Origin: Bradyrhizobium sp. AUGA SZCCT0158
Lineage (GTDB): Bacteria; Pseudomonadota; Alphaproteobacteria; Rhizobiales; Xanthobacteraceae
Direction: 5' to 3'
DNA: 64,000 nt
Assembly: GCF_018130065.1 (NCBI RefSeq)
Contig: NZ_JAFCME010000011.1
Coordinates: 124,001-188,000 of the forward strand
In this document: piece after piece, positions 1 through 64,000 of the stretch
Layout: each line of letters opens with the position of its first letter
How positions within the stretch are numbered: the stretch's first letter is position 1
Translations under genes and position numbers: made by a program
Notes under the pieces: generated by a model
What the model saw: the letters and a program-made list of their open reading frames with translations, nothing else
Databases searched by the model: none
Told to the model about the DNA's origin: nothing

Positions 1-79
1 TTCACGCTGATTACGGTCCATTCGGATCGGTCTCCTGCCAATTCGTCTGAGCGAGTATTCATCAAAGCGAGGTGTGCAA

Positions 80-460
80 ATGGCACGACGCAAGAGCATC
101 TATATCGGCGAGTTCAAGCATGCCAACCCGATTCCGAATGCATGCCGGATCGGCAATCTCCTGATGTCGGGTGTCATCCTCGGTCGCGACGCCGCCGGCG
201 TCATGCCCGAACGCATCGAGGAGCAGTGCGCCAACATGTTCGCCCACATGAAGGCCATTGTGGAAGCCGGCGGCGGCACCACCGACGACATCATCAAGAT
301 GACGGTGTGGCTGCAGGACCGCACCCAGCGCGCGCCTGTTAACACCGAGTGGCTGAAGATGTTTCCGGACGAGCATTCGCGCCCCGCCCGTCATGCGCTG
401 CAGATGAACATGGATGGCGGCGCGCTGGTGCAATGCGACTTCACCGCCGTGATCGGCTGA
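80..460 (+). CDS. RidA/YjgF/YER057c/UK114 family protein
   Basis: A protein of 126 residues with the compact RidA fold pattern, including the C-terminal PAR motif followed by a hydrophobic strand near the end (residues 102-126). Family members are small cytosolic trimers; the best-known ones deaminate reactive enamines or imines, while others serve specific catabolic pathways. The GTG at 74 is in frame, but the ATG at 80 is preferred because a GCGAGG ribosome site lies 7 bases upstream. It is followed after 23 bases by an amidohydrolase, probably in the same operon, which suggests a role in clearing or hydrolysing a pathway intermediate. The substrate cannot be told from sequence. Confidence 0.88.
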   Translation: MARRKSIYIGEFKHANPIPNACRIGNLLMSGVILGRDAAGVMPERIEEQCANMFAHMKAIVEAGGGTTDDIIKMTVWLQDRTQRAPVNTEWLKMFPDEHSRPARHALQMNMDGGALVQCDFTAVIG

Positions 461-483
461 CGCGCCCGAGGAGAGGACATACC

Positions 484-1359
484 ATGCCGGACTATCTGCC
501 GTTCGATCCGAACCCGCGCCGTCCTTTGAGGCTGCCGCCGCCGAAGAGCATCGACAGCCAGTTTCACGTGCTGGGGCCGGTGGAAAAATATCCGATCCGG
601 GCAGGGGCGGCCTACCAGATGCCGTCAGCGACCTGGGAGGCGGCGCTGCGCGTCCACAAGGCGCTCGGCATCGAGCGCGGCATCATCGTGCAAACCACGA
701 CCTATGGCGCCGATCATTCCGTGGTGCTCGATGGCCTGGCTGCGATGGGGCCGAACTATCGCGCCTGCGCCAACGCACTGGTCTTTGCCGAAGCCGATGA
801 CGCCTACCTTGCCAAGCTCGATGCCGCAGGCGTCGGCGGGGCGCGCTTCAGTTTCCGAAAAGAGCTCGGCGCGGTGCTGTCGGACAAGGATTTCGAGCGC
901 GCCATTGCGCGCATCCGCGAACTCGGTTGGTACGCCAAGTTCCAGCCCGAGAAGGATGGCATCGTCGGCAATCTCGACAAGATCCGCGGGCTGAACGTGC
1001 CTGTCCTGATCGATCACATGGGGCGGCCCGATCCGCTGCGCGGCAAGGACGATCCGAATTTGCGCGCGGTGCTCGATCTGCTCTCGAAGGGCAATTTCTG
1101 GGTGATGCTTTCGCTCGGCGAGAAGACCTCGAAGGCCGGCCCGCCGTGGGACGACGTCATTCCGATCGCCCGCGCCTATATCGAGGCGGCGCCCGACCGC
1201 TGCGTATGGGCCAGCGATTGGCCGCATCCGGTTTCGGTCGTCCAGCCCCCCAACGACGCGGATTTGCTGGAATTGCTCTATCGCTATGCGCCTGATGAGG
1301 CCGAGCTCGAGAAAATTCTGGTGACCAATCCGGCAAGCCTGTTTGGGTTCGACAAATAA
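484..1359 (+). CDS. amidohydrolase family protein (LigI/PDC-hydrolase-like)
   Basis: A 291-residue TIM-barrel amidohydrolase. It shows the strand-1 region IDSQFHVLG (near residue 22), a central IDHMG motif with the conserved His (near 178) and a C-terminal WASDWPHP motif with the conserved Asp (near 242). The first His of the usual HxH pair is Gln here, which weakens a dinuclear metal site and points to the lactonase-like (2-pyrone-4,6-dicarboxylate hydrolase) branch rather than to dihydroorotase-type enzymes. The start at ATG 484 has a GAGGAGAGG ribosome site. The gene follows the RidA-like gene and is likely co-transcribed with it. The exact lactone or amide substrate is unknown. Confidence 0.85.
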   Translation: MPDYLPFDPNPRRPLRLPPPKSIDSQFHVLGPVEKYPIRAGAAYQMPSATWEAALRVHKALGIERGIIVQTTTYGADHSVVLDGLAAMGPNYRACANALVFAEADDAYLAKLDAAGVGGARFSFRKELGAVLSDKDFERAIARIRELGWYAKFQPEKDGIVGNLDKIRGLNVPVLIDHMGRPDPLRGKDDPNLRAVLDLLSKGNFWVMLSLGEKTSKAGPPWDDVIPIARAYIEAAPDRCVWASDWPHPVSVVQPPNDADLLELLYRYAPDEAELEKILVTNPASLFGFDK

Positions 1360-1563
1360 ACTGGGACAGTGCTTGCTGCGGCAAGGGGCAGGCAGATTAC
1401 GGTGACAGTGCACTTAACCTAAGAGCGATCGGCTTGGTGAATTTTTGCACTGTCACAATCTTTGCAGATTTGGCACAGGGCACGCTGCCGGCCAGATCGG
1501 GCGCGCGCGGATTGCATCAGCCGCGCTTCGTTGTGCGAGCGAGCCATTCCGTGGCGCGCTGAG
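1360..1563. other. intergenic, no gene seen
   Basis: About 200 bases between two convergent genes. Short open frames exist but none has a ribosome site or recognisable protein. I saw no strong terminator hairpin. Confidence 0.5.
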
Positions 1564-2334
1564 TCAGGCGCGATCGGGTAGATCAAGATAGGCCAGACGA
1601 TCCATGACGCCATCCGCGAGCCCCACCCTGTAGACGGCTTCAGCGAAACGCCTGTCGTCGGCTGTTCGGGTCAGTTTGCCATTGGCCATGCGCTGCGGCA
1701 ATAGCGCACAAACCGGTTCGAGCATTTCGATCTCGAAAGGAACGTTGACGCCGGCGGTCATCGAGCACGGCCCGGGGGTGAGCAACCGGGTAGCGATCAA
1801 TTCGCCTTCGTCCATCGAACTCTCGAGCCCCACGTCGAGCAGCCATACCTTGGAGTTGCGGAGAATGTCGGTGGCGATCAGACCCACAACGTCGTGACGT
1901 TGCTCGATCAGGAGTATTGCAAACTGCGATGCGCGCATCGCCTCCAGCATCAGCCGCTCGTCGGACTGCGCGTCGCATTTGGCCGACCTCGCGTAACGAT
2001 CGATCGCTCGCGAACGATCCGCGGGCGCCGTATAAATGGCAAGGTCATAGACGTAGTACATCTCGTCCATGTGTTCGAGAAGAAGCGTCTTTCCTTGCGC
2101 CAGACCGAGCCGGCGCGCGCAGCTCAACAGTGCATCGCTGGAGATGGAGTTGAGAACCTCCTCGTGAAGTCCCTTGGAGATTTCCCGCAGGTGAAGGTAG
2201 CGGGCAAGAAGATCATCGCACGTCGAGGCGTGTCGCCGACTCAGGATCGGTTCGGCTGTTGTTGAACGAGTGGAAGGGCCATGGAAATCTCCGGGTCGGA
2301 TCGCCAGCTCCTCGCCATCGTTAACGCCGTGCAC
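1564..2334 (-). CDS. conserved hypothetical protein
   Basis: A reading frame of 256 residues that I do not recognise. The middle part (about residues 40-180) is predicted to be mostly helical and contains many acidic and Arg residues; there is no signal peptide, membrane segment or known catalytic motif. Residues 1-35 read like untranslated sequence, so the true start may be a later codon, for example near the segment that begins with LLARYLHLRE. GC-rich third positions in the C-terminal two thirds support coding. Convergent with the amidohydrolase gene. No function is offered. Confidence 0.55.
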   Translation of the reverse strand: MHGVNDGEELAIRPGDFHGPSTRSTTAEPILSRRHASTCDDLLARYLHLREISKGLHEEVLNSISSDALLSCARRLGLAQGKTLLLEHMDEMYYVYDLAIYTAPADRSRAIDRYARSAKCDAQSDERLMLEAMRASQFAILLIEQRHDVVGLIATDILRNSKVWLLDVGLESSMDEGELIATRLLTPGPCSMTAGVNVPFEIEMLEPVCALLPQRMANGKLTRTADDRRFAEAVYRVGLADGVMDRLAYLDLPDRA

Positions 2335-2797
2335 TGATTCGCGGAACAGGAGTCTCCCAGGTTGTCCCGGGGATGAGGTCGGGAGGATGCGGACGATAGG
2401 TCACGACGCAGCAATTGCGGCTCCAAGCGGCTACGCAGTACGGCAGCACGCAAGCGATCAATCGCTGCGTGCCAGCCCGTACCACTTGAATTGTCGGGAT
2501 TTTGGCCTGTCATCGCGCCGGGAACCCGATGGGCGGCGCCATGGGCGATCTTACAAATGGGGCGATGATGGATTGGTGTCCCTGATTTGCCCGACGTGTC
2601 AAAAATGTTTTTGCGGGGTGCGGCATCCGTGCAGCCCTTTCTTTGCATGGGGTTGTTTTCGATATTTTGGTTGGGAGCGAGGCGGGCTGGAGCAGGTCTC
2701 TCTCTCGAATTACGCATTACTCATGGTGCCCGATCGGTTTATGCTGTCGGCAGCAAGGTTGCGCCAGCGCGGAACCAAATGGGCATGAGAGACTCTG
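2335..2797. other. intergenic region upstream of the molybdenum oxidoreductase
   Basis: About 460 bases with lower GC than the flanks and runs of T (around 2580-2700). It probably holds promoters for the plus-strand reductase and the minus-strand hypothetical gene. A 172-codon open frame covers most of it, but its composition and lack of any recognisable domain argue against coding. No clear operator was found. Confidence 0.45.
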
Positions 2798-5140
2798 ATG
2801 ACCGATGTGACCGATAACGCCCCTTCCGATTCCCCAACCGACGCGTCTTTCCGCCCGCATTCGTCCCATTGGGGCGTGTTTTCGGCGCGCTGGCAGGGCG
2901 ATGAACTCGAGGTTCGGCCGCATCCGGATGATCCCGATCCGAACCAGATCATCGATAATTTTCCCGGCGCCTTGCGCCACCGCGCGCGCGTCGCGCAGCC
3001 GATGGTGCGCCGCGGCTGGCTCGAAGGCAAGCGCGGGCCGGACGCGCGCCGCGGGCGTGATGAATTTGTCCCGATGTCCTGGGAGGACGCGCTGGATCTG
3101 CTTGGCGCCGAACTCGCCCGCGTGCGGGACAATTATGGTCCGGGTGCGGTGTTCGGCGGCTCCTACGGCTGGTCGAGCGCGGGCCGCTTTCACCATGCGC
3201 AGAGCCAGGTCCATCGCTTCCTGAACATCGCGATGGGCGGCTACGTCAAGTCGGTCAATTCATATAGTTCCGGCGCCGCCACCGTCGTGGTGCCCCACAT
3301 CATTGGCGACTACGAGGATCTGACCAAGCGCAACGTCTCCTGGGAACAGATCGCCGAGCACAGCGATGTCGTGCTCGCCTTTGGCGGCATGGCGCTGAAG
3401 AACAGCATGGTGGCCGGCGGCGGCACCAGCAAGCATGTCGAGCGTGGCGCGATGGCGCGCGCCGCGGCGCGCGGCTGCCAGTTCGTCCATGTCAGCCCGC
3501 TGCGCGGCGATTTGCCTGATGAAGCCCGCTCGCAATGGATCAGCAACATCCCGGGCACCGATGTCGCCCTGATGCTGGCGCTGGTGCATACGCTGGTTGC
3601 CGAGGGACTGCACGATCGGGCCTTCCTCGATCGCTTCACGGTCGGCTGGCCGGTGTTCGAGCGTTACGTTCTGGGCGAGACCGACGGCCAGCCCAAGGAT
3701 GCGGCATGGGCCGCGGCGATATCAGGCGTCGCCGCCGACACCATCGTTGCGCTCGCCCGCAAGCTTCACGGCCGCCGCGCGCTGATCGTGGTCTCGCACT
3801 CGCTGCAACGGGCCGAACATGGCGAGCAGCCGGTCTGGATGGGCGCCGTTCTTGCCGCAGCGCTGGGGCAGATCGGTCTGCCGGGCGGCGGCTATGCCTA
3901 CGCGCTCGGGGCCATCGCCTATTACGGCCGACGCTACAACGCCGTGCCGACGCCGACACTTTCGCAAGCGCGTAACGGCGTCACCGAATTCATTCCGGTC
4001 GCCCGCATCGCCGACATGCTGCTCAATCCCGGCGGCACCTATCGCTACAACGGCAAGACCAAGACCTATCCCGATATCAAGCTGGTCTACTGGGCCGGCG
4101 GTAATCCCTTCCATCACCATCAGGACATCAATCGGCTACGCAAGGCTTTCGCGCAGGTCGACACGTTGGTGGTGCATGAATTGGGCTGGACCGCGACGGC
4201 GCGGCATGCCGATTTCGTGCTGCCCGCGACCATGACGCTGGAGCGCGAGGACATCGGTGCCAACGCCAACGATCCACTTCTGGTGCCGATGCAGCAGATT
4301 GCGCCGCCTTATGGCGAAGCGCGGGACGATTACGCGATCTTCTCCGATCTCGCCGAACGCCTCGGCAAGCGCGAAGCCTTCACCGAAGGCCGCAACGTCC
4401 GCCAATGGCTGGAGCATCTGTATGAACCGACACGGAAGGGGCTCGCGGAGCGTGGCTTGGCTGCGCCGAGCTTCGACGAATTCTGGAAGGGCGACGGCCT
4501 GATCATGCCGCAACACCCTGATGATGGCGGGCAGCTGCGCCGTTTCCGCGAAGATCCGGATGGCGCAAAACTGCCGACGCCGAGCGGCAAGCTGGAAATC
4601 TTCTCGGAGACCATCGCGGGCTTTGGCGAGACGGACTGTCCGGGTCATCCGGCCTGGCTCGAGCGGGTGCAGGTGCCGGCGCCGTCGGCACCGCTGATCC
4701 TGGTCGCCAACCAGCCGGCGACGCGGCTACACAGCCAGCTTGATTTCGGTGGCCACAGCGCAGCGTCGAAGCAACGCGGACGCGAGGTCGCATGCATGAA
4801 TCCGATCGACGCCGCCGCGCGCGGGATTTCCGACGGTGACATCATTCGCCTGTTCAACGAGCGCGGCGCGTGTCTGGCGGGCGTCCGCGTGACCGACGGT
4901 ATAAGGCAGGGCGTGATCCAACTGGCTACCGGCGCCTGGTACGATCCCGCCGATCCCAACGAAGATGCGCCGCTTTGCGTGCACGGCAATCCGAACGTCC
5001 TGACGCGGGACGTCGGCACGTCCTCTCTGGCGCAGGGCTGCACCGGGCAACTGACGACCGCCGAGGTCGAACGTTTCATCGGCAATCTGCCGCCGATCCA
5101 GGCCTACGATCCGCCCGTGACAGCGAAGCGCGGAAGCTAG
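2798..5140 (+). CDS. molybdopterin-dependent oxidoreductase, BisC/TorA/DMSO-reductase type
   Basis: A 780-residue molybdenum bis-MGD enzyme. The segment SYGWSSAGRFHHAQ near residue 123 matches the region that gives the serine ligand to Mo in DMSO reductase, TMAO reductase and biotin sulfoxide reductase. Later features include YWAGGNPFHHHQD (about 431-443), LPATMTLEREDIGAN (about 476) and the C-terminal MGD-binding domain with NQPATRLHSQLD (about 635). There is no N-terminal CxxC Fe-S motif and no Tat signal, so the enzyme is predicted cytoplasmic, as BisC is. It likely reduces an S-oxide or N-oxide. The amidase gene starts 3 bases after its stop, indicating one operon. The exact substrate is uncertain. 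Confidence 0.9.
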   Translation: MTDVTDNAPSDSPTDASFRPHSSHWGVFSARWQGDELEVRPHPDDPDPNQIIDNFPGALRHRARVAQPMVRRGWLEGKRGPDARRGRDEFVPMSWEDALDLLGAELARVRDNYGPGAVFGGSYGWSSAGRFHHAQSQVHRFLNIAMGGYVKSVNSYSSGAATVVVPHIIGDYEDLTKRNVSWEQIAEHSDVVLAFGGMALKNSMVAGGGTSKHVERGAMARAAARGCQFVHVSPLRGDLPDEARSQWISNIPGTDVALMLALVHTLVAEGLHDRAFLDRFTVGWPVFERYVLGETDGQPKDAAWAAAISGVAADTIVALARKLHGRRALIVVSHSLQRAEHGEQPVWMGAVLAAALGQIGLPGGGYAYALGAIAYYGRRYNAVPTPTLSQARNGVTEFIPVARIADMLLNPGGTYRYNGKTKTYPDIKLVYWAGGNPFHHHQDINRLRKAFAQVDTLVVHELGWTATARHADFVLPATMTLEREDIGANANDPLLVPMQQIAPPYGEARDDYAIFSDLAERLGKREAFTEGRNVRQWLEHLYEPTRKGLAERGLAAPSFDEFWKGDGLIMPQHPDDGGQLRRFREDPDGAKLPTPSGKLEIFSETIAGFGETDCPGHPAWLERVQVPAPSAPLILVANQPATRLHSQLDFGGHSAASKQRGREVACMNPIDAAARGISDGDIIRLFNERGACLAGVRVTDGIRQGVIQLATGAWYDPADPNEDAPLCVHGNPNVLTRDVGTSSLAQGCTGQLTTAEVERFIGNLPPIQAYDPPVTAKRGS

Positions 5141-5143
5141 GTC

Positions 5144-6556
5144 ATGGATAAAGTTGATCTCTGTTTCACGCCGGCAACGGATCTGGCGGGTGCGATCCGC
5201 GCCAAAAAACTATCCTCCGTCGAAATCACCTCGACGGTGCTGGAGCGCATCGCAGCCCTTGAACCCAAACTGAACGCGTTCGCGCATCTGGCTGCGGCGG
5301 AGGCGATGGACGCCGCGGCGGCCGCCGACAGCGCGCTCGCCAAGGGAGATTCGCTCGGGCCGCTGCACGGCATTCCCGTCACCATCAAGGACCTCGAACC
5401 GGTGCGCGGCATGCCGTTCGAACGCGGGACCTATTTGTTTCGCGGCGAGGTCGCGCCTGCCGATAACGTCGCGGTCGCGCGCCTCCGCAGTGCGGGCGCC
5501 ATCATCCTCGGCAAGACCACCACGCCCGAATTCGGCTGGAAGGGCGTCAGCCACAGCCCGCTGACCGGCGTCACGAATAATCCGTGGAAGCTCGGCCTGA
5601 ACGCCGGCGCGTCTTCTTCCGGCGCGGGCGTCGGTGCCGCGGCGGGCTATGGTCCACTGCATCAGGGCAGCGACGGCGCGGGCTCGATCCGCATGCCCGC
5701 GCATTTTTGCGGCGTCTACGGAATCAAGCCGACCTACGGTCGCGTGCCGCAATCGCCGATGACGCCGAGCGACAACACCGTGCATCTCGGTCCTTTGACG
5801 CGCACGGTCGCGGACGCCGCGCTGATGCTGAAAGTGATGGCCGGCCGCCATCCCGACGACCAGTCGAGCCTTGAAGGGCCGCCGGCCGACTATCCCGCAC
5901 AGCTCGCGAGCCGGCCGCGCGCGCCGCGTATCGCATTCAGTCCGGATCTCGGCCATGCCCGCGTTGATCCTGACGTGGCTGACCTGGTGCGCAAGGCCGC
6001 GGAGGTGTTCGAAACCGAGCTCGGCTGGCGCGTCGAACAGGTCAAGACGCCGTGGGGACCGAAAGGCCCGGAGCTCGCGCGCTTCTTCTGGCCGGCGCAT
6101 TACAGCCGTTACGCCGATCGCATCGCCGAATCCCTCGACCAGCTGGATCCGGGCTTTGTCGCATGCTTTGAGGCCGGACAGCACATCACGCTGCCGGACT
6201 ATCTGAAAATGAAAGTCGCAAAGCTCGCCTATTGTGCGGAGATCCACCATTTCTTCGAGGATTGGGATTTCCTCCTGACACCGGCGGTATCCGTTGCGGC
6301 ATTCCCCGCCACGCAGCTGCAGCCCGACCACTGGCCTCAACATAAGTGGGACTGGATGTCGTGGGCGGAGTTTTCCTATCCGTTCAACCTGGCGCAGAAT
6401 CCGGCCGCGTCGCTTCCCTGCGGGTTCACCGCATCAGGCCTGCCGGTGGGCTTGCAGATCGTCGGCCGGCGCTGCGACGATCTCGGAGTGCTGCAAATGT
6501 CCGCGGCGTTCGAGGCCGCGCGTCCATGGGCTTCAGCGCGTCCGCCGATCGCTTGA
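5144..6556 (+). CDS. amidase, amidase-signature family
   Basis: A 470-residue amidase-signature enzyme. The Ser-cisSer-Lys triad is visible: Lys in GIPVTIKD (about residue 84), the cis-Ser in the GASSSGAG loop (about 155), and the nucleophile Ser in GSDGAGSIRMPA (about 180). The downstream GIKPTYGRVP motif is also typical. The family hydrolyses amides to a carboxylic acid and ammonia in the cytoplasm. It lies 3 bases behind the molybdenum reductase gene, so the two are probably co-expressed. Substrate is unknown; aryl or aliphatic amides are possible. No signal peptide. Confidence 0.9.
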   Translation: MDKVDLCFTPATDLAGAIRAKKLSSVEITSTVLERIAALEPKLNAFAHLAAAEAMDAAAAADSALAKGDSLGPLHGIPVTIKDLEPVRGMPFERGTYLFRGEVAPADNVAVARLRSAGAIILGKTTTPEFGWKGVSHSPLTGVTNNPWKLGLNAGASSSGAGVGAAAGYGPLHQGSDGAGSIRMPAHFCGVYGIKPTYGRVPQSPMTPSDNTVHLGPLTRTVADAALMLKVMAGRHPDDQSSLEGPPADYPAQLASRPRAPRIAFSPDLGHARVDPDVADLVRKAAEVFETELGWRVEQVKTPWGPKGPELARFFWPAHYSRYADRIAESLDQLDPGFVACFEAGQHITLPDYLKMKVAKLAYCAEIHHFFEDWDFLLTPAVSVAAFPATQLQPDHWPQHKWDWMSWAEFSYPFNLAQNPAASLPCGFTASGLPVGLQIVGRRCDDLGVLQMSAAFEAARPWASARPPIA

Positions 6557-6575
6557 AAATCTCTGGCGGGCGCGC

Positions 6576-7241
6576 CTACGCGACTTCCAGCGCCCGCGCG
6601 TAGGTCAACCCTGAATTGGCGATGTGCGACGTCATCAGCGCCTCGAACGCCGCGAACTCGCCGCGCTCGAACAGGTGGAGCAGCTTGCGGTGCTCGTCGA
6701 ACGAGGCCGGTGTCTGGACGTCGACGGGCGCGCTCAAATTGGTGCGCAGCGCAGCTACGCGTCCCGATACCAGTTGATAGGACTCGACGAGATAGCGATT
6801 GCCGCAATGCGCGAAGAAGGCCTCATGCATTGCGGTATCGGCTCGCCCATAGGCGACGTTGTCCTTGGCGGCCAGCGCCTGCTCCATCTCCGAGATCGCG
6901 GTCCGCATCGCCGCGACCGCGCCGGCACGATCATGACGATAGGCGAGTTCGGCGGCCTTGGGCTCGATGATGATCCTGAACGCGCAAAGCGCCGAGATGT
7001 CGGCAGCGCTCGGGGTAAAGACAAAGCTGCCGACCTGCGGCCTTATCACCACGAGCCCTTGCGATTGCAACAGACCCATCGCTTCGCGGACCGGCGTTCG
7101 ACTGACGCCGAACGATTGCGCGATCATCTCTTCGGAAATGACCGCGCCCAGTCCGAATTCACCATCGATGATGGCCTGACGCAGCCGCAGCATGACCCGC
7201 TGCGACAGCGACTTCGGTGCATCGAGCTTGAGCGATTTCAT
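6576..7241 (-). CDS. GntR family transcriptional regulator, FCD (FadR/VanR) subfamily
   Basis: A 221-residue regulator. An N-terminal winged helix-turn-helix (residues about 12-75) includes the typical IAQSFGVSRTPVREAM motif, followed by an all-helical FCD ligand-binding domain (about 85-215) with the His residues that often bind a metal, such as MHEAFF and the later MTSHI. It lies 22 bases downstream of the FAD dehydrogenase gene on the same strand and is probably the last gene of that unit, or controls the divergent promoter region at 8677-8820. FCD regulators typically respond to carboxylic acids. Confidence 0.9.
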   Translation of the reverse strand: MKSLKLDAPKSLSQRVMLRLRQAIIDGEFGLGAVISEEMIAQSFGVSRTPVREAMGLLQSQGLVVIRPQVGSFVFTPSAADISALCAFRIIIEPKAAELAYRHDRAGAVAAMRTAISEMEQALAAKDNVAYGRADTAMHEAFFAHCGNRYLVESYQLVSGRVAALRTNLSAPVDVQTPASFDEHRKLLHLFERGEFAAFEALMTSHIANSGLTYARALEVA

Positions 7242-7263
7242 GGTCCTCGTGCCTCCGGCCCGA

Positions 7264-8676
7264 TCAGATCACCTTTCCGGGATTAAGCAAATGATCGGGA
7301 TCGAGCGCCGCCTTCAGCGTGCGCATCAGCGCGATCTCCGGTTCGCTGCGCGCATGGCCGAGCCATTTTTTCTTCATCGTGCCGATGCCGTGTTCGGCGG
7401 AGACGCTGCCACCCATGTCGCGCACCAGGCCGTAGATGATCGCGTCCATTGCCTCCTTTGGCTGGCGCTCGACCGGCAGCCCAGCGACCCAGGACACCAG
7501 ATGCAAATTGCCGTCGCCGATATGGCCGTAATAGACGCTTTCGCATCCGGCAATGCCGGTGGTCAGCGCGGCCTTGCAGCGGCCGACGAACTCATCCATC
7601 CGCGCCACCGCAAGCCCGATATCGTAGGAAATGTGCGGGCCGAGCACCTGGCCGAATTCCGAACAGATGTCGCGTACCGCCCAGAACGCCTTGGTCTGGG
7701 CTACCGATTGCGAGACGGCGGCGTCCAGCAGCAGTTCGCGCGCCATCAGGCCTTCGAGCCAGGCTTCGAACTGCGGCGCGTCGATGCTCTCATCGGTGCC
7801 TTGCGCCTCCACCAGCACATAGAGGCCATGACCGGTGCCGACCGGCGAGCGTACGCCGGCCCGTGCCGTAATCACCTCCCAATAGTCCGGCCACATCACT
7901 TCGAACGCAGACAAAAGCGGGCCGAGCCCGCCACGCGCCGCGTCGAGCAGATCAAGCACCGCAGCATAGTCAGCAACTGCGCAGAGTGCCGCCATGGTCG
8001 AGCGCGGTTTCGGAAACAGCCGCAATACGACGCGGGTGATGATGCCGAGCGTGCCTTCCGAGCCGATGAAGAGGTGCTTCAGATCGTAGCCGGCATTGTT
8101 CTTCAGCAGCTTGTTGAGGTTGGTGACGATGGTGCCGTCCGGCAGCACGACTTCGAGGCCAAGCACCAGTTCGCGCGTCATGCCGTAACGGATGACGCGA
8201 TTGCCGCCGGCATTGGTGGAAAGATTGCCGCCGATCGCGCAGGAGCCGCGTGATCCCAAATCCAGCGGAAAGAACAAGCCGGCTTCATCTGCGGCTTTCT
8301 GAATCGTCTCCAGCGGCGTGCCGGCCTTCACCGTCATGGTCGCGCTGGCGCGATCGATCTCTTCGATGCCGACCATTCGCTCCAGCGAAATGGCGACCCA
8401 GCCTGGCTCCGGTGCGGCACCGCCGCACAGGCCGGTCAATCCGCCTTGCGGCACGAACGGCAGCTGCGCCTTGCGGCATGTCGCGATGGTTTCAGATACG
8501 CCGGCCGCGTCCAGCGGCCGAACCACCGCGATCGGTGTTTGCGGCAGGCTCGCGCTCCAGTCGTTGCAATTTCGGGCGGGAATTTCGGCGCCGGTCAGCA
8601 CCGCCTGCGGGCCGAGTTTGAGCTGCAAGGCGCCGAGCAGCTCCAGCGGTCGTTCGGGTCGCGTCATCGCATCCAT
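7264..8676 (-). CDS. FAD-binding oxidoreductase, D-lactate/glycolate/D-2-hydroxyglutarate dehydrogenase type
   Basis: A 470-residue VAO-family flavoprotein. The PCMH-type FAD-binding domain (about residues 38-218) shows VPQGGLTGLCGG and a glycine-rich STNAGGNRVIRYG segment. The FAD-oxidase C domain holds the conserved VYYGHIGDGNLH (about 385), SAEHGIGTMKK (about 430) and the C-terminal LNPGKV. Such enzymes oxidise D-2-hydroxy acids. The open frame extends upstream to 8910, but the ATG at 8676 is preferred because an AAAGG site precedes it and the added segment is not family-like. Divergent from the DapA-like gene, with the GntR gene behind it. Confidence 0.9.
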   Translation of the reverse strand: MDAMTRPERPLELLGALQLKLGPQAVLTGAEIPARNCNDWSASLPQTPIAVVRPLDAAGVSETIATCRKAQLPFVPQGGLTGLCGGAAPEPGWVAISLERMVGIEEIDRASATMTVKAGTPLETIQKAADEAGLFFPLDLGSRGSCAIGGNLSTNAGGNRVIRYGMTRELVLGLEVVLPDGTIVTNLNKLLKNNAGYDLKHLFIGSEGTLGIITRVVLRLFPKPRSTMAALCAVADYAAVLDLLDAARGGLGPLLSAFEVMWPDYWEVITARAGVRSPVGTGHGLYVLVEAQGTDESIDAPQFEAWLEGLMARELLLDAAVSQSVAQTKAFWAVRDICSEFGQVLGPHISYDIGLAVARMDEFVGRCKAALTTGIAGCESVYYGHIGDGNLHLVSWVAGLPVERQPKEAMDAIIYGLVRDMGGSVSAEHGIGTMKKKWLGHARSEPEIALMRTLKAALDPDHLLNPGKVI

Positions 8677-8754
8677 GGCGGAGCCTTTGTTGGTCCGTCG
8701 CGCGTCCATGCGTTTTTGGCGGCGCGGCCTGCCCAATACCGAGTTGAGGTCTTC

Positions 8755-8771
8755 TTGTATGTAAGGTACAA
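8755..8771. promoter_or_regulatory. candidate operator: TTGTA-N7-TACAA inverted repeat
   Basis: A 17-base inverted repeat with 5-base arms (TTGTA and TACAA) separated by TGTAAGG. It sits in the divergent region between the FAD dehydrogenase (start 8676) and the DapA-like gene (start 8821). GntR/FCD operators are commonly short palindromes of this size, and the nearby regulator at 6576-7241 is a natural candidate to bind. This is inference from one site only. Confidence 0.35.
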
Positions 8772-8820
8772 CAGAAGTCAAGAAGGCCGCTTGAAGCGTC
8801 CAGATGCAATGGGAGAGGTC

Positions 8821-9705
8821 ATGACAGCAGCAATTCGCGGGTTTTGGGCGGCTGCGCCCACGCCGCTGACGGCCGGTGGGATCGTGGATCACGCGAAGCT
8901 CGCGGGGCACGCCCTCGACCTCTTCAAAAAAGGCGTCGATGGCGTTGTGCTGTTCGGCACCACCGGCGAGGGCACCTCATTCGGTGTGGCCGAGCGGATC
9001 GCGACCGTCGAGGCGTTGCTCAAGGCCGGCGTGGCGGCGTCGCGCATCGGGCTTGGCGGCGGCTTTCCCGCCATCACCGACAGCATTGCACTGGCGCGTT
9101 CGGCGCTGAGCCTGGGCTTGAACCATGTGCTGATCCTGCCGCCCTATTTCGACCGTGCCGTCACGCCGGAGGGAATCGAGGATTCGTTCGCCGCGATTTT
9201 CGATGCCGTGGCTGACGACCGCCTTCGCGCCACGCTCTATCACATCCCGCAAGTGTCCGGCGTCGCCGTGCCGGCCGCGGTGGCGGCCAGTCTGCGCAAG
9301 CGCTACGGCGTTATCGTCGCCGGTCTCAAGGACTCAAGCGGCGACTTCAGGCAATTCCAGGCGTTTCGTGCCGCCGCGCCCGAGCTTGCGATTACGGTCG
9401 GCAACGAGGCCGATATCGCCCGCGCCATCGCAGAAGGCGGTGCCGGAACGATTTGTGGGATGGGCAATGTCGTGCCTGGGCTGGTTCAGGCCATGATCAA
9501 CGGCGCGGGGGCGGAAGCGCGCATGCAGGCCGCCATTGACGTCGTGGCGAGCGGGCCGTCGTTCCCCTCGACGTTGAAGGCAATTCTCGCCGCGCAAAGC
9601 GGCGATGCCGGCTGGCTGCGGGTGCGTCCACCGCTGCGCCAGTGCGCTGACGGCGCGGCTTTCAAGGCCAAGCTGGAGACACTGATGAGCCCGGAGGTCG
9701 CCTGA
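8821..9705 (+). CDS. DapA-family (dihydrodipicolinate synthase / N-acetylneuraminate lyase) aldolase
   Basis: A 294-residue class I aldolase with a TIM-barrel. Visible features are the GTTGEGTSF loop (about residue 44), the Tyr of LYHIPQVSG (about 140) and the Schiff-base Lys in VAGLKDSSGDF (about 168). The ATG at 8821 follows a GGGAGAGG ribosome site. The gene lies next to a hydroxyacid dehydrogenase and an ABC importer, not to lysine-pathway genes, so a catabolic role cleaving or forming a 2-keto acid is more likely than lysine biosynthesis. The N-terminal frame extension upstream to 8446 overlaps the divergent gene and is not real. Confidence 0.88.
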   Translation: MTAAIRGFWAAAPTPLTAGGIVDHAKLAGHALDLFKKGVDGVVLFGTTGEGTSFGVAERIATVEALLKAGVAASRIGLGGGFPAITDSIALARSALSLGLNHVLILPPYFDRAVTPEGIEDSFAAIFDAVADDRLRATLYHIPQVSGVAVPAAVAASLRKRYGVIVAGLKDSSGDFRQFQAFRAAAPELAITVGNEADIARAIAEGGAGTICGMGNVVPGLVQAMINGAGAEARMQAAIDVVASGPSFPSTLKAILAAQSGDAGWLRVRPPLRQCADGAAFKAKLETLMSPEVA

Positions 9706-9787
9706 AGGTCTCAAGCCGAAGTTTCACGTGACGTACGCAACGCTCTAAGCTGCCTCGGGCAAGGCCGCACCCTGAAACCTGCGCGCG

Positions 9788-9855
9788 GCGCGGCGCGGCT
9801 CTTGCTCGTGGCCGCGGCGCGGCTCTTGCATGTGGCAAGTCGTGCTCTTGCATGG
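9788..9855. repeat. short imperfect tandem repeat ahead of ABC importer
   Basis: A unit of about 24 bases built on GCGGCGCGGCTCTTGC followed by a GTGG is present twice in a row (9788-9811 and 9811-9835), and a third partial copy keeps GCTCTTGCATGG (9844-9855). It lies between the DapA-like gene and the first permease gene. Function is unknown; it could be slippage-prone DNA or a leader feature. Confidence 0.5.
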
Positions 9856-9943
9856 AGGGTCTGTTTGATGACACCGTGCGGTCGCTTCGGGTAGGGGACA
9901 CCGACCTGAACACTCTCGTTGCGTTTCGGTATTGGACGTCTCG

Positions 9944-10861
9944 ATGCTGCTTCTGATTGCCCGGCGTCTCGGTCTCGGCCTCCTGGTCGCGCTCACGGTG
10001 ATGACGCTTGCATTCATGCTGACGCGGCTGTCCGGTGACCTTGCCATTTCAATCGCCGGCCCGTCCGCGACGCAGGCCGACGTCGAAATCATTCGCAAGG
10101 CCTATGGTCTCGATCGTCCGCTCTACGTCCAGTTCTTCTCCTGGGTCGGCCGCGCCATGGTCGGCGATTTCGGCCAGAGCTATTTCTTCAAGGACAGCGT
10201 CTCCAACCTGATCGCGAAGCGCCTGCCCATCACGCTCACGCTCGGCCTGGTGGGCCTTAGCCTGGCTCTGATCATCTCGATCCCGCTCGGCATCCTGGCG
10301 GCGGTCCGCGAGAATACCTGGCTCGATCGCGGCGTCACCATGTTCACGATGGTGGGGCAGGCGATCCCGAGCTTCTGGCTCGCACTGATCCTGATGATCG
10401 TGCTCGGTCTCAATCTCGGCATCCTGCCGATCTCAGGCACCGGAACCTGGCAGCACTTCGTGATGCCGGGCATCGTGCTCGCTTTTACGGCAATCCCCGC
10501 CCTTACACGGCTGACGCGCTCCGGCATGATCGAGGCGATGGCGTCCGACTACATCCGCACCGCGCGGGCCAAGGGCCTGTCGCGCGCACGCATCATCTTC
10601 AAGCACGCGCTGCGCAACGCCGCGATCCCCGTGGTGTCGATCGCAGCGGTGCAACTTGGCTTCATGCTCGGCGGCTCCATCGTCATCGAGACGGTGTTTG
10701 CGCTGCATGGCGTCGGCTATCTCGGCTGGGAGAGCATCGCCAAGAATGATTTTCCTGTCGTGCAAGCGGTGGTGCTGGTGCTGGCGGCGATCTATATCGG
10801 CCTCACGCTGCTTTCCGACATCCTCAACGCGCTGCTTGATCCGAGGCTCCGGACCGGATGA
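9944..10861 (+). CDS. ABC transporter permease, DppB/OppB type
   Basis: A 305-residue inner-membrane permease with about six transmembrane segments: the first at residues 5-30, then segments near 95-120, 130-155, 165-190, 230-255 and 275-300. The cytoplasmic EAA loop that docks the ATPase is visible as the SDYIRTARAKGLSRARIIFKH region (about 198). TTG at 9932 is in frame, but ATG 9944 gives the usual DppB N terminus. The next permease overlaps its stop by 4 bases (ATGA), so the genes are translationally coupled. Part of a peptide/nickel-type importer. Confidence 0.92.
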   Translation: MLLLIARRLGLGLLVALTVMTLAFMLTRLSGDLAISIAGPSATQADVEIIRKAYGLDRPLYVQFFSWVGRAMVGDFGQSYFFKDSVSNLIAKRLPITLTLGLVGLSLALIISIPLGILAAVRENTWLDRGVTMFTMVGQAIPSFWLALILMIVLGLNLGILPISGTGTWQHFVMPGIVLAFTAIPALTRLTRSGMIEAMASDYIRTARAKGLSRARIIFKHALRNAAIPVVSIAAVQLGFMLGGSIVIETVFALHGVGYLGWESIAKNDFPVVQAVVLVLAAIYIGLTLLSDILNALLDPRLRTG

Positions 10862-11724
10862 GCGAACCGATTGCAATCCATGCGCCCCTGACGTCGCGGG
10901 TCGGCGTGGCCGGCTTCACGGTCGGGATCGTCATCGTCGGCATCATCGCGGTGGCCGCGATCATTGGCAATCAGCTGGTGCCGCATGATCCCTTCACCCA
11001 GGATCTCGGCAACCGCCTCAAGCCGCCATTCTGGATGGAGGGCACCCAGGCCGGGCATCTGCTCGGCACCGATCAGCTCGGCCGCGACTATCTGGCGCGG
11101 CTGGTGTACGGCGCGCGCATTTCGCTGCTGATCGGTATCATGACGGTCATCACGTCGGGACTGATCGGCATCACGCTCGGCGTGCTCGGCGGCTTCTTCG
11201 GCGGCCGCATCGACGACGCCGTGCTGTTCGCCATCACCACGCGGCTGTCGATCCCGGTGGTGCTGGTCGCGCTCGCAGTTGTGGGGCTGATGGGCTCGGG
11301 CCTTGGCCTCGTGGTCGCAACCCTCGGGCTTTTGTTGTGGGACCGTTTTGCGGTGGTGGCGCGCGCGACCACGATGCAGATCCGCAGCCTCGATTACGTC
11401 AATGCCGCCCGCTGCGCCGGCGCCTCGACTTCGCATCTGCTGATCAGGGAGATCCTGCCGAACATCGCGAGCCATCTTGCCGTGGTGGCAACATTGGAAA
11501 TGGCGCTCGCGATCCTGCTCGAGGCCGCGCTGTCGTTCCTCGGCCTCGGCGTGCCGCCGCCGCTGCCGTCCTGGGGTCTGATGATCGCCGAGGGCAAGGA
11601 TTACATGTTCTTTTCGGCCTGGGTGATCATGGTGCCCGGCGTCGCGCTGTTCATCCTGGTGCTCGGCATCAACCTGGTCGGCGACGGATTGCGCAATCTG
11701 CTCGGCTCGGAGCGGTCGCGATGA
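10858..11724 (+). CDS. ABC transporter permease, DppC/OppC type
   Basis: A 288-residue partner permease. It has the N-terminal membrane segment of the DppC family (about 16-40), the family motif LLGTDQLGRDYLARLVYGARIS near residue 62, and the ATPase-docking loop YVNAARCAGASTSHL (about 180). The second half contains the conserved SFLGLGVPPPLPSWG motif (about 222). The start codon overlaps the stop of the DppB-like gene and its stop overlaps the next start (ATGA), so the operon is tightly coupled. Confidence 0.92.
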   Translation: MSEPIAIHAPLTSRVGVAGFTVGIVIVGIIAVAAIIGNQLVPHDPFTQDLGNRLKPPFWMEGTQAGHLLGTDQLGRDYLARLVYGARISLLIGIMTVITSGLIGITLGVLGGFFGGRIDDAVLFAITTRLSIPVVLVALAVVGLMGSGLGLVVATLGLLLWDRFAVVARATTMQIRSLDYVNAARCAGASTSHLLIREILPNIASHLAVVATLEMALAILLEAALSFLGLGVPPPLPSWGLMIAEGKDYMFFSAWVIMVPGVALFILVLGINLVGDGLRNLLGSERSR

Positions 11725-12701
11725 GCGCATTGCTTGACATCGAGGATCTCGAAGTGATGTTCGGCGGCCGTAGCGCGGCGGTACGCGGCGCCTCGTTTCA
11801 GGTCGAGAAGGGCGAGACGCATTGCCTGGTCGGCGAATCCGGCTGCGGCAAATCGGTGACCGCGCTGTCGATCATGAACCTGCTCGCGCGCGGCGGCCGG
11901 CGCTCCGCCAAACGCATGAGCTTTGCCGGTACCGACCTCCTTTCGCTGTCCGACCGCGAGATGGCGCGCCTGCGCGGCAATCGGATCTCGATGATCTTCC
12001 AGGAGCCGATGACCAGCCTCAACCCGGCCTTTACGATCGGCTCGCAAATGGCTGAGGTGCTGACCCGCCACAAGGGCGGCTCGCGCACCGCCGCGCTCGA
12101 GCGGGCGGTCGAACTGATGGGCCGCGTCGGTATCACCGCGCCGGAGATGCGGCTCGGCCAGTTTCCGCATCAGCTTTCCGGCGGCTTGCGTCAACGCGTC
12201 ATGATCGCGATGGCGCTGATGTGCGATCCCGAACTGCTGGTCGCCGACGAGCCGACCACCGCGCTCGACGTTACCGTGCAGGCGCAGATCCTGCGGCTGC
12301 TGGCGACCTTGAAACGCGAACTCGGCCTTGCGATCCTCTTGATCACCCATGACCTCGGCATCGTCGCCCGCGTCGCCGACCGCGTGTCGGTGATGTATGC
12401 GGGCGAGGTGGTCGAGCGCGCGCCGACCGCGGAATTGTTCCGCAGCCCCCAACACCCCTATACGCGCGGCCTCTTGTCCTGCGTGCCGGTGCCGGGCCGG
12501 GTGCAGCGCGACCGGCCGCTCGGCTCGATCCCGGGCGTGGTGCCGGCGATCGGACCCGGCTTTGCAGGCTGCGCGTTCCGCTCACGCTGTTCCCATGCCG
12601 ACGCCAGCTGCGAACGCGAAATTCCGCGCCGCGAGGCAGCTGGCGCGCACGACTATCTGTGCCGGCTCGCGCCGCAGTTCTCGGAGCCGCAGCCCGCATG
12701 A
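11721..12701 (+). CDS. ABC transporter ATP-binding protein, DppD/OppD type
   Basis: A 326-residue ATPase. Walker A is GESGCGKS (about residue 38), the Q loop is in [11 protein letters not shown], the signature is LSGGLRQRV, and Walker B is [12 protein letters not shown] followed by the switch His in ITHDLG. The C-terminal oligopeptide-specific extension carries the conserved Cys cluster of the family ([17 protein letters not shown] near residue 285), which in related proteins binds an Fe-S cluster. It provides energy to the two permeases together with the next ATPase. Confidence 0.93.
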
Positions 12702-13648
12702 GCGTCGCGATCGAAGTCCAGAATTTGCGGTGCGAGTTCCGGGTCAACGCCGGCTGGTTCGCGGCGGAAAAGCGCGTGATCGCGGTCGACGACGTTACCT
12801 TCAGCGTGCCGGCGGGCAGCGTGCTCGGCATTGTCGGCGAGTCCGGGTGTGGAAAATCCACCCTCGCGCGGCTGATCCTCGGGCTGCTGAAGCCGACGGC
12901 GGGGACCGTGTTGGTCGACGGCAAGCGCCTGTTCGATCTCGACCGCAAGGCGCGGGCGCGATTGATCCAGCCGGTGTTCCAGGATCCGTTCGCCTCGCTC
13001 AATCCGCGGCACCGCATCAAGGACATCGTCGCGCTGCCGCTCGCCGCCCAGGGCACCTTCTCACGCGCGGAAATCGAGCGCCGGGTCGCTCAAATTCTGG
13101 AACGCGTCGGGCTTTCGGCGGCGATGGGCGAGCGCATGCCCTCGCAACTCTCCGGCGGGCAGCGCCAGCGGGCGGCGATTGCCCGTGCGCTGGTGCTCGA
13201 GCCGCGGATCGTGATCTGCGACGAGCCGACCAGTGCGCTCGACGTTTCGGTGCAGGCGCAAATCCTCAATTTGCTCGCCGATCTGCGCCGCGATCTCGGA
13301 CTGACCTATCTTTTCATCAGCCACAATCTGGCGGTCGTGGAGCATGTCGCGAGCGAGGTCGCGGTGATGTATCTCGGTCGTTTCGTCGAGCGCAACGAAA
13401 CCGACGCCCTGTTTCGTGCGCCCGGTCATCCCTACACGCAGGCGTTGCTGCAAAGCGTGCTGACACCGGAGCCGGGCCGGGGCGTGCCCGATATCGGCCT
13501 CGGCGACGCCATGCCGGATCCGGCCAATATTCCCCCGGGCTGCCGGTTCAACCCGCGCTGCGGCATCGCCGTTGAGCGCTGCCGCCGTGTGGCACCAACG
13601 CCCATGGCCCGCGCGCCCCAGGGAATGGTAGAGTGCCATCTGGCATAG
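12698..13648 (+). CDS. ABC transporter ATP-binding protein, DppF/OppF type
   Basis: A 316-residue ATPase. Walker A is GESGCGKST (about residue 46), the Q loop is in FQDPFASLNPR, the signature LSGGQRQR (about 152), and Walker B IVICDEPTSALD is followed by the switch His in ISHNLA. The C-terminal extension again has paired Cys residues (CRFNPRCGIAVERC). The start overlaps the previous stop by 4 bases. The substrate-binding protein gene follows 46 bases later. Confidence 0.93.
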   Translation: MSVAIEVQNLRCEFRVNAGWFAAEKRVIAVDDVTFSVPAGSVLGIVGESGCGKSTLARLILGLLKPTAGTVLVDGKRLFDLDRKARARLIQPVFQDPFASLNPRHRIKDIVALPLAAQGTFSRAEIERRVAQILERVGLSAAMGERMPSQLSGGQRQRAAIARALVLEPRIVICDEPTSALDVSVQAQILNLLADLRRDLGLTYLFISHNLAVVEHVASEVAVMYLGRFVERNETDALFRAPGHPYTQALLQSVLTPEPGRGVPDIGLGDAMPDPANIPPGCRFNPRCGIAVERCRRVAPTPMARAPQGMVECHLA

Positions 13649-13694
13649 AGTGTGCTTGAAATCGGTCTTGCGATCGGAACCAAAGGAGGACGGC

Positions 13695-15224
13695 ATGGGC
13701 GTGCAATTGAGATTTGGTGCGGCGATCCTCGCGGCGGCACTGGTCGGTGCCGGCGCTTCCCCGGCGCTGGCGCAGAAGTCCGCCGACACGTTGCGGATCA
13801 CGATGCGCGCCGCGTTGTCGAACATCGACCCCTACTATAACAACGAGCGCACCGGCGTGGTGATGCACCACCAGGGCTGGGACGGGTTGGTCTACCGCAA
13901 CCCCGAAACCTTCAAGGTCGAGCCGCTGCTCGCCACCGAGTGGAAGCTGCCGGATACGACCACGATCGAGTTTACGCTCAGGCCCGGCGTCAAATTCCAC
14001 GACGGCAGCGCGTTCACCGCCGATGACGTCGTCTACACGCTCAATCTCATATCCGATCCCGCGAGCAAGGTGTCGACCCCGGCGAACTACAACTGGATCG
14101 ACAAGGCGGAGAAGACCGGCGACATGTCGGTTCGCGTCAAACTCAAGCGGCCGACGCCGGCGGCGCTGGATTATTTCGCGATGGTTGTCCCGATCTACCC
14201 CAAGGCCTATCGCGAGAAGGTCGGTGCGGAAGCCTATGCCAAGGCGCCGGTCGGCGCCGGCCCCTACAAGATGACCAAGGTCGAGTCGGGCGTCTCCATC
14301 GACTTCGAACGCTTCGAGGATTATTGGGCCGGCAGCCCCAAGGGAAAAGCCGCGATCAAGAAGATGAGCGTGCGCTTCGTGCCGGATGCCGCCACCGAAA
14401 TGACCGAACTGCTCTCCGGTCGTGCGGACTGGATCTGGAATCTGAACCCCGACCAGTTCGATAGCGTCAACAAGTTCCCGAATCTGGCGGCCGTGCGCAA
14501 GGAGTCAATGCGGGTAGGCTATCTCGCGCTTGACGCCGCCGGCCGCACCGGCGCCGACAATCCTTTGACCAAGCTCAAGGTGCGCCAGGCGATCTGGCAC
14601 GCGATCGACCGGCAGACGATTGCCGACAAGCTCGTCACCGGCGGAAGCCGCGTTCCGGGAGCTCCCTGCTTCCCGACTCAATTCGGCTGCAACGGCGAGG
14701 CCGCGACGCTTTACGACTACAATCCCGCCAAGGCGAAGCAGCTGCTCGCGGAAGCCGGCTATCCGGATGGCTTCGAAGTCGATCTGGCCAGCTATATATT
14801 GCCGCAATGGGGCTCGGCGATTCAGAACTATCTGATGGCGGTCGGCATCCGCGCCAAGCTCAACCAGCTCCAGGTCGGCGCGCTGATACAGCGCGCGAAG
14901 GCAGGGGAACTGCGCGCCTATCTCGGCACCTGGGGCAGCTATTCGATCAATGACGTCTCGGCCTTCCTGCCGAACTTCTTTGACGGCGGCGCCGACGATT
15001 ATGCGCGCGATCCGGACGTGCAGAAATGGCTGATCGAGGGCGGATCGACCAATGACGCTGAAGTGCGCAACAAGGCCTATTCGGCCGCGATCCAGCGCAT
15101 CACCCAGCAGGCCTATTTCACGCCGCTGCACACCTATGTGACGACCTACGGCTATTCCAAGCAGCTCGAATTCACCCCCTATTCGGACGAGCTGCCGCGC
15201 TTCTATCTGGCGAAGTGGAAGTAG
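13695..15224 (+). CDS. ABC transporter substrate-binding protein, family 5 (peptide/nickel type)
   Basis: A 509-residue periplasmic binding protein. A Sec signal peptide spans about residues 1-27 (hydrophobic core with ILAAALVGAGA and cleavage after ALA). The mature part begins with the TLRIT strand typical of SBP family 5, and the family segment LRPGVKFHDGSAFTADDVVYT lies near residue 95. The start at ATG 13695 is supported by a strong AAAGGAGGA ribosome site 4 bases upstream; the frame itself extends to 13650. Unusually it is the last gene of the importer operon. A terminator follows at 15241. Ligand is unknown. Confidence 0.93.
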   Translation: MGVQLRFGAAILAAALVGAGASPALAQKSADTLRITMRAALSNIDPYYNNERTGVVMHHQGWDGLVYRNPETFKVEPLLATEWKLPDTTTIEFTLRPGVKFHDGSAFTADDVVYTLNLISDPASKVSTPANYNWIDKAEKTGDMSVRVKLKRPTPAALDYFAMVVPIYPKAYREKVGAEAYAKAPVGAGPYKMTKVESGVSIDFERFEDYWAGSPKGKAAIKKMSVRFVPDAATEMTELLSGRADWIWNLNPDQFDSVNKFPNLAAVRKESMRVGYLALDAAGRTGADNPLTKLKVRQAIWHAIDRQTIADKLVTGGSRVPGAPCFPTQFGCNGEAATLYDYNPAKAKQLLAEAGYPDGFEVDLASYILPQWGSAIQNYLMAVGIRAKLNQLQVGALIQRAKAGELRAYLGTWGSYSINDVSAFLPNFFDGGADDYARDPDVQKWLIEGGSTNDAEVRNKAYSAAIQRITQQAYFTPLHTYVTTYGYSKQLEFTPYSDELPRFYLAKWK

Positions 15225-15240
15225 GCTGAAGCAAACGAGC

Positions 15241-15268
15241 CCGGCGCGGCATCGCCGCGCCGGTTTAG
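15241..15268 (+). terminator. intrinsic-type terminator after ABC importer operon
   Basis: Perfect 10-base arms (CCGGCGCGGC at 15241-15250 and its complement at 15254-15263) enclose a 3-base loop, followed by a short TTTAG. The T tract is weak, but the hairpin is very stable and lies 17 bases after the binding-protein stop. Confidence 0.7.
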
Positions 15269-15335
15269 CCCACTGGCGTCATCGGTTTCGAAGCGTCTAG
15301 AATGCCCGAATCTCGGCGCGGCATTCGGGAACACG

Positions 15336-16589
15336 ATGACAGGATTGCTCAGTCGGCGTGATGCGTTGGTGCGGAGCGCGGGGCTTGCGGCGGCCGGCCT
15401 GGTTTCTAACGCGGGTTTTGCCGCACCTGTCCGCAAGCCGGTTTCCGGCGAGGCGATCGACGCTGCATTGCTGGCGAAGATCGGCGCCAAGGAAATACCC
15501 GGCGTGGTCGCGATGGCCGCGAACGAAACCTCGGTCGTCTACCAAGGGGCATTCGGCGCGCGCAACGTCGCGGCCGCAATGCCAATGTCACCAGATACGG
15601 TTTTTCGTATTGCCTCGATGGTCAAATTGCTGACGTCGGTGGCCGCATTGCAGCTGGTCGAGCGCGGCAAACTGAAACTGGATGAGCCGGCCGCCAATAT
15701 CGATCCGACCCTCGCCGCGCCCCAGGTCCTCGCGGGCTTCGATGCCAAAGGCGTTCCGCAGATGCGGCCGGCGCACAAGCCGATCACGCTGCGAAACCTG
15801 CTGACGCACACGTCCGGCTTCAGCTACCCGCTGTGGGATCCGAATGTGGTTCGCTACCAGAAAGCGGCGCGGGCCGATCCGGCGCTGCCGCGCCGGCCGC
15901 TGATGTTCGAGCCAGGGGCACGATGGGCCTATGGCGGCAGTATCGACAATGTCAGCCAGCTGGTCGAGATCGCCAGCGGGCAAACCATCGATCGCTACTT
16001 CAGTGAACACATCACCGGCCCGCTCGGCATGAACGACACGGGCTTTGTCATCACCGAGCAGCAGCGTGCCCGCCAGGCCAGCCTGCATGTGCGCGAGGCC
16101 AGCGGAAAGCTCGTCCCAAAACCGTTCGAGAAGCTGGCCCCGACCTCAGCCTTTTCCGGCGGCGGCGGCATCTATTCGACCGCGCCGGACTATCTGGTCC
16201 TGCTGCAGGCGTTGCTGAACGGCGGACGTTTTCGCAGCGCAAGCCTGTTGCGGCCGGATACCGTCGCAATGATGTCGACCAATCAGATCGGCAATATCGA
16301 AGCCGGAATTCTCAAGACGGCCAATCCGGCGCTTTCAAATGACGTGGATTTTTTCCCGGGCGTCCATCTGCGCTGGGGGCTCGGCCACATGATCAATGTC
16401 GATCCGGTCCGCGAGGGCCGCGCGGCGGGCAGCCTCACCTGGGCCGGCCTGTACAACACCTATTACTGGATCGACCCGAAAAAGCGGATTGCGGGCGTGA
16501 TCATGATGCAGATCCTGCCCTTCGTCGACAAACAGGCGCTGGTGGCCTACCGGCAGTTCGAGCGCGGTATTTATCGCGCGCTCGGGTAG
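15336..16589 (+). CDS. serine hydrolase, class C beta-lactamase/esterase family
   Basis: A 417-residue exported serine hydrolase. A twin-arginine leader is visible (SRRDALVRSAGLAAAGL, residues 6-22). The nucleophile motif SxxK is SMVK at residues 94-97, and the Tyr of the second motif is in RWAYGGS near 199. The C-terminal region has the WAGLYNTYYWIDP strand where the KTG-like motif normally lies. Family members include EstB esterases, D-amidases and peptidases. It stands alone behind the importer terminator. It should act in the periplasm; it could release the substrate that the importer takes up, but that is inference. Confidence 0.88.
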   Translation: MTGLLSRRDALVRSAGLAAAGLVSNAGFAAPVRKPVSGEAIDAALLAKIGAKEIPGVVAMAANETSVVYQGAFGARNVAAAMPMSPDTVFRIASMVKLLTSVAALQLVERGKLKLDEPAANIDPTLAAPQVLAGFDAKGVPQMRPAHKPITLRNLLTHTSGFSYPLWDPNVVRYQKAARADPALPRRPLMFEPGARWAYGGSIDNVSQLVEIASGQTIDRYFSEHITGPLGMNDTGFVITEQQRARQASLHVREASGKLVPKPFEKLAPTSAFSGGGGIYSTAPDYLVLLQALLNGGRFRSASLLRPDTVAMMSTNQIGNIEAGILKTANPALSNDVDFFPGVHLRWGLGHMINVDPVREGRAAGSLTWAGLYNTYYWIDPKKRIAGVIMMQILPFVDKQALVAYRQFERGIYRALG

Positions 16590-16722
16590 GCCTGGTAACC
16601 TCCGGGTGACTGCCATTCCGCCGACGCAGATGTGATTGAAATGCGCGCGATGGCGGGCAGTTCGCCGGTCGAAAATGTGATAGACCGCCGTCATCTCATT
16701 CGAAACAGGCAACGCGCTCACC

Positions 16723-17676
16723 ATGAACCTCGATATGACCCGCCGCACCTTGCTGCATCTCGCCGGCGCCTCCTCACTCGCGGCCGCGGCGCGCGCCGAG
16801 CAGGGCGGTAGCGGCGGCGGGCCGACTTTCGCCAACCGCACGCCGATGCGGATCGGCATGGTGACGATCCGGGTCCGCAAGCTCGATGTGGTGGCGGACT
16901 ATTACCGCGACGTGCTCGGCCTTGCCGTGATGGAACGCTCGGCCACCGGCGCGGTGCTCGGCGCCGGCGGGGTGAAACTGCTGGTGCTCGAGGCGCGCCC
17001 GGATGCTGCGAACGAAGCCCGCAACGCAGCCGGGCTCTATCACACCGCCTTCCTGATGCCGACGCGCAAGGATCTCGCGCGCTGGCTGGTCAATGCCGCG
17101 ATCCATCGCGTGCCGCTGTCGGGCTTTGCCGATCACCGCGTCAGCGAATCCGTCTACCTCGACGACCCCGAGGGCAATGGCATCGAGGTCTATGCCGATC
17201 GCGATCCCTCGCTCTGGCAATGGAGCGAGGGCACCGTGACGATGGGGACCGACCAGCTCGATATCGACAATCTCGTCTCGCTCACCAATACCAACGTCAG
17301 CGATTATGCAAAGGCGCCCGACGGCTTGCGCATCGGCCACATGCATCTGCGCGTCGGCGATCTCGCCAAGGCCGACGGCTTCTACCGCGGCACGCTCGGC
17401 TTCGATCCGACACGGGCGCGCAGCGGCGCTGCGTTCCTGTCCTCCGGGCGCTACCATCACCATCTCGGTCTCAACGTCTGGCAAAGTGCTGGTGCCGGCC
17501 GCCGTGACGACGCGGCCACCGGCCTTGCCTGGTTTTCGCTGGAGATCGAGAAGGCGGATTTGTTCGCGGCAAAGGAAGAGCGCCTGCGTCAGGCCGGCGT
17601 CCAGGTCGCGTCTGTTGCTGGCGGCCTCGAGGCCGTCGACCCCTGGGGCACGCGCGTGCGCCTCGTCAAGGTCTGA
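16723..17676 (+). CDS. Tat-exported VOC (glyoxalase/bleomycin-resistance) family protein
   Basis: A 317-residue protein with a Tat-type leader (DMTRRTLLHLAGASSLAAAA, residues 4-23) and two vicinal-oxygen-chelate domains (about 40-155 and 200-315). Metal-ligand candidates are the His in IGHMHLRV (about 208), HHHLGLNV (about 246) and the Glu of NGIEVYAD (about 150). The two-domain arrangement is shared by catechol 2,3-dioxygenase-like (CatE/YfiE) proteins. Export of a VOC protein is uncommon. The DinB gene begins 23 bases later, probably in the same transcript. Confidence 0.85.
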   Translation: MNLDMTRRTLLHLAGASSLAAAARAEQGGSGGGPTFANRTPMRIGMVTIRVRKLDVVADYYRDVLGLAVMERSATGAVLGAGGVKLLVLEARPDAANEARNAAGLYHTAFLMPTRKDLARWLVNAAIHRVPLSGFADHRVSESVYLDDPEGNGIEVYADRDPSLWQWSEGTVTMGTDQLDIDNLVSLTNTNVSDYAKAPDGLRIGHMHLRVGDLAKADGFYRGTLGFDPTRARSGAAFLSSGRYHHHLGLNVWQSAGAGRRDDAATGLAWFSLEIEKADLFAAKEERLRQAGVQVASVAGGLEAVDPWGTRVRLVKV

Positions 17677-17699
17677 GCCATCAGGCGGGAGCAGATGTG

Positions 17700-18257
17700 A
17701 TGGATGCCGTGCTTCCTTTCCGTACCATGGCCTACAACAATGGCTGGGCCAATCATCGCCTGCTGACCGCCTGTGCAGCGCTGTCGCAGGCGGATTTCAC
17801 CGCGCCGCGCACCGGCTTCTTTCCAAGCCTGCGCGCCACCCTCAATCACATCCTGATCATCGACAGCTTCTACATCGATGCCCTGGAAGGCGGCACGTTG
17901 GGGCCGGCGGCCTGGGCAAACCAGGAGCCGTGCGAAACCGTCAGCATTCTCCGCGACGCGCAGGGCGAGATGGACCGCCGGTTGATCGCCTTCGTCGAGC
18001 GCCTCGGCGCTGAAGATCTCGATCGCATCGTCAACGTCCACCGCGGCAGTCGCATTCAACATGAGCGGATGGACCGGCTGCTGCTGCATCTGTTCCAGCA
18101 CCAGATTCATCATCGCGGCCAGGCGCATGCGATGTTGAGCGCGACTGCTGTCAAGCCGCCGCAGCTCGACGAGTTCTTTGCCGCGGAAGAAGCGCCGCTG
18201 CGCGCCGCGCAGTTTGCCGAGCTCGGTTGGAGCGAGGATAAAATCTGGCGCAGCTGA
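17700..18257 (+). CDS. DinB family protein
   Basis: A 185-residue four-helix-bundle protein of the DinB/YfiT-like superfamily. The metal-binding His pattern is visible as LNHIL (about residue 50) and QIHHRGQAHAML (about 136-147). These proteins are often thiol-dependent metalloenzymes (S-transferases or hydrolases) but most are uncharacterised. The GTG at 17697 is in frame; ATG 17700 fits better with the GGGAG ribosome site. It likely shares a transcript with the VOC protein upstream. Confidence 0.88.
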   Translation: MDAVLPFRTMAYNNGWANHRLLTACAALSQADFTAPRTGFFPSLRATLNHILIIDSFYIDALEGGTLGPAAWANQEPCETVSILRDAQGEMDRRLIAFVERLGAEDLDRIVNVHRGSRIQHERMDRLLLHLFQHQIHHRGQAHAMLSATAVKPPQLDEFFAAEEAPLRAAQFAELGWSEDKIWRS

Positions 18258-18375
18258 GTTTGTCACGAACGTGGATCGCGAAATTAGACGATCGGCGCCA
18301 GTTGCGCGGGTGCCACGATTATGTCGGCTAGGTGCCAACAAGCGACATTCGAGCTGCCTGTCACGGAATAACACA

Positions 18376-18409
18376 AACGCCACCCATGCATTCGCTAATG
18401 GGTGGCGTT
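18376..18409. terminator. hairpin between convergent genes, candidate bidirectional terminator
   Basis: Perfect 12-base arms (AACGCCACCCAT at 18376-18387 and its complement at 18398-18409) enclose a 10-base loop. The position between the convergent DinB and DUF3303-like genes fits a terminator, although only short A/T runs flank it. Confidence 0.5.
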
Positions 18410-18473
18410 AAAGCGCATCAAACTGAGCCTGAAATGCACCAGTTTCTATTTAGTCAGGCAAGCAGGTGTCAGG

Positions 18474-18749
18474 TTAGCGCTGGACCATTGATGCCAGAAT
18501 CGGCCCGGCCTCCGCATCCTCAACACAGGGCGTCACGGTAATCTCCATCACGTTTGACCATTGCGCGTACCATCCGTACATCGCCTTCGCGTCATTGCTC
18601 TCGGAAATCGCGAATCCTTGGCCATTCATGCCGTGCCAACGGCCAAGCATTTTCACGCCCTCAGGCGGCGTACCACCCGTCTCAAGAAACTTTTTGATTG
18701 CAGCATCGATCGAGCTTGATGGTATTTTCCAATGTGAGATGTACTTCAT
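18474..18749 (-). CDS. small DUF3303-like protein
   Basis: A 91-residue protein beginning MKYISHWKIP. It has the beta-alpha-beta pattern of the dimeric alpha-beta barrel-like DUF3303 family, including the Trp-rich AMYGWYAQWSNVMEITVTP strand. ATG 18761 is also in frame, but a GGAG placed 6 bases before ATG 18749 decides the start. No catalytic motif is visible; function unknown. It appears monocistronic. Confidence 0.75.
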   Translation of the reverse strand: MKYISHWKIPSSSIDAAIKKFLETGGTPPEGVKMLGRWHGMNGQGFAISESNDAKAMYGWYAQWSNVMEITVTPCVEDAEAGPILASMVQR

Positions 18750-18761
18750 TGCAATCTCCAT

Positions 18762-18985
18762 TTTGAGAAAACACGAGATGCCTTACGGCAGGATCAAGTG
18801 AACCACTGATCGGTGGCGACGAATAGGGATATTAGTGGGCGTCGGAGAAGGCGGCGTGGGATTTCTGAAGCACGCCGGTTTTGGGTCAAAGACTGACCTG
18901 GAGGTAATTTCCGCTTCTGGCGCGGGACGTACATTCGGCAAATCGGGGTATGTCCGGGACCGCTGTGTGGACAGGTTCGCGCCGC
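18762..18985. other. intergenic, no gene seen
   Basis: Region upstream of the DUF3303-like gene and downstream of the IclR gene. I see no coding signal, repeat or convincing terminator. Confidence 0.4.
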
Positions 18986-19762
18986 CTATGACTGCGGCGA
19001 CAACTGCTCCGTCACCTCGCGTGCGACGACGCTCATGTCGTGCGCCAGCGCCAGCGATTTTGCACGGTCGAGTTGGCTGCCGAGGCCAACGGCCGCGAGC
19101 GTATGCGAGATCGTACCCTGGCCGTTCAGAACCGGCACCGCCACGATCGTGACGCCGTCAATATAATTGCCGCGATCGATGCTGAAACCCTGGCGCCGTA
19201 CCAGCTCGACTTCCTTGCGCCAGGAATCGTAGCTCGGCGCGTTGTGCCAGCGCAGCAGGCGAAACCGCTTCTCGATCTCCTTCTGCGGTTGCCCGCAAAA
19301 GGCGGCGACGCATCGCCCCGTGGCGCTGATCAGCGCCGGAAACCGGCTCCCGACATCGACATGCAGGCGCACCGGCGCCTGGCTGCGGGACAGCGTGACC
19401 ACGATCATGTGGTCGAGATCCGGGACCTCGACGCCGATCGCCATCACGCCATAGCGCGCCGAGAGATCATCGAGCTTGGGCCGCACCAGGCTTGGAAAGT
19501 CTGCGTTCTCAAGCACCGCGCGCGCCAGCGGCAACATGCCGGTACCGAGACTGTAGCGCTTGGTCAGCGGGTCGACCCGCAGCAGATCTTCGGCTACCAG
19601 CGCGCGCGCAATATGCAGCGCGGTGCTCGGCACCAGATCGAGCGCTTCGGCTATTGCCTTGAGGCTCTGTGGATCGCGGCTGCGGCTGAGCAGCCGGAGA
19701 ATGGCGATGGCGCGGGTGACGGCGGGTACCGCGCGGACTCGCGGCGATTTGGGATTCGGCAT
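18986..19762 (-). CDS. IclR family transcriptional regulator
   Basis: A 258-residue regulator with an N-terminal winged helix-turn-helix (about residues 10-70, containing AIAEALDLVPSTALHIARAL) and a GAF-like IclR effector domain (about 85-255) with the ISATGRCVAAF motif. The frame extends to ATG 19798; ATG 19762 is preferred because it matches the usual N terminus. It is divergent from the acyl-CoA ligase operon, and the inverted repeat at 19810-19827 lies between them, overlapping a minus-strand TATAAT. It probably represses itself and controls the ligase operon in response to a pathway acid or CoA ester. Confidence 0.9.
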   Translation of the reverse strand: MPNPKSPRVRAVPAVTRAIAILRLLSRSRDPQSLKAIAEALDLVPSTALHIARALVAEDLLRVDPLTKRYSLGTGMLPLARAVLENADFPSLVRPKLDDLSARYGVMAIGVEVPDLDHMIVVTLSRSQAPVRLHVDVGSRFPALISATGRCVAAFCGQPQKEIEKRFRLLRWHNAPSYDSWRKEVELVRRQGFSIDRGNYIDGVTIVAVPVLNGQGTISHTLAAVGLGSQLDRAKSLALAHDMSVVAREVTEQLSPQS

Positions 19763-19809
19763 GATTGTCTCTGTACAACAGTGATTGCGGTGCAACAACG
19801 ATCCGTGCT

Positions 19810-19827
19810 AATTGTACATATACAATT
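19810..19827. promoter_or_regulatory. perfect inverted repeat, probable IclR operator
   Basis: AATTGTA (19810-19816) and TACAATT (19821-19827) form a perfect 7-base inverted repeat around CATA. On the minus strand a consensus TATAAT (19825-19830) overlaps the right arm, so binding would block the regulator's own promoter. On the plus strand the repeat ends 11 bases before a TTGACA (19839-19844), a place typical for activation of the ligase promoter. Confidence 0.65.
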
Positions 19828-19838
19828 ATAAACGCTAT

Positions 19839-19866
19839 TTGACAATCAGCTTGTCTTCGGTATTTT
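19839..19866 (+). promoter_or_regulatory. sigma-70-like promoter of the acyl-CoA ligase operon
   Basis: TTGACA at 19839-19844, a 16-base spacer and TATTTT at 19861-19866. The expected transcription start, 6-7 bases later, falls on or beside the ATG at 19873. No Shine-Dalgarno sequence precedes that ATG, so the mRNA may be leaderless. Confidence 0.55.
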
Positions 19867-19872
19867 GCCGCC

Positions 19873-21432
19873 ATGACCAAGCTGACCCACTTCACGAGCT
19901 ACGCGGATGCGCAGGCGGAATTTTCCTCCGCCAGACTCTGGGAATTGTTCGCGGGCAATCGCGAACGCCTGAACATCGCCCATGAATGCATCGACCGGCA
20001 TGCCGGGCGTTCCAATCCGGCTGTCATTGTCGTTCACGCCGACGGGCCGGATGAACTGTTGAGCTTTCGCGAGATCTCGGAAGCCTCGTCGCGCTTCGCG
20101 CATTATCTGGCAAGCGAGGGTGTCAAGCCCGGCGATCGCGTCGCGATCATGCTGGAGCCGTCGCGGGCGTTCTACGTGGCGGTGTTCGGCACGATGAAGG
20201 CGGGCGCCATCGCCGTGCCCTTGTTCACGCTGTTCGGACCCGATGGCGTCAAGCTGCGCGTCAACGATTGCACGCCGCGGCTGATTGTGACGAACGCCGA
20301 GAAGGCGCCGAGCCTGGACGGCATCGAAGCGAAAATCGTGGTCGCCGACGATGCGTTCCTGAAAGGACTTGAGGGCTTCTCGCCGCACTTCACATCAAAC
20401 ACGGCGGCCGACGCGCTGGCGCTGTTCCAGTACACGTCGGGGACGACGCGCGAGCTTCCCGAGGCGGTCAAGCACACCCATCGTTCGATCGTGACGCTGA
20501 TGGTGGCGGCGCTCTACGGCACCGGTTTGCGACCCGGCGATCGTTTCATCTGTCCGTCGTCGCCGGCGTGGGGCCATGGTCTCTGGCACGGCACGCTGGC
20601 GCCGCTGGCGCTCGGCATCACCATTGGCGCCTATGCCGGCAAGTTCAATCCGGAACGGCTGCTGGCGGCGCTGCAGCAGCACCAGTTCACCAACATCTCG
20701 GCGGCCGCCACCCATTATCGCATGATGCGAAATTCCGGCGCGGCGCCGAATTATCGCTACGCGATCGAGAAACTGTCCTTCACCGGCGAGCCGATCGACA
20801 GCGAGACCGCTTCGTTCGTCGAGCATGTTTTTGGCCGGCCGGCCTGCAGCATGTACGGCACCACCGAGATCGGCGTGATCCTGGTGAGCTATCCCGGCGC
20901 CGGCGATTTCGTCGTCAAGCCCGGTTCATTGGGTAAGCCGATCCCCGGCGGACGCGTCGAAGTCCATGATGCCGAGGGCCGGCAATGCCCGCCCGGCGTC
21001 GCCGGCGAACTGAAGGTCTGGCGCCACGGGCAGTGGATCGCGACCAAGGATCTCGGCCGCATCGATGAGGACGGTTATTTCTATCACGGCGGCCGCGCCG
21101 ACGATGTGATCATCTCCGCCGGCTGGACCATGAGCGCCGTCGAGATCGAGGATGCGATCCTGAAGCATCCGCAAGTGCGCGAGGCGGCCGCCATCGGCGT
21201 CGCCGATCCGCTGCGCGGACAAGTCGTAAAGGCCTTCGTCGTCACCGACCGGGCCGGCGATGAAGCGTTCCAGCACGAGATCCAGGACGTCGTGCGCCAG
21301 CGCCTCAGCCATCACGAATATCCGCGTGTCGTCAGTTTCGTCACCGAACTGCCCAAGACGCCGGCCGGCAAGGTCAACCGCAAGGTGCTGCGCGACCGCG
21401 AGCAGGCCATCACGAAATCAGAAGCGAGATAG
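19873..21432 (+). CDS. AMP-binding acyl/aryl-CoA synthetase
   Basis: A 519-residue ANL-superfamily ligase predicted to activate a carboxylic acid to its CoA ester with ATP. The P-loop reads TSGTTRELPEAVKHTH (from residue 188); the usual TSGTTGxPKGV form is altered, with Arg for Gly and Glu-Ala in place of Lys-Gly. The Tyr-Gly-Thr-Thr-Glu adenylation motif (MYGTTEIG, about 331), the hinge Asp region and the C-terminal catalytic Lys (PAGKVNRKVL, near 500) are present. First gene of an operon with dehydratase, CoA-transferase and Bug protein genes. It resembles benzoate-CoA-ligase-type proteins, but the acid is unknown. Confidence 0.88.
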   Translation: MTKLTHFTSYADAQAEFSSARLWELFAGNRERLNIAHECIDRHAGRSNPAVIVVHADGPDELLSFREISEASSRFAHYLASEGVKPGDRVAIMLEPSRAFYVAVFGTMKAGAIAVPLFTLFGPDGVKLRVNDCTPRLIVTNAEKAPSLDGIEAKIVVADDAFLKGLEGFSPHFTSNTAADALALFQYTSGTTRELPEAVKHTHRSIVTLMVAALYGTGLRPGDRFICPSSPAWGHGLWHGTLAPLALGITIGAYAGKFNPERLLAALQQHQFTNISAAATHYRMMRNSGAAPNYRYAIEKLSFTGEPIDSETASFVEHVFGRPACSMYGTTEIGVILVSYPGAGDFVVKPGSLGKPIPGGRVEVHDAEGRQCPPGVAGELKVWRHGQWIATKDLGRIDEDGYFYHGGRADDVIISAGWTMSAVEIEDAILKHPQVREAAAIGVADPLRGQVVKAFVVTDRAGDEAFQHEIQDVVRQRLSHHEYPRVVSFVTELPKTPAGKVNRKVLRDREQAITKSEAR

Positions 21433-21460
21433 AGGCAAAAGCCTGAAGGAAGGAACGTCA

Positions 21461-22600
21461 ATGCTTGATACCGTCGAAACCAGATTTCCGAAAATCACCG
21501 AGGATGGCCTCGACGATCTGCGCAAGCGCATCGGCGTCTCCATCGGCGTCACCGCCGAGCCCTGGTGCTACGAGGCGACGCGCGACAACATCCGCCATTA
21601 TGCGCACGGCATCGGCGACGACAATCCGCTGTGGTGCGACCCTGATTACGCCGCCAAGACCAACCATGGCGGCATCATCGCGCTGCCGAGCTTCCTGTTC
21701 TCGACCAGCCGCATCGTGTCGGGTTACGTCGGCGGTTTGCCCGGCGTCCACGCGATGTGGTCGGGCGCCGACTGGACCTGGCACAAGGCGGTCAGGCGCA
21801 ACGACGTGATTTCGACCGAGGCCAAGCTGAAGGATCTCGTCGAGCACCAGACGCGCTTTGCCGGCCGCGCGATCCAGCAGACCTATCATGTCGACTTCTT
21901 CAACCAGCAGGGCGACCTCGTCGCCGAGGCGGATAGCTGGTGCTTCCGCACCGAGCGCGACCATGCGCGCGAGCAGGGCACCAAGTACAAGGAGGTCAAG
22001 GCCCGCGCGCCGCGCCGTTACAGCGAGCAGGAACTGGCTGACGCCTACAAGCTCTATGCCGAGGAGCGGATTCAGGGTTCGCGCAAGCGCTACTGGCAGG
22101 ACGTCACCGAGGGTGAGGCGCTGCCCGTCATGTTCAAGGGGCCGATGACGGTCACCGGCTTCATCGCCTATGCGCAAGGGTGGGGCGGCCTCTACATCCG
22201 CGCCAACAAGCTCGCCTGGAAGCTGCAGGACGCCCATCGCGGTCTCGGCATTCCCAACCGCTTCAACATTCCCGATTGTCCCGAGCGCGTGCACTGGGAA
22301 GAGGAGTTCGCGCTCGAAGTCGGCGCGCCCGGCGCCTACGATTACGGTCCGGAACGCTGCTCCTGGCTCACCCACCATCTCACCAACTGGATGGGCGATG
22401 ACGGCTTCCTGCGCCGTGCGACCTGCAAGATCCGCCGGCACAATCCCGAAGGCGACATGCTGTTCATCAGAGGCAAGGTGAAGCGCAAGTTCGTCGAGGG
22501 CGGACGTCACCTCGTCGAGATCGAGCAGGAAGCCTACAACCAGGACAATGAAGTGTCGGTGCTGGGGACCGGCATCGTGGAACTGCCAAGCCGTTCCTGA
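21461..22600 (+). CDS. MaoC-like / FAS1-type hot-dog dehydratase
   Basis: A 379-residue double hot-dog protein. The N-terminal half (about 15-165) carries a MaoC-like hydratase segment with YAHGIGDDNPLWCD (about 47-60) and the second half (about 195-375) is a degenerate hot-dog repeat. Family members hydrate or dehydrate enoyl/3-hydroxyacyl-CoA. ATG 21461 has a strong AAGGAAGGAA ribosome site. It sits 28 bases after the ligase gene, so it probably handles the CoA ester formed by that ligase. Confidence 0.85.
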   Translation: MLDTVETRFPKITEDGLDDLRKRIGVSIGVTAEPWCYEATRDNIRHYAHGIGDDNPLWCDPDYAAKTNHGGIIALPSFLFSTSRIVSGYVGGLPGVHAMWSGADWTWHKAVRRNDVISTEAKLKDLVEHQTRFAGRAIQQTYHVDFFNQQGDLVAEADSWCFRTERDHAREQGTKYKEVKARAPRRYSEQELADAYKLYAEERIQGSRKRYWQDVTEGEALPVMFKGPMTVTGFIAYAQGWGGLYIRANKLAWKLQDAHRGLGIPNRFNIPDCPERVHWEEEFALEVGAPGAYDYGPERCSWLTHHLTNWMGDDGFLRRATCKIRRHNPEGDMLFIRGKVKRKFVEGGRHLVEIEQEAYNQDNEVSVLGTGIVELPSRS

Positions 22601-22638
22601 AGAAGCTTCGTTCCTGACAACAGAACGGTCAATTGACC

Positions 22639-23853
22639 ATGCCCGCAAACGAGCTCACGCGCGGAGCGATGACCGGCCTCAAGGTCGTCGATCTGTCGCG
22701 CGTGCTCGCCGGACCACTGTGCACGCAGATGCTGGCCGATCACGGCGCCGATGTCGTCAAGATCGAGCCGCCTGCGGGGGACGAGACCCGTGGTCTCGGG
22801 CCGCCGTTCGATGCGGCCGGGCAGGCGGCCTATTTCAGCGCCGTCAACCGCGGCAAGCGCGGCATGGCGCTCGACCTCTCGCGCAGCGAAGGGCGCGCGG
22901 TGCTCGAAGCCCTATTAAAGGATGCGGACGTGCTGGTGGAGAATTTCCTGCCGGGCACCATGGAGCGCTGGGGTATCGGCTTTGATGCTCTGTCCACGCG
23001 CTTTCCGCGGCTGATCTACTGCGCCATCTCCGGCTTCGGCTCCGACGGGCCGCTCGGTGGGCTCCCCGGCTATGACGCGGTGCTGCAGGCGATGTGCGGG
23101 CTGATGAGCATCAACGGCACGCAGCAATCCGGCGCCACCCGCGTCGGTGTTCCCATTGTCGATTACGTCACCGGATACAATGCGCTCACCGGCGTCCTGT
23201 TGGCGCTGGCGGCGCGCGAGCGCACCGGGATGGGGCAGCGCGTCGAGGTGACGCTGTTCGACACCGCGCTCAATCTCCTGGTGCCGCACGCGGCCAACTG
23301 GCTCTGCTCGGGCAACGTACCCGGCCGGCTCGGCAGCGCGCACCCCAACATCGCGCCTTACGACAAATTCGCGGCCAGCGATGGCGAGATTTTTCTGGGT
23401 ATCCTCAACGACGGCCAGTTCCGCCGTTTCTGCCAGAAGGTGGCGCGCGAAGATCTGCTCGACGATCCGCGCTTCCGGACCAATGCCGACCGGCTCAAGC
23501 ACGTAGGATCCCTTCGCGCCGAACTCGAGCGTACGCTGGCCGGCTTCAAGTCCGACGATCTCTGCCGCGATTTGATGCGCGCGGGGGTGCCGGCGGGACC
23601 GGTGAACAATGTGGCGCAGGCGTTCGCGCAGCCGCATGTGGCACACCGCGACATGCTGGTCGAAAGCGAGGGCCACCGCGCACCCGGCATTCCCATAAAA
23701 CTTGCGCAGACGCCCGGTGGCGCGGGACGGCGACCGCCCCGCTTCGGCGAACATGTCCACGACATACTGGCGGAAGCCGGATTCGATCAAATGGCCATCG
23801 ACGGTTTGATCGAGACCGGCATCGTCTCACCCAACGACAAGAAGAGCTCATAA
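22639..23853 (+). CDS. family III CoA-transferase (CaiB/BaiF)
   Basis: A 404-residue protein with the N-terminal GLKVVDLSRVLAGPLCTQMLADHGADVVKIE segment of the family, and the catalytic Asp in GLPGYDAVLQAM (about residue 140). These enzymes move CoA from one acyl-CoA to a free acid. TTG at 22633 is in frame; ATG 22639 is chosen. It lies 38 bases after the dehydratase gene, so the operon has two ways to make CoA esters: an ATP-dependent ligase and this transferase. Confidence 0.92.
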   Translation: MPANELTRGAMTGLKVVDLSRVLAGPLCTQMLADHGADVVKIEPPAGDETRGLGPPFDAAGQAAYFSAVNRGKRGMALDLSRSEGRAVLEALLKDADVLVENFLPGTMERWGIGFDALSTRFPRLIYCAISGFGSDGPLGGLPGYDAVLQAMCGLMSINGTQQSGATRVGVPIVDYVTGYNALTGVLLALAARERTGMGQRVEVTLFDTALNLLVPHAANWLCSGNVPGRLGSAHPNIAPYDKFAASDGEIFLGILNDGQFRRFCQKVAREDLLDDPRFRTNADRLKHVGSLRAELERTLAGFKSDDLCRDLMRAGVPAGPVNNVAQAFAQPHVAHRDMLVESEGHRAPGIPIKLAQTPGGAGRRPPRFGEHVHDILAEAGFDQMAIDGLIETGIVSPNDKKSS

Positions 23854-23886
23854 CAAAAAACAAAATCATCTGGAGAGGAAACCATC

Positions 23887-24849
23887 ATGCTGAAATCCGC
23901 AAAATGGGCCGCAGGATTGCTGGCTTTGCTATGGAGCTGCGCGGCAGTTGCGCAGTCCTATCCGTCGAGGCCGGTGCGGATCATCGTGCCGTATCAGGCG
24001 GGCCAGGGCACCGACGTGGTGGCAAGATACTTCGCCGACCATTTGTCGCGGACGATGGGCCAGCGGTTCTATGTCGAGAACAAGCCGGGCGCCGGCGGCA
24101 ATATCGGCGCCGAGCAGGCGGCGCGTTCGGACGCTGACGGATACACGCTGATGATGGGCACCAATGCCACCCAGAGCATGAACGAGTTCATGTATGCATC
24201 GCCGGGATTCGATCCGGCGAAGGATTTTGCGCCGATCATCCTGGTGGGCAAGTTGCCCATGGTGCTCGCGGCCAATCCGTCGTTTTCAGGAAGTTCGCTG
24301 GCCGACCTGGTTGCCGCGGCCAAGGCGACGCCCGACAAGGTCGACATCGCGCTGCCGAGCACGACGGCCCGTATCGTCTTCGAGTTCCTGAAGGGGCGGA
24401 GCGGCGCGTCGTTGTTTTCGGTGCCCTACAAGGGATCGGCGACGGCGACGACGGATGTTCTCGGCGGCCAGGTGCCGCTGATCATCGACACGGTGACGGC
24501 GCTGCGCGGCCATGTCGCCGGCGGCAAGCTGAAGGCGCTCGGGATCACCTCGCTGAAATCGACCGAGCTGATGCCGGGTGTAAAGTCCATCGCCGAGCAG
24601 GGTGTAGCCGACTTCGAGGTGACCGCCTGGAACGCGTTCTATGCGCCGCGCGACACGCCGCAGCCGATCGTCGATCTCTTGAACAAGGAACTGGCCAAGG
24701 CGCTTGCCGAACCGGAAACGAAGAAGCGCCTGCTGGAACTCGGATTCGATCCCGGTGGCGGTACGCCCGCCGAGCTGACCCAGTTCGAGAAGCGGGAGCG
24801 GCTGAAGTGGGGGCCGCTGATCAAGGAAACCGGCCTGCAGGGCGGCTGA
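23887..24849 (+). CDS. Bug/TctC family periplasmic solute-binding protein
   Basis: A 320-residue tripartite tricarboxylate transporter binding protein. A Sec signal peptide covers about 1-22 (LLALLWSCAAVAQS). The mature protein starts with the typical YPSRPVRIIVPYQAG strand, followed by the GAGGNIGAEQAA loop that binds carboxylates. A GGAGAGG ribosome site precedes the ATG. Bug proteins outnumber their membrane partners, and no TctA/TctB gene is present here. As the last gene of the ligase operon it likely captures the acid that the pathway degrades. Confidence 0.92.
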   Translation: MLKSAKWAAGLLALLWSCAAVAQSYPSRPVRIIVPYQAGQGTDVVARYFADHLSRTMGQRFYVENKPGAGGNIGAEQAARSDADGYTLMMGTNATQSMNEFMYASPGFDPAKDFAPIILVGKLPMVLAANPSFSGSSLADLVAAAKATPDKVDIALPSTTARIVFEFLKGRSGASLFSVPYKGSATATTDVLGGQVPLIIDTVTALRGHVAGGKLKALGITSLKSTELMPGVKSIAEQGVADFEVTAWNAFYAPRDTPQPIVDLLNKELAKALAEPETKKRLLELGFDPGGGTPAELTQFEKRERLKWGPLIKETGLQGG

Positions 24850-24866
24850 GCGATCGGCGTGTGAAG

Positions 24867-25463
24867 TCAGCGCTGACCGTCATGGACTGAAATCGCATCG
24901 GCCGACAATCCGCCGATGCGGGCGTGCGGCCGGCCGCCGGTTGCCATCACGAGGCCGAACGCGATTTCGTCGCGGCGTGGCGCGTCCCACATCGTCATCT
25001 CGGCGGTGCCGAAGTGGCTGCGCACATAGGCGGCGTTGATATGGCCGAGCGGCACCATCAGGCGTGTGCCGGGGCCGCCGATCGTCTTTGCCGCGGGAAC
25101 GATCGCCTTGGGCTGGCCAAGCACCTCGCGCATGCCCTGGCCGCCGGCCTCGTGCCACACTGCGCCATGTTCGAGTTCACCGTCCTCGCCGACGACGATG
25201 CCCTTTCCATAGGCCTCGATCATGGCGCTGGCGCCGAGCCGCTCCATCAACCCGGCCGCGAGCTCGCGGCCGAGTTCGCGGAGTGACGCCTGAAACGGCA
25301 TCAGGTCCGGCTCATAGCGTCCGGCAAAGGGATTGCGGATCACCGCGATCGCCGTGCCGACGAGCAGCGGCGCTGCCAGCCGCGGCCCGCGCTCGTGCCA
25401 GATCGTCTCGACGCTCAGCGAGGTCTTGCGGATTTCATAGGCGGCGGACGATTGCGTCGTCAT
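24867..25463 (-). CDS. AA_synth (PF06684-like) family protein
   Basis: A 198-residue protein resembling the amino-acid synthesis family, with the N-terminal IRKTSLSVETIWHERG and the middle AIAVIRNPFAGRYEPD segments. The biochemical role of this family is not established; it is often found with hydrolases and Bug proteins in catabolic clusters. ATG 25463 is 4 bases after the FAH gene stop, so the two form an operon. The frame extends upstream to 25523, but that part overlaps the FAH gene and is rejected. Confidence 0.8.
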   Translation of the reverse strand: MTTQSSAAYEIRKTSLSVETIWHERGPRLAAPLLVGTAIAVIRNPFAGRYEPDLMPFQASLRELGRELAAGLMERLGASAMIEAYGKGIVVGEDGELEHGAVWHEAGGQGMREVLGQPKAIVPAAKTIGGPGTRLMVPLGHINAAYVRSHFGTAEMTMWDAPRRDEIAFGLVMATGGRPHARIGGLSADAISVHDGQR

Positions 25464-25467
25464 CGGA

Positions 25468-26322
25468 TCACTCGTCGACGACGGGATTACGGAGCACACC
25501 GATCTGTTCGATCTCGACCTCAACGACGTCGCCGGGCTTGAGGAAGATCGGCGGCTTGCGGGTGAAGCCGACGCCGGCCGGCGTGCCTGTCGCGATGACG
25601 TCGCCCGGCACGAGGTCGAAGATGGTCGAGGAATATTCGATCAGCCGCGGGATCGAGAAGATCAGCATCGAGGTATTGCTCGATTGCACCGCCTCGCCAT
25701 TGACGCGGGTTTCGAGCTTCAGATTGGTGGGATCGGCAATCTCGTCAGGCGTCACCAGCCACGGACCGAACGGGCCGGTGCCGACGAAATTCTTGCCGGA
25801 CGCGATCTGCTGCGCATGCCGTTGCCAGTCGCGGACGCTGACGTCGTTGTAGATCGAGTAACCCGCGACATGGCTCCAGGCGTCGGCCTGGCTGATGTGG
25901 CGGCCGCCCTTGCCGATCACGACGGCGAGCTCGCCTTCCCAGTCCAGATTGTCGGAAACTTTTGGCCGGATCACCGGCGCGTTGTGCGCGACCTGCGAGC
26001 GCCAGACCCGCAGGAAGATCGGCGGAAATTCGGTGATCTCGCGCTTCATGCCGAACGCGACAGCCTCGTTGTGGTGGTCGAGGTAGTTGCGCACGGCGCA
26101 GACGATCTTTTCGGGCCGCGGGATCACAGGCAGAAAACTGATCTCGCTCAGTTTCAGGTCCGCCTTGTGGGCGGCGGCGATCTGCTCCCGCTCGGCGAAT
26201 TTCGCGCTGCCAATGAAATCCGCCAGCGTCCCGCCGAGCACCTTGCCGAGGTCGATGACCTCGTCGCCGCGCACGGCGCCCCATGTTTCGGTCTGCTGCC
26301 GCAGGAAAGATATGAGCTTCAT
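25468..26322 (-). CDS. fumarylacetoacetate hydrolase (FAH) family protein
   Basis: A 284-residue FAH-fold enzyme. The metal-binding DWEGELAVVIGKGG motif (about residue 128) and the C-terminal VLRPGDVVEVEIEQIG-like segment (here FLKPGDVVEVEIEQIG) are visible, as is TGTPAGVGFTRKP. The family splits C-C bonds of acylpyruvates or decarboxylates/hydrates ring-cleavage products. ATG 26322 is preferred over the upstream 26367 because the protein then begins with the family start MKLISF. The regulatory element at 26351-26380 lies just upstream. Together with the extradiol-like gene at 28266 it may act late in an aromatic pathway. Confidence 0.9.
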   Translation of the reverse strand: MKLISFLRQQTETWGAVRGDEVIDLGKVLGGTLADFIGSAKFAEREQIAAAHKADLKLSEISFLPVIPRPEKIVCAVRNYLDHHNEAVAFGMKREITEFPPIFLRVWRSQVAHNAPVIRPKVSDNLDWEGELAVVIGKGGRHISQADAWSHVAGYSIYNDVSVRDWQRHAQQIASGKNFVGTGPFGPWLVTPDEIADPTNLKLETRVNGEAVQSSNTSMLIFSIPRLIEYSSTIFDLVPGDVIATGTPAGVGFTRKPPIFLKPGDVVEVEIEQIGVLRNPVVDE

Positions 26323-26350
26323 GAACGTGATCCCTGGACCCTGATCTAAG

Positions 26351-26380
26351 ATTTCCGTAAAAGACACTATTTTCGAAAAT
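26351..26380. promoter_or_regulatory. regulatory element, copy A (ATTTCCGTAA-N7-TATTTTCGAAAAT)
   Basis: A 30-base element, 29 bases upstream of the FAH start, with a half site ATTTCCGTAA and a palindrome ATTTTCGAAAAT (26369-26380). A near-identical element with the same 7-base spacing is found at 27208-27237. The match suggests a shared operator, most likely for the GntR regulator encoded between the two sites. Confidence 0.7.
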
Positions 26381-26449
26381 TAAACAAGCGGAATTCAGTT
26401 TCGGCTCGGGAGCGCGCATTTCGGCGCGGTCGCCGAGGCCCGATCGGGT

Positions 26450-27151
26450 TCAATTCTGGCTGAACAATTCCGAAGCGTATTTGATGACGTTGTCAGTGGT
26501 GCTCTGGATGTGCTTTGCGATCAGCTCGCAGGCGCGGTCGGCATCGCGGCCGACGGCGGCCTTCATCAGCGCACGGTGCTCGCCGGCCTTGTCGCGCGGA
26601 CGTGGCCGGAACCTTGCCGAGATATTGCGATAGCGCTCGGCGCGTTCGAACAGTGATTGCCGGATGCCAAGCAGGGTTGGCGAGCCGCATGCCGCCACCA
26701 GGGATTCGTGAAACTCCCGGTGCGCCAGCTTCCATTCCGGATTGTCGGCGTAGTCCTCGACCTCGCGCCCCTCGATGATTCCAAGCCGGTGAATCGACGA
26801 AATAACCGCGATTTCCCAGTCATCATCGCCATTTTCGATCGAGCGGCGGATCAAATCGACCTCGATCAGGATGCGGGCACGGGTGAGATCGATCAGATCC
26901 GCGAGGCTGATCGGCGCCACCTTGAAGCCGCGCTGCTCCTCGGCCACCACCAGCCCCTCGGCCGCCAGACACGTCAGCGCCTCGCGCAGCGTCGTGAAGC
27001 TCGCGCCATAGGTCAGCCGCAGCGTATCGAATTTGAGCACCTCGCCGGGCCTGAGCCGGCAGGTCACGATCTCGTTTCGCATCCGGTGCGCGATGTCGGA
27101 CGCGAGCGTCTTGCCGAATTCCTTTCGGCGCTTGAAGGCCGTCACGTTCAT
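26450..27151 (-). CDS. GntR family transcriptional regulator, FCD subfamily
   Basis: A 233-residue regulator with a winged HTH (about residues 15-80, including YGASFTTLREALTCLAAEGLV) and an FCD domain (about 90-225) with the usual His residues, such as AHREFHESLVAAC and the later KHIQST. The frame continues upstream to 27334, but ATG 27151 matches the family start. The gene lies between two copies of the same element (26351-26380 and 27208-27237), one of them upstream of its own promoter, so it likely controls itself, the FAH operon and the quinone-oxidoreductase operon. Confidence 0.9.
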   Translation of the reverse strand: MNVTAFKRRKEFGKTLASDIAHRMRNEIVTCRLRPGEVLKFDTLRLTYGASFTTLREALTCLAAEGLVVAEEQRGFKVAPISLADLIDLTRARILIEVDLIRRSIENGDDDWEIAVISSIHRLGIIEGREVEDYADNPEWKLAHREFHESLVAACGSPTLLGIRQSLFERAERYRNISARFRPRPRDKAGEHRALMKAAVGRDADRACELIAKHIQSTTDNVIKYASELFSQN

Positions 27152-27207
27152 GGAATCGCTCTCCGATCGCCCTTCGAGTCTATCGAGGCGAGAATGCTGT
27201 TGCAATA

Positions 27208-27237
27208 ATTTTCGTAAGCGGTAGTATTTTCGAAAAT
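27208..27237. promoter_or_regulatory. regulatory element, copy B (ATTTTCGTAA-N7-TATTTTCGAAAAT)
   Basis: Same layout as copy A. The palindrome extends to a perfect 14-base TATTTTCGAAAATA (27225-27238). It lies in the divergent region between the GntR gene (start 27151) and the quinone oxidoreductase gene (start 27265). Confidence 0.7.
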
Positions 27238-27264
27238 ATGGCTTGAGGACGGGTGGGAGCGCGC

Positions 27265-28260
27265 ATGAAGGCTGTCTTGGTACACCGCCCGGGAGGACCG
27301 GACGCCCTGCAATATCAGGACGTCCCGGAGCCAAAGCTCGCCGAGACCGACGTGCTGATCCGGGCCGAGACCTTCGGGGTCGGGCAGCCCGACAAGCTGA
27401 TCCGCAGCGGCGTCTACAAATGGATGCCGCCGCTGCCGGCCAACCCCGGGAATGACGTCGCGGGCCGGATCGAGGCTGTCGGCAGCGCCGTCCGTGACAT
27501 CAAGGTCGGACACAAGGTGCTGCTGAGCGCCCGCGATCTGGCACAGCGCGGCGGCTGCTACGCCGAGATGGTCGCAGCCCCGGCGGATGCCATTCATCTG
27601 CTGCCCGAGCAGGTTGATCTCGAGGCCGCGGTTTGCCTTGCCAATTACCAGGTGGCCTGGGCGCTGCTGAATGAATGCGGCGCTGCGCGTCCGCCGAAAT
27701 CGGTGCTCGTCATCGGCGCGGCCGGCGGCGTCGGCTCATCGCTGGTGCAACTGGCAAAACTTGCGGGCATGACCGTGATCGGCACCGTCAGCTCGGAGGA
27801 GAAGGCGGTCTTCGCCAGCGCGATGGGCGCCGACGGCATCATCTACTACCGCGGCGAAGACGTCGTCGCGCGCGTGCGCGAACTGACGAATGGGCGCGGC
27901 GTCGATCTGGTGCTCGATCACGTCGGCGGTCCTGATTTCTTCAGCCATCTGCACGCGCTGGCCAAGTGGGGAACGGTGGTCTCCTACAACGCGTTCGACG
28001 GCCTGCCCACGCAGAACATGATGGAGGAGATGCGCAAGCATCTCGACGTCTGCCCCGCCATCCGCTGTTTCTCGTTTCACATCTACGACCACGACCGCGA
28101 AGGCCGCCGCGCCATCATGCAGCGCATGATCGGCCATCTGGCTGACGGCAGCATCAAGCCGGCGATCTTTGCGCGTTTCAAGCTGTCCGAGGTCCGGCAG
28201 GCGCACGAGCTGCTGGATTCCGGCCAGGCGCTCGGCAAGATCATCATGACGCGCGACTGA
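27265..28260 (+). CDS. NADPH:quinone oxidoreductase-like, zinc-independent MDR family
   Basis: A 331-residue medium-chain dehydrogenase/reductase. The nucleotide-binding motif GAAGGVGSSLVQLAK is at about 155-169, and the substrate-domain segment NPGNDVAGRIEAVGSAV is at about 60. The structural-zinc Cys cluster is absent, which fits the quinone-reductase/zeta-crystallin branch. ATG 27265 has a GGGAG site 6 bases upstream. The VOC dioxygenase-like gene follows closely, so both likely belong to the regulon marked by the upstream element. Confidence 0.9.
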   Translation: MKAVLVHRPGGPDALQYQDVPEPKLAETDVLIRAETFGVGQPDKLIRSGVYKWMPPLPANPGNDVAGRIEAVGSAVRDIKVGHKVLLSARDLAQRGGCYAEMVAAPADAIHLLPEQVDLEAAVCLANYQVAWALLNECGAARPPKSVLVIGAAGGVGSSLVQLAKLAGMTVIGTVSSEEKAVFASAMGADGIIYYRGEDVVARVRELTNGRGVDLVLDHVGGPDFFSHLHALAKWGTVVSYNAFDGLPTQNMMEEMRKHLDVCPAIRCFSFHIYDHDREGRRAIMQRMIGHLADGSIKPAIFARFKLSEVRQAHELLDSGQALGKIIMTRD

Positions 28261-28265
28261 CGGGG

Positions 28266-29183
28266 ATGGTTACGATGATAAAGGTCAAACGCATCAGGCA
28301 CGCGACGTTCGCGACCGCCGATATCGCACGGCAGATCGAATATTATCAGGCGATCATCGGGCTCGGTCTTGTCGAAAGGCAGGCCGGCCGCGCGCTGTTT
28401 GCCTCGGAGTCCGGCGAACTCACGCTGGTTCTGGAGCAGGATACGGCTTCATCCTGCAAGGCCATGGCGTTCGAGATCGCCCCCAATGTCGAACTCGGGG
28501 ACGTCGGCAAGCAGCTTGGGGATCTCGGCATCAAATCCGAACTCCGCTCCGATTCGGTGCCGGGAATACCGCGCGCGCTGGTTTTCTCGGATGTCGACGG
28601 CCGCCAGATCGAGCTGTTCACGCAGTGGCAATTCACCCCGCCGAGCGAACAGGTGCGGGGCATCGTCGTCAGCAAACTCGGCCACATGGCGCTGTACGCG
28701 CCCGATCCGGACCGGACCGCAAAATTCTATGCCGACGTTCTGGGTTTCCGCGATTCGGACCGGATCGAGGAAAACTTCGTCTTCATGCGCTGCGGTTTCG
28801 AGCATCACGCCATCAATTTTGCGCGCGGCACTGACGCGCGGCTGCACCACATGGCGTTCGAACTGCGCGATGCTTCCCACATGCAGCAGGCCTGCGACCT
28901 GCTCGGGCGCCGAAAAATCCCGCTGTTGTGGGGACCGGTGCGCCACGGCCCCGGCCACAACATCGCGACCTATCATCGCGACCCCGACGGCTATCTGATC
29001 GAGCTGTTCTACGACATGGACCGCATGGCCGACGAGGAACTCGGCTATTTCGAGCCGCGTCCCTGGCATCGCGACCGGCCGCAGCGTCCGAAGACCTGGA
29101 TCGGATTGCCGCGCGACATCTGGGGCGTCGGCCCTTCGCCTGACGCGGCGGAGTTCTCGCCGAAGATGCGCGGCGGGAAGTAA
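28266..29183 (+). CDS. extradiol ring-cleavage dioxygenase-like VOC protein
   Basis: A protein of up to 305 residues with two VOC domains (about 8-125 and 135-255). The 2-His-1-carboxylate iron site of type I extradiol dioxygenases can be drawn as His140 (KLGHMALY), His195 (LHHMAFEL) and Glu246 (GYLIELFYD), with a possible catalytic His at 231 (GPGHNIATYH). The first domain lacks these ligands, as in true catechol 2,3-dioxygenases. ATG 28275 is an alternative start. It follows the oxidoreductase gene after 5 bases. Ring cleavage of a catechol-like compound is the best guess; the substrate is unknown. Confidence 0.85.
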   Translation: MVTMIKVKRIRHATFATADIARQIEYYQAIIGLGLVERQAGRALFASESGELTLVLEQDTASSCKAMAFEIAPNVELGDVGKQLGDLGIKSELRSDSVPGIPRALVFSDVDGRQIELFTQWQFTPPSEQVRGIVVSKLGHMALYAPDPDRTAKFYADVLGFRDSDRIEENFVFMRCGFEHHAINFARGTDARLHHMAFELRDASHMQQACDLLGRRKIPLLWGPVRHGPGHNIATYHRDPDGYLIELFYDMDRMADEELGYFEPRPWHRDRPQRPKTWIGLPRDIWGVGPSPDAAEFSPKMRGGK

Positions 29184-29239
29184 GCGCGCGGACCTTCGAC
29201 GGCTAACATCACAAATGATCGATATGGGGAGAGACGAAA

Positions 29240-30247
29240 ATGGCGGGATCAACACGCAGTTCAGTTCGTCGTCATTCGTTCGGGCGACTGCTCGCGATGG
29301 TGTTCATCGCCACGATCGCGGGATCGATGTGCGCCGCCAGCGCCCAGGACTATCCGACCCGGCCGATCCGCCTTCTCCACGGTTTTGCCGCCGGCGGCGC
29401 CGCCGACACCCTGTCGCGCATTCTGGCGAACGGGCTTTCGAAACGGCTGGGCCAGCCGATCGTGATCGAGGCCAAGCCGGGCTCGGGCGGCAATCTCGCC
29501 GCGGCCCAGATCGCCAAGGCCGAGCCCGATGGCTACACGATCGGGCTCGTCACCGGCGCCCACGCCATATCCCCGGCACTCTACAAGTCGCTGCCCTACG
29601 ATTCCGTCGAGAGCTTCGAGATGATTTCGACCGCCGTCTACTACGCGCTCGTGATCGCGGTTCGCGCCGATTACGAGGCCAAATCGCTTGGGGAATTGAT
29701 CGCGCTTGCCCGGGCCAAGCCCGGCGAGCTCAATTACGCTTCCGTTGGATTTGGCAGCACCCACCATCTGGCCGGCGCGCTGCTGGAAACCACGGCCGGC
29801 ATCAGGATGGTGCACGTTCCCTATCGCGGCGATTCGCTCACCGTCACCGCGCTGCTCGGCGGCGAGATTCCAATGATCGTGGGAACGCCGGTGCTGCTGG
29901 CGCCGCAGATCGAGAGCGGGGCCATTCGCGGGCTTGCCGTCACATCGCCTGCGCGCAGCAAGCTCCTGCCAAACGTTCCCACGGCCGATGAATCGGGCGT
30001 CAAGGGATTCGATGTGCGCACCTGGGCCGGCCTGCTGGCGCCGAAGGGCACACCGCCGGCGATCATCAAGCGCCTCAACAAGGCTGTTCTGGAAACCCTC
30101 GCCGATCCCGAAACCAGGGCGGCGCTGGAAACCGCGATCGGCGGCGAAGTGCAGGGCAGTACGCCGGAGGAGATGCGCGCGCTGATTCAATCGCAAATCG
30201 TAAAATGGGCCGACGTGATCAAGACAGCGAATATTCCCCGGCTGTGA
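29240..30247 (+). CDS. Bug/TctC family periplasmic solute-binding protein
   Basis: A 335-residue binding protein with a long signal peptide (about 1-36, ending in SAQDYPTRP), the mature start YPTRPIRLLHGFAAGG and the loop GSGGNLAAAQIAKAEPDGY. A GGGAGAGA ribosome site precedes ATG 29240. It is about 36% similar in layout to the other Bug protein at 23887 by eye, but not a recent duplicate. It lies 56 bases after the dioxygenase-like gene and probably belongs to the same unit, supplying its aromatic or carboxylate substrate. Confidence 0.92.
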   Translation: MAGSTRSSVRRHSFGRLLAMVFIATIAGSMCAASAQDYPTRPIRLLHGFAAGGAADTLSRILANGLSKRLGQPIVIEAKPGSGGNLAAAQIAKAEPDGYTIGLVTGAHAISPALYKSLPYDSVESFEMISTAVYYALVIAVRADYEAKSLGELIALARAKPGELNYASVGFGSTHHLAGALLETTAGIRMVHVPYRGDSLTVTALLGGEIPMIVGTPVLLAPQIESGAIRGLAVTSPARSKLLPNVPTADESGVKGFDVRTWAGLLAPKGTPPAIIKRLNKAVLETLADPETRAALETAIGGEVQGSTPEEMRALIQSQIVKWADVIKTANIPRL

Positions 30248-30349
30248 CGATCAAGGCATCGTCATGGCGGTCCTGCTTGCATTTCCGGCATGGTGAGCGG
30301 CCGAAAGCGCCTTTGTCGCTGCCGTCCTTTCGCGTATGTTTCCAAAGCG

Positions 30350-30452
30350 TTTTTGAGCGAAGTGGATACCGGTTCGCGTGAAAAAAAACGCGTCAAAACA
30401 AGAATCTGGAACATAATCGGTTCTGATTTCATCAGAACCGATTATGTTCCAA
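30350..30452. repeat. dispersed palindromic repeat with 21-base perfect hairpin
   Basis: The right part is a perfect inverted repeat: arms 30407-30427 and 30431-30451 with a 3-base loop, the inner part reading TCTGAT-TTC-ATCAGA. The left part contains AGTGGATACCGGTTCGCGTG and a small CGCGT/ACGCG hairpin (30375-30392). I recognise this combination as a common dispersed repeat of Bradyrhizobium-like genomes. It lies just before pgm and may act as a terminator or processing signal. No copy number was counted. Confidence 0.75.
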
Positions 30453-30478
30453 GAAACCACTCCTTCCTGAGAGGCCAT

Positions 30479-32119
30479 GTGACTGCAACCAATCCCGCCG
30501 CGGGCAAACCGGTCGGTTCCGCTGATCTCGTCAATGTTCCGCGCCTGGTGACGGCCTATTTCGCCGGCAAGCCTGATCCGGCCGATCCCGCCCAGCGCGT
30601 CGCCTTCGGCACCTCGGGTCATCGCGGCACGTCGCTGAAAAACTCCTTCAACGAAAACCACATTCTGGCGACGACGCAGGCGATCTGCGACTACCGCCGC
30701 GAAACCGGGCTGACCGGCCCGCTGTTCATCGGCATCGACACCCACGCGCTGGCGGAATCGGCGCTGGTGAGCGCGGTGGAAGTGTTTGCCGCCAACGGCG
30801 TCGATATCATGATCGACGATCGCGGCGGCTACACGCCGACGCCGGTCATCTCGCACGCGATCCTGAGCTACAACAAGGGCCGGACCAGCGGCCTTGCCGA
30901 CGGCGTCGTCATCACGCCGTCGCATAACCCGCCCGAGGACGGCGGCTACAAATACAATCCGCCCCATGGCGGCCCGGCCGATACCGACGTCACGGCCAGG
31001 GTCGAAAAAGCCGCGAACGCCTTTATGGCGGCAGACATGAAGGGCGTGGCGCGGATGCCCTATGAACGCGCCCGCAAGGCGCCGTCGACGCATCTGTATG
31101 ATTATATCCGCCCCTATGTCGCCGATCTCGGCAATGCCGTTGACATGGCGCTGATCAAATCATCCGGCGTGAAGATCGGCATCGATCCGCTCGGCGGCGC
31201 CGCCGTGCATTATTGGCAGCCTCTCATCGAGCATTACGGCATCAACGCCACTGTTGTGAACGATGTCGTCGATCCCACCTTCCGCTTCATGACCGCGGAC
31301 TGGGACGGCAAGATCCGGATGGATTGCTCCTCGCCCTACGCAATGGCGAGCCTGATCCAGATGCGCGACAAATTCGACGTCGCCTTCGCCAACGATACCG
31401 ATGCCGACCGCCACGGCATCGTGACGCGCACCGGCGGCCTGATGAACCCGAACCATTTCCTCGCCGCTGCAATTGCCTATCTGTTCGAGCACCGGCCGCA
31501 ATGGAGCAGGGATGCCGCGATCGGCAAGACCATCGTCTCCAGTTCGATCATCGACCGCGTTGCGAAAAAGCTGAACCGCAAGCTGGTCGAGACTCCGGTC
31601 GGCTTCAAATGGTTCGTCGAGGGGCTCGGCAGCGGCGCATTCGGTTTTGCCGGCGAGGAAAGCGCCGGCGCCTCGTTCCTCAAACGCGACGGGTCGGTGT
31701 GGACCACCGACAAGGACGGCGTCGTGATGGGGCTGCTGGCCGCCGAGATCCTCGCCAAAACCGGCCGCAATCCCAGCGAGTTGTTTGCCGGATTGACCGC
31801 CGAACTCGGCACGCCCGTCTATGCGCGGATCGACGTGCCGGCGACGCCAAAGCAGAAGAACGCGCTCAAGGCGCTCGGGCCGGAACAGCTCGGCATGAAG
31901 GAAATGGCCGGCGATCCGGTGACGGCGGTCAGGACCAAGGCGCCCGGCAACGATCAGCCGTTCGGCGGCATCAAGGTCGAGACCGACCAGGGCTGGTTCG
32001 CCGCACGGCCGTCCGGCACCGAAGACGTCTACAAGATCTACGCCGAGAGTTTTCGCGACAGCGATCATCTGGGCAGGATCCAGAGCGACGCCAGGGCCGC
32101 GATCGCCAAGGCGTTCTGA
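30479..32119 (+). CDS. pgm: phosphoglucomutase (alpha-D-glucose phosphate-specific)
   Basis: A 546-residue enzyme, the same length as the E. coli Pgm. It interconverts glucose-1-phosphate and glucose-6-phosphate in the cytosol, feeding glycogen and polysaccharide synthesis. The phosphoserine loop TPSHNPPEDGGYKYNPPHGG is centred on Ser148, the metal loop is NDTDADRHG (about 305), and the sugar-binding loop is in GEESAGASF. The C-terminal phosphate-binding segment RPSGTEDVYKIYAESF is present. The open frame reaches far upstream, but the GTG at 30479 with GAGAGG 5 bases before it gives the correct family start. Confidence 0.95.
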   Translation: MTATNPAAGKPVGSADLVNVPRLVTAYFAGKPDPADPAQRVAFGTSGHRGTSLKNSFNENHILATTQAICDYRRETGLTGPLFIGIDTHALAESALVSAVEVFAANGVDIMIDDRGGYTPTPVISHAILSYNKGRTSGLADGVVITPSHNPPEDGGYKYNPPHGGPADTDVTARVEKAANAFMAADMKGVARMPYERARKAPSTHLYDYIRPYVADLGNAVDMALIKSSGVKIGIDPLGGAAVHYWQPLIEHYGINATVVNDVVDPTFRFMTADWDGKIRMDCSSPYAMASLIQMRDKFDVAFANDTDADRHGIVTRTGGLMNPNHFLAAAIAYLFEHRPQWSRDAAIGKTIVSSSIIDRVAKKLNRKLVETPVGFKWFVEGLGSGAFGFAGEESAGASFLKRDGSVWTTDKDGVVMGLLAAEILAKTGRNPSELFAGLTAELGTPVYARIDVPATPKQKNALKALGPEQLGMKEMAGDPVTAVRTKAPGNDQPFGGIKVETDQGWFAARPSGTEDVYKIYAESFRDSDHLGRIQSDARAAIAKAF

Positions 32120-32312
32120 CGAAGCAGCGTCAAAGCAGCCTCCTCGCTGTTAAGTCCACGGCTGAGGCAGGTTGCTCCTGCGCGTGTGCGCTGCCCGAGG
32201 CTTGGTTTTTCTCGCAGAGGCCCATGCCGATCGCGCTGTTGCCAAAAGAATTCCTAGCTGCTTCGCTCCTTGCAGCGACCGGATGTCAACTCACGGCGCC
32301 AGGGAGAACAAC

Positions 32313-33926
32313 GTGACGCACAAGGGCATGGTCGTAACTCCGCAACCCGAGGCCACCGAGGCGGGCAGGGACATCCTCGTCGCCGGCGGCAATGCCATCG
32401 ACGCGGCCATCGCGGCCGCGCTGGTTCAGACCGTCGTTGACCCCATGATGTGCGGCATTGCCGGCTTCGGAAGCCTGGCCGCCTATTTCCCGTCGAAGAA
32501 GGTGCATAGCTACTACGATTTCCATGCCCCTGCGCCATCAGCCGTACGGCCTGACATGTGGCAGGACCTGATCGAGAGCGAAGCGCGTGACGGATACGGA
32601 TTCATTCTCAAAGGCAATGTGAACGATATCGGTTATCAATCGATCTGCGTTCCTTCCTCGCTCAGGGCCTTTGCCGACGCGCACCGTGATCTCGGCAAAC
32701 TGCCTTGGGCCGAACTGTTTGGCCCGGCCATTGATTACGCCGAAAGCGGCTGGAACGTTCGGCCGCATGTCCACACCTGGTGGTCGGAAGAAGGAACGAT
32801 GGGGCGGGTGGGCAACGCCAATCGAATTTCATTCGTCCCGTCGGCCAAGGCGCTTTATTGCAGGCCGGACGGATCGCCGAAGCGGGTGGGAGACCGCGTC
32901 GTCAATCGGGACTATGCAAACGTGCTGCGGACGATCGCGAAGGATGGGCCTGATGCATTCTTTCGCGGCGAGATCGCCGATGCCATCGACGCGGACATGC
33001 GGGCCCACGGCGGTCTGTTGCGCCGATCTGATCTCGAGAAGCTGCAAACCGTAAGGAACAAGCCGCTCTCGGCCACCTATCGAAACTCACGGGTTACGAC
33101 AAATCAGGCGCCGGGCGGCGGCATCATGCTGCTGGAGATGCTTCGCACGCTCGAGAATTTCGATCTGAAGTCGATAGGTCACAACAGTGTCGAATACATT
33201 CGCGTCGTTGCAGAAGCCATGAAGGCCGCAACCCGCGACAAGGATCTGTTTATCGGTGATCCCTCCTTTGTTGACGTTCCGACCGATCGTTTGATCTCGA
33301 AAGAGCACTGCGCCGAAATCGCTGACGGCATCAAGCGTGGCGACAAGGTCAACGTGGTCAGGCTCAATGCCGGCCTCCCGAGCAAGGATACGACACAGGT
33401 TTCGATATGCGATGCCGACGGCAACTGCATCTCGATGACCCATTCGCTTGGTCTGCCGTCCGGCGTGATCACCAATGGACTGGGCTTCATGTACAATGGA
33501 TGTATGGGGGTGTTCGATCCGCGGCCCGGGCGCGCCGGCTCGCTGGCGCCGGGAAAGGCGAGGTTCTCTTCCATTTGCCCGTCGATCGTCTTCAGGGATG
33601 ACAAGCCCGTCCTGGTGATCGGAGCACCTGGTGCGACCCAGATCGCCATGGGTGTGCTCCAGGTATCGTTGAACGTCCTCGATTTCGAAATGTCGATGCT
33701 GGAGGCGGTCTCAGCGCCGCGCTTTTCGGCGACCAGCGATATCATCGATCTCTCGAACCGGATCCCGCGCTCTACCGAGCGGGCGCTGAATGGGCTCGGA
33801 TATCAGACGGTACGATCCGCACTTAGCCACACATTCGGCTGGGTACACGGTATCAAGATTTCTCCTCAGGGGATGGAAGGTGGCGCCGATCCGGCGACCG
33901 ACGGTATGGCGCTTACGGCTGGCTGA
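32313..33926 (+). CDS. gamma-glutamyltransferase family protein
   Basis: A 537-residue Ntn-hydrolase proenzyme. The expected autocleavage site is before Thr360 in SKDTTQVSICDADGN, where the usual TTH is TTQ. Downstream features are MTHSLG (about 375), the GVMMNN-like loop GLGFMYNGCMG and the GSPGG-like loop GAPGATQ. No Sec signal is seen with the GTG start at 32313 (AGGGAGAA upstream); ATG 32283 adds 10 residues and also gives no signal. The protein is therefore predicted cytoplasmic, unlike classic GGT, and may act as a cephalosporin-acylase-like or gamma-glutamyl hydrolase. Confidence 0.87.
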   Translation: MTHKGMVVTPQPEATEAGRDILVAGGNAIDAAIAAALVQTVVDPMMCGIAGFGSLAAYFPSKKVHSYYDFHAPAPSAVRPDMWQDLIESEARDGYGFILKGNVNDIGYQSICVPSSLRAFADAHRDLGKLPWAELFGPAIDYAESGWNVRPHVHTWWSEEGTMGRVGNANRISFVPSAKALYCRPDGSPKRVGDRVVNRDYANVLRTIAKDGPDAFFRGEIADAIDADMRAHGGLLRRSDLEKLQTVRNKPLSATYRNSRVTTNQAPGGGIMLLEMLRTLENFDLKSIGHNSVEYIRVVAEAMKAATRDKDLFIGDPSFVDVPTDRLISKEHCAEIADGIKRGDKVNVVRLNAGLPSKDTTQVSICDADGNCISMTHSLGLPSGVITNGLGFMYNGCMGVFDPRPGRAGSLAPGKARFSSICPSIVFRDDKPVLVIGAPGATQIAMGVLQVSLNVLDFEMSMLEAVSAPRFSATSDIIDLSNRIPRSTERALNGLGYQTVRSALSHTFGWVHGIKISPQGMEGGADPATDGMALTAG

Positions 33927-33964
33927 ACGGTGGCTTCGTCCCGGTTACGTATAAGCCGGTACTT

Positions 33965-34131
33965 CCTTCCCTTCTCCCCTTGTGGGAGAAGGTGGCGCGC
34001 GTAGCGCGCCGGATGAGGGGTCTCTATCCGCGGAAACAGACCCCTCATCCGTCACAAACGCTTCGCGTCCGTGCCACCCTAAGAGCGAGCTTCGCTCGCC
34101 TCGGCTCCCACAAGGGGAGAGGGAGGCTTTC
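33965..34131. repeat. dispersed inverted repeat
   Basis: An outer pair CTCCCCTTGTGGGAG (33975-33989) and GCTCCCACAAGGGGAG (near 34109-34124) flanks an inner pair around ATGAGGGGTCT (34013-34023) and AGACCCCTCATCCG (34040-34053). Smaller GCGCGC and GCGAGC hairpins lie between. This is a known type of rhizobial dispersed repeat. It carries several short open frames that are not genes. Confidence 0.75.
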
Positions 34132-34152
34132 TGTTTTAAAGGCGTTTCTCCA

Positions 34153-35028
34153 ATGGCTGATCTCCACGGCGTCTTTCCTTACCTCGTTTCCCCGATCGAT
34201 CCCGAAGGCGACATCCGCACCGACGTGCTCGGCCGCCTCTGCGACGATCTGATCAAATCAGGCGTGCACGGGCTGACGCCGCTCGGCTCGACCGGCGAGT
34301 TCGCCTATCTCAACCCGGCGCAGCGCACCGCCGTGGTGCAGACCACGATCGAGGCCGCAAAAGGCCGCGTGCCCGTGATTGCCGGCGTTGCCTCGACCTC
34401 GACGGCCGACGCGGTGGCGCAGGCAAGAGCGTATCAGAAGCTCGGCGCCGACGGCATCCTTGCAATCCTCGAAGCGTATTTTCCGATTTCGGATGCGCAA
34501 GTGGAATCCTACTTCCGCGCCATTGCCGATGCGGTCGAGATTCCCGTCGTGATCTACACCAACCCGCAATTCCAGCGCTCCGACCTCACGCTCGACGTGA
34601 TCGAGCGGCTCGCCGCCCATCCGCGCATCGGCTACATCAAGGACGCCTCGACCAACACCGGGCGACTGCTCTCGATCATAAACCGCTGCGGCGACAGCAT
34701 TAAAGTGTTTTCGGCCTCGGCCCACATTCCGGCGGCGGTGATGCTGATCGGCGGCCTCGGCTGGATGGCCGGCCCGGCCTGCATCATCCCGCGCCAGAGC
34801 GTCGAGCTCTACAACCTCTGCCACGCCAAGCGCTGGGACGAGGCGCTGACGCTGCAGCGCAAGCTGTGGCGCATCAACGAAGCTTTTGCGCGATTCAACC
34901 TCGCCGCCTGCATCAAGGCCGGCCTGGAAATCCAGGGCTACGCGGTGGGCGATCCCGTTCCACCGCAGGCCGCGCTGACGGCGGAGCAGCGCAAGGTGGT
35001 GGAAGCGGCGCTGCGGGATGTTGGATAG
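34153..35028 (+). CDS. DapA-family aldolase/lyase, second paralogue
   Basis: A 291-residue class I aldolase. The GSTGEFAYL loop (about residue 43), the Tyr in VVIYTNPQF (about 135) and the Schiff-base Lys in [12 protein letters not shown] (about 160) are visible. It differs clearly from the paralogue at 8821. The frame continues upstream through the repeat, but ATG 34153 gives the family start [14 protein letters not shown]. It is probably catabolic, and stands alone between two repeat blocks. Substrate is unknown. Confidence 0.88.
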
Positions 35029-35048
35029 TTGGATTGCGCTCTCTCCCC

Positions 35049-35130
35049 GTCATTGCGAGCGCAGCGAAGCAATCCATGGTGCGCCCAGCCGAGGAATGGA
35101 TTGCTTCGTCGCTTCGCTCCTCGCAATGAC
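35049..35130. repeat. dispersed palindrome, CATTGCGAG family, copy 1
   Basis: Outer arms GTCATTGCGAG (35049-35059) and CTCGCAATGAC (35120-35130); inner arms include AAGCAATCCAT and ATGGATTGCTT. The same family appears at 44813-44919 and, in shortened form, at 57766-57877. Confidence 0.85.
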
Positions 35131-35229
35131 AGTGGTGCGACAAAATAACCCGACGGGCAAATCAGTTCCGAATTACAGAAATCGTGTCAAGTCATAAAAT
35201 TCCGAAAATCGAAAATATTCTTGTTGTCA

Positions 35230-35840
35230 TCCACCCCAAATCAGTGCGCATCTATCGCCATCCCGTCCTATCAAGAGGGGCGTCGGCCGTCGTCACGACG
35301 AGGGCGGGTTGCGGTGGACGCTGGGGTTGCGATTGACGGTCGCGGCTGAGGCGTACGGCGAAAGCGTGTGGTCCTGGCGCCCGTAACGGCGTCAAGCCTT
35401 AAGGGAGCTAACGCTTCCGAGGGGCGACGGTGGCAATAGAGGCCGTCTCACCGGGGAGAGCGCGTTATAAGCCGTAAAGCCATTGCGCAGGGAATGTCGG
35501 ATGTTCTCCGCTGCCCTGTATGCTCGTGTGCAGCTTTCTTAGCACAATCGCACATGAGACCGCGGGTGCAGCGCGCATCCGGCATTCCCTGCGCCCTCTG
35601 TTTTCGAGGGCGGGAAATTTCAAGCATAGCTCGGGCGCATCGCGTCGCGAGATCGCAGCTACATATTCAGTGTCATCGCCCGGCTTGACCGGGCGACCCA
35701 GTATTCCAGAGACGCCGATGATTGAACCGAGAAGCCGCGGCGTACTGGGTCCCCCGCTTTCGCGGAGGACGACACCATTTTTGGAGCCGCAGTGCATGAC
35801 AGCATTGCCTATTTCCCAGGCGCTTCCATAGGGTTGGCTC
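35230..35840. repeat. large degenerate dispersed repeat block, no functional gene
   Basis: This 600-base gap between the DapA-like and CoxL-like genes has no complete gene. Phrases such as CGTGTGGTCCTGGCGCC, TCACCGGGGAGAGCGCG, AAGCCGTAAAGCC and CAGGGAATGTCGGATG match my memory of a long dispersed sequence in Bradyrhizobium and Rhodopseudomonas. Translated fragments such as ASGIPCALCFRGRE (plus strand, 35560-35610) also recur in small hypothetical proteins there. The right end (35665-35775) is a separate palindrome with CCCGGCTTGACCGGGCGACCCAGTA-type ends. Copy number was not checked. Confidence 0.6.
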
Positions 35841-35901
35841 GCACCCTATCTATCGGCTAGAACCCACCCAACTTTTGCGAAGAAAATCGAAGGACCAACT
35901 G

Positions 35902-38223
35902 ATGAACATTCTTCCCGGCAATATGCGTTTTGGTGCGGGCCAGCCGGTCAAGCGTTTGGAAGATCAGAGACTGCTCACCGGGAAGGGGCAGTTCATCGAC
36001 GACAGGCCGGAGGAGGGTGCGCTGTGGCTGCACGTGCTGCGCTCGCCGCATGCCCACGCCAAAATCGTCGCGATCGATACCAGGGCCGCGGTCGAGCTGC
36101 CCGGCGTCGAAGCCATCTATACCGGCGCCGACCTGGTCAGGGACGATATCGGCACCATCCCGACGCTGGCGATCTTCAAGCGGCCGGACGGCTCGCCGAT
36201 GACGGTGCCGCCGCGGCGGCTGCTGGCGCATGAGATCGTGCGCTTCGCCGGCGAGCCGGTCGCGGCCGTGGTCGCGACCTCGCGCGTGCTGGCGCAGAAC
36301 GCGGCGGAAGCGATCGCGGTCGATTACGAGGTGCTGCCGTCGGTGGTCGATCCCGTCGAGGCGGTCAAGCCGGGCGCGCCTGTGGTCTGGCCTGAGGCGC
36401 CCGACAACATCGTCGGCGCCATGAGCTATGGCGATGCCGCCAAGGTCGAAGCGGCCTTCGCCAGCGCCGCGCATACCGTGTCGCTCGATCTGGTCAGCCA
36501 GCGGCTGATCCCCTCCGCGATGGAGCCGCGCTCGACCATTGCCGAGATCGACAAGGCCGGCCGGCTGATCCTGCACGTCCAATCGCAGACCCCTGGCTCG
36601 ACCCGCGACCTGCTCGCCGAATCGATCCTGAAGCGGCCGAAGGAAAGCGTCCGCGTGCTGGTCGGCGATATCGGCGGCGGCTTTGGGCAGAAGACCAGCC
36701 TTTATCCAGAAGACGGCGTGGTGGCCTATGCCGCCACAAAGCTCGGCAAGAAAATCCGCTGGCGCGGCGACCGCACCGATGAATTCGTCGGCGGCACCCA
36801 TGGCCGCGATCTCACCTCGACCGGCGAATTCGCGCTCGACGCCAAGGGCCGCGTGCTGGCCTATCGCGTGCGCTCGATCGGCGGCACCGGCGCCTACAGC
36901 AGCGGCGCCGGCAACATCATTCCGCTGGTGCTCGGGCCGTTCGTGCAGACCGGCGTCTATGATCTGCCGCTGGTGCATTTCGAAGTCAAATCCGTGATGA
37001 CCAACACCGCGCCCGTTGGCGCCTATCGCGGCGCGGGCCGGCCGGAAGCCGTGTTCATCGTCGAGCGGCTGATGGACGCCGCCGCGCGCCAGATCGGGAT
37101 GGACCCGCGCGCCATCCGCAAGGTCAATTACGTCAAGCCGGCGCAATTGCCCTACACCAACGCCGCCGGCCAGGTGTACGATTCCGGCGCGTTCGCGCAC
37201 ATGATGCAGCGCGCCTCCGATCTCGCCGATTGGGACGGTTTTAACGCGCGCAAGAAGGCCGCGAAGAAGAAGGGCCTGCTCTACGGCCGCGGCCTCACCA
37301 GCTACATCGAATGGACCGGCGGGCGCGCGCACACCGAAAAGGTCTCACTGCACGCGACAGCCGAGGGCCGCATCATCCTGCATTCCGGCACCATGGCGAT
37401 GGGGCAGGGGCTGCAGACCACCTACACCCAGATGGTGTCGGATACGCTTGGCATCCCCATGGACAAGATCGACGTCGTGCAGGGCGACACGGATTTGGCC
37501 ACCGGCTTCGGCTCGGTCGGTTCGCGCTCGCTGTTCGTCGGCGGCACCGCGGTGGCGGTCTCCACCAACGACATGATCAACAAGGCGCGCGAGAAGGCGT
37601 CCAACGTGCTGGAGACCTCGGTCGAGGACATCGAGTATCGCGATGGCTTTCTCACCGTGGTCGGCACCGACAGGCGCATCAGCCTGTTCGAGATTGCCAA
37701 GAAGGAAGACGGCGCGCGGCTCAGCGTCGACTCGGAGGGCGAAGTCGACGGTCCGAGCTGGCCGAACGGCACGCATATCTGCGAGGTCGAGATCGATCCG
37801 GAAACCGGCGTCAGCAAAGTGGTGCGCTACACCACGGTCGACGACGTCGGCATCGCCGTCAATCCGATGCTGGTCACCGGCCAGGTGCATGGCGGCGTCG
37901 CGCAGGGCATCGGACAGGCGCTGTATGAGGGCGTGTCCTACAACGAGGAAGGACAATTGCTGACCGCGAGCTATCAGGATTACTGCGTGCCGCGCGCCGA
38001 CGACATTCCGCCCATCGAGGTGACGCTGGATGATTCCGCGCCCTGCCGCACCAATCCGCTGGGTGCCAAGGGCTGCGGCGAATCCGGTGCCATCGGCGGC
38101 CCGCCCTGCATCACCAACGGCGTGATGGATGCGCTCAGCGAACTCGGCATCAAGCAGCTCAACACACCGCTGACGCCGGCCAAGGTCTGGCAAGCGATCA
38201 GGGATGCGCGGGTGGGGGTGTAA
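35902..38223 (+). CDS. xanthine dehydrogenase/CoxL-like molybdenum-binding subunit
   Basis: A 773-residue large subunit of the xanthine dehydrogenase/carbon monoxide dehydrogenase family. The N-terminal a/b-hammerhead domain spans about 20-135. Molybdopterin motifs GGGFGQKTSLYPED (about 257), AYRGAGRPEA (374-383) and the catalytic Glu in GAKGCGESGAIGG (about 727) are present. AYRGAGR is the form-II motif; the AYxCSFR loop of true aerobic CO dehydrogenase is absent. An AAGGA site precedes ATG 35902. No CoxM (FAD) or CoxS (2Fe-2S) gene is adjacent, so the partners must be elsewhere. Substrate is probably an aldehyde or N-heterocycle. Confidence 0.92.
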   Translation: MNILPGNMRFGAGQPVKRLEDQRLLTGKGQFIDDRPEEGALWLHVLRSPHAHAKIVAIDTRAAVELPGVEAIYTGADLVRDDIGTIPTLAIFKRPDGSPMTVPPRRLLAHEIVRFAGEPVAAVVATSRVLAQNAAEAIAVDYEVLPSVVDPVEAVKPGAPVVWPEAPDNIVGAMSYGDAAKVEAAFASAAHTVSLDLVSQRLIPSAMEPRSTIAEIDKAGRLILHVQSQTPGSTRDLLAESILKRPKESVRVLVGDIGGGFGQKTSLYPEDGVVAYAATKLGKKIRWRGDRTDEFVGGTHGRDLTSTGEFALDAKGRVLAYRVRSIGGTGAYSSGAGNIIPLVLGPFVQTGVYDLPLVHFEVKSVMTNTAPVGAYRGAGRPEAVFIVERLMDAAARQIGMDPRAIRKVNYVKPAQLPYTNAAGQVYDSGAFAHMMQRASDLADWDGFNARKKAAKKKGLLYGRGLTSYIEWTGGRAHTEKVSLHATAEGRIILHSGTMAMGQGLQTTYTQMVSDTLGIPMDKIDVVQGDTDLATGFGSVGSRSLFVGGTAVAVSTNDMINKAREKASNVLETSVEDIEYRDGFLTVVGTDRRISLFEIAKKEDGARLSVDSEGEVDGPSWPNGTHICEVEIDPETGVSKVVRYTTVDDVGIAVNPMLVTGQVHGGVAQGIGQALYEGVSYNEEGQLLTASYQDYCVPRADDIPPIEVTLDDSAPCRTNPLGAKGCGESGAIGGPPCITNGVMDALSELGIKQLNTPLTPAKVWQAIRDARVGV

Positions 38224-38233
38224 CGGCAGAAAG

Positions 38234-38323
38234 GTCATCATGCCCGGCCTTGTCCCGGGCATCCACTCTTCACGGTGTATGAGCAAGCAAGACGTGGATG
38301 GCCGGGTCAAGCCCGGCCATGAC
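38234..38323. repeat. dispersed palindrome (CCCGGCC family)
   Basis: Arms GTCATCATGCCCGGCC and GGCCATGAC-type ends, with GTCCCGGGCATCCAC and GTGGATGGCCGGGTC inside. It separates the CoxL-like gene from mipZ and could fold as a stable hairpin in the transcript. Confidence 0.7.
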
Positions 38324-38467
38324 ACTTGGTGCTGGCTTGAAATGAGTGCGACTCAAAGCAGCACGCCTCAAAAATCGGCACCCCGCACCGTTGCGGGAAT
38401 CCGCCGAATCAAGCCCAATGAGCCCAGCAAGAAGCAGGAACGTAATCAGACTCTCGGGGGCGATCCG

Positions 38468-39340
38468 ATGTCGGTTGAAGGTGCGATGCGGGCACTGTCT
38501 GCTCGTGTGATCGTCGTCGGCAATGAAAAAGGCGGATCAGGAAAATCCACCGTCGCCATGCACATCGCGATCGCCCTGATCAAGTCGGGACAGGCCGTCG
38601 CCACCATCGATCTCGATACCAGGCAGAAGAGTCTCACCCATCACATCGAGAACCGCCGCGCCTGGGCGCGTCATGTCGGCCGCGACCTCGGCATGCCCCA
38701 GCATTTCTGCTTCCAGCAACTCGATTATCCCTCGGCCGATGAACAGGCTGCCGGCTGCCGGGCGCTGGAGAAGACCGTCGAGACGCTCGCCGGCCGCTAC
38801 GGCGTCGTCATCATCGACACTCCCGGCCACGACGATTATCTGACGCATGTCGCGCATGCGATGGCGGACACCTTGATCACGCCGCTCAATGACAGCTTCG
38901 TCGATCTCGACGTGCTCGGCAGCGTCGATCCCGAATCCTTCCGCGTCACCGGCACCAGTCATTATGCCGAGATGGTGGAAGAAGCGCGCGGCAGGCGCCG
39001 CGTGCGCTATCTCGGCGTCACCGACTGGATCGTGCTGCGCAACCGGCTCTCCACGCTCGGCTCGCGCAACAAGCGCCTCGTGGGCGAGAGCATCCAGCAG
39101 CTGTCGCAGCGGCTGAACTTCCGCTGCATCGACGGCCTCGCCGAACGGGTGATTTTTCGCGAGTTCTATCCGCGGGGCCTGACCGCCGTCGATGATCTCG
39201 ACGAGATCACGCTAGGCAGCCGCCCCACCATGTCGCACGTCACCGCGCGGCTGGAGATGCTGAAGCTGCTCACCGCGATCGGATTGGGTAACGCTGTCAC
39301 AGCCCATGAGATTGTGGGCCGTAGGCGGGAAGTGGCCTGA
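38468..39340 (+). CDS. mipZ: division-plane positioning ATPase MipZ (ParA-like)
   Basis: A 290-residue ParA/MinD superfamily ATPase that forms a gradient from the chromosome poles and keeps FtsZ at mid-cell in alphaproteobacteria. The deviant Walker A NEKGGSGKST lies at residues 19-28; TIDLDTRQKSLTHHIENRR (about 50-68) and VIIDTPGHDD (about 115) are also highly MipZ-like. The frame extends upstream through a repeat. ATG 38468 has a GGGGG site; ATG 38342 would add 42 residues. Convergent with the acyl-CoA dehydrogenase gene, which ends 6 bases away. Confidence 0.92.
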   Translation: MSVEGAMRALSARVIVVGNEKGGSGKSTVAMHIAIALIKSGQAVATIDLDTRQKSLTHHIENRRAWARHVGRDLGMPQHFCFQQLDYPSADEQAAGCRALEKTVETLAGRYGVVIIDTPGHDDYLTHVAHAMADTLITPLNDSFVDLDVLGSVDPESFRVTGTSHYAEMVEEARGRRRVRYLGVTDWIVLRNRLSTLGSRNKRLVGESIQQLSQRLNFRCIDGLAERVIFREFYPRGLTAVDDLDEITLGSRPTMSHVTARLEMLKLLTAIGLGNAVTAHEIVGRRREVA

Positions 39341-39346
39341 TTCGTC

Positions 39347-40543
39347 CTACAATCCCAGCACCATCTTGGCGATAATATCGCGCTGGATTTCCGACGAGCC
39401 GCCGAAGATCGTGTACGCCCGGCTGTTGAGATATTCCGGCACCACCGGCAGCATCTCCTCGGGAATCCCCGGCGCCTCGTTGAGCTTGTAGAACGGCCGC
39501 ATCGGTTCGACATAGAGGCCGTCATGGCCGATCACATCGACACCGAGGCGCGTAACGGCCTGGCGGATTTCGCTGTTGCGCAACTTCAGCAGCGAGGACA
39601 CCGCGCCGGGATTCTGACCGGTCTGCAGCGCCGACAGCACCCGCAGCTCGGTCATCTCGAGCGTGTCGATGTCGACCTCGATCTCCGACATCCGCATCGA
39701 AATATCGGGATCGTCGATGGCGCGGCCGGTGGCCTCGGATTCGGCGAGGTCGGATACCGTCTTCAGCGCCTCGCGCAATTTCGCCGAGGCGATGCCGGAG
39801 CCGCGCTCGAACTCGAGCAGGTATTTTCCGTAAGTCCAGCCCTTGCCTTCCTCGCCGACCCGGTTGGCGACGGGCACGCGGACGTCGTCGAAGAACACCT
39901 GGTTGACCTCGTGGTCGCCGCCGATCGTGAGGATCGGGCGGGTGGTGATGCCCGGGCTCTTCATGTCGATCAGGATGAAGGAAATGCCGTCCTGCTGCCG
40001 CTCGGTCTCGTTGGTGCGCACCAATGCGAACATGCGATTGGCGTGATGGGCATGCGTGGTCCAGATCTTGGTGCCGTTGATGACGTAGTCGTCGCCGTCG
40101 CGCACCGCGCGCGTCTTCAGCGAGGCGAGGTCGGAGCCGGAGCCGGGCTCGGAATAGCCCTGGCACCAGTAATCCTCGCCGGAGCGAATCCGCGGCAGAT
40201 AAAAATTCTGCTGCTCAGGCGAGCCGAAGCCGATGATGACAGGCCCGACCATCTTGACGCCCATCACGTTGACATTGGGCGCACCGGCACGGGCGCATTC
40301 GGCTTCAAAAATCCAGCGCTGCGCCGGCGTCCAGTCCGGCCCGCCATGCTCCACCGGCCATCCCGGCGCGCCCCAGCCCCTGGCGTGCAGCGCCTTTTGC
40401 CAGGCGATGCCGATATCCGGATCGGAAAACACCGATGGGGTCAGCGACTGCGCGTGCTTCATTTCCGCCGGCAGATTCTGCGCGATGAAATCGCGGACTT
40501 CCCGTTCGAAGGCGCGCTCCTCGGCGCTGAAGGTGAGATCCAT
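39347..40543 (-). CDS. acyl-CoA dehydrogenase family protein
   Basis: A 398-residue flavoprotein with the three-domain acyl-CoA dehydrogenase layout: N-terminal helical domain, a beta domain with GYSEPGSGSDLASLKTRA (about 130-147) and IWTTHAHHANRMFALVRT (about 163), and the C-terminal helical domain ending in the IFGGSSEIQRDIIAKMVLGL motif. It oxidises an acyl-CoA to enoyl-CoA. It is the last gene of a minus-strand unit with the acyl-CoA dehydrogenase at 40574 and the enoyl-CoA hydratase at 41725. Confidence 0.93.
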   Translation of the reverse strand: MDLTFSAEERAFEREVRDFIAQNLPAEMKHAQSLTPSVFSDPDIGIAWQKALHARGWGAPGWPVEHGGPDWTPAQRWIFEAECARAGAPNVNVMGVKMVGPVIIGFGSPEQQNFYLPRIRSGEDYWCQGYSEPGSGSDLASLKTRAVRDGDDYVINGTKIWTTHAHHANRMFALVRTNETERQQDGISFILIDMKSPGITTRPILTIGGDHEVNQVFFDDVRVPVANRVGEEGKGWTYGKYLLEFERGSGIASAKLREALKTVSDLAESEATGRAIDDPDISMRMSEIEVDIDTLEMTELRVLSALQTGQNPGAVSSLLKLRNSEIRQAVTRLGVDVIGHDGLYVEPMRPFYKLNEAPGIPEEMLPVVPEYLNSRAYTIFGGSSEIQRDIIAKMVLGL

Positions 40544-40573
40544 GGTGCGCTCCCGCTAGGCTTGAATGGACTT

Positions 40574-41719
40574 CTAAGTGTGAAGAGTCTTGCCGCCGAG
40601 GGCGGCGTGGCGGCGATAATGATGGGCGCTGCCGCCGAACAACGTGTCGAAAGCGAGCAGCCGCTTGAAGTAGGAGCCGATGTCGAGCTCTTCGGTGACG
40701 CCCATCGCGCCATGCAGCTGCACGGATTGTTCGGCGACGAAGCGGGCGCATTTGCCGATCTTGGCCTTGGCGCCCGACGCGGCACGCCCGCGCGCGACAG
40801 GTTCGGCATCGATCATCAGCGCGGCGCGCAGCGCCATCGAGCGGGCCTCGTCGCAATTCATCGCCATGTCGGCGAGCCGATGGCGGATCACCTGATTGGC
40901 CGACAGCGGCCGGCCGAACTGTTTTCGAATTTTGGTATATTCGAGCGTCTGATCCAGCAATGTCTGCATGATGCCGACAGCCTCCGCGCCGAGCGCGGCC
41001 ATCGCGCGGTCGACCACCGCCTCGATAACAGGCAACGCATCGCCGCCGTCGCCGAGCAGGGCATCGGCGCCCACGTGAACGCCGCGAAGTTCGAGGTTGC
41101 ACGCGCGCCCGCCGCCGAGTCGCGGAAAATCGCGCTTGCCGAGGCCGGCCGTATCTGCCGGCACCAGGAACAGGCAGAGGTCGCCCACGCCATTGTCGTC
41201 GGCGACTTGCGCCGAAACAATAATCTGCCCGGCGGCGTTGCCGTCGAGCACTGCGGTCTTCCGGCCATCGATGCGCCAGCCGTTGGGCGTCTTCCAGGCC
41301 GTTGTCGAGACTTCGGCAAGGTCAAACCGCGCCGCGCGTTCCGAATGCGCGAACGCCAGACAGAGCGAACCGTCGGCGACCTTGGGCAGCAGCGCCTGCT
41401 TCTGCGCCTCGCTGCCGCATGCACCGATCAGCCCTGCGCCAATCACCACCGTCGAGAGATAGGGTTCAGACACCAGTCCCCGACCAAAGGCTTCCATCAG
41501 GATGCCGATCTCGACCGCGCCGCCGCCAAGCCCGCCATATTCCTCGGCAATCGGCAGCGCCAGCCAGCCGAGTTCGGCGAACTGCTTCCAGAGATCATTG
41601 CTGAAGCCAAGCGGTTCGCTCGCCATCCGGCGGCGATGGTCGGCGGTGTAGGTCTCGCTCACAAAGCGTTCGGCACTCTCACGCAGCAGCCGCTGCTCGT
41701 CGCTCAAGGTCAGGTCCAT
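40574..41719 (-). CDS. acyl-CoA dehydrogenase family protein
   Basis: A 381-residue second acyl-CoA dehydrogenase, less canonical than its neighbour. The middle domain has a shortened FAD-contact segment, and the C-terminal domain carries QLHGAMGVTEELDIGSYFKRLLAFD (about 338-362), typical of the partner subunit of heteromeric acyl-CoA dehydrogenases. Pairs of unlike dehydrogenase genes like this often encode an alpha2beta2 enzyme, and that is the likely arrangement with the gene at 39347. Thirty bases separate the two genes. Confidence 0.92.
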   Translation of the reverse strand: MDLTLSDEQRLLRESAERFVSETYTADHRRRMASEPLGFSNDLWKQFAELGWLALPIAEEYGGLGGGAVEIGILMEAFGRGLVSEPYLSTVVIGAGLIGACGSEAQKQALLPKVADGSLCLAFAHSERAARFDLAEVSTTAWKTPNGWRIDGRKTAVLDGNAAGQIIVSAQVADDNGVGDLCLFLVPADTAGLGKRDFPRLGGGRACNLELRGVHVGADALLGDGGDALPVIEAVVDRAMAALGAEAVGIMQTLLDQTLEYTKIRKQFGRPLSANQVIRHRLADMAMNCDEARSMALRAALMIDAEPVARGRAASGAKAKIGKCARFVAEQSVQLHGAMGVTEELDIGSYFKRLLAFDTLFGGSAHHYRRHAALGGKTLHT

Positions 41720-41724
41720 ATGAT

Positions 41725-42576
41725 CTACTTCGTTACCGCTGATTTCCGGACGGAAGGATGCAGGCCCGCGGGGTCCACCACCATTCCGAATTCCTGAAGA
41801 TTATGCGCATGGCAGAGCTGATGCAGCGCGAACGCCTGTTCGATTGCCGCCGGCTGTCCCATCACGTCGACCGAGCGATTGACGGCCTCCTTGGTCAGCT
41901 TCAGCGCAAACGACGGCTTTGCTGCGATCTTCTGCGCCAGCGCCATCACGAACGAGGAAAGCTCCGCGCGCGGCACGACGTGGTTGACCATGCCGAGCCG
42001 GTGCGCCTCGTCCGCGCTCCAGGTATCCGCCGTGAACAGCAATTCCTTGGCCTTGCGCGGGCCCAGCTCCCAGGGGTGCACGAACCATTCGACGCCGCAC
42101 ACGCCCATCGTGACCACGGGATCGCAGAACTCGGCATCGGCGCTGGCGACGATCATGTCGCAGGCCCAGGCCAGCATCAGGCCGCCGGCGATGCATTTGC
42201 CGTGCACTTCCGCAATGGTCGGCTTCGCCAGATTGCGCCAGCGCCGCGTGATCTGCAGATAGATTTCCTGTTCGCGTGCGAAGCGGCCATGGGCGTTGGG
42301 TTCGGCAAAGCCGCCCCAATTTCCGACCGGCGGAAAATCCACCCCCGCTTCATTTTTGCTGCCCGGGCGCAGGTCGTGCCCGGCGGAAAAATGTGGACCG
42401 CTTCCTGCGAGAATGATGACCTTGACCGCGTCATCCTGCACAGCCGCATCGAAGGCGGCGTTGAGGTCGTAGGTCATTTGCAGGTTCTGCGCGTTGCGCG
42501 CCTCGGGCCGGTTCATCACGATCCGCGCGATGCGCGGCTCCGGCCGCTCCACGACGATGGTTTCGAATGTGGTCAT
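41725..42576 (-). CDS. enoyl-CoA hydratase/isomerase family protein
   Basis: A 283-residue crotonase-fold enzyme. The first oxyanion-hole segment is LAGSGPHFSAGHDL (about 56-69) and the second is GKCIAGGLMLAWACDMIVASADAEF (about 124-148), followed by VTMGVCGVEWF. The usual catalytic Glu pair is not fully clear. The dehydrogenase gene follows 5 bases later, so the three genes form a beta-oxidation-like operon acting on an unknown acyl-CoA. Confidence 0.92.
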   Translation of the reverse strand: MTTFETIVVERPEPRIARIVMNRPEARNAQNLQMTYDLNAAFDAAVQDDAVKVIILAGSGPHFSAGHDLRPGSKNEAGVDFPPVGNWGGFAEPNAHGRFAREQEIYLQITRRWRNLAKPTIAEVHGKCIAGGLMLAWACDMIVASADAEFCDPVVTMGVCGVEWFVHPWELGPRKAKELLFTADTWSADEAHRLGMVNHVVPRAELSSFVMALAQKIAAKPSFALKLTKEAVNRSVDVMGQPAAIEQAFALHQLCHAHNLQEFGMVVDPAGLHPSVRKSAVTK

Positions 42577-42678
42577 GGGCCCTCCCGTTATTATTGTGCG
42601 GCCATGTGACTATTTCAGCTGACGATAGGCAAGAGCCATCGGAACGAAAGCGGCCCGAAGTTCATTCAATCACCGCCG

Positions 42679-42717
42679 TTATTCCGGGATGGGCCATTAG
42701 GCCCAGCCCCGGAATAA
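42679..42717. repeat. short dispersed palindrome upstream of lemA-like gene
   Basis: TTATTCCGGG (42679-42688) pairs with CCCGGAATAA (42708-42717), with inner GGGCC/GGCCC arms and a 4-base loop. It resembles the ATTCCGGG-type repeats common in rhizobia. Confidence 0.65.
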
Positions 42718-42774
42718 TTGTATGAAACCACGCCATTCTGATACCGTGACACGAAATAATACCGGGAGTGTTTT

Positions 42775-43386
42775 ATGCGCAGATTATGGACCGTGCTGGC
42801 GGCGCTGGCGACGCTGAGCCTGACCAATTGCGGCTACAACGCCATCCAGACCACCGACGAGCAGGTCAAGGCGGGTTGGTCGGAGGTGGTGAATCAGTAC
42901 CAGCGGCGCGCTGATCTCGTGCCCAACCTCGTCAACTCGGTGAAGGGTTTTGCGCAGCAGGAAAAGGACGTGCTGCTCGGGGTCACCAACGCCCGCGCCA
43001 AGGTCGGCAGCATCCAGGCCACGCCCGAGGTGTTGAACGATCCCGCCGCGTTCCAGAAATTTACGGCCGCCCAGGGTGAACTCTCCAGCGCGCTGTCCCG
43101 ACTACTGGTCGTGACCGAAAACTATCCGCAGCTGAAATCCGACGCACTGTTCAAGGATCTGATGGCGCAGCTCGAAGGCACCGAGAACCGCATTACGGTG
43201 GCGCGCAACCGCTACATCAAGGCGGTGCAGGACTACAATGTCGGTATCCGCACCTTCCCGAACAACATGACGGCGATGATGTTCGGCTACAAGGAAAAGC
43301 CGAACTTCGCGGTCGAGAACGAGAAGGAAATATCCACGGCGCCGAAGGTGGATTTCAATCCGACACCGGCCGCGCCCGCGAAGTAG
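42775..43386 (+). CDS. LemA family protein
   Basis: A 203-residue membrane-anchored protein. The N terminus is a lipoprotein-type signal with lipobox LTNC (Cys19). The LemA core follows, with YNAIQTTDEQVKAGWSEVVNQYQRRADLVPNLVNSVKG (about 21-58) and the helical bundle through about 170. Role in other bacteria is unclear; LemA is commonly found beside TPM-domain proteins, as here, and the three genes are probably one operon. Confidence 0.92.
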   Translation: MRRLWTVLAALATLSLTNCGYNAIQTTDEQVKAGWSEVVNQYQRRADLVPNLVNSVKGFAQQEKDVLLGVTNARAKVGSIQATPEVLNDPAAFQKFTAAQGELSSALSRLLVVTENYPQLKSDALFKDLMAQLEGTENRITVARNRYIKAVQDYNVGIRTFPNNMTAMMFGYKEKPNFAVENEKEISTAPKVDFNPTPAAPAK

Positions 43387-43406
43387 CGGATCAAAGATCA
43401 ATCGCA

Positions 43407-44297
43407 ATGAATGCTGCAAGAGTTTCCATTCTTGCGCTGCTCGTGTTCTGGGCTGCTTCAGCCCTGGCCGTCGTCGCGGTGCCACCGCTTGTCGGGCGCG
43501 TGGTCGATCAGACCGGGACACTCACCAGCGGCGATATCGCTTCGCTGAACCAGACCATCCGAAGTTTCGAGACCCGGAAGGGCAGCCAGGTCGCGGTGCT
43601 GATCGTGCCGACGACGGATGGCGAGGCGATCGAGCAGTTCTCGCTCCGCGTGGCAGAGGCCTGGAAGATCGGCCGCAAGAAGATCGACGACGGCGCCGTG
43701 CTGGTCATCGCCAAGAACGATCGTCATCTTCGCATCGAGGTCGGTTACGGCCTCGAAGGCGCGCTGACCGACGTCACCACCAAGCGCATCATCGACGAGG
43801 AGATCACGCCAAAATTCAAGTCCGGTGATTTCGCCGGCGGCGTTTCGGCCGGCCTCAACAAGATGATCCGGATCATCGATGGCGAGAAACTGCCGGAGCC
43901 GGAGCCGCCGCATTGGCAACATCAGACAGGGGTGTTCGACGTCGATGCGATATTCAATCCGTTTCTCCTGATACCGGTGTTCCTGTTCGGCGGATTGATG
44001 CGGACCATGCTCGGGCGCCTGGTCGGCGCGGGCGTTGGCGGCGGCGTGGTAATGCTGATCGCCTGGTTCCTGTTCGGCTCGCTGGTTGCGGGTATATTCG
44101 CGGGGTTAATCGCAGCGCTTTTCGTGCTGTTCAGCGACGCCATCGTGTCGTCGGGGCCAGGAAGCAGTGGGAGCGGCGGCTGGTCAAGGGGCAGCAGCGG
44201 CGGCTCATGGTCCGGAGGCAGTTCGAGCAGCAGCTCGAGCGATAGCGGCGGCGGGGGTGGCAGTTTCGGCGGCGGCGGCGCGTCGGGGAGCTGGTAG
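43407..44297 (+). CDS. TPM-domain (YgcG-like) membrane protein
   Basis: A 296-residue protein. An N-terminal signal/anchor (about 6-28) is followed by a TPM domain (about 30-160; key segments LVGRVVDQTGTLTSGD and LRIEVGYGLEGALTD), two membrane segments (about 190-235), and a very Gly/Ser-rich C-terminal tail (about 250-296). This is the YgcG layout. It lies 20 bases after the LemA gene and 2 bases before the next TPM gene. Function in envelope homeostasis is suspected for the family. Confidence 0.92.
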   Translation: MNAARVSILALLVFWAASALAVVAVPPLVGRVVDQTGTLTSGDIASLNQTIRSFETRKGSQVAVLIVPTTDGEAIEQFSLRVAEAWKIGRKKIDDGAVLVIAKNDRHLRIEVGYGLEGALTDVTTKRIIDEEITPKFKSGDFAGGVSAGLNKMIRIIDGEKLPEPEPPHWQHQTGVFDVDAIFNPFLLIPVFLFGGLMRTMLGRLVGAGVGGGVVMLIAWFLFGSLVAGIFAGLIAALFVLFSDAIVSSGPGSSGSGGWSRGSSGGSWSGGSSSSSSSDSGGGGGSFGGGGASGSW

Positions 44298-44299
44298 AT

Positions 44300-44797
44300 A
44301 TGGACATCAAACGCATCGGCAGGCATCTTCTGCAACACCGCTGGCGGGAGCGGCGCGACTTTCCACCAAAAGTGCTGGCCGCGATCGAGGCGGCGATCAG
44401 GGCGGGCGAGGCCACGCATTCCGGCCAGGTCCGCTTCGTCGTCGAAGGCGCGCTCGACGGCGCGCCGCTGTTCCGCAACCAGCCGGCGCGGGAACGCGCG
44501 CTCGATGTTTTCTCGCAATTGCGGATCTGGGACACCGCGCACAACAATGGCGTACTGATCTATCTCCTGCTCGCCGACCGCGACGTCGAAATCGTCGCCG
44601 ACCGCGGCATCCACGCGCATGTCGGCACTGCCGGCTGGGAGAATATCTGCGTCGAGATGGAAGCGGAGTTTCGGGCGGGAAATTTCGAACGCGGCGTGAT
44701 CAAGGGGATCGAGGCGGTGTCGCGCGAACTGGCGGCGCATTTCCCGCCGCAGGGCGGCGGGACGAATGAACTGCCGGATACGCCGGTGGTGATTTAA
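44300..44797 (+). CDS. TPM-domain protein without membrane anchor
   Basis: A 165-residue TPM-domain protein with the DVEIVADRGIHAHVG segment (about 94-108) typical of the family and no signal peptide or transmembrane segment. It begins 2 bases after the stop of the upstream YgcG-like gene. It is likely the cytoplasmic third member of the LemA-TPM set. Confidence 0.88.
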   Translation: MDIKRIGRHLLQHRWRERRDFPPKVLAAIEAAIRAGEATHSGQVRFVVEGALDGAPLFRNQPARERALDVFSQLRIWDTAHNNGVLIYLLLADRDVEIVADRGIHAHVGTAGWENICVEMEAEFRAGNFERGVIKGIEAVSRELAAHFPPQGGGTNELPDTPVVI

Positions 44798-44812
44798 CTC
44801 AGAACCTTCCAC

Positions 44813-44919
44813 GTCATTGCGAGCGAAGCGAAGCAATCCACAGCCAAACAGCAAGTAGGGATTGCTTCGTCGCTTGCGCTCCCTTGCGCAAGCGCTTCGC
44901 GCTTGTCGCAGGCAATGAC
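44813..44919. repeat. dispersed palindrome, CATTGCGAG family, copy 2
   Basis: GTCATTGCGAGCGAAGCG starts at 44813, and the complementary GCAATGAC ends at 44919. AAGCAATCCAC and GGGATTGCTTCG form inner arms. It separates convergent genes. Confidence 0.85.
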
Positions 44920-44921
44920 GG

Positions 44922-45533
44922 TCAGGCCTTCACCGACGGCCGCTCCGCAACCCGCGCCATCCACGCCACGATATTGCCGTTGCTTTGATCCAGCGGCTGG
45001 CCGACCGTGCCGCCGAAATCGAGCCAGCAATACAGCAGGATGTCGGCCATCGTGAAGCGTTTGCCGCAGATGTAATCCTTCCCCGCCATTTGGCCGTCGA
45101 GCCATTGCAGGCGGTTGGCCGCGATCATCTTCAGGCCGGGCGAGGCTTCGGGCGCGCAGAGGATGCGCTTTTCGAAAAACTTCAGACCCTCGCCGAAGCG
45201 AAAGCCATTGGCGAGATGTTCGCAGATGTTGAGATCGACGCGGCGCGTCCACATCCGGCATTCGGCGCGCTCTTCCGGCGTCGTCCCGATCATCGCAGGC
45301 GCCGGGGTCTTCTCTTCGAGGTATTCGCAGATCGGGATGACTTCCGAGAGATAGCTGCCATTGTCGAGTTCAAGCGCCGGCATCTGGCCGTGCGGATTGC
45401 GCTTCAGATGCTCGGCTTCGCGGTTTTCGCCCTTGCGCAGGTCGACCGTCTGCTTCGGCATTTCGATGCCCTTTTCCGCCATGAACATACGGACAATGCG
45501 CGGGTTCGGTCCGACCGAGTCGTAAAGTTTCAT
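44922..45533 (-). CDS. glutathione S-transferase family protein
   Basis: A 203-residue GST. A thioredoxin-like N-terminal domain (about 1-80) contains the segment ALELDNGSYLSEVIPICEYLE, with the cis-Pro and Glu/Ser that bind the gamma-glutamyl part. A helical C-terminal domain follows, with FTMADILLYCWLDF (about 160-174). The frame goes up to 45620, but ATG 45533 gives the normal GST start (MKLYDSVGPNPR). Specificity unknown. Confidence 0.9.
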   Translation of the reverse strand: MKLYDSVGPNPRIVRMFMAEKGIEMPKQTVDLRKGENREAEHLKRNPHGQMPALELDNGSYLSEVIPICEYLEEKTPAPAMIGTTPEERAECRMWTRRVDLNICEHLANGFRFGEGLKFFEKRILCAPEASPGLKMIAANRLQWLDGQMAGKDYICGKRFTMADILLYCWLDFGGTVGQPLDQSNGNIVAWMARVAERPSVKA

Positions 45534-45716
45534 GGTGCTCTCTCTCCCTGTGCCCCTTGAGGCGTCATTATTGCTGCTGTTGAACAGGCCGCCACAAATT
45601 TTGTCAAATCGCTGAGTCACACAGAAGGGTCGGCAAGTGTGATCTTAAATGATGCCAGGGTCCACGCAGGGGGGAATAATTCCGGATGCCGCAATTGGTT
45701 CGGCGGCGTTGGCTGC

Positions 45717-46529
45717 CTAGCCGTCATCCAGCTTGTTGAGGTCGCGCACCGATTGCATGATCGGTTCGAAATTCGAGCGCGCATCCAGCGCATCGAACAA
45801 TTGCGCGGTGTCGGATAGCAGGTTGTGCGAACGTTGAATGGCGACCCGTACATCGTCCTGCGGCGTGTCGGACAGGCGGCCGTGGCCGGACAACAGGATC
45901 TTCGAGTTCAACCCCTTCAGCCGCTCCAGCGACTGGATATAGTCGGCGATGCTGCCGGAGCCGAACACGCCGCCCATCACGCCGCCGGGCATCAGCGTGT
46001 CCGAAGCGAACAACAGGCCCTTGTCCTGGTCGAACAGCGTGATGCAGGCCGAGGTATGGCCCGGCGTGTACATCACGTTGAGGCGGAAATTGCCGAGGTC
46101 GAGCAGATTGCCTTCCTCGAGCCAGATGTCGACATTGATCGGGATATTCGGTTCGTTGAACATCTTGCGCAGCATCGAGAAATCGTCGCGCAGCATGATC
46201 TTGTTGGCGGCCAGCCGATGCGCGGCGATGAAGGCGCGGCCATTGAAATGATAGGCGGCGCCGATATGGTCGAGGTGCTCATGGCTGAGCACCACCAAGT
46301 CGATTTTCTCGGGCGGACAATCGACGTGTTGCAGACATTTCAGCAGATGCGGATAGTTCGATGACAGGCCGACATCGATCATGATGGTCCGCGAGCTGCC
46401 GCGCACCAGATAGGCGTTCGCCGCGCGGTTCTTGAAGCGGATCTGGTAGACGTCCTCGGCTGCCTCGATCAGCGTGCAGACGTCGCTTTCAAGCAGGGTC
46501 TTGAATGGGCTCGGCCTGCGCTCGCTCAT
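45717..46529 (-). CDS. MBL-fold metallo-hydrolase
   Basis: A 270-residue metallo-beta-lactamase-fold protein. The metal motif HEHLDH lies near residue 84, further ligands are in TPGHTSACITLF (about 157) and SGHGR (about 216), and an Asp in FASDTLMPGG. The start overlaps the stop of the cyclic-nucleotide-binding gene by 4 bases, so the two are coupled. Function could be hydrolysis of a small ester, thioester or lactone. Confidence 0.9.
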   Translation of the reverse strand: MSERRPSPFKTLLESDVCTLIEAAEDVYQIRFKNRAANAYLVRGSSRTIMIDVGLSSNYPHLLKCLQHVDCPPEKIDLVVLSHEHLDHIGAAYHFNGRAFIAAHRLAANKIMLRDDFSMLRKMFNEPNIPINVDIWLEEGNLLDLGNFRLNVMYTPGHTSACITLFDQDKGLLFASDTLMPGGVMGGVFGSGSIADYIQSLERLKGLNSKILLSGHGRLSDTPQDDVRVAIQRSHNLLSDTAQLFDALDARSNFEPIMQSVRDLNKLDDG

Positions 46530-46900
46530 GGACTGGCCGCGGCTTTGAACGTGATCGCGTTCGAGGCACGCAGCCGCTTGCTGAGCGCATCCATGATCAT
46601 CAGTGCAAACGCCGGCTGCTGGCTGACCAGGTAGACGAAGCGCGCGTGGTTGATCCGCATCACGCGGGTGTGCGCCGCCGCGGCAATCGCGGTCGCCGAG
46701 CGGGACGAGCCGTCGATCACGGCCATCTCGCCGAAGAACTCGCCCTTGCCGAGCGTAACGATGATGGTCTTGCTGGCGCCGTTAAGCTTGGCGATCTCGA
46801 CCTTGCCGTCGAGTACGACGAACAGCTCACGCCCGGTCGAGCCTTCCTCAAAAATGACGTCATCGACATCAAACTCGTTGATGCATTTTTCGATGGTCAT
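46526..46900 (-). CDS. cyclic nucleotide-binding domain protein
   Basis: A 124-residue stand-alone CNB domain without DNA-binding or channel domains. The phosphate-binding cassette FGEMAVIDGSSRSATAIA (about 66-83) has the conserved Gly-Glu and Arg that hold the cyclic phosphate. A strong AGGAGG site 5 bases before ATG 46900 decides the start; the frame goes on to 46963. It overlaps the MBL gene. Together they may form a cAMP- or cGMP-responsive hydrolase. Confidence 0.88.
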   Translation of the reverse strand: MTIEKCINEFDVDDVIFEEGSTGRELFVVLDGKVEIAKLNGASKTIIVTLGKGEFFGEMAVIDGSSRSATAIAAAAHTRVMRINHARFVYLVSQQPAFALMIMDALSKRLRASNAITFKAAASP

Positions 46901-47149
46901 GGCGGCCTCCTGCCTTCTGGCTGGATGGTCGGGCCATGTTAATCGGTAAATGAACGGGCGCAAACGGAGCTGTCGAAATTGCCGCAGGGCAACAAAGGGC
47001 GAGGGGCGGAATTGCCGGCCGCGTCGCCGTCAACTTGCGGCCGCAAACAGGCCCGGTTGCCCTCTTAAATTTCGGTAAGGCGGAACCCGGTAACGATTTC
47101 GCAAGCAATAAAAGTTACCAAAAGGTCAACCCATTCTGGAGAATTGAAC
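46901..47149. other. divergent intergenic region
   Basis: About 250 bases between the divergent CNB and membrane-protein genes; it should hold both promoters. I see no repeat, operator or small gene. Confidence 0.4.
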
Positions 47150-48166
47150 GTGAGCGAACAGCAGTCCGAGGCCACCAGCGGTGAAACCGGTTCCGTCGGC
47201 GCCGGGCCGGCCGCTCCCGATATGTCCGCAGCCAAAGAGCCGGTGATTGCGGCGATCGAGTCCCCGATGCTGGCGCCCGACCAGCAAGAAACCTCTCCCA
47301 AGCCGGATGCACCCAAAGTGGAAGCGCCCAGGGTCGTGGCTTCCAAGCTTGAAGCTGCCAAAGCTGAACCGGCGAAGGTCGAGGCGGCTACATCTGAAGC
47401 TCCGAAAGTTGAATCGCCGCGAATTCCCGGCAAGCTGTTGATCATGTCGCCCGGCGAGCGCGCGTGGAACGGTGACGAAGCCGATGCGAAGCCGGAGGCC
47501 GTTGCAGCTGACGGGGTGTCAGGCAAGCGCCGGATGTCGGCGATGGCGGCTGTGGTGGCGCTGGCGACGGTCGCCGGTGCGCTCGGTGGCGCGCTCGCAA
47601 CCGGGGGCCTTGGATACGTGATGGCCGGAAATTCCGCCGCCATGAACAACAACAGCGCGCTCGAAGCCTCGGTGGCGCGGATCGATGCCGATATCCTGGC
47701 GCTGAAGGCCAGCGTCGAGCACACCTCCAAAACCGGGGTGAGCCAGTTCAACAAGACCAGCGACCGCCTCGACAAGGTCGAGAAGGCGCAGGCCGAGCCG
47801 GCCGCCAAGCTCGCCAAGCTCAGCGAAGCCGTCGAAAAACTCCGCGCGCAAGCTGCTGCGCCCACGCCCGTCGCCGCCGCAATGCCGGCCGCCGCGAGGG
47901 ACGTCACGGGAACGGTGTCGCCGCCCGCAACGGCTGCGGCGGTGCCGCTTCCCGCGCCGAAGCCCGAGATTGCACGGCTGCCGACCGTGGACGGCTGGGT
48001 GTTGCGTGACGCCGCCAATGGCAGCGCGCTGATCGAGGGCCGCCAGGGCATCTTTGAAGTCTACGCCGGCGATCCCGTCCCCGGTCTCGGCCGCATCGAT
48101 GCCATCCGCAAGCAGGACGGCAGATGGGTGGTCGTGACCAGCAAGGGCCTGATCGTCGCCCGCTGA
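47150..48166 (+). CDS. membrane-anchored coiled-coil protein of unknown function
   Basis: A 338-residue protein. The N-terminal third is cytoplasmic-looking and rich in Ala, Pro, Lys and Glu, with a repeated KVEAPK/KLEAAKAEPAKVEA pattern (about 55-90). A single transmembrane segment follows (about 130-158). The region about 165-235 has heptad character, and the C-terminal 75 residues form a compact domain (VDGWVLRDAANGSALIEGRQGIFEVYAGDPVPG) that is well conserved-looking. GTG 47150 has GGAG 8 bases before it. I do not recognise a function. Confidence 0.8.
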   Translation: MSEQQSEATSGETGSVGAGPAAPDMSAAKEPVIAAIESPMLAPDQQETSPKPDAPKVEAPRVVASKLEAAKAEPAKVEAATSEAPKVESPRIPGKLLIMSPGERAWNGDEADAKPEAVAADGVSGKRRMSAMAAVVALATVAGALGGALATGGLGYVMAGNSAAMNNNSALEASVARIDADILALKASVEHTSKTGVSQFNKTSDRLDKVEKAQAEPAAKLAKLSEAVEKLRAQAAAPTPVAAAMPAAARDVTGTVSPPATAAAVPLPAPKPEIARLPTVDGWVLRDAANGSALIEGRQGIFEVYAGDPVPGLGRIDAIRKQDGRWVVVTSKGLIVAR

Positions 48167-48187
48167 TTGCGCGCAATCTGAATGACG

Positions 48188-48220
48188 AAGGCGCTTCACC
48201 GGGATGTGAAGCGCCTTTTT
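48188..48220 (+). terminator. intrinsic terminator
   Basis: Perfect 10-base arms GGCGCTTCAC (48190-48199) and GTGAAGCGCC (48206-48215) with a 6-base loop, followed by TTTTT and preceded by AA. It ends the transcript of the coiled-coil membrane protein gene. Confidence 0.9.
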
Positions 48221-48257
48221 GCTTGAATAGGCCACTTCGCGCGGTGTTAGTGAAGGC

Positions 48258-49814
48258 ATGAGCCGCGCGCTGCGATTTCTTGTCATCCTATTCGCCCTGG
48301 TGTGCGGCGCATTGCCGGCGTCCGCCGCGCCGCTGGAGCGCGGGACCGCGATAACGGATCCCCTGGCGCTGCGCGAACTCGACGGTGGCAGGTTCGGCAT
48401 CGGCCGTCTGCTGTGGCCGGAGCGGTCGGCCGATGTTCCGCTCACGAGCGGCCAGCTATTCACCCTGCCGTCGATGGTCCCGGTTCGGCAGGCGATCGAC
48501 GCCGAGTTCGATCGTTACATTGCGCGACACAAAAATGGCCTGCCGAACGAAACCATCGGCGTTGGCGCTGGCTTTGCCTTTCAACTGTTCGACCACACCC
48601 AGCTTGATGCCAGCGACACCCGTTTCGTGCTGGCGGGCATCGTCAACCGCATGGACCGCGCCTATGTCGACGAGGCCAGCTGCGGCGACATCCGGCTGAT
48701 CTACCGGCTGACGCGAATGAAAACGCCGGGGACCGACGACAGGGCAATTTTGCCCCGTCTGCCGATGACGCTGAATCTCGTGCTGAAAGCCAAGGCCCGC
48801 GATGGGATTGACCGTAACGGCAAACCCGTCACCTGTTCCGAAATCGCAAAGCGCTGGCTCGCCGCAGCCGAATTGTCGCTGACCGGTGCGCCGTTCGCGG
48901 AAAATCTGCTGGATGAAAACGGTCCACTCGATCTGCTCGGTTACGAAAACATCGATCGCATCGAGACCAACCTTCAGATCGTGCATGCGCCGAAATCTGC
49001 AATGCGGGATTTCCGCACCGATTATCTGTTGAAGGTGTTTCGCTACAACGCCGCGGCGCGGGAATTTCGGGAAGCTCCGATGGAGAACCAGATCGACCGC
49101 GACCGCATTCTGGCTGACGACAAGCTCGGGCGCGAATTCAAGTCATGGCTGCTGGAGCCGAAACATCTGGCAGCATTCGATTCCGGCGCGGTGCTGATCC
49201 CGGAAAAATTCCTTGCCAACAGCGCCATCGCCGCAACGCCGGTTGGATTTGACGCGTCCGACCTGCAGCCTGAATTCGGCCTGATGCAGGGCGAAGGGGC
49301 TAAGGCGGTGTTCAGCGAAGCTGACGTCGTCACGGCACTGAAGAAGGCCGCTGCCGGCGGTATAAAGTTGCAAAACATCCGCTCGGCCGGCGGCTTTGAG
49401 CGGCGGCTGAACGATGTCACCTGTTCCGGGTGCCACCAGACGCGCGGCATCGGCGGATTTCATTTTCCCGGCGTCGACTGGATGGCGGTCAATCCTTCCA
49501 ATTCAACGGTCGTTCCGGCGTCGCCGCACTTCTTCGGCGACCAGGTTCGCCGCCGTGACATCCTCACCGCCGTGCGGGATGGCAAGACGCCGGATTTTTC
49601 CCGGGGCTTTGCCAGCCGTCCGCAATTGCGCGGCAGCACGGAACTGGTGGGCACCGAATATAGCGATGGCTGGGGTGCGCATTGCTACGCTCCGGGCAAG
49701 ACGGCCGCCAGCAACGACGCGAGTTTTCGCAGCTGGACCTGCGCCGAGGGGCTGGCCTGTCAAATCAGCGGCACGACCGCACGCATGGGCATGTGTTTTG
49801 TGAAGAGCCGGTAG
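48258..49814 (+). CDS. exported protein with a single CxxCH motif
   Basis: A 518-residue protein with a Sec signal (about 1-24, ending in ASA). A CSGCH motif at 389-393 could bind a c-type haem or simply form a redox or disulfide pair; no typical cytochrome distal Met is obvious. The C-terminal part is rich in Cys (476, 495, 501, 513). I do not recognise the family. It is preceded by a terminator, so likely transcribed alone. Periplasmic location is expected. Confidence 0.82.
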   Translation: MSRALRFLVILFALVCGALPASAAPLERGTAITDPLALRELDGGRFGIGRLLWPERSADVPLTSGQLFTLPSMVPVRQAIDAEFDRYIARHKNGLPNETIGVGAGFAFQLFDHTQLDASDTRFVLAGIVNRMDRAYVDEASCGDIRLIYRLTRMKTPGTDDRAILPRLPMTLNLVLKAKARDGIDRNGKPVTCSEIAKRWLAAAELSLTGAPFAENLLDENGPLDLLGYENIDRIETNLQIVHAPKSAMRDFRTDYLLKVFRYNAAAREFREAPMENQIDRDRILADDKLGREFKSWLLEPKHLAAFDSGAVLIPEKFLANSAIAATPVGFDASDLQPEFGLMQGEGAKAVFSEADVVTALKKAAAGGIKLQNIRSAGGFERRLNDVTCSGCHQTRGIGGFHFPGVDWMAVNPSNSTVVPASPHFFGDQVRRRDILTAVRDGKTPDFSRGFASRPQLRGSTELVGTEYSDGWGAHCYAPGKTAASNDASFRSWTCAEGLACQISGTTARMGMCFVKSR

Positions 49815-49897
49815 CCGGCCGGCATGAGCACCGATGCGCGTCATCGTTTGATGCTAAGGTGTGCAAGGCATCAGCACCAACCGAGCGGGGACCGGCG

Positions 49898-50065
49898 ATG
49901 AGCTCTTCCGACCAGGAGAACAGGCAGCGGAATCGCGAGATCGCGGAGAACGAAGCCAAGCGCGAGGTCGTCAGCAACGTCCGCGTCAGCACCTGGGCGA
50001 TTGCGGTCACGGTGATTGCCGGTGTGATCGTCTTTGGCATCGCGTGGGCCTGGTTGAATCGCTGA
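49898..50065 (+). CDS. small single-pass membrane protein
   Basis: A 55-residue protein. The N-terminal half is charged (SSSDQENRQRNREIAENEAKREV) and the C-terminal half is one transmembrane segment (about 31-52). The open frame itself starts much further upstream, within the previous gene's end, but ATG 49898 gives a sensible small protein. A weak GGGGA site lies upstream. Function unknown. Confidence 0.65.
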   Translation: MSSSDQENRQRNREIAENEAKREVVSNVRVSTWAIAVTVIAGVIVFGIAWAWLNR

Positions 50066-50070
50066 GCCCC

Positions 50071-50718
50071 TTATTTCGCGTAATGCGTCAGCCGCTTGCC
50101 GGGCAGCAAATCGTAGGCTGACTTCCAGGCGGGCAGATCAGCCATGCGGCCAAGCCAGGCGCTGATGGCCGGGTGGCTCACCGCAAAATCATATCCAGTC
50201 TCGTCGCTCGGATAATGCAGATAGGCCATCATGGAAATATCGGCGATGCTCGGCCGTGCGCCGATCGCGAACGCATCGCGTTGCAAGTGCGTTTCCAGAA
50301 TCCCCAGGAAGTCGTCGAGCCGTTTGCGGTAATATTTCAGCACCACGGGATCGCCAGACGGAATGAACGTCCGCATGAACCGGTATGAGGCCATGTAGCC
50401 GGTGAGCTTGTGGTTGTCCCAGAACAGCCAGCGCAGGAGTTCGAACTGTTCTTGTTCGGTCTCGCCGCCGAACTGGCCGAACTGCCGCGCCAGCTTCAGC
50501 AGGATCGGCGCGGTCTGGGTAAGACGGACGCCGTCCTCTTCCAGCACCGGGATTTCGCCCATCTCGTTGACCGTGCGCCGCCATTCCGCTGACCGCGTGA
50601 TGCCGCCGCCGAAATCGGTCCAGACCGGCTCGAAGGTCTGGCCACACAGGGTCAGCATCAGCGCAAGCTTGTAGCTGTTTCCGGACTCTGGAAAGTAATG
50701 CAGTCGGTAGGTAGTCAT
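50071..50718 (-). CDS. glutathione S-transferase family protein
   Basis: A 215-residue GST. The thioredoxin-like domain contains GEIPVLEEDGVRLTQTAPILLKLARQ (about 51-76), and the C-terminal helical domain contains AIGARPSIADISMMAYL (about 153-169). It differs strongly from the GST at 44922. Convergent with the small membrane protein and next to a CoA-transferase gene on the same strand. Substrate unknown. Confidence 0.9.
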   Translation of the reverse strand: MTTYRLHYFPESGNSYKLALMLTLCGQTFEPVWTDFGGGITRSAEWRRTVNEMGEIPVLEEDGVRLTQTAPILLKLARQFGQFGGETEQEQFELLRWLFWDNHKLTGYMASYRFMRTFIPSGDPVVLKYYRKRLDDFLGILETHLQRDAFAIGARPSIADISMMAYLHYPSDETGYDFAVSHPAISAWLGRMADLPAWKSAYDLLPGKRLTHYAK

Positions 50719-50739
50719 GCCGCTATCTTTTCCGCAGGC

Positions 50740-51945
50740 TTACGCCACCGCGCCGGACGCGCGCAACTTCTTGATCGCAGCCTCGTCATAGCCGGCGTTG
50801 CGCAAAATCTCGTCGCTGTGCTCGCCGAGGCCGGGCGGCTTGCGCGGCTGGACCTTCTTGCTGCCGTCGACCCAGATCGGGCTGCTGATGGTCATCATGG
50901 TGTCGTTCTCGAACGGCACCAGCACTTCGTTCTCGATCATCTGCCGGTCACCCGGAATGTCGTCGAGGATGCCGACGACGCCGAACACCAGCCCGTTGCC
51001 GTCGAGGATCTTGCGCCATTCGGCGAGGTCCTTGCCGGCAAAGATTTCGTCGAAGATCTTGATCAGGTCCAGCGAGCGCGCGTGCCGATCCTTCTTGGTT
51101 GCAAAGCGCGGGTCGCTCACCAGATCCTCACGCTCAAGGCAGCGCGCCAGTGTCGGCCATTGCCGGTCCTCGTTCAGCAGCGACAGGATCAGCCAGCGGC
51201 CGTCCTTGCACTGGTAGTGATTGGTCACCGCGTTCAGCGCGCGCTCGCGCGGCCGCCGCTCGCCGAACTTGGCGCCGACCAGTTTGGCCTGTGCCAGCAC
51301 CGAGGCTGCCCAGACGCCGTTGGCCATCAGGTTGGAACTGACGTGCGAGCCCTTGCCGGTCTTTTCGCGCTTGAACAGCGCGGTCACGATCGCGCCGTAA
51401 AACGCCATCGCGCAGGGGTGGTCGCCCATGCCGGCGATCGATCGCGCTGGCGTGGTGTGTTCATCCGCGCGCACCAGGTCCATCAGCCCCGAGCGCGCCC
51501 AATAGGCGTTAGAGTCGAAGCCGGGCTTGTTGGCTTCCTCGCCCTTTTCGCCATAGCCGGTGAAGGAGGCGTAGATCAGCCGGTCGTTGAGATGCGCCAG
51601 ATGGTCCCAGGTGATGCCGAGCTTGGTGCGGACCTGCGGCGGCATGTTGGTGATGAAGACATCGGCCTCGGCGACCAACTTGTAGAGCACCGCCTGCGCT
51701 TCCGGTTTCGTCAGGTCGAGCGCCAGGCTCTTCTTGTTACGGGCTTCCAGCATCCACGCGAAATTGTGTTCGCTGTGCGGGTAGCCCGGCAGATTCGGCA
51801 AATTGCGATAGGGATCACCGGTAACCGGCGGTTCGATCTTGATCACGTCGGCGCCGAAATCGGACAGCACGGTGGCGGCCGCGGGGGCTGCGATGAAACT
51901 CGCGCAGTCCAGAACCTTGAGGCCGTCAAAAATGCCTTTTTCCAT
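50740..51945 (-). CDS. family III CoA-transferase (CaiB/BaiF)
   Basis: A 401-residue CoA-transferase with the N-terminal GLKVLDCASFIAAPAAATVLSDFGADVIKIEPP segment and a likely catalytic Asp in KPGFDSNAYWARSG (about residue 150). It is the second such gene in the window and is clearly different from the one at 22639. The frame goes up to 52026, but ATG 51945 (GGGAG upstream) gives the family start. The GST gene follows 21 bases later and may be co-transcribed. Confidence 0.92.
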   Translation of the reverse strand: MEKGIFDGLKVLDCASFIAAPAAATVLSDFGADVIKIEPPVTGDPYRNLPNLPGYPHSEHNFAWMLEARNKKSLALDLTKPEAQAVLYKLVAEADVFITNMPPQVRTKLGITWDHLAHLNDRLIYASFTGYGEKGEEANKPGFDSNAYWARSGLMDLVRADEHTTPARSIAGMGDHPCAMAFYGAIVTALFKREKTGKGSHVSSNLMANGVWAASVLAQAKLVGAKFGERRPRERALNAVTNHYQCKDGRWLILSLLNEDRQWPTLARCLEREDLVSDPRFATKKDRHARSLDLIKIFDEIFAGKDLAEWRKILDGNGLVFGVVGILDDIPGDRQMIENEVLVPFENDTMMTISSPIWVDGSKKVQPRKPPGLGEHSDEILRNAGYDEAAIKKLRASGAVA

Positions 51946-52043
51946 CTCGATGCCGCTCCCGTAACCCTGTTGATTTTTCTTCCACTGGAATATTGCATGC
52001 CGTGCGTGCTGAAACTTCAACGCCATTTGGGCGCGGGATGCAA

Positions 52044-55000
52044 CTACTCCCCGCCCGAGAGCAGGGCTGCATTACCGCCCGCCGCCGCGGTATTGACGGT
52101 CACCGTCTGTTCGGTGGCAAACCGCGCCAGATAATGCGGGCCGCCGGCCTTGGGGCCGGTGCCGGAGAGGCCATGGCCGCCGAACGGCTGCACGCCGACG
52201 ACGGCGCCGATCATGTTGCGGTTGACGTAGATATTGCCGATCTGAACAGCGTCGATGATGTCGTCCACGGTATCGTCGATCCGGGAATGAATGCCGAGCG
52301 TAAGTCCGTAGCCGGAACGCTCGATCGATTGCAGCACGGCGGCGAGCCGGTCGGCACGGTAGCGCACCACGTGGAGCACCGGACCGAACACTTCTTCCCT
52401 AAGTTGCCCGGCATCGGACAGTTCGAAGATATGCGGCGCGACGAAATTACCCTCCGGTGCGGTGCCCGCAAAGTGCACCTGCGCGTCCTGCTTCATGCGC
52501 GCGATATGTGCATCCAGGCGTTGTTTGGCCTCGGCATCGATCACCGGCCCGATATGGGTTGCAGGATCAGAGGGGTCACCAATCCGCAGTTCACGCGCGG
52601 CGCCGGCGATCATCTCGATCATGCGGTCGGCGACGTCGTCCTGGATCAACAGCAGCCGCAGCGCCGAGCAGCGCTGGCCGGCCGAGCGGAACGCCGAGGT
52701 GACGACGTCGTCGGCGACCTGTTCGGGCAACGCGGTGGCATCGACGATCATCGCATTGATGCCGCCGGTCTCCGCGATCAGCGGCACGATCGGGCCGTCC
52801 TTGGCGGCGAGCGTGCGGTTGATTGATCGTGCCACCTCGGTCGAGCCGGTGAAGACAACGCCTGAGATGTCGGGATTTCCGACCAGCGCCGCACCGATCC
52901 GCCCATCGCCTTGCACCAGATGCAATGCGGAGGGTGAGACGCCGGCTTCATGCAGCAGCCGCACCGCTTCAGCCGCGATCAGCGGTGTCTGTTCGGCGGG
53001 TTTTGCGATGACGGCGTTGCCCGCCATCAGCGCTGCCGTGACCTGGCCCATGAAGATCGCGAGCGGAAAATTCCATGGCGAGATCGCGACGAAGACACCG
53101 CGGCCGCGCAAGGCGAGCACATTGCTCTCGCCGGTCGGACCCGGCATGGCCTTGCCGTCGCAAAACTGTTCGCGGCCTTGCGCGGCATAGTAGCGGCAGA
53201 AATCGACGGCCTCGCGGAGTTCCGACAGCGCGTCATCCAGCGTCTTGCCGCCTTCGCGTTGCAGCAGCGCGATGAAATGCGCCGCGCGTTGCTCCAGCAA
53301 GTCGGCGGCTTTTTCCAACGCGCGCGCCCGCGTCGTGGCGGGTGTCCGGCTCCAACCCCTGAATCCGTTGCGCGCAGCGGATATCGCCGCGTTCACCGCA
53401 GCCGGCGTCGCATCGGCGATAGCGCCGGCCGTCGGCGTGGTCTCCGCGGCAACATCAGCAACAAGCCGGCCCAACGCCGCGCGCTCGCCGAATTCCAGCC
53501 CGCGCGAGTTCGCCCGCTGCGGCGAAAAAAGATCGCGCGGCAATGGGATGTTCGGATGCATGGCCTTGTCGGCACTGCCGATCACATCCGCTGGACGCCG
53601 CAGCAGCGCCGACACTGGAATGGCCTCGTCAGCGGCGAGCGCGACAAACGACGAGTTGGCGCCGTTCTCCAGCAGGCGCCGCACCAGATAGGCGAGGAGA
53701 TCGCGGTGGCTGCCGACCGGCGCGTAGGTGCGGCAGGCGATGTCAGGATGATCCTCGCTGAGCTGGGCATAGAGCGCTTCGCCCATGCCGTGCAGGCGCT
53801 GGAACTCGAAGCCGCGTTCGTCCTTTGCCAGTTCGAGGAGGGTCGCCACTGTCAGCGCGTTGTGGGTCGCAAATTGCGGAAAGATCCGCGGCCGCAAGCG
53901 CAGCAATTGCTGCGCGCAGGCGACGTAGTTCAGGTCCGCCATCGCCTTGCGGGTGAATACGGGATAACCCTCGAGGCCGCGCTCCTGCGCGCGCTTGATC
54001 TCGGTGTCCCAATAGGCGCCTTTCACCAGCCGCACCATCATGCGGCGGTTCAGGCTGTTCGCGAGACCGTCGACATGGTCGATCACCTCGCGGGCGCGCT
54101 TCTGATAAGCCTGGATCGCCAGCCCAAAGCCGTCCCAGCCAGCCAGGGATGGATCGGCGAATGCCGCCGCGATCACGTCGAGCGACAATTCCAGCCGATC
54201 GGCTTCCTCGGCATCGACGGTGAAATTCAGGTTGAAGGTCTTGGCCTGTCGCGCCAGATCGATCAGGCGCGGCACCAGTTCGCTCATCACGCGTGAATGA
54301 CTGACCGCTTCGAAGCGCGGATGCAACGCCGAGAGCTTGACGGAAATACCCGGCCGATCGGGCAGGGGACGATTGTTGGCGGTGCGGCCGATCGCATCGA
54401 TCGCGCGTGCATAGGAATCAAAATAGCGCGCGGCGTCGGCGGCGGTGCGTGCGCCTTCGCCGAGCATGTCGAAGGAATAGCGCCGGTGGCGCGATGCATG
54501 CGCTTCGGCCCGCGCCAGTGCGGCCTCGATGGTCTCGCCGAGCACGAAATGGCTGCCCATCAGCCGCATCGCCTGGCGTGTCGCGGCGCGCACGGCGGGT
54601 GCGCCGAGCCGCTTGGTCAGCCGGCCGATGGTGCCCTGCGGCGTCTCGCCGGGCTGGATCACCCGCGCCGACATGCCGAGCGCCCACGCCGAGGCGTTGA
54701 CCAGGAAGGCGCTGGACTTGGTCTCGTGATGCACGAAGTCGCCCTGGCCGAGCTTGTCCTCGATGAACTGGTCGGCGGTTCGCGCATCCGGCACCCGCAA
54801 CAGCGCTTCCGCAAGCACCATCAGCGCGAGGCCTTCCTTGGTCGACAATGCGAACTCGCGCAGCATGTCCTCGACACCGCCGAGCGGATCGTCATTGGCC
54901 CTGACGGCTTCGATCAGGCGCGTTGCCGTGCGGTCGATCCGTGCCTCCTGCTCGCCGCTCAGTTTGGCGGTGGCGAGCAGCCGGGCGGCGATTTTCGAAT

Positions 55001-55055
55001 CATCGGGCGCGTAGGCCGCGTCGAAGGGCGGGAGAGGCGGTGGGCGGTCCGGCAT
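52044..55055 (-). CDS. putA: bifunctional proline dehydrogenase / glutamate-semialdehyde dehydrogenase PutA
   Basis: A 1003-residue type-A PutA, close to the 999 residues known for the Bradyrhizobium enzyme. The N-terminal proline dehydrogenase barrel (about 105-460) has RLVKGAYWDTEIKRAQERG (about 316) and VGSHRDLLAYLVRRLLENG (about 406). The C-terminal dehydrogenase domain (about 520-1000) has the NAD-binding SPWNFPLAI (about 655), the Glu of ETGG, and the catalytic Cys796 in SAGQRCSAL. There is no N-terminal ribbon-helix-helix domain, so it is not a repressor. Start at ATG 55055 has a GAGGGAA site. The divergent Lrp-type gene probably controls it. Confidence 0.96.
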   Translation of the reverse strand: MPDRPPPLPPFDAAYAPDDSKIAARLLATAKLSGEQEARIDRTATRLIEAVRANDDPLGGVEDMLREFALSTKEGLALMVLAEALLRVPDARTADQFIEDKLGQGDFVHHETKSSAFLVNASAWALGMSARVIQPGETPQGTIGRLTKRLGAPAVRAATRQAMRLMGSHFVLGETIEAALARAEAHASRHRRYSFDMLGEGARTAADAARYFDSYARAIDAIGRTANNRPLPDRPGISVKLSALHPRFEAVSHSRVMSELVPRLIDLARQAKTFNLNFTVDAEEADRLELSLDVIAAAFADPSLAGWDGFGLAIQAYQKRAREVIDHVDGLANSLNRRMMVRLVKGAYWDTEIKRAQERGLEGYPVFTRKAMADLNYVACAQQLLRLRPRIFPQFATHNALTVATLLELAKDERGFEFQRLHGMGEALYAQLSEDHPDIACRTYAPVGSHRDLLAYLVRRLLENGANSSFVALAADEAIPVSALLRRPADVIGSADKAMHPNIPLPRDLFSPQRANSRGLEFGERAALGRLVADVAAETTPTAGAIADATPAAVNAAISAARNGFRGWSRTPATTRARALEKAADLLEQRAAHFIALLQREGGKTLDDALSELREAVDFCRYYAAQGREQFCDGKAMPGPTGESNVLALRGRGVFVAISPWNFPLAIFMGQVTAALMAGNAVIAKPAEQTPLIAAEAVRLLHEAGVSPSALHLVQGDGRIGAALVGNPDISGVVFTGSTEVARSINRTLAAKDGPIVPLIAETGGINAMIVDATALPEQVADDVVTSAFRSAGQRCSALRLLLIQDDVADRMIEMIAGAARELRIGDPSDPATHIGPVIDAEAKQRLDAHIARMKQDAQVHFAGTAPEGNFVAPHIFELSDAGQLREEVFGPVLHVVRYRADRLAAVLQSIERSGYGLTLGIHSRIDDTVDDIIDAVQIGNIYVNRNMIGAVVGVQPFGGHGLSGTGPKAGGPHYLARFATEQTVTVNTAAAGGNAALLSGGE

Positions 55056-55169
55056 GGTGATTCCCTCGGGTCTAACCCAATTTACCGTTGCTGCAACCGC
55101 AATTCGATAGACAAATTCGTGATTTTGCCTTAGGAAGTTCGGAAAATAGCAGAGGTGACCGCATAAACG
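55056..55169. promoter_or_regulatory. divergent putA / Lrp-type regulator promoter region
   Basis: A 114-base AT-rich gap with AATTTACCG, CAAATTCGTGATTTTG and GGAAAATAGC segments. It should carry both promoters and the binding sites of the Lrp-type regulator, but I could not define a clear consensus. Confidence 0.5.
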
Positions 55170-55631
55170 ATGCAAATTGACAAGATTGACCGCAAAATCC
55201 TCTCTATTCTTCAGGGGGATGGCCGTATTGCGAATGTCGAATTGGCCGAGCGGATCGGGCTGTCGCCGACCTCCATCGGCGAGCGCCTGAAGCGGCTGCA
55301 GCGCGACGGCTTTGTCGAGGGTTATGGTGCCCGGCTCAATCCGCATCGGCTGGGGTTGGGCTTGCTGGTGTTCGTCGAGGTGATGCTCGACAAGACCACG
55401 CCCGATGTCTTCGAGCGCTTCGCTGAAGCGGTGCAATCGGCCCCGGAAGTGCTGGAATGCCACATGGTGGCGGGCGGCTTCGATTACCTGGTGAAGGCCC
55501 GCCTCGCCGACATGACGGCCTATCGGCGCTTTCTCGGCGAGACCCTACTGGCGCTGCCAGGGGTGCGCGAAACGCGGACCTACGCCGTCATGGAAGAGGT
55601 CAAGCGCGACGCGCCGTTGCCGGTCGGGTAG
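55170..55631 (+). CDS. Lrp/AsnC family transcriptional regulator (PutR-like)
   Basis: A 153-residue Lrp-type regulator. The N-terminal HTH (about 4-60, with RIANVELAERIGLSPTSIGERLKRLQ) is followed by the RAM effector domain (about 65-145). In alphaproteobacteria an Lrp-type protein divergent from putA typically activates proline catabolism in response to proline; the position here fits that role. Confidence 0.93.
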   Translation: MQIDKIDRKILSILQGDGRIANVELAERIGLSPTSIGERLKRLQRDGFVEGYGARLNPHRLGLGLLVFVEVMLDKTTPDVFERFAEAVQSAPEVLECHMVAGGFDYLVKARLADMTAYRRFLGETLLALPGVRETRTYAVMEEVKRDAPLPVG

Positions 55632-55752
55632 CGCAAACAAAACAACCGTGACCAAAACGCACCACGCCAAAAATAGCCGTGGCCTGTTCCACGGGTGGCG
55701 GTCTTTGCAACTTGGCAGCGTGAAAGGCACGCGCTAATTCTCGGGCACCGCC

Positions 55753-56424
55753 ATGGTTTGGATAGCCGGGATCATGAGAGACGCCGATCGAGCGTTGCGC
55801 CAGACGTTTTCCCGGCTTGCGGGCGTGCTTGGCGTTGTCGGGGTGGCGTTATCAGGCGCGCCTTCCGAAGCGGCCGAAATGAGTTCGGCGGTCGCCGACC
55901 TCTATACGTCGGTGTCGATCTATCCGCCGTCGGCGAATTCGATGACGGTCTGTTACGGCTTCGTCTGCCGGCGCCGCCAGATCCTGGAATTCACGCCGCA
56001 AGACCGCACCGCGCTGACGCAGATCATGGCCGCGGGCCGTGCGTCGGCCGTGGCCGAACGCGCGGCGGTGCAGAAGGCCGTGGTGTGGTTCGACCGCCGT
56101 ATGGGACCGATCCTCGGCACCAACAAGCGCGTGGCGAAAGCGGATTTCCGCTACTTCGACGACAAGCACAATTACGATTGCTGGGACACCACCCGCAATA
56201 CCACCAGCCTGTTACTGGTGCTGCGGGATTGGGGGCTATTGAAACATCACGCGATCGGTGATCCCCGCTATCGCGGCAATACGCTGGTGTTGCAGACGCC
56301 GCACAACACCGCCGTGCTGGTCGACCGCGCCACCAAGGCCGAATGGGTCGTCGACCTCTGGCCGCGGGGCTATCTGCAGCCCCCGGACGTCATGCCGGTC
56401 GAGAAATGGGTGAAGGAAGATTGA
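55753..56424 (+). CDS. exported hypothetical protein
   Basis: A protein of 223 residues with an N-terminal signal (hydrophobic core VLGVVGVALSGAPSEAAE, about 25-42). The mature region has a Cys pair (CYGFVC) and the segments FDDKHNYDCWDTTRNTTSLLLVLRDWG and LQTPHNTAVLVDRAT; the Cys/His/Asn pattern recalls a thiol-hydrolase fold but this is only suggestive. ATG 55774 is another possible start. I do not recognise the family. Confidence 0.8.
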   Translation: MVWIAGIMRDADRALRQTFSRLAGVLGVVGVALSGAPSEAAEMSSAVADLYTSVSIYPPSANSMTVCYGFVCRRRQILEFTPQDRTALTQIMAAGRASAVAERAAVQKAVVWFDRRMGPILGTNKRVAKADFRYFDDKHNYDCWDTTRNTTSLLLVLRDWGLLKHHAIGDPRYRGNTLVLQTPHNTAVLVDRATKAEWVVDLWPRGYLQPPDVMPVEKWVKED

Positions 56425-56561
56425 GCGGCCGGTCGGCCCAAAATGAGTACGAGCAACTACGGTGCTCGCTCCGCCGAACGCTCACAGTTTTTTGAGAGTT
56501 TTTTCAAGCCCGGCTCCCGGATTAGTTCCGAGAGCGCGCCGTTGCCGATCGCGCGGTAGCG

Positions 56562-56762
56562 CTAAACCTTGAGGTTCTCGGCCGAAGTCTTGCCGCGATT
56601 GGCAATCTCTTCGTATTCAACGGTCTGCCCTTCGTTAAGCGTCGAAAGCCCAGCTTTCTCAACTGCCGAAATGTGAACGAAAACGTCCTTGCCGCCGTTG
56701 CTGGGCTGGATAAATCCATAACCCTTGGTCGGGTTGAACCACTTCACCGTACCTTTAGCCAT
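56562..56762 (-). CDS. cspA: cold-shock protein, CspA family
   Basis: A 66-residue single cold-shock domain. RNP1 is KGYGFIQ (residues 13-19) and RNP2 is DVFVHIS (26-32), with the aromatic residues that stack on single-stranded nucleic acid. Acts as an RNA chaperone. GGAG lies 9 bases before the ATG. A fairly long upstream gap may hold a leader that controls translation. Confidence 0.95.
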
Positions 56763-57194
56763 TCACGTCGTCTCCGCGGAATCAAAAAAATATCCGAGCC
56801 GCCGGTCCCCGCACATACCGGGCATGCCCGAGACTTCAGGATACGCGGGTTGTGGCGGACTGGGTAGCGCAAACGGCACCACGGATTCCGCAAAAATCCG
56901 CCATATCGCACCGTATTTCCGCCGTTTTGCCCGTTTCGCGCTCATTTGACGCGGCGAAATCGTGGCCGGCGCCAGCCTCGTCGATGGGGGGATTGACCAG
57001 AAATCCTCCCTCGCCTGGCGTGCGGGGGAGGGGGCTCTCCACAAAATAGACGCGCCGAGCGGGAGCATCCGCGCCTTCATCCGCCGTTCGTTTCAGTCGT
57101 TCGCGGTGAGATAATCCACCATACACAGACCTTGATGATCATCATCTTTGTCACCTCGGGCGCGCCCAAACTCATTCTCACATTTACATTGCAA
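56763..57194. other. intergenic region with cspA leader and short repeat
   Basis: About 430 bases. The part near 56763-56800 is the cspA leader on the minus strand. The segment near 57005-57035 has a CTCCCTCGCC/GGGGGAGGGGG element typical of dispersed repeats. No gene is supported, although small frames exist on both strands. Confidence 0.45.
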
Positions 57195-57196
57195 CA

Positions 57197-57232
57197 ACAG
57201 AAAACCCCGGTCGCGCTGGGCGATCGGGGTTT
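57197..57232 (-). terminator. intrinsic terminator of the first His-rich gene
   Basis: On the minus strand CCCCGATCG pairs with CGACCGGGG (57203-57213 and 57221-57231 on the plus strand, one wobble pair), then TTTTCTGTTG follows. The loop and arms are nearly identical to the terminator at 57891-57926. Confidence 0.85.
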
Positions 57233-57254
57233 CTGAACCGAATTTGTGGTTCGA

Positions 57255-57512
57255 TCAGTAGCAGACGTTGACGGTGCGGAACACAACGCCATACGGGGTG
57301 GACACGCGGCGGCTCACGTAGCAGCCGTGGTAACCGCCACCGATGTAGCCGACGTTGAAGCCGAAGCCGTGGTGGTGATGATGATGGCCATGGTGGTGGT
57401 GATGCGGGAAGGCGGGCCAGTGCACCGGCTTCGCCGACGCGGCGGTCGGAGCCATTGCGATGGTGCCGAGGGTGGCGGCGGCAGCGATAGCGAGAGTAAC
57501 TTTACGAAGCAT
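57255..57512 (-). CDS. small exported His-rich protein, paralogue 1
   Basis: An 85-residue protein. A Sec signal (about 1-26) is followed by a His-rich stretch with runs of four to six His (residues about 36-50) and a conserved C-terminal part with YIGGGYHGCYVSRRVSTPYGVVFRTVNVCY, which holds two Cys. It is a paralogue of the protein at 57949; the last 30 residues are almost identical. A GGAGAAAG site lies before the ATG. His-rich exported proteins often bind Zn, Ni or Cu, but no function is proven. Confidence 0.85.
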   Translation of the reverse strand: MLRKVTLAIAAAATLGTIAMAPTAASAKPVHWPAFPHHHHHGHHHHHHGFGFNVGYIGGGYHGCYVSRRVSTPYGVVFRTVNVCY

Positions 57513-57569
57513 GGTCTTTCTCCGGAAGTGAAGCGCGATCGACATCTTGTCTTGGCGCGGGTTGATCAT

Positions 57570-57890
57570 TCAGGTTCAGTCTTACCCATCGCCCATCAGT
57601 CGTGCGTGCAAGAAAGCCGGTTCGAGAAAGCCGCATTACATTGCGGACAACTACCTGAATGGCTGTTCAGATGTGAAACAGATCACACAACGGAAAGCCG
57701 CGATGGGCTAGGCGGCTCGGTTTGCGCCGGGATTCCACATCGTTAATGCAACGTTGGGCGCCATCGTCATTGCGAGGAGCGAAGCGACGACTTGTCCGCC
57801 GTAGCTCAACGAGCGAAGGCGGAAGCAATCCATCCATCGTCTCGCACGTCGCGAGATGGATTGCTTCGCTTCGTCTGAACCGCACCCACA
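57570..57890. repeat. intergenic region with CATTGCGAG-family repeat, copy 3 (57766-57877, truncated)
   Basis: The left arm GTCATTGCGAGGAGCGAAGCGA starts at 57766; AAGCAATCCATCCAT and GATGGATTGCTTCGCTTCGTC form the inner pair. The usual right end CTCGCAATGAC is missing, so this copy is shortened, possibly by decay or by the duplication that made the His-rich genes. No gene is seen. Confidence 0.75.
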
Positions 57891-57926
57891 ACAGAAAACC
57901 CCGGCCGCGCTGGGCGACCGGGGTTT
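57891..57926 (-). terminator. intrinsic terminator of the second His-rich gene
   Basis: On the plus strand AACCCCGGCCG (57897-57907) and CGACCGGGGTT (57915-57925) form the stem, read on the minus strand as a GC hairpin followed by TTTTCTGTTG. It is nearly identical to the terminator at 57197-57232. Confidence 0.85.
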
Positions 57927-57948
57927 CTGAACCGAATGAGTGCTTCGA

Positions 57949-58188
57949 TCAGTAGCAGACGTTGACGGTGCGGAGGACAACGCCGTAGGGGGTGAACACC
58001 CGGCGGGTCACGTAGCAGCCGTCATAACCGCCACCGATGAAGCCGATGCGGAAGCCATGGCCCCAGTGACCGTGGTGGTGATGGCCGTGGTGATGGTGGT
58101 GGTGATGCCACGCCGAAGCGGTGGTGGGAGCCAGCGCCATAACGCCGAGGGAAGTGGCGGCGGCGAGAGCGAGAGCAACTTTACGCAT
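57949..58188 (-). CDS. small exported His-rich protein, paralogue 2
   Basis: A 79-residue paralogue of the protein at 57255. Sec signal (about 1-26), a His block with seven His in a row (about 28-34) then GHHHHGHWGHG, and a C-terminal YDGCYVTRRVFTPYGVVLRTVNVCY with two Cys. The pair probably arose by tandem duplication, including the terminator. Possible roles are metal buffering or envelope stress, unproven. Confidence 0.85.
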   Translation of the reverse strand: MRKVALALAAATSLGVMALAPTTASAWHHHHHHHGHHHHGHWGHGFRIGFIGGGYDGCYVTRRVFTPYGVVLRTVNVCY

Positions 58189-58397
58189 GGTCTTTCTCCT
58201 TCAATGATGCGCGTCGACATCTTGTCCTGGCGCGGGTTGATCGTTTCAGTTTCAGTCTGGGTTTCAGTTTCAGTCTGACCCATCGCCCATCAGTCGTACG
58301 CGCCAAAAAGCGGGTTCGAGAAAACGGCGTCTCGATCGGGCAGAATTTTCTGAATGCTTGTTCAGGGAAAGTGAGGATCGCGAATGGAATCGTAGAT

Positions 58398-58492
58398 CGT
58401 AGGGTGGGCAAAGCGAAGCGTGCCCACCATCCTCACGGCATTCGTACGAGAGAATGGTGGGCACGGCGCAACGCGCCTTTGCCCACCCTACG
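58398..58492. repeat. nested dispersed palindrome (GTAGGGTGGGCAAAG family)
   Basis: CGTAGGGTGGGCAAAG (58398-58413) is the exact complement of 58477-58492. Inside, CGTGCCCACCAT (58419-58430) pairs with ATGGTGGGCACG (58454-58465). This nested form is a common dispersed repeat in Bradyrhizobium-like genomes. It lies between the His-rich gene and the cyclase gene. Confidence 0.85.
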
Positions 58493-58511
58493 ACTTCGGC
58501 TTACATCGCCA

Positions 58512-60257
58512 TCACGCCGCGGCAGGCGTCACGTCGTCGATCAGCGCCGACAATTCCTTCGCATCCGACACGCTGCGTACGATCATCGGCTCGTTGCGGC
58601 CGCGGATCTCGACTTCATGTTGCGGCAGCGCGTCGGCGGATAGGCCTGCGGCGGCGCGAACCTCGTCCGAGATCACCACCTCGCAGGAAAGGCTCTTGGT
58701 CATGTCCTGCAGGCGTGCGGCGACATTGACGGGATCGCCGAGCGCGGTGAACACCATATGGTCGCGGTAGCCGATGTCGCCGACGATCACCTCGCCGCCA
58801 TTGATGCCGATACCGAAGCGGATCGGTTCGCGCAGATCATGTTCCAGAAACTTGTTCACCTCGTCGACATTGGCGGCGATCATGGCGGCGGCCCGCAGCG
58901 CTTGCCGGCAGGCCTCCTGTCGGCTCACAGCAAGCCCGAACAGCGCCAGCATGCCGTCGCCGACGAACTGGTTCGGCCGGCCGCCGCTTTCGATCACCGC
59001 CTGCGATACCGCGCCGAGGAACCGATTGACGATGAAGACGGTGTCGAAGGGTAGGCGTTTTTCCGCAAGCTTGGTCGAGCCGCGCATGTCCACGAACATG
59101 CTGACGAGATAACGCTCCTGGCCGATCCGCGTCGGACTGGACGACGGTGCGTCGGCCGACATGGTGTGCGGCAGGAAGAGCTGGAAAAAGGAGAGGTCGC
59201 TCGCCGGCCGCAACTGACAGGCGAGGCGGATCGACGGATCCGACGTGCCGACGCGGCCGAGCACGAAGGCTTCGCGCTGCGAGGGCGCGGGCAGGTCGTG
59301 GTGGTCGCCGATGATGCGGATACGGCAGGTGGAGCAGCGCGCACGGCCGCCGCACACGCTGGCATGGGGCACGTTGTGGCGCAGGCTGGCCTCGAGCACG
59401 CTGAGGCCCTTCGGCACCCGGATCGTTCGGCCGTTGCCATAGGACAGGTTGATCATGCCGCCGCGGCGCTCATGAATGGCGCGGGCGCCCTTTGCCAGCA
59501 GTGTAAATCCGAGCAGGCCCCAGTAGCCGAGCAGAAGATAATCCGTGATCTGGTTCAGCACGGCCTTTTCGGCCGATGTCCCCGTCTGGGATGGTTTGAG
59601 ATTCTCGGCCCGCCATTCGGCGCTGTCGCTGTCGACGACGATGCGTCCGCCCTGATATAGGCCGAGCATGGCAAGCGTCGGAATCAGCACCGCGGCGGCC
59701 AGCAGATAGGGCGCGGCGGTCTTGTAGAACGCCTTCATGCGCAGCCACAAATACAGACCGATGCAGCCGTGCGTCCACGAGATCACCAGGACGGCGAACA
59801 GCATCCACATCTTGAGCGGCGGCCATGAGATCCAGTACGCAAAGAACACTTGCGGGTAGAGTATCTCGTGCCCGTACAGCGAATAGCCGAGCCGCACGCC
59901 GATCACGTGCGTGATGATCATCGCGGGAATGCTGAGGCCCAGCACCAGTTGCAGCGGCTCGATCGCCTTCCAGCGGAATTGCCGGCGCTCGTACAGCGCC
60001 CAGATGCCGAGCCCGGTGTGAATGAGGCAGGCCGCATAGAACACCAGCGTGACCGGCAGCGAATGCCAGAACAGCGTGTGCCAATAGACTCCGCTAGCCA
60101 GGGCCTCCATCGAGATATTGCCGAGCGCATGGTTGACGAAATGGCTGATCAGATAGGCGAACAGCACCACGCCGGTGGCCAGGCGGACCTGTCGCAGGCT
60201 GACGCCGCGCAGGGTGGCTGTGATTTGCTTAGGGGACAGGGAGGCCATGCGGTCCAT
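58512..60257 (-). CDS. membrane-bound adenylate/guanylate cyclase with haem-like membrane domain and [2Fe-2S] ferredoxin domain
   Basis: A 581-residue fusion. About six transmembrane segments (about 28-205) carry many His (39, 43, 60, 65, 80, 117, 130, 163), similar to the b-haem subunits of succinate dehydrogenase. A ferredoxin domain (about 268-352) has an adrenodoxin-like Cys pattern at 302, 308, 311 and 347. The class III cyclase domain (about 380-560) is complete: FVDMRGST with metal Asp390, VGDGML with Asp434, the base-site Asp508 (ALGDPVN), and Asn511/Arg515. It likely makes cAMP (or cGMP) on the cytoplasmic side in response to redox state or electron flow. Confidence 0.93.
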   Translation of the reverse strand: MDRMASLSPKQITATLRGVSLRQVRLATGVVLFAYLISHFVNHALGNISMEALASGVYWHTLFWHSLPVTLVFYAACLIHTGLGIWALYERRQFRWKAIEPLQLVLGLSIPAMIITHVIGVRLGYSLYGHEILYPQVFFAYWISWPPLKMWMLFAVLVISWTHGCIGLYLWLRMKAFYKTAAPYLLAAAVLIPTLAMLGLYQGGRIVVDSDSAEWRAENLKPSQTGTSAEKAVLNQITDYLLLGYWGLLGFTLLAKGARAIHERRGGMINLSYGNGRTIRVPKGLSVLEASLRHNVPHASVCGGRARCSTCRIRIIGDHHDLPAPSQREAFVLGRVGTSDPSIRLACQLRPASDLSFFQLFLPHTMSADAPSSSPTRIGQERYLVSMFVDMRGSTKLAEKRLPFDTVFIVNRFLGAVSQAVIESGGRPNQFVGDGMLALFGLAVSRQEACRQALRAAAMIAANVDEVNKFLEHDLREPIRFGIGINGGEVIVGDIGYRDHMVFTALGDPVNVAARLQDMTKSLSCEVVISDEVRAAAGLSADALPQHEVEIRGRNEPMIVRSVSDAKELSALIDDVTPAAA

Positions 60258-60310
60258 AGGATGAGTAATAGCGATGATAGTGCTTAACTTCTTCTACCGA
60301 TACCTTCCGG

Positions 60311-60446
60311 CGTCGTCCCGGCGAAGGCCGGGACCCATACTCCGCGGCCCATCGATGGGCGCCGAGGCCGGAGTCGTTTTCCTTACCACAATCGGTGGCT
60401 ATGGGCCCCGGCCCCCGTGCGCAATTGCGCACTAGGCCGGGGCGAC
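60311..60446. repeat. dispersed palindrome (GTCGTCCCGGCGAAGGCCGGGAC family)
   Basis: GTCCCGGC/GCCGGGAC hairpin on the left (60316-60334), and TATGGG with GGCCGGGGCGAC to the right make an outer pair. This matches a common rhizobial repeat. It lies between the divergent cyclase and glycosyltransferase genes, so the promoters must be around it. Confidence 0.7.
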
Positions 60447-60504
60447 CCAAGTCTTTTCCGCCGCGAAACGTTGACACCCCCGCGGGAGTCGAAGAAAAAG
60501 CGCC

Positions 60505-62163
60505 GTGACGAGCGCCCCCGACAATAGCAACAAACCGGATAGCGCCGGCCGGCCGTGGCTTGCCGTGGTGGCGTTGATCGCCGCGATGACGGCGATGCGG
60601 CTGATCTATGCCGGTGTCATCGAGCTGCGCACCGACGAGGCCTATTACTGGACCTGGTCGAAGGAGAGCGCGCTGGCTTTTCTCGACCATCCACCCGGGA
60701 TTGCCTGGCTGATCCGATTCGGCACTGCGATTTTCGGCGACACCAATCTCGGTGTGCGGTTCGGCGGCATCGTGGCGATGCTGATCACGCAGCTGCTGCT
60801 TGCCGATATCGTCCGTCGTGTCACCGGTGATTTTCGCGCCATCGTGTTCGCCTTGCTGATGCCGGAGGCCGCGCTTTATTATGGGCTGCTGATGGCGAAG
60901 GTGGCGCCGGATACGGCGATGATCCCGCTCGCGGTCGCGATGCTGTGGTCGCTGGTCCGGCTCCATGAAAGCGGCAATGCGCGCTGGTGGCTCGCAGCGG
61001 GACTGTTCGCCGGCCTGGCGATGCTGTCGAAATTCACCGTGATCATGCTGCTGCCCGCCGTGCTGGCGTTTGCGCTGGTGCCGGACTGGCGACGGCGCTG
61101 GCTGCTCAGTCCCTATCCGTGGGCAGCGGCGCTGATTGCATTGATCGTGTTCGCGCCGGTGCTGATCTGGAACTATCAGCACGACTGGGCCTCGTTCCGG
61201 TTCCAGTTCGTGCGCGCGGTCGCGACCCATCAATTGTCGCTGCGCACCATCGGCGATTATGTCGGCCTGCAGTTCGGCCTCGTCGGCTTCGTGCTGTTGC
61301 CGGTGGTGCTGTCTGGCGTGGCGCTGACGGCGTGGCGCGGCTATCGCCATCGCGAGCCGGTTGCGATCCTGCTCTCGACCGCTGTCATCGTGCCGTTCGG
61401 CTACTTCTTCTGGAAGTCGCTGACATTGCGCGTCGGCGATACCTGGCCGATGTTCCTGTGGCCGGCCGGATTTGCCGCCACCGCCATCAACCTCGCAATG
61501 CTGCCGCGCGAGGGCTGGCCGGAATCGATGATCGCATCCACCAACAAATGGGCGAGGGTGGCGGTGATTTCCGGCATCGCCTTCGTCGTCGGCGTGTTCT
61601 TCTATTATGTCGCGGTTCCCTGGAACCTGATCGGCCGCGCCGATCCGGTCGGCAGCGAGGCCGGCTATGAGCAGGTGGTGGCGCGTGCCCAGGATCAGCT
61701 GCAGAAGACCGGCGCGACCTGGATCGCGACCACGGACTATCGCACCTACGCAATGCTGCGCTGGTATTTCAACGGCCGCGTGCCGGTCATTCAGATCAAC
61801 GAGCGCGGCAGGTTTCAGGGCTTTCGCGATCCCGGCATGAACCTCATCCGGGATCGCGCCGGCCTCTACGTCGCGCGCGAGCCGGATAACCGCCTGCCGA
61901 TCTGGGATTTCACGTCAGCCAGGCGGCAGCCGCTCGAACGCGTCGAGCGCAGCTGGCGCGGCGTGGTGATGGATACCTACGCGCTGGAGAAGCTGACCGG
62001 CTGGACGCCGGAACTCTCGCCGCCGCCGGACACGCCGCTGTTCCGCTGGCGCGTGCTGGCAGATAATGCGCCGCCGGGAATGTCACTCCTCGCCGTCGCG
62101 CTTGCGCAAAAGGTCCTTGGCGAGATCGCCGAGCGCGGGCCGCGGCAGCGCGGTGAAGGGTAG
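60505..62163 (+). CDS. glycosyltransferase family 39-like membrane protein
   Basis: A 552-residue integral membrane protein with about ten transmembrane segments in the first 370 residues and a soluble C-terminal domain. The first periplasmic loop has the acidic motif TDEAYYWTW (residues about 34-42), as in PMT/ArnT-type enzymes that use polyprenyl-phosphate sugars, followed by DHPPGIAWLIRFG. GTG 60505 is the start. It would transfer a sugar onto lipid A, another lipid or a protein. Its 3' end overlaps the convergent DUF697 gene by 81 bases. Confidence 0.9.
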   Translation: MTSAPDNSNKPDSAGRPWLAVVALIAAMTAMRLIYAGVIELRTDEAYYWTWSKESALAFLDHPPGIAWLIRFGTAIFGDTNLGVRFGGIVAMLITQLLLADIVRRVTGDFRAIVFALLMPEAALYYGLLMAKVAPDTAMIPLAVAMLWSLVRLHESGNARWWLAAGLFAGLAMLSKFTVIMLLPAVLAFALVPDWRRRWLLSPYPWAAALIALIVFAPVLIWNYQHDWASFRFQFVRAVATHQLSLRTIGDYVGLQFGLVGFVLLPVVLSGVALTAWRGYRHREPVAILLSTAVIVPFGYFFWKSLTLRVGDTWPMFLWPAGFAATAINLAMLPREGWPESMIASTNKWARVAVISGIAFVVGVFFYYVAVPWNLIGRADPVGSEAGYEQVVARAQDQLQKTGATWIATTDYRTYAMLRWYFNGRVPVIQINERGRFQGFRDPGMNLIRDRAGLYVAREPDNRLPIWDFTSARRQPLERVERSWRGVVMDTYALEKLTGWTPELSPPPDTPLFRWRVLADNAPPGMSLLAVALAQKVLGEIAERGPRQRGEG

Positions 62164-63114
62164 CGGCCGCGTCACGTCGATGGCGGCGAGGCCGAGCCGG
62201 GCGGTCAGCAGCCCGTTGAGCACGCCTTCGCCGAGCCGCTGCGAGAGCTTTGCCGCGATGCCATGGCCGAGCATCTGCTGCACCAGGCTGTCGCCAATCG
62301 CCATGCCGCCGGTAACGGCGAGGTGGCCGATGACGTGGCGCAGCAGGCTGAGCATGCCGAGCGTTCCCGGCCGGCCGCCATAAAGCCGCGCCAGTTGCCG
62401 GATCAGCCGCATCGCGGCGACGAACACGAACAGCACGTCGATCAGCGCGCGCGGACTGACCGCGGTGACGACCGAGACGCGTTGCGCCGCCGTGGAGACC
62501 AGCCGCCGCGCCTCCTCGTCGAGCGGCGCCATCAATTCGCGCTCCGCCAGCTTGATCATGTCGGCGCCGTCGATGATGTCGTCGGCGTGACCGACCAGCG
62601 TGGCGCGGGCGCGCGCCAGTTGCGGATTCTGGTGCGCGAGTTTTAGCAGGTCGTTGACGATCGCCCGGCTGGCGGCGCGATCGTCGCTGACCAACACCTC
62701 GGCGGCACGCTGGTGCAGCTTCTCGATGGCGGCGAGCCGCGCCAGCCCGAAGGCTTCGCGCGCGATCACAACCGTCAGCGCCAGCGCCGCGGCGACGGCA
62801 AATGTCAGCGCGACGTAACCCATGGTCTGGCTGCGCGCGAACAGATCCTCGATCAAATTGACAACGCCGAGCCCGAGGCCGAGCAGCACCAGCCCTCCGG
62901 TGGCGGTCCAGAACAGCGTGCCCCAGCGGAAGCCGCGCCGGGCCGGGACCAGCGGCCTGTCGATCGGCACCGGCAATTGCGCAGGGTCGGGCTCCGGCGT
63001 GATATGCACCGTGCCGCGCGCGGGGCGGCTGGCATCATCCGGATCCATCACGATCACGTCGGGATCGTCGAGCTTGAACGTCGCCGGCCGCCGATGAGGC
63101 GTCTTCTCGCTCAT
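62083..63114 (-). CDS. YcjF/TIGR01620-type membrane protein (DUF697)
   Basis: A 343-residue protein. The N-terminal part is charged; two transmembrane segments (about 68-90 and 98-118) and a C-terminal DUF697-like helical domain with membrane-hugging hydrophobic stretches (about 215-320) follow. It is the usual partner of the YcjX-type ATPase, and its start overlaps that gene's stop by 4 bases. The pair is induced by envelope or heat stress in enterobacteria, but its molecular function is not established. Confidence 0.9.
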   Translation of the reverse strand: MSEKTPHRRPATFKLDDPDVIVMDPDDASRPARGTVHITPEPDPAQLPVPIDRPLVPARRGFRWGTLFWTATGGLVLLGLGLGVVNLIEDLFARSQTMGYVALTFAVAAALALTVVIAREAFGLARLAAIEKLHQRAAEVLVSDDRAASRAIVNDLLKLAHQNPQLARARATLVGHADDIIDGADMIKLAERELMAPLDEEARRLVSTAAQRVSVVTAVSPRALIDVLFVFVAAMRLIRQLARLYGGRPGTLGMLSLLRHVIGHLAVTGGMAIGDSLVQQMLGHGIAAKLSQRLGEGVLNGLLTARLGLAAIDVTRPLPFTALPRPALGDLAKDLLRKRDGEE

Positions 63115-64000
63115 TGCAGTTTGTCTCCGATCAGGAACTGGAGGGCGCGGTCAAGGCGGATGTGAGGCAGCGCCGGCTCTTCGCCGCCTTCGCGCTGCAG
63201 CAGCGGCGGCCGGAAGCGCAGGAAGCGATAATCGGCCTTTTCCGAAGGCGTGCTGGAGAGGCCGCGGAACGTGCCCTTGAACAGTTCCTCGGGATCGCTG
63301 GGCAAGTCACCCGGAAAGGTCGCCACTTCGGTCTCGCCGTCGAACGTATCGCCATTGGCGACTTCGCCTGATGCCGGCGTGCCGAGCAGCGAGGGCAGTT
63401 TCTCCCGGCCGCGCGCGACCATCGCCTCACGGGTGGCGCGCACCGCGGCCAGCGCCACCACGTCGATGGCCGCTCCGGCGTACTCAGCGCGATCGGCGGC
63501 CTTGGCGACCGCGCGCCGCAATATGGCCTCCAGCCGGTCATGGCTGGAATGATGCAGATGATCGGCCTTGGTCGCCGCAAACAGGATGCGGTCGATCCGC
63601 GGCCGGAACAGATTGCTCAGGATCGTGCTGCGGCCGATCCGGAAACAATCGAGGATGCCGGCGAGTGCGGCTTCCAGATCGTGCAGCGCCTCCGGTCCGG
63701 CGTTGAAGGCCGCGAGCGCATCGACCAGCACGATCTGGCGATCGAGCCGCGCGAAATGATCGCGGAAGAACGGCCGCACCACGACGTCCTTGTAGGCCTC
63801 GTAACGCCGTCGCATCATCGCCCACAGCGAACCGTCAGGCGCGGTGCCGTCGGGTGCGACGTCGAGCGGCGCAAAGGTCAGCGCCGGCGAGCCTGCAAGA
63901 TTGCCCGGCATCAGGAAGCGTCCTGGCGGCAGCAGGCTCATCGCAAAGCGCTCGTCGCGGCAGGCGCGTAAGTAATCGGTGAACAGCTTTGCGGCCATGC
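63111..64000 (-). CDS. YcjX-like P-loop ATPase, partial at the window end
   Basis: The C-terminal 296 codons of a YcjX/DUF463 family protein; the N-terminal part with the P-loop lies beyond the window. Visible features are LMPGNLAGSPALTFAPL near the left end of this fragment, YEAYKDVVVRPFFRDHFARLDRQIVLVDAL (about 67-96 of the fragment), and ILFAATKADHLHHSSHDRL (about 136-154), which carries the family TKADH motif used in place of the NKxD base motif. The last residues couple to the YcjF-like gene by overlapping ATGA. Confidence 0.92.
   Translation of the reverse strand, partial: MAAKLFTDYLRACRDERFAMSLLPPGRFLMPGNLAGSPALTFAPLDVAPDGTAPDGSLWAMMRRRYEAYKDVVVRPFFRDHFARLDRQIVLVDALAAFNAGPEALHDLEAALAGILDCFRIGRSTILSNLFRPRIDRILFAATKADHLHHSSHDRLEAILRRAVAKAADRAEYAGAAIDVVALAAVRATREAMVARGREKLPSLLGTPASGEVANGDTFDGETEVATFPGDLPSDPEELFKGTFRGLSSTPSEKADYRFLRFRPPLLQREGGEEPALPHIRLDRALQFLIGDKLQ

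Follow-up and report, generated by a model that had tools for sequence, protein, structure and literature searches.

A widely conserved CyaC-like gene of Bradyrhizobium: a predicted quinone-responsive membrane cyclase with an altered base-selecting residue

CyaC of Sinorhizobium meliloti and its counterpart in Bradyrhizobium

The closest described system is the membrane cyclase CyaC of Sinorhizobium meliloti (SMc01818). As stated in a passage of PMC10463352 that cites Wissig 2019, the six-helix domain of this protein binds two haem B; the same passage reports that ubiquinone oxidises or reduces these haems, thereby affecting cyclase activity, and a figure legend of that paper (citing Wissig et al. 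2019) mentions a [2Fe-2S] cluster and activation once quinones have oxidised the protein. CyaC is also described there in complex with the TetR regulator CycR, encoded beside cyaC, and with the CRP-like Clr, and a LysR gene adjoins cyaC (PMC10463352). The first-pass annotation of the locus presented here, made from sequence alone, knew of no proven mechanism for proteins of this layout, which has to be corrected, as one was already in print for S. meliloti CyaC (PMC10463352, in the part citing Wissig 2019). The redox mechanism is thus previously described for a relative, and the protein studied here is a further, widely conserved member of the CyaC kind, in which the base-selecting residue is altered and the gene neighbours differ.

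The gene lies on the minus strand of the 64,000-nucleotide stretch of Bradyrhizobium DNA that we analysed (the window), where its ORF starts with an ATG at 60257 and runs down to 58512 (58512..60257), encoding a protein of 581 aa in which a six-helix tetra-His anchor is followed by a [2Fe-2S] ferredoxin domain and then by a class III cyclase. Pfam returned Fer2 at residues 274–351 (E 3.7e-07) and Guanylate_cyc at residues 387–556 (E 6.1e-12), both above the cut-offs; the first 265 residues matched no family. The three-part protein proposed at the outset, with its His-rich membrane, ferredoxin, and cyclase domains, is borne out by these matches, by the helices of the AlphaFold2 model, and by invariant residues; C302, C308, C311, C347, D390, D434, N511, and R515 were all found at the positions initially given. 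For the window gene, our comparisons establish the domain order, an invariant ligand set, a fold match, conservation, and synteny. A chance ORF is ruled out by a rough dN/dS of 0.20–0.37 against four relatives together with matches at E <= 1e-100 in 59/60 genomes of the genus, its own included. Near the gene, sigma-70-like promoters were absent (0 observed vs. 0.6 expected), and terminator-like sites numbered 4 (1.9 expected). The full-length AlphaFold2 model reached a pLDDT of 85.3 with a pTM of only 0.59, so that the placement of the domains in it is unsure. The viral contigs scanned with the protein yielded no relative.

As far as S. meliloti CyaC is described in PMC10463352, the window protein resembles it in uniting a six-helix haem-type anchor, a [2Fe-2S] domain, and a class III cyclase within a single chain, and differs from it by having Gln430 instead of Lys and by a gene without an adjoining LysR or TetR (CycR) gene. 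As a stand-in for S. meliloti CyaC, we used the protein of Ensifer sp. LCM 4579 (L062), which has the same domain order and is 34% identical to the window protein over 551 columns. Its gene is flanked by a LysR gene on one side (Pfam) and, on the other, by a TetR-like ORF named by its likeness to the Pfam-confirmed TetR of another locus, L064. In the genome of the window, a CycR-like TetR query gave no match at E <= 1e-10, in a search run without a positive control; a hand-made TetR/LysR regular expression, probably too strict, gave zero matches in the flanks of 30 loci, and NCBIfam NF010072 gave zero matches in the own genome, the controls being likewise silent. In L062 and L064, the TetR and cyaC-like genes stand beside apparent reductive pyrimidine-degradation genes (identified by eye), a neighbourhood that hints at a tie of this branch to pyrimidine use.

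The membrane anchor and the ferredoxin domain

Conservation was read from an alignment of 113 rows (the window and 112 loci), comprising 111 distinct sequences, many of them close kin, with two pairs of identical rows (L014/L096 and L022/L091). Of the 575 relatives that the genome-contig scan confirmed against a Rhizobiaceae protein, the best 80 were kept; a quick tree was built from 108 of the 113 rows (L054, L117, L103, L108, and L096 excluded). Two alignments were prepared for structure work, A3 with the window protein and 65 of the best 80 loci and A5 with the window and 54 of them. Four genomes seemed to hold anchor-less relatives, with a match covering residues 226–580 only, and were rejected as such: inspected by eye, their ORFs do encode an anchor, with extra residues inserted ahead of helix VI.

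As the cyclase domain fills the fold search of the full-length model, the anchor was folded separately. Residues 1–265 gave an AlphaFold2 model (55 sequences) with a pLDDT of 91.8 and a pTM of 0.85, in which six long helices span residues 21–47, 67–90, 99–128, 147–172, 178–209, and 228–264; the membrane domain thus delimited (residues 21–264, 59466..60197, minus strand) has a fold like that of the membrane subunits of quinol:fumarate reductase (QFR) and succinate dehydrogenase (SDH). When the model was compared with 365 Foldseek-ranked chains, the top six rows were QFR/SDH C subunits from three distinct proteins, with Z-scores of 11.3–14.1, to be read with the reservation that, for helical bundles, Z below about 13 can mean merely a shared arrangement. 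They are the C subunit of Wolinella succinogenes quinol:fumarate reductase, present as four entries (1qlb_C, Z 14.1, rmsd 5.2, 213 aligned positions), that of D. gigas (5xmj_C, Z 13.3, rmsd 3.0, 179 aligned), and that of Chloroflexus SDH (9lay_C, Z 11.3, rmsd 3.5, 190 aligned); after these, the score falls to Z 6.2 for cytochrome b561. Foldseek itself ranked the four W. succinogenes entries first (probability 0.92–0.99, with weak E-values of 0.17 to 0.57) and the D. gigas protein 42nd (E 4.2, probability 0.44). Sequence profiles, for their part, hardly detect this link: a PDB profile search with the anchor found two matches, a designed protein (E 0.1) and 6lum_C, an SDH subunit C (E 0.11) in which His occupies the columns of the window His39 and His80; Pfam Sdh_cyt was matched by 3 of 55 anchor members (best E 0.034), and the window anchor matched no family at E <= 1. 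The anchor is therefore like the QFR/SDH C subunits of W. succinogenes, D. gigas, and Chloroflexus in its membrane fold and its four His spread across four helices, and unlike them in its sixth helix leading into a ferredoxin domain, in its fusion to a cyclase, and in lacking a Sdh_cyt match.

Structure prediction of residues 25–210 had been suggested at the outset as a check for His paired across helices; our model of residues 1–265 did place one invariant His on each of helices I to IV: His39 (helix I, 60141..60143), His80 (helix II, 60018..60020), His117 (helix III, 59907..59909), and His163 (helix IV, 59769..59771), all on the minus strand. The last three are present in 113/113 rows and His39 in 112/113, the sole exception being L054, which begins at a contig end. 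A fifth candidate, His43, is Leu in three of the 113 rows and is therefore no universal ligand. Judging from helix position, His39 and His117 would sit in the outer half of the membrane, and His80 and His163 in the inner half, since the positively charged loops 91–98 and 173–177 and the soluble domains are set in the cytoplasm. Helix position likewise suggests that His39 and His117 are the ligands of a distal haem and His80 and His163 those of a proximal one, an arrangement that matches the distal/proximal pairing of Wolinella FrdC, the QFR anchor whose haem content and ligand numbers serve as the reference for the four His.

Could the anchor be a degenerate SDH-like remnant kept as a mere membrane tether for a redox-insensitive cyclase? 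The literature matches listed for Bradyrhizobium adenylate cyclase and redox did not include a paper on the window protein, which leaves some room for this reading; the four His and four Cys, however, are invariant in the 113 rows (one of which is missing its initial portion), although identity over the remainder of the anchor has fallen to about 28–44% beyond the window's own clade, and we regard a simple tether as very improbable.

The Fer2 [2Fe-2S] domain (residues 274–351, 59205..59438, minus strand) carries the motif C-x5-C-x2-C-x35-C (Cys 302, 308, 311, and 347) and resembles adrenodoxin and ISC ferredoxins; among ferredoxins of known structure, the one nearest in sequence is an adrenodoxin homolog, and each of the four Cys is found in 113/113 rows. 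An adrenodoxin/ISC-type ferredoxin with its four Cys could alone take electrons from a reductase, so that one may imagine a protein in which the haem anchor does feed the ferredoxin but a soluble donor or O2, instead of quinone, acts as the principal input, the cyclase reading the state of the [2Fe-2S] cluster. We hold this to be unlikely, as the top structural matches of the anchor are quinone-reactive subunits and as quinone exchange is reported for the CyaC haem (PMC10463352, in the passage on CyaC).

We thus favour, with good confidence, a redox-controlled membrane cyclase of the CyaC kind, in which the state of the quinone pool would pass through the haems and the [2Fe-2S] cluster to the cyclase output. 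The six-helix anchor would hold two b haems, with His39/His117 as distal and His80/His163 as proximal ligands, and these haems would exchange electrons with the ubiquinone pool; the cytoplasmic ferredoxin domain would relay the redox state and thereby govern the class III cyclase dimer at the C-terminus, whose output is presumably higher with an oxidised quinone pool, the behaviour reported for CyaC of S. meliloti. Haem and cluster occupancy, the contact with quinone, and the sign of the response are carried over here from the characterised relative and should be taken as predictions. The initial proposal that electrons from the quinone pool could set cAMP output gains support from the conserved His and Cys, the QFR/SDH fold match, and S. 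meliloti CyaC; its cAMP part is less certain on account of Gln430.

The cyclase domain and its substrate

The class III nucleotide cyclase domain (residues 387–556, 58590..59099, minus strand) has D390, D434, N511, and R515. Its fold is close to that of Spirulina CyaC (1wc1_A, Z 25.4, 187 aligned, rmsd 1.7) and of Cya2 (2w01, Z 23.5), with which it shares the metal-binding Asp and the Asn/Arg; these two proteins have other regulatory domains, and Lys or Glu where the window protein has Gln. This residue, Gln430 (58968..58970, minus strand), aligns with the adenine-selecting Lys of class III adenylate cyclases: in phmmer alignments its counterpart is the Lys of Spirulina CyaC (u18145) and the Glu of the guanylyl cyclase Cya2 (u36968, 2w01). 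A cyclase first described as catalytically complete is therefore so for its metal and transition-state residues but not for the residue that selects adenine, and “adenylate” is less certain than was first stated because this Lys is Gln in the clade.

Of the 113 rows, 86 have Lys at position 430, 26 have Gln, and one has Asn, proportions that are no census, as they are drawn from relatives including the best 80 of 575. On the quick tree (108 rows), the non-Lys state needs 3 changes. The window protein falls within a starred non-Lys clade of 18 rows made of its genus, Methylobacteriaceae, and Burkholderia; a second group of 7 rows (Rokubacteria, Nitrospinae, and one betaproteobacterial bin) has a support of 93 and is not starred, and the third consists of L031 (Asn) and L092 (Gln), flagged by the tree program as long branches.

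This substitution could betray a CyaC-type sensor with a changed or relaxed choice of substrate, making cAMP and cGMP, or using another nucleotide. Indeed, adenylate cyclases conserve K at this position and guanylate cyclases have E (PMC4215837). The clade has Gln instead, and seven other cyclases of the same genome (out of 20 further cyclase-domain matches) all keep K there. On the other hand, the second base-contact position, Thr504, which aligns with the Thr of Spirulina CyaC, is retained in 110/113 rows, and the mycobacterial Rv0386, with Gln at the position of Gln430, is an adenylate cyclase with cAMP as its main product. A shift in substrate is thus a possibility to keep in mind, though on the unlikely side; from the sequence, the product is most likely cAMP, with Gln430 leaving room for relaxed specificity.

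Other variants of the catalytic site were noticed among the relatives. In six loci (L065, L067, L075, L076, L081, and L090; five Rokubacteria and one betaproteobacterial bin), the transition-state Asn (Asn511 in the window) is His, along with Gln at 430, and their cyclase may work differently. A relative with the same six-helix, Fer2, and cyclase layout (L158, 2705–4492, plus strand) has Ala at the adenine-selecting position (GGTPNAFVGDE, by eye).

A protein encoded at 46526–46963 (minus strand) had been put forward as a reader of the cyclic nucleotide. It does have a cNMP-binding domain (Pfam), but nothing seen links it to the cyclase: about 11.5 kb separate the two genes, the genome has 24 above-cut-off matches to this domain, this protein included, and the proposed reader's gene shares 4 bases with a metallo-beta-lactamase gene.

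Conservation in the genus and cyclase-free relatives

Among the matching genomes of the genus, four carry an additional copy, full or partial, at another place, and one, G734, has the gene divided between two ORFs; on the 108-row tree, the same-genus sequences mingle with named Bradyrhizobium. The window gene is divergent from a PMT_2 glycosyltransferase gene, beyond which lie a DUF697 (YcjF-like) gene and a YcjX-like gene; on the opposite side, two ORFs without a Pfam match are followed by Lrp/AsnC and putA-type genes. The PMT_2, DUF697, and YcjX-like set is kept in 6/6 compared Bradyrhizobium loci (L095, L099, L100, L110, L112, and L113) and Lrp and putA in 5/6, L095 ending just past the gene. 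Downstream of the cyclase gene, the window also encodes a small protein that is rich in His and probably has a signal peptide (57255–57569, minus strand; by eye), 60% alike in L009, with an apparent decayed second copy beside it at about 57940–58283.

The anchor and ferredoxin domains also occur without a cyclase. An anchor profile run over 289 genomes of the class identified two genomes, G258 and G351, with a tetra-His anchor and Fer2 only. A profile built from these two found no further intact case in 385 genomes of the class and a third one, G659, in the family of G258 (2/39 genomes); the sensor of G659 begins at a contig end and so lacks its first His. Wider scans re-found the known cases only (1/80 in the family of G351, 1/398 in a phylum sample, and 2/43 in the order of G258), from which we conclude that the cyclase-free sensor is rare and present in two families. 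Several other candidates were discarded: a contig end truncates G413, the cyclases of G276 and G543 lie in another frame, G482 stops just inside the start of the cyclase domain near a contig end, and G427, whose ORF begins at a contig end, does include a cyclase.

In G258, G351, and G659, the sensor gene is directly followed by one for a large MscS-type protein; two of these proteins have MS_channel domains by Pfam, and the third is 43% identical to one of them over 594 aligned positions. The two ORFs overlap by 4 bases in G351 and are separated by 8 bases in G258 and about 160 in G659. The sensor and channel genes lie, respectively, at 4420–5577 and 5589–7505 of L156 (plus strand) and at 3974–5113 and 1770–3974 of L155 (minus strand), both with a complete tetra-His set, and at 2–973 and 1135–2937 of L190 (plus strand), where the sensor is cut by the contig end. 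These pairs, from three alphaproteobacterial genomes, are a possible quinone-gated channel system; the literature matches listed included nothing on cyclase-free sensors beside MscS genes, which is no proof of absence.

One may speculate further that the six-helix di-haem and [2Fe-2S] unit is a portable quinone-reading sensor with varied outputs, driving the Lys-to-Gln cyclase in the window's genus, Methylobacteriaceae, Burkholderia, and Rokubacteria and controlling a neighbouring MscS-type channel in the three alphaproteobacterial genomes. We put this forward tentatively, as a rather unlikely reading at present; the cyclase-free copies beside MscS-type genes do suggest that the sensor is a reusable module, and, if the reading is true, membrane permeability would answer to the state of the respiratory chain. 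The Lys-to-Gln change, for its part, makes it possible to test cleanly whether a different messenger is now produced under the same sensor. Direct quinone-to-cyclic-nucleotide signalling, for which a single bacterium has so far been the reported case, probably belongs to the core functions of the genus Bradyrhizobium as a whole, and it probably extends over the Alphaproteobacteria and beyond.
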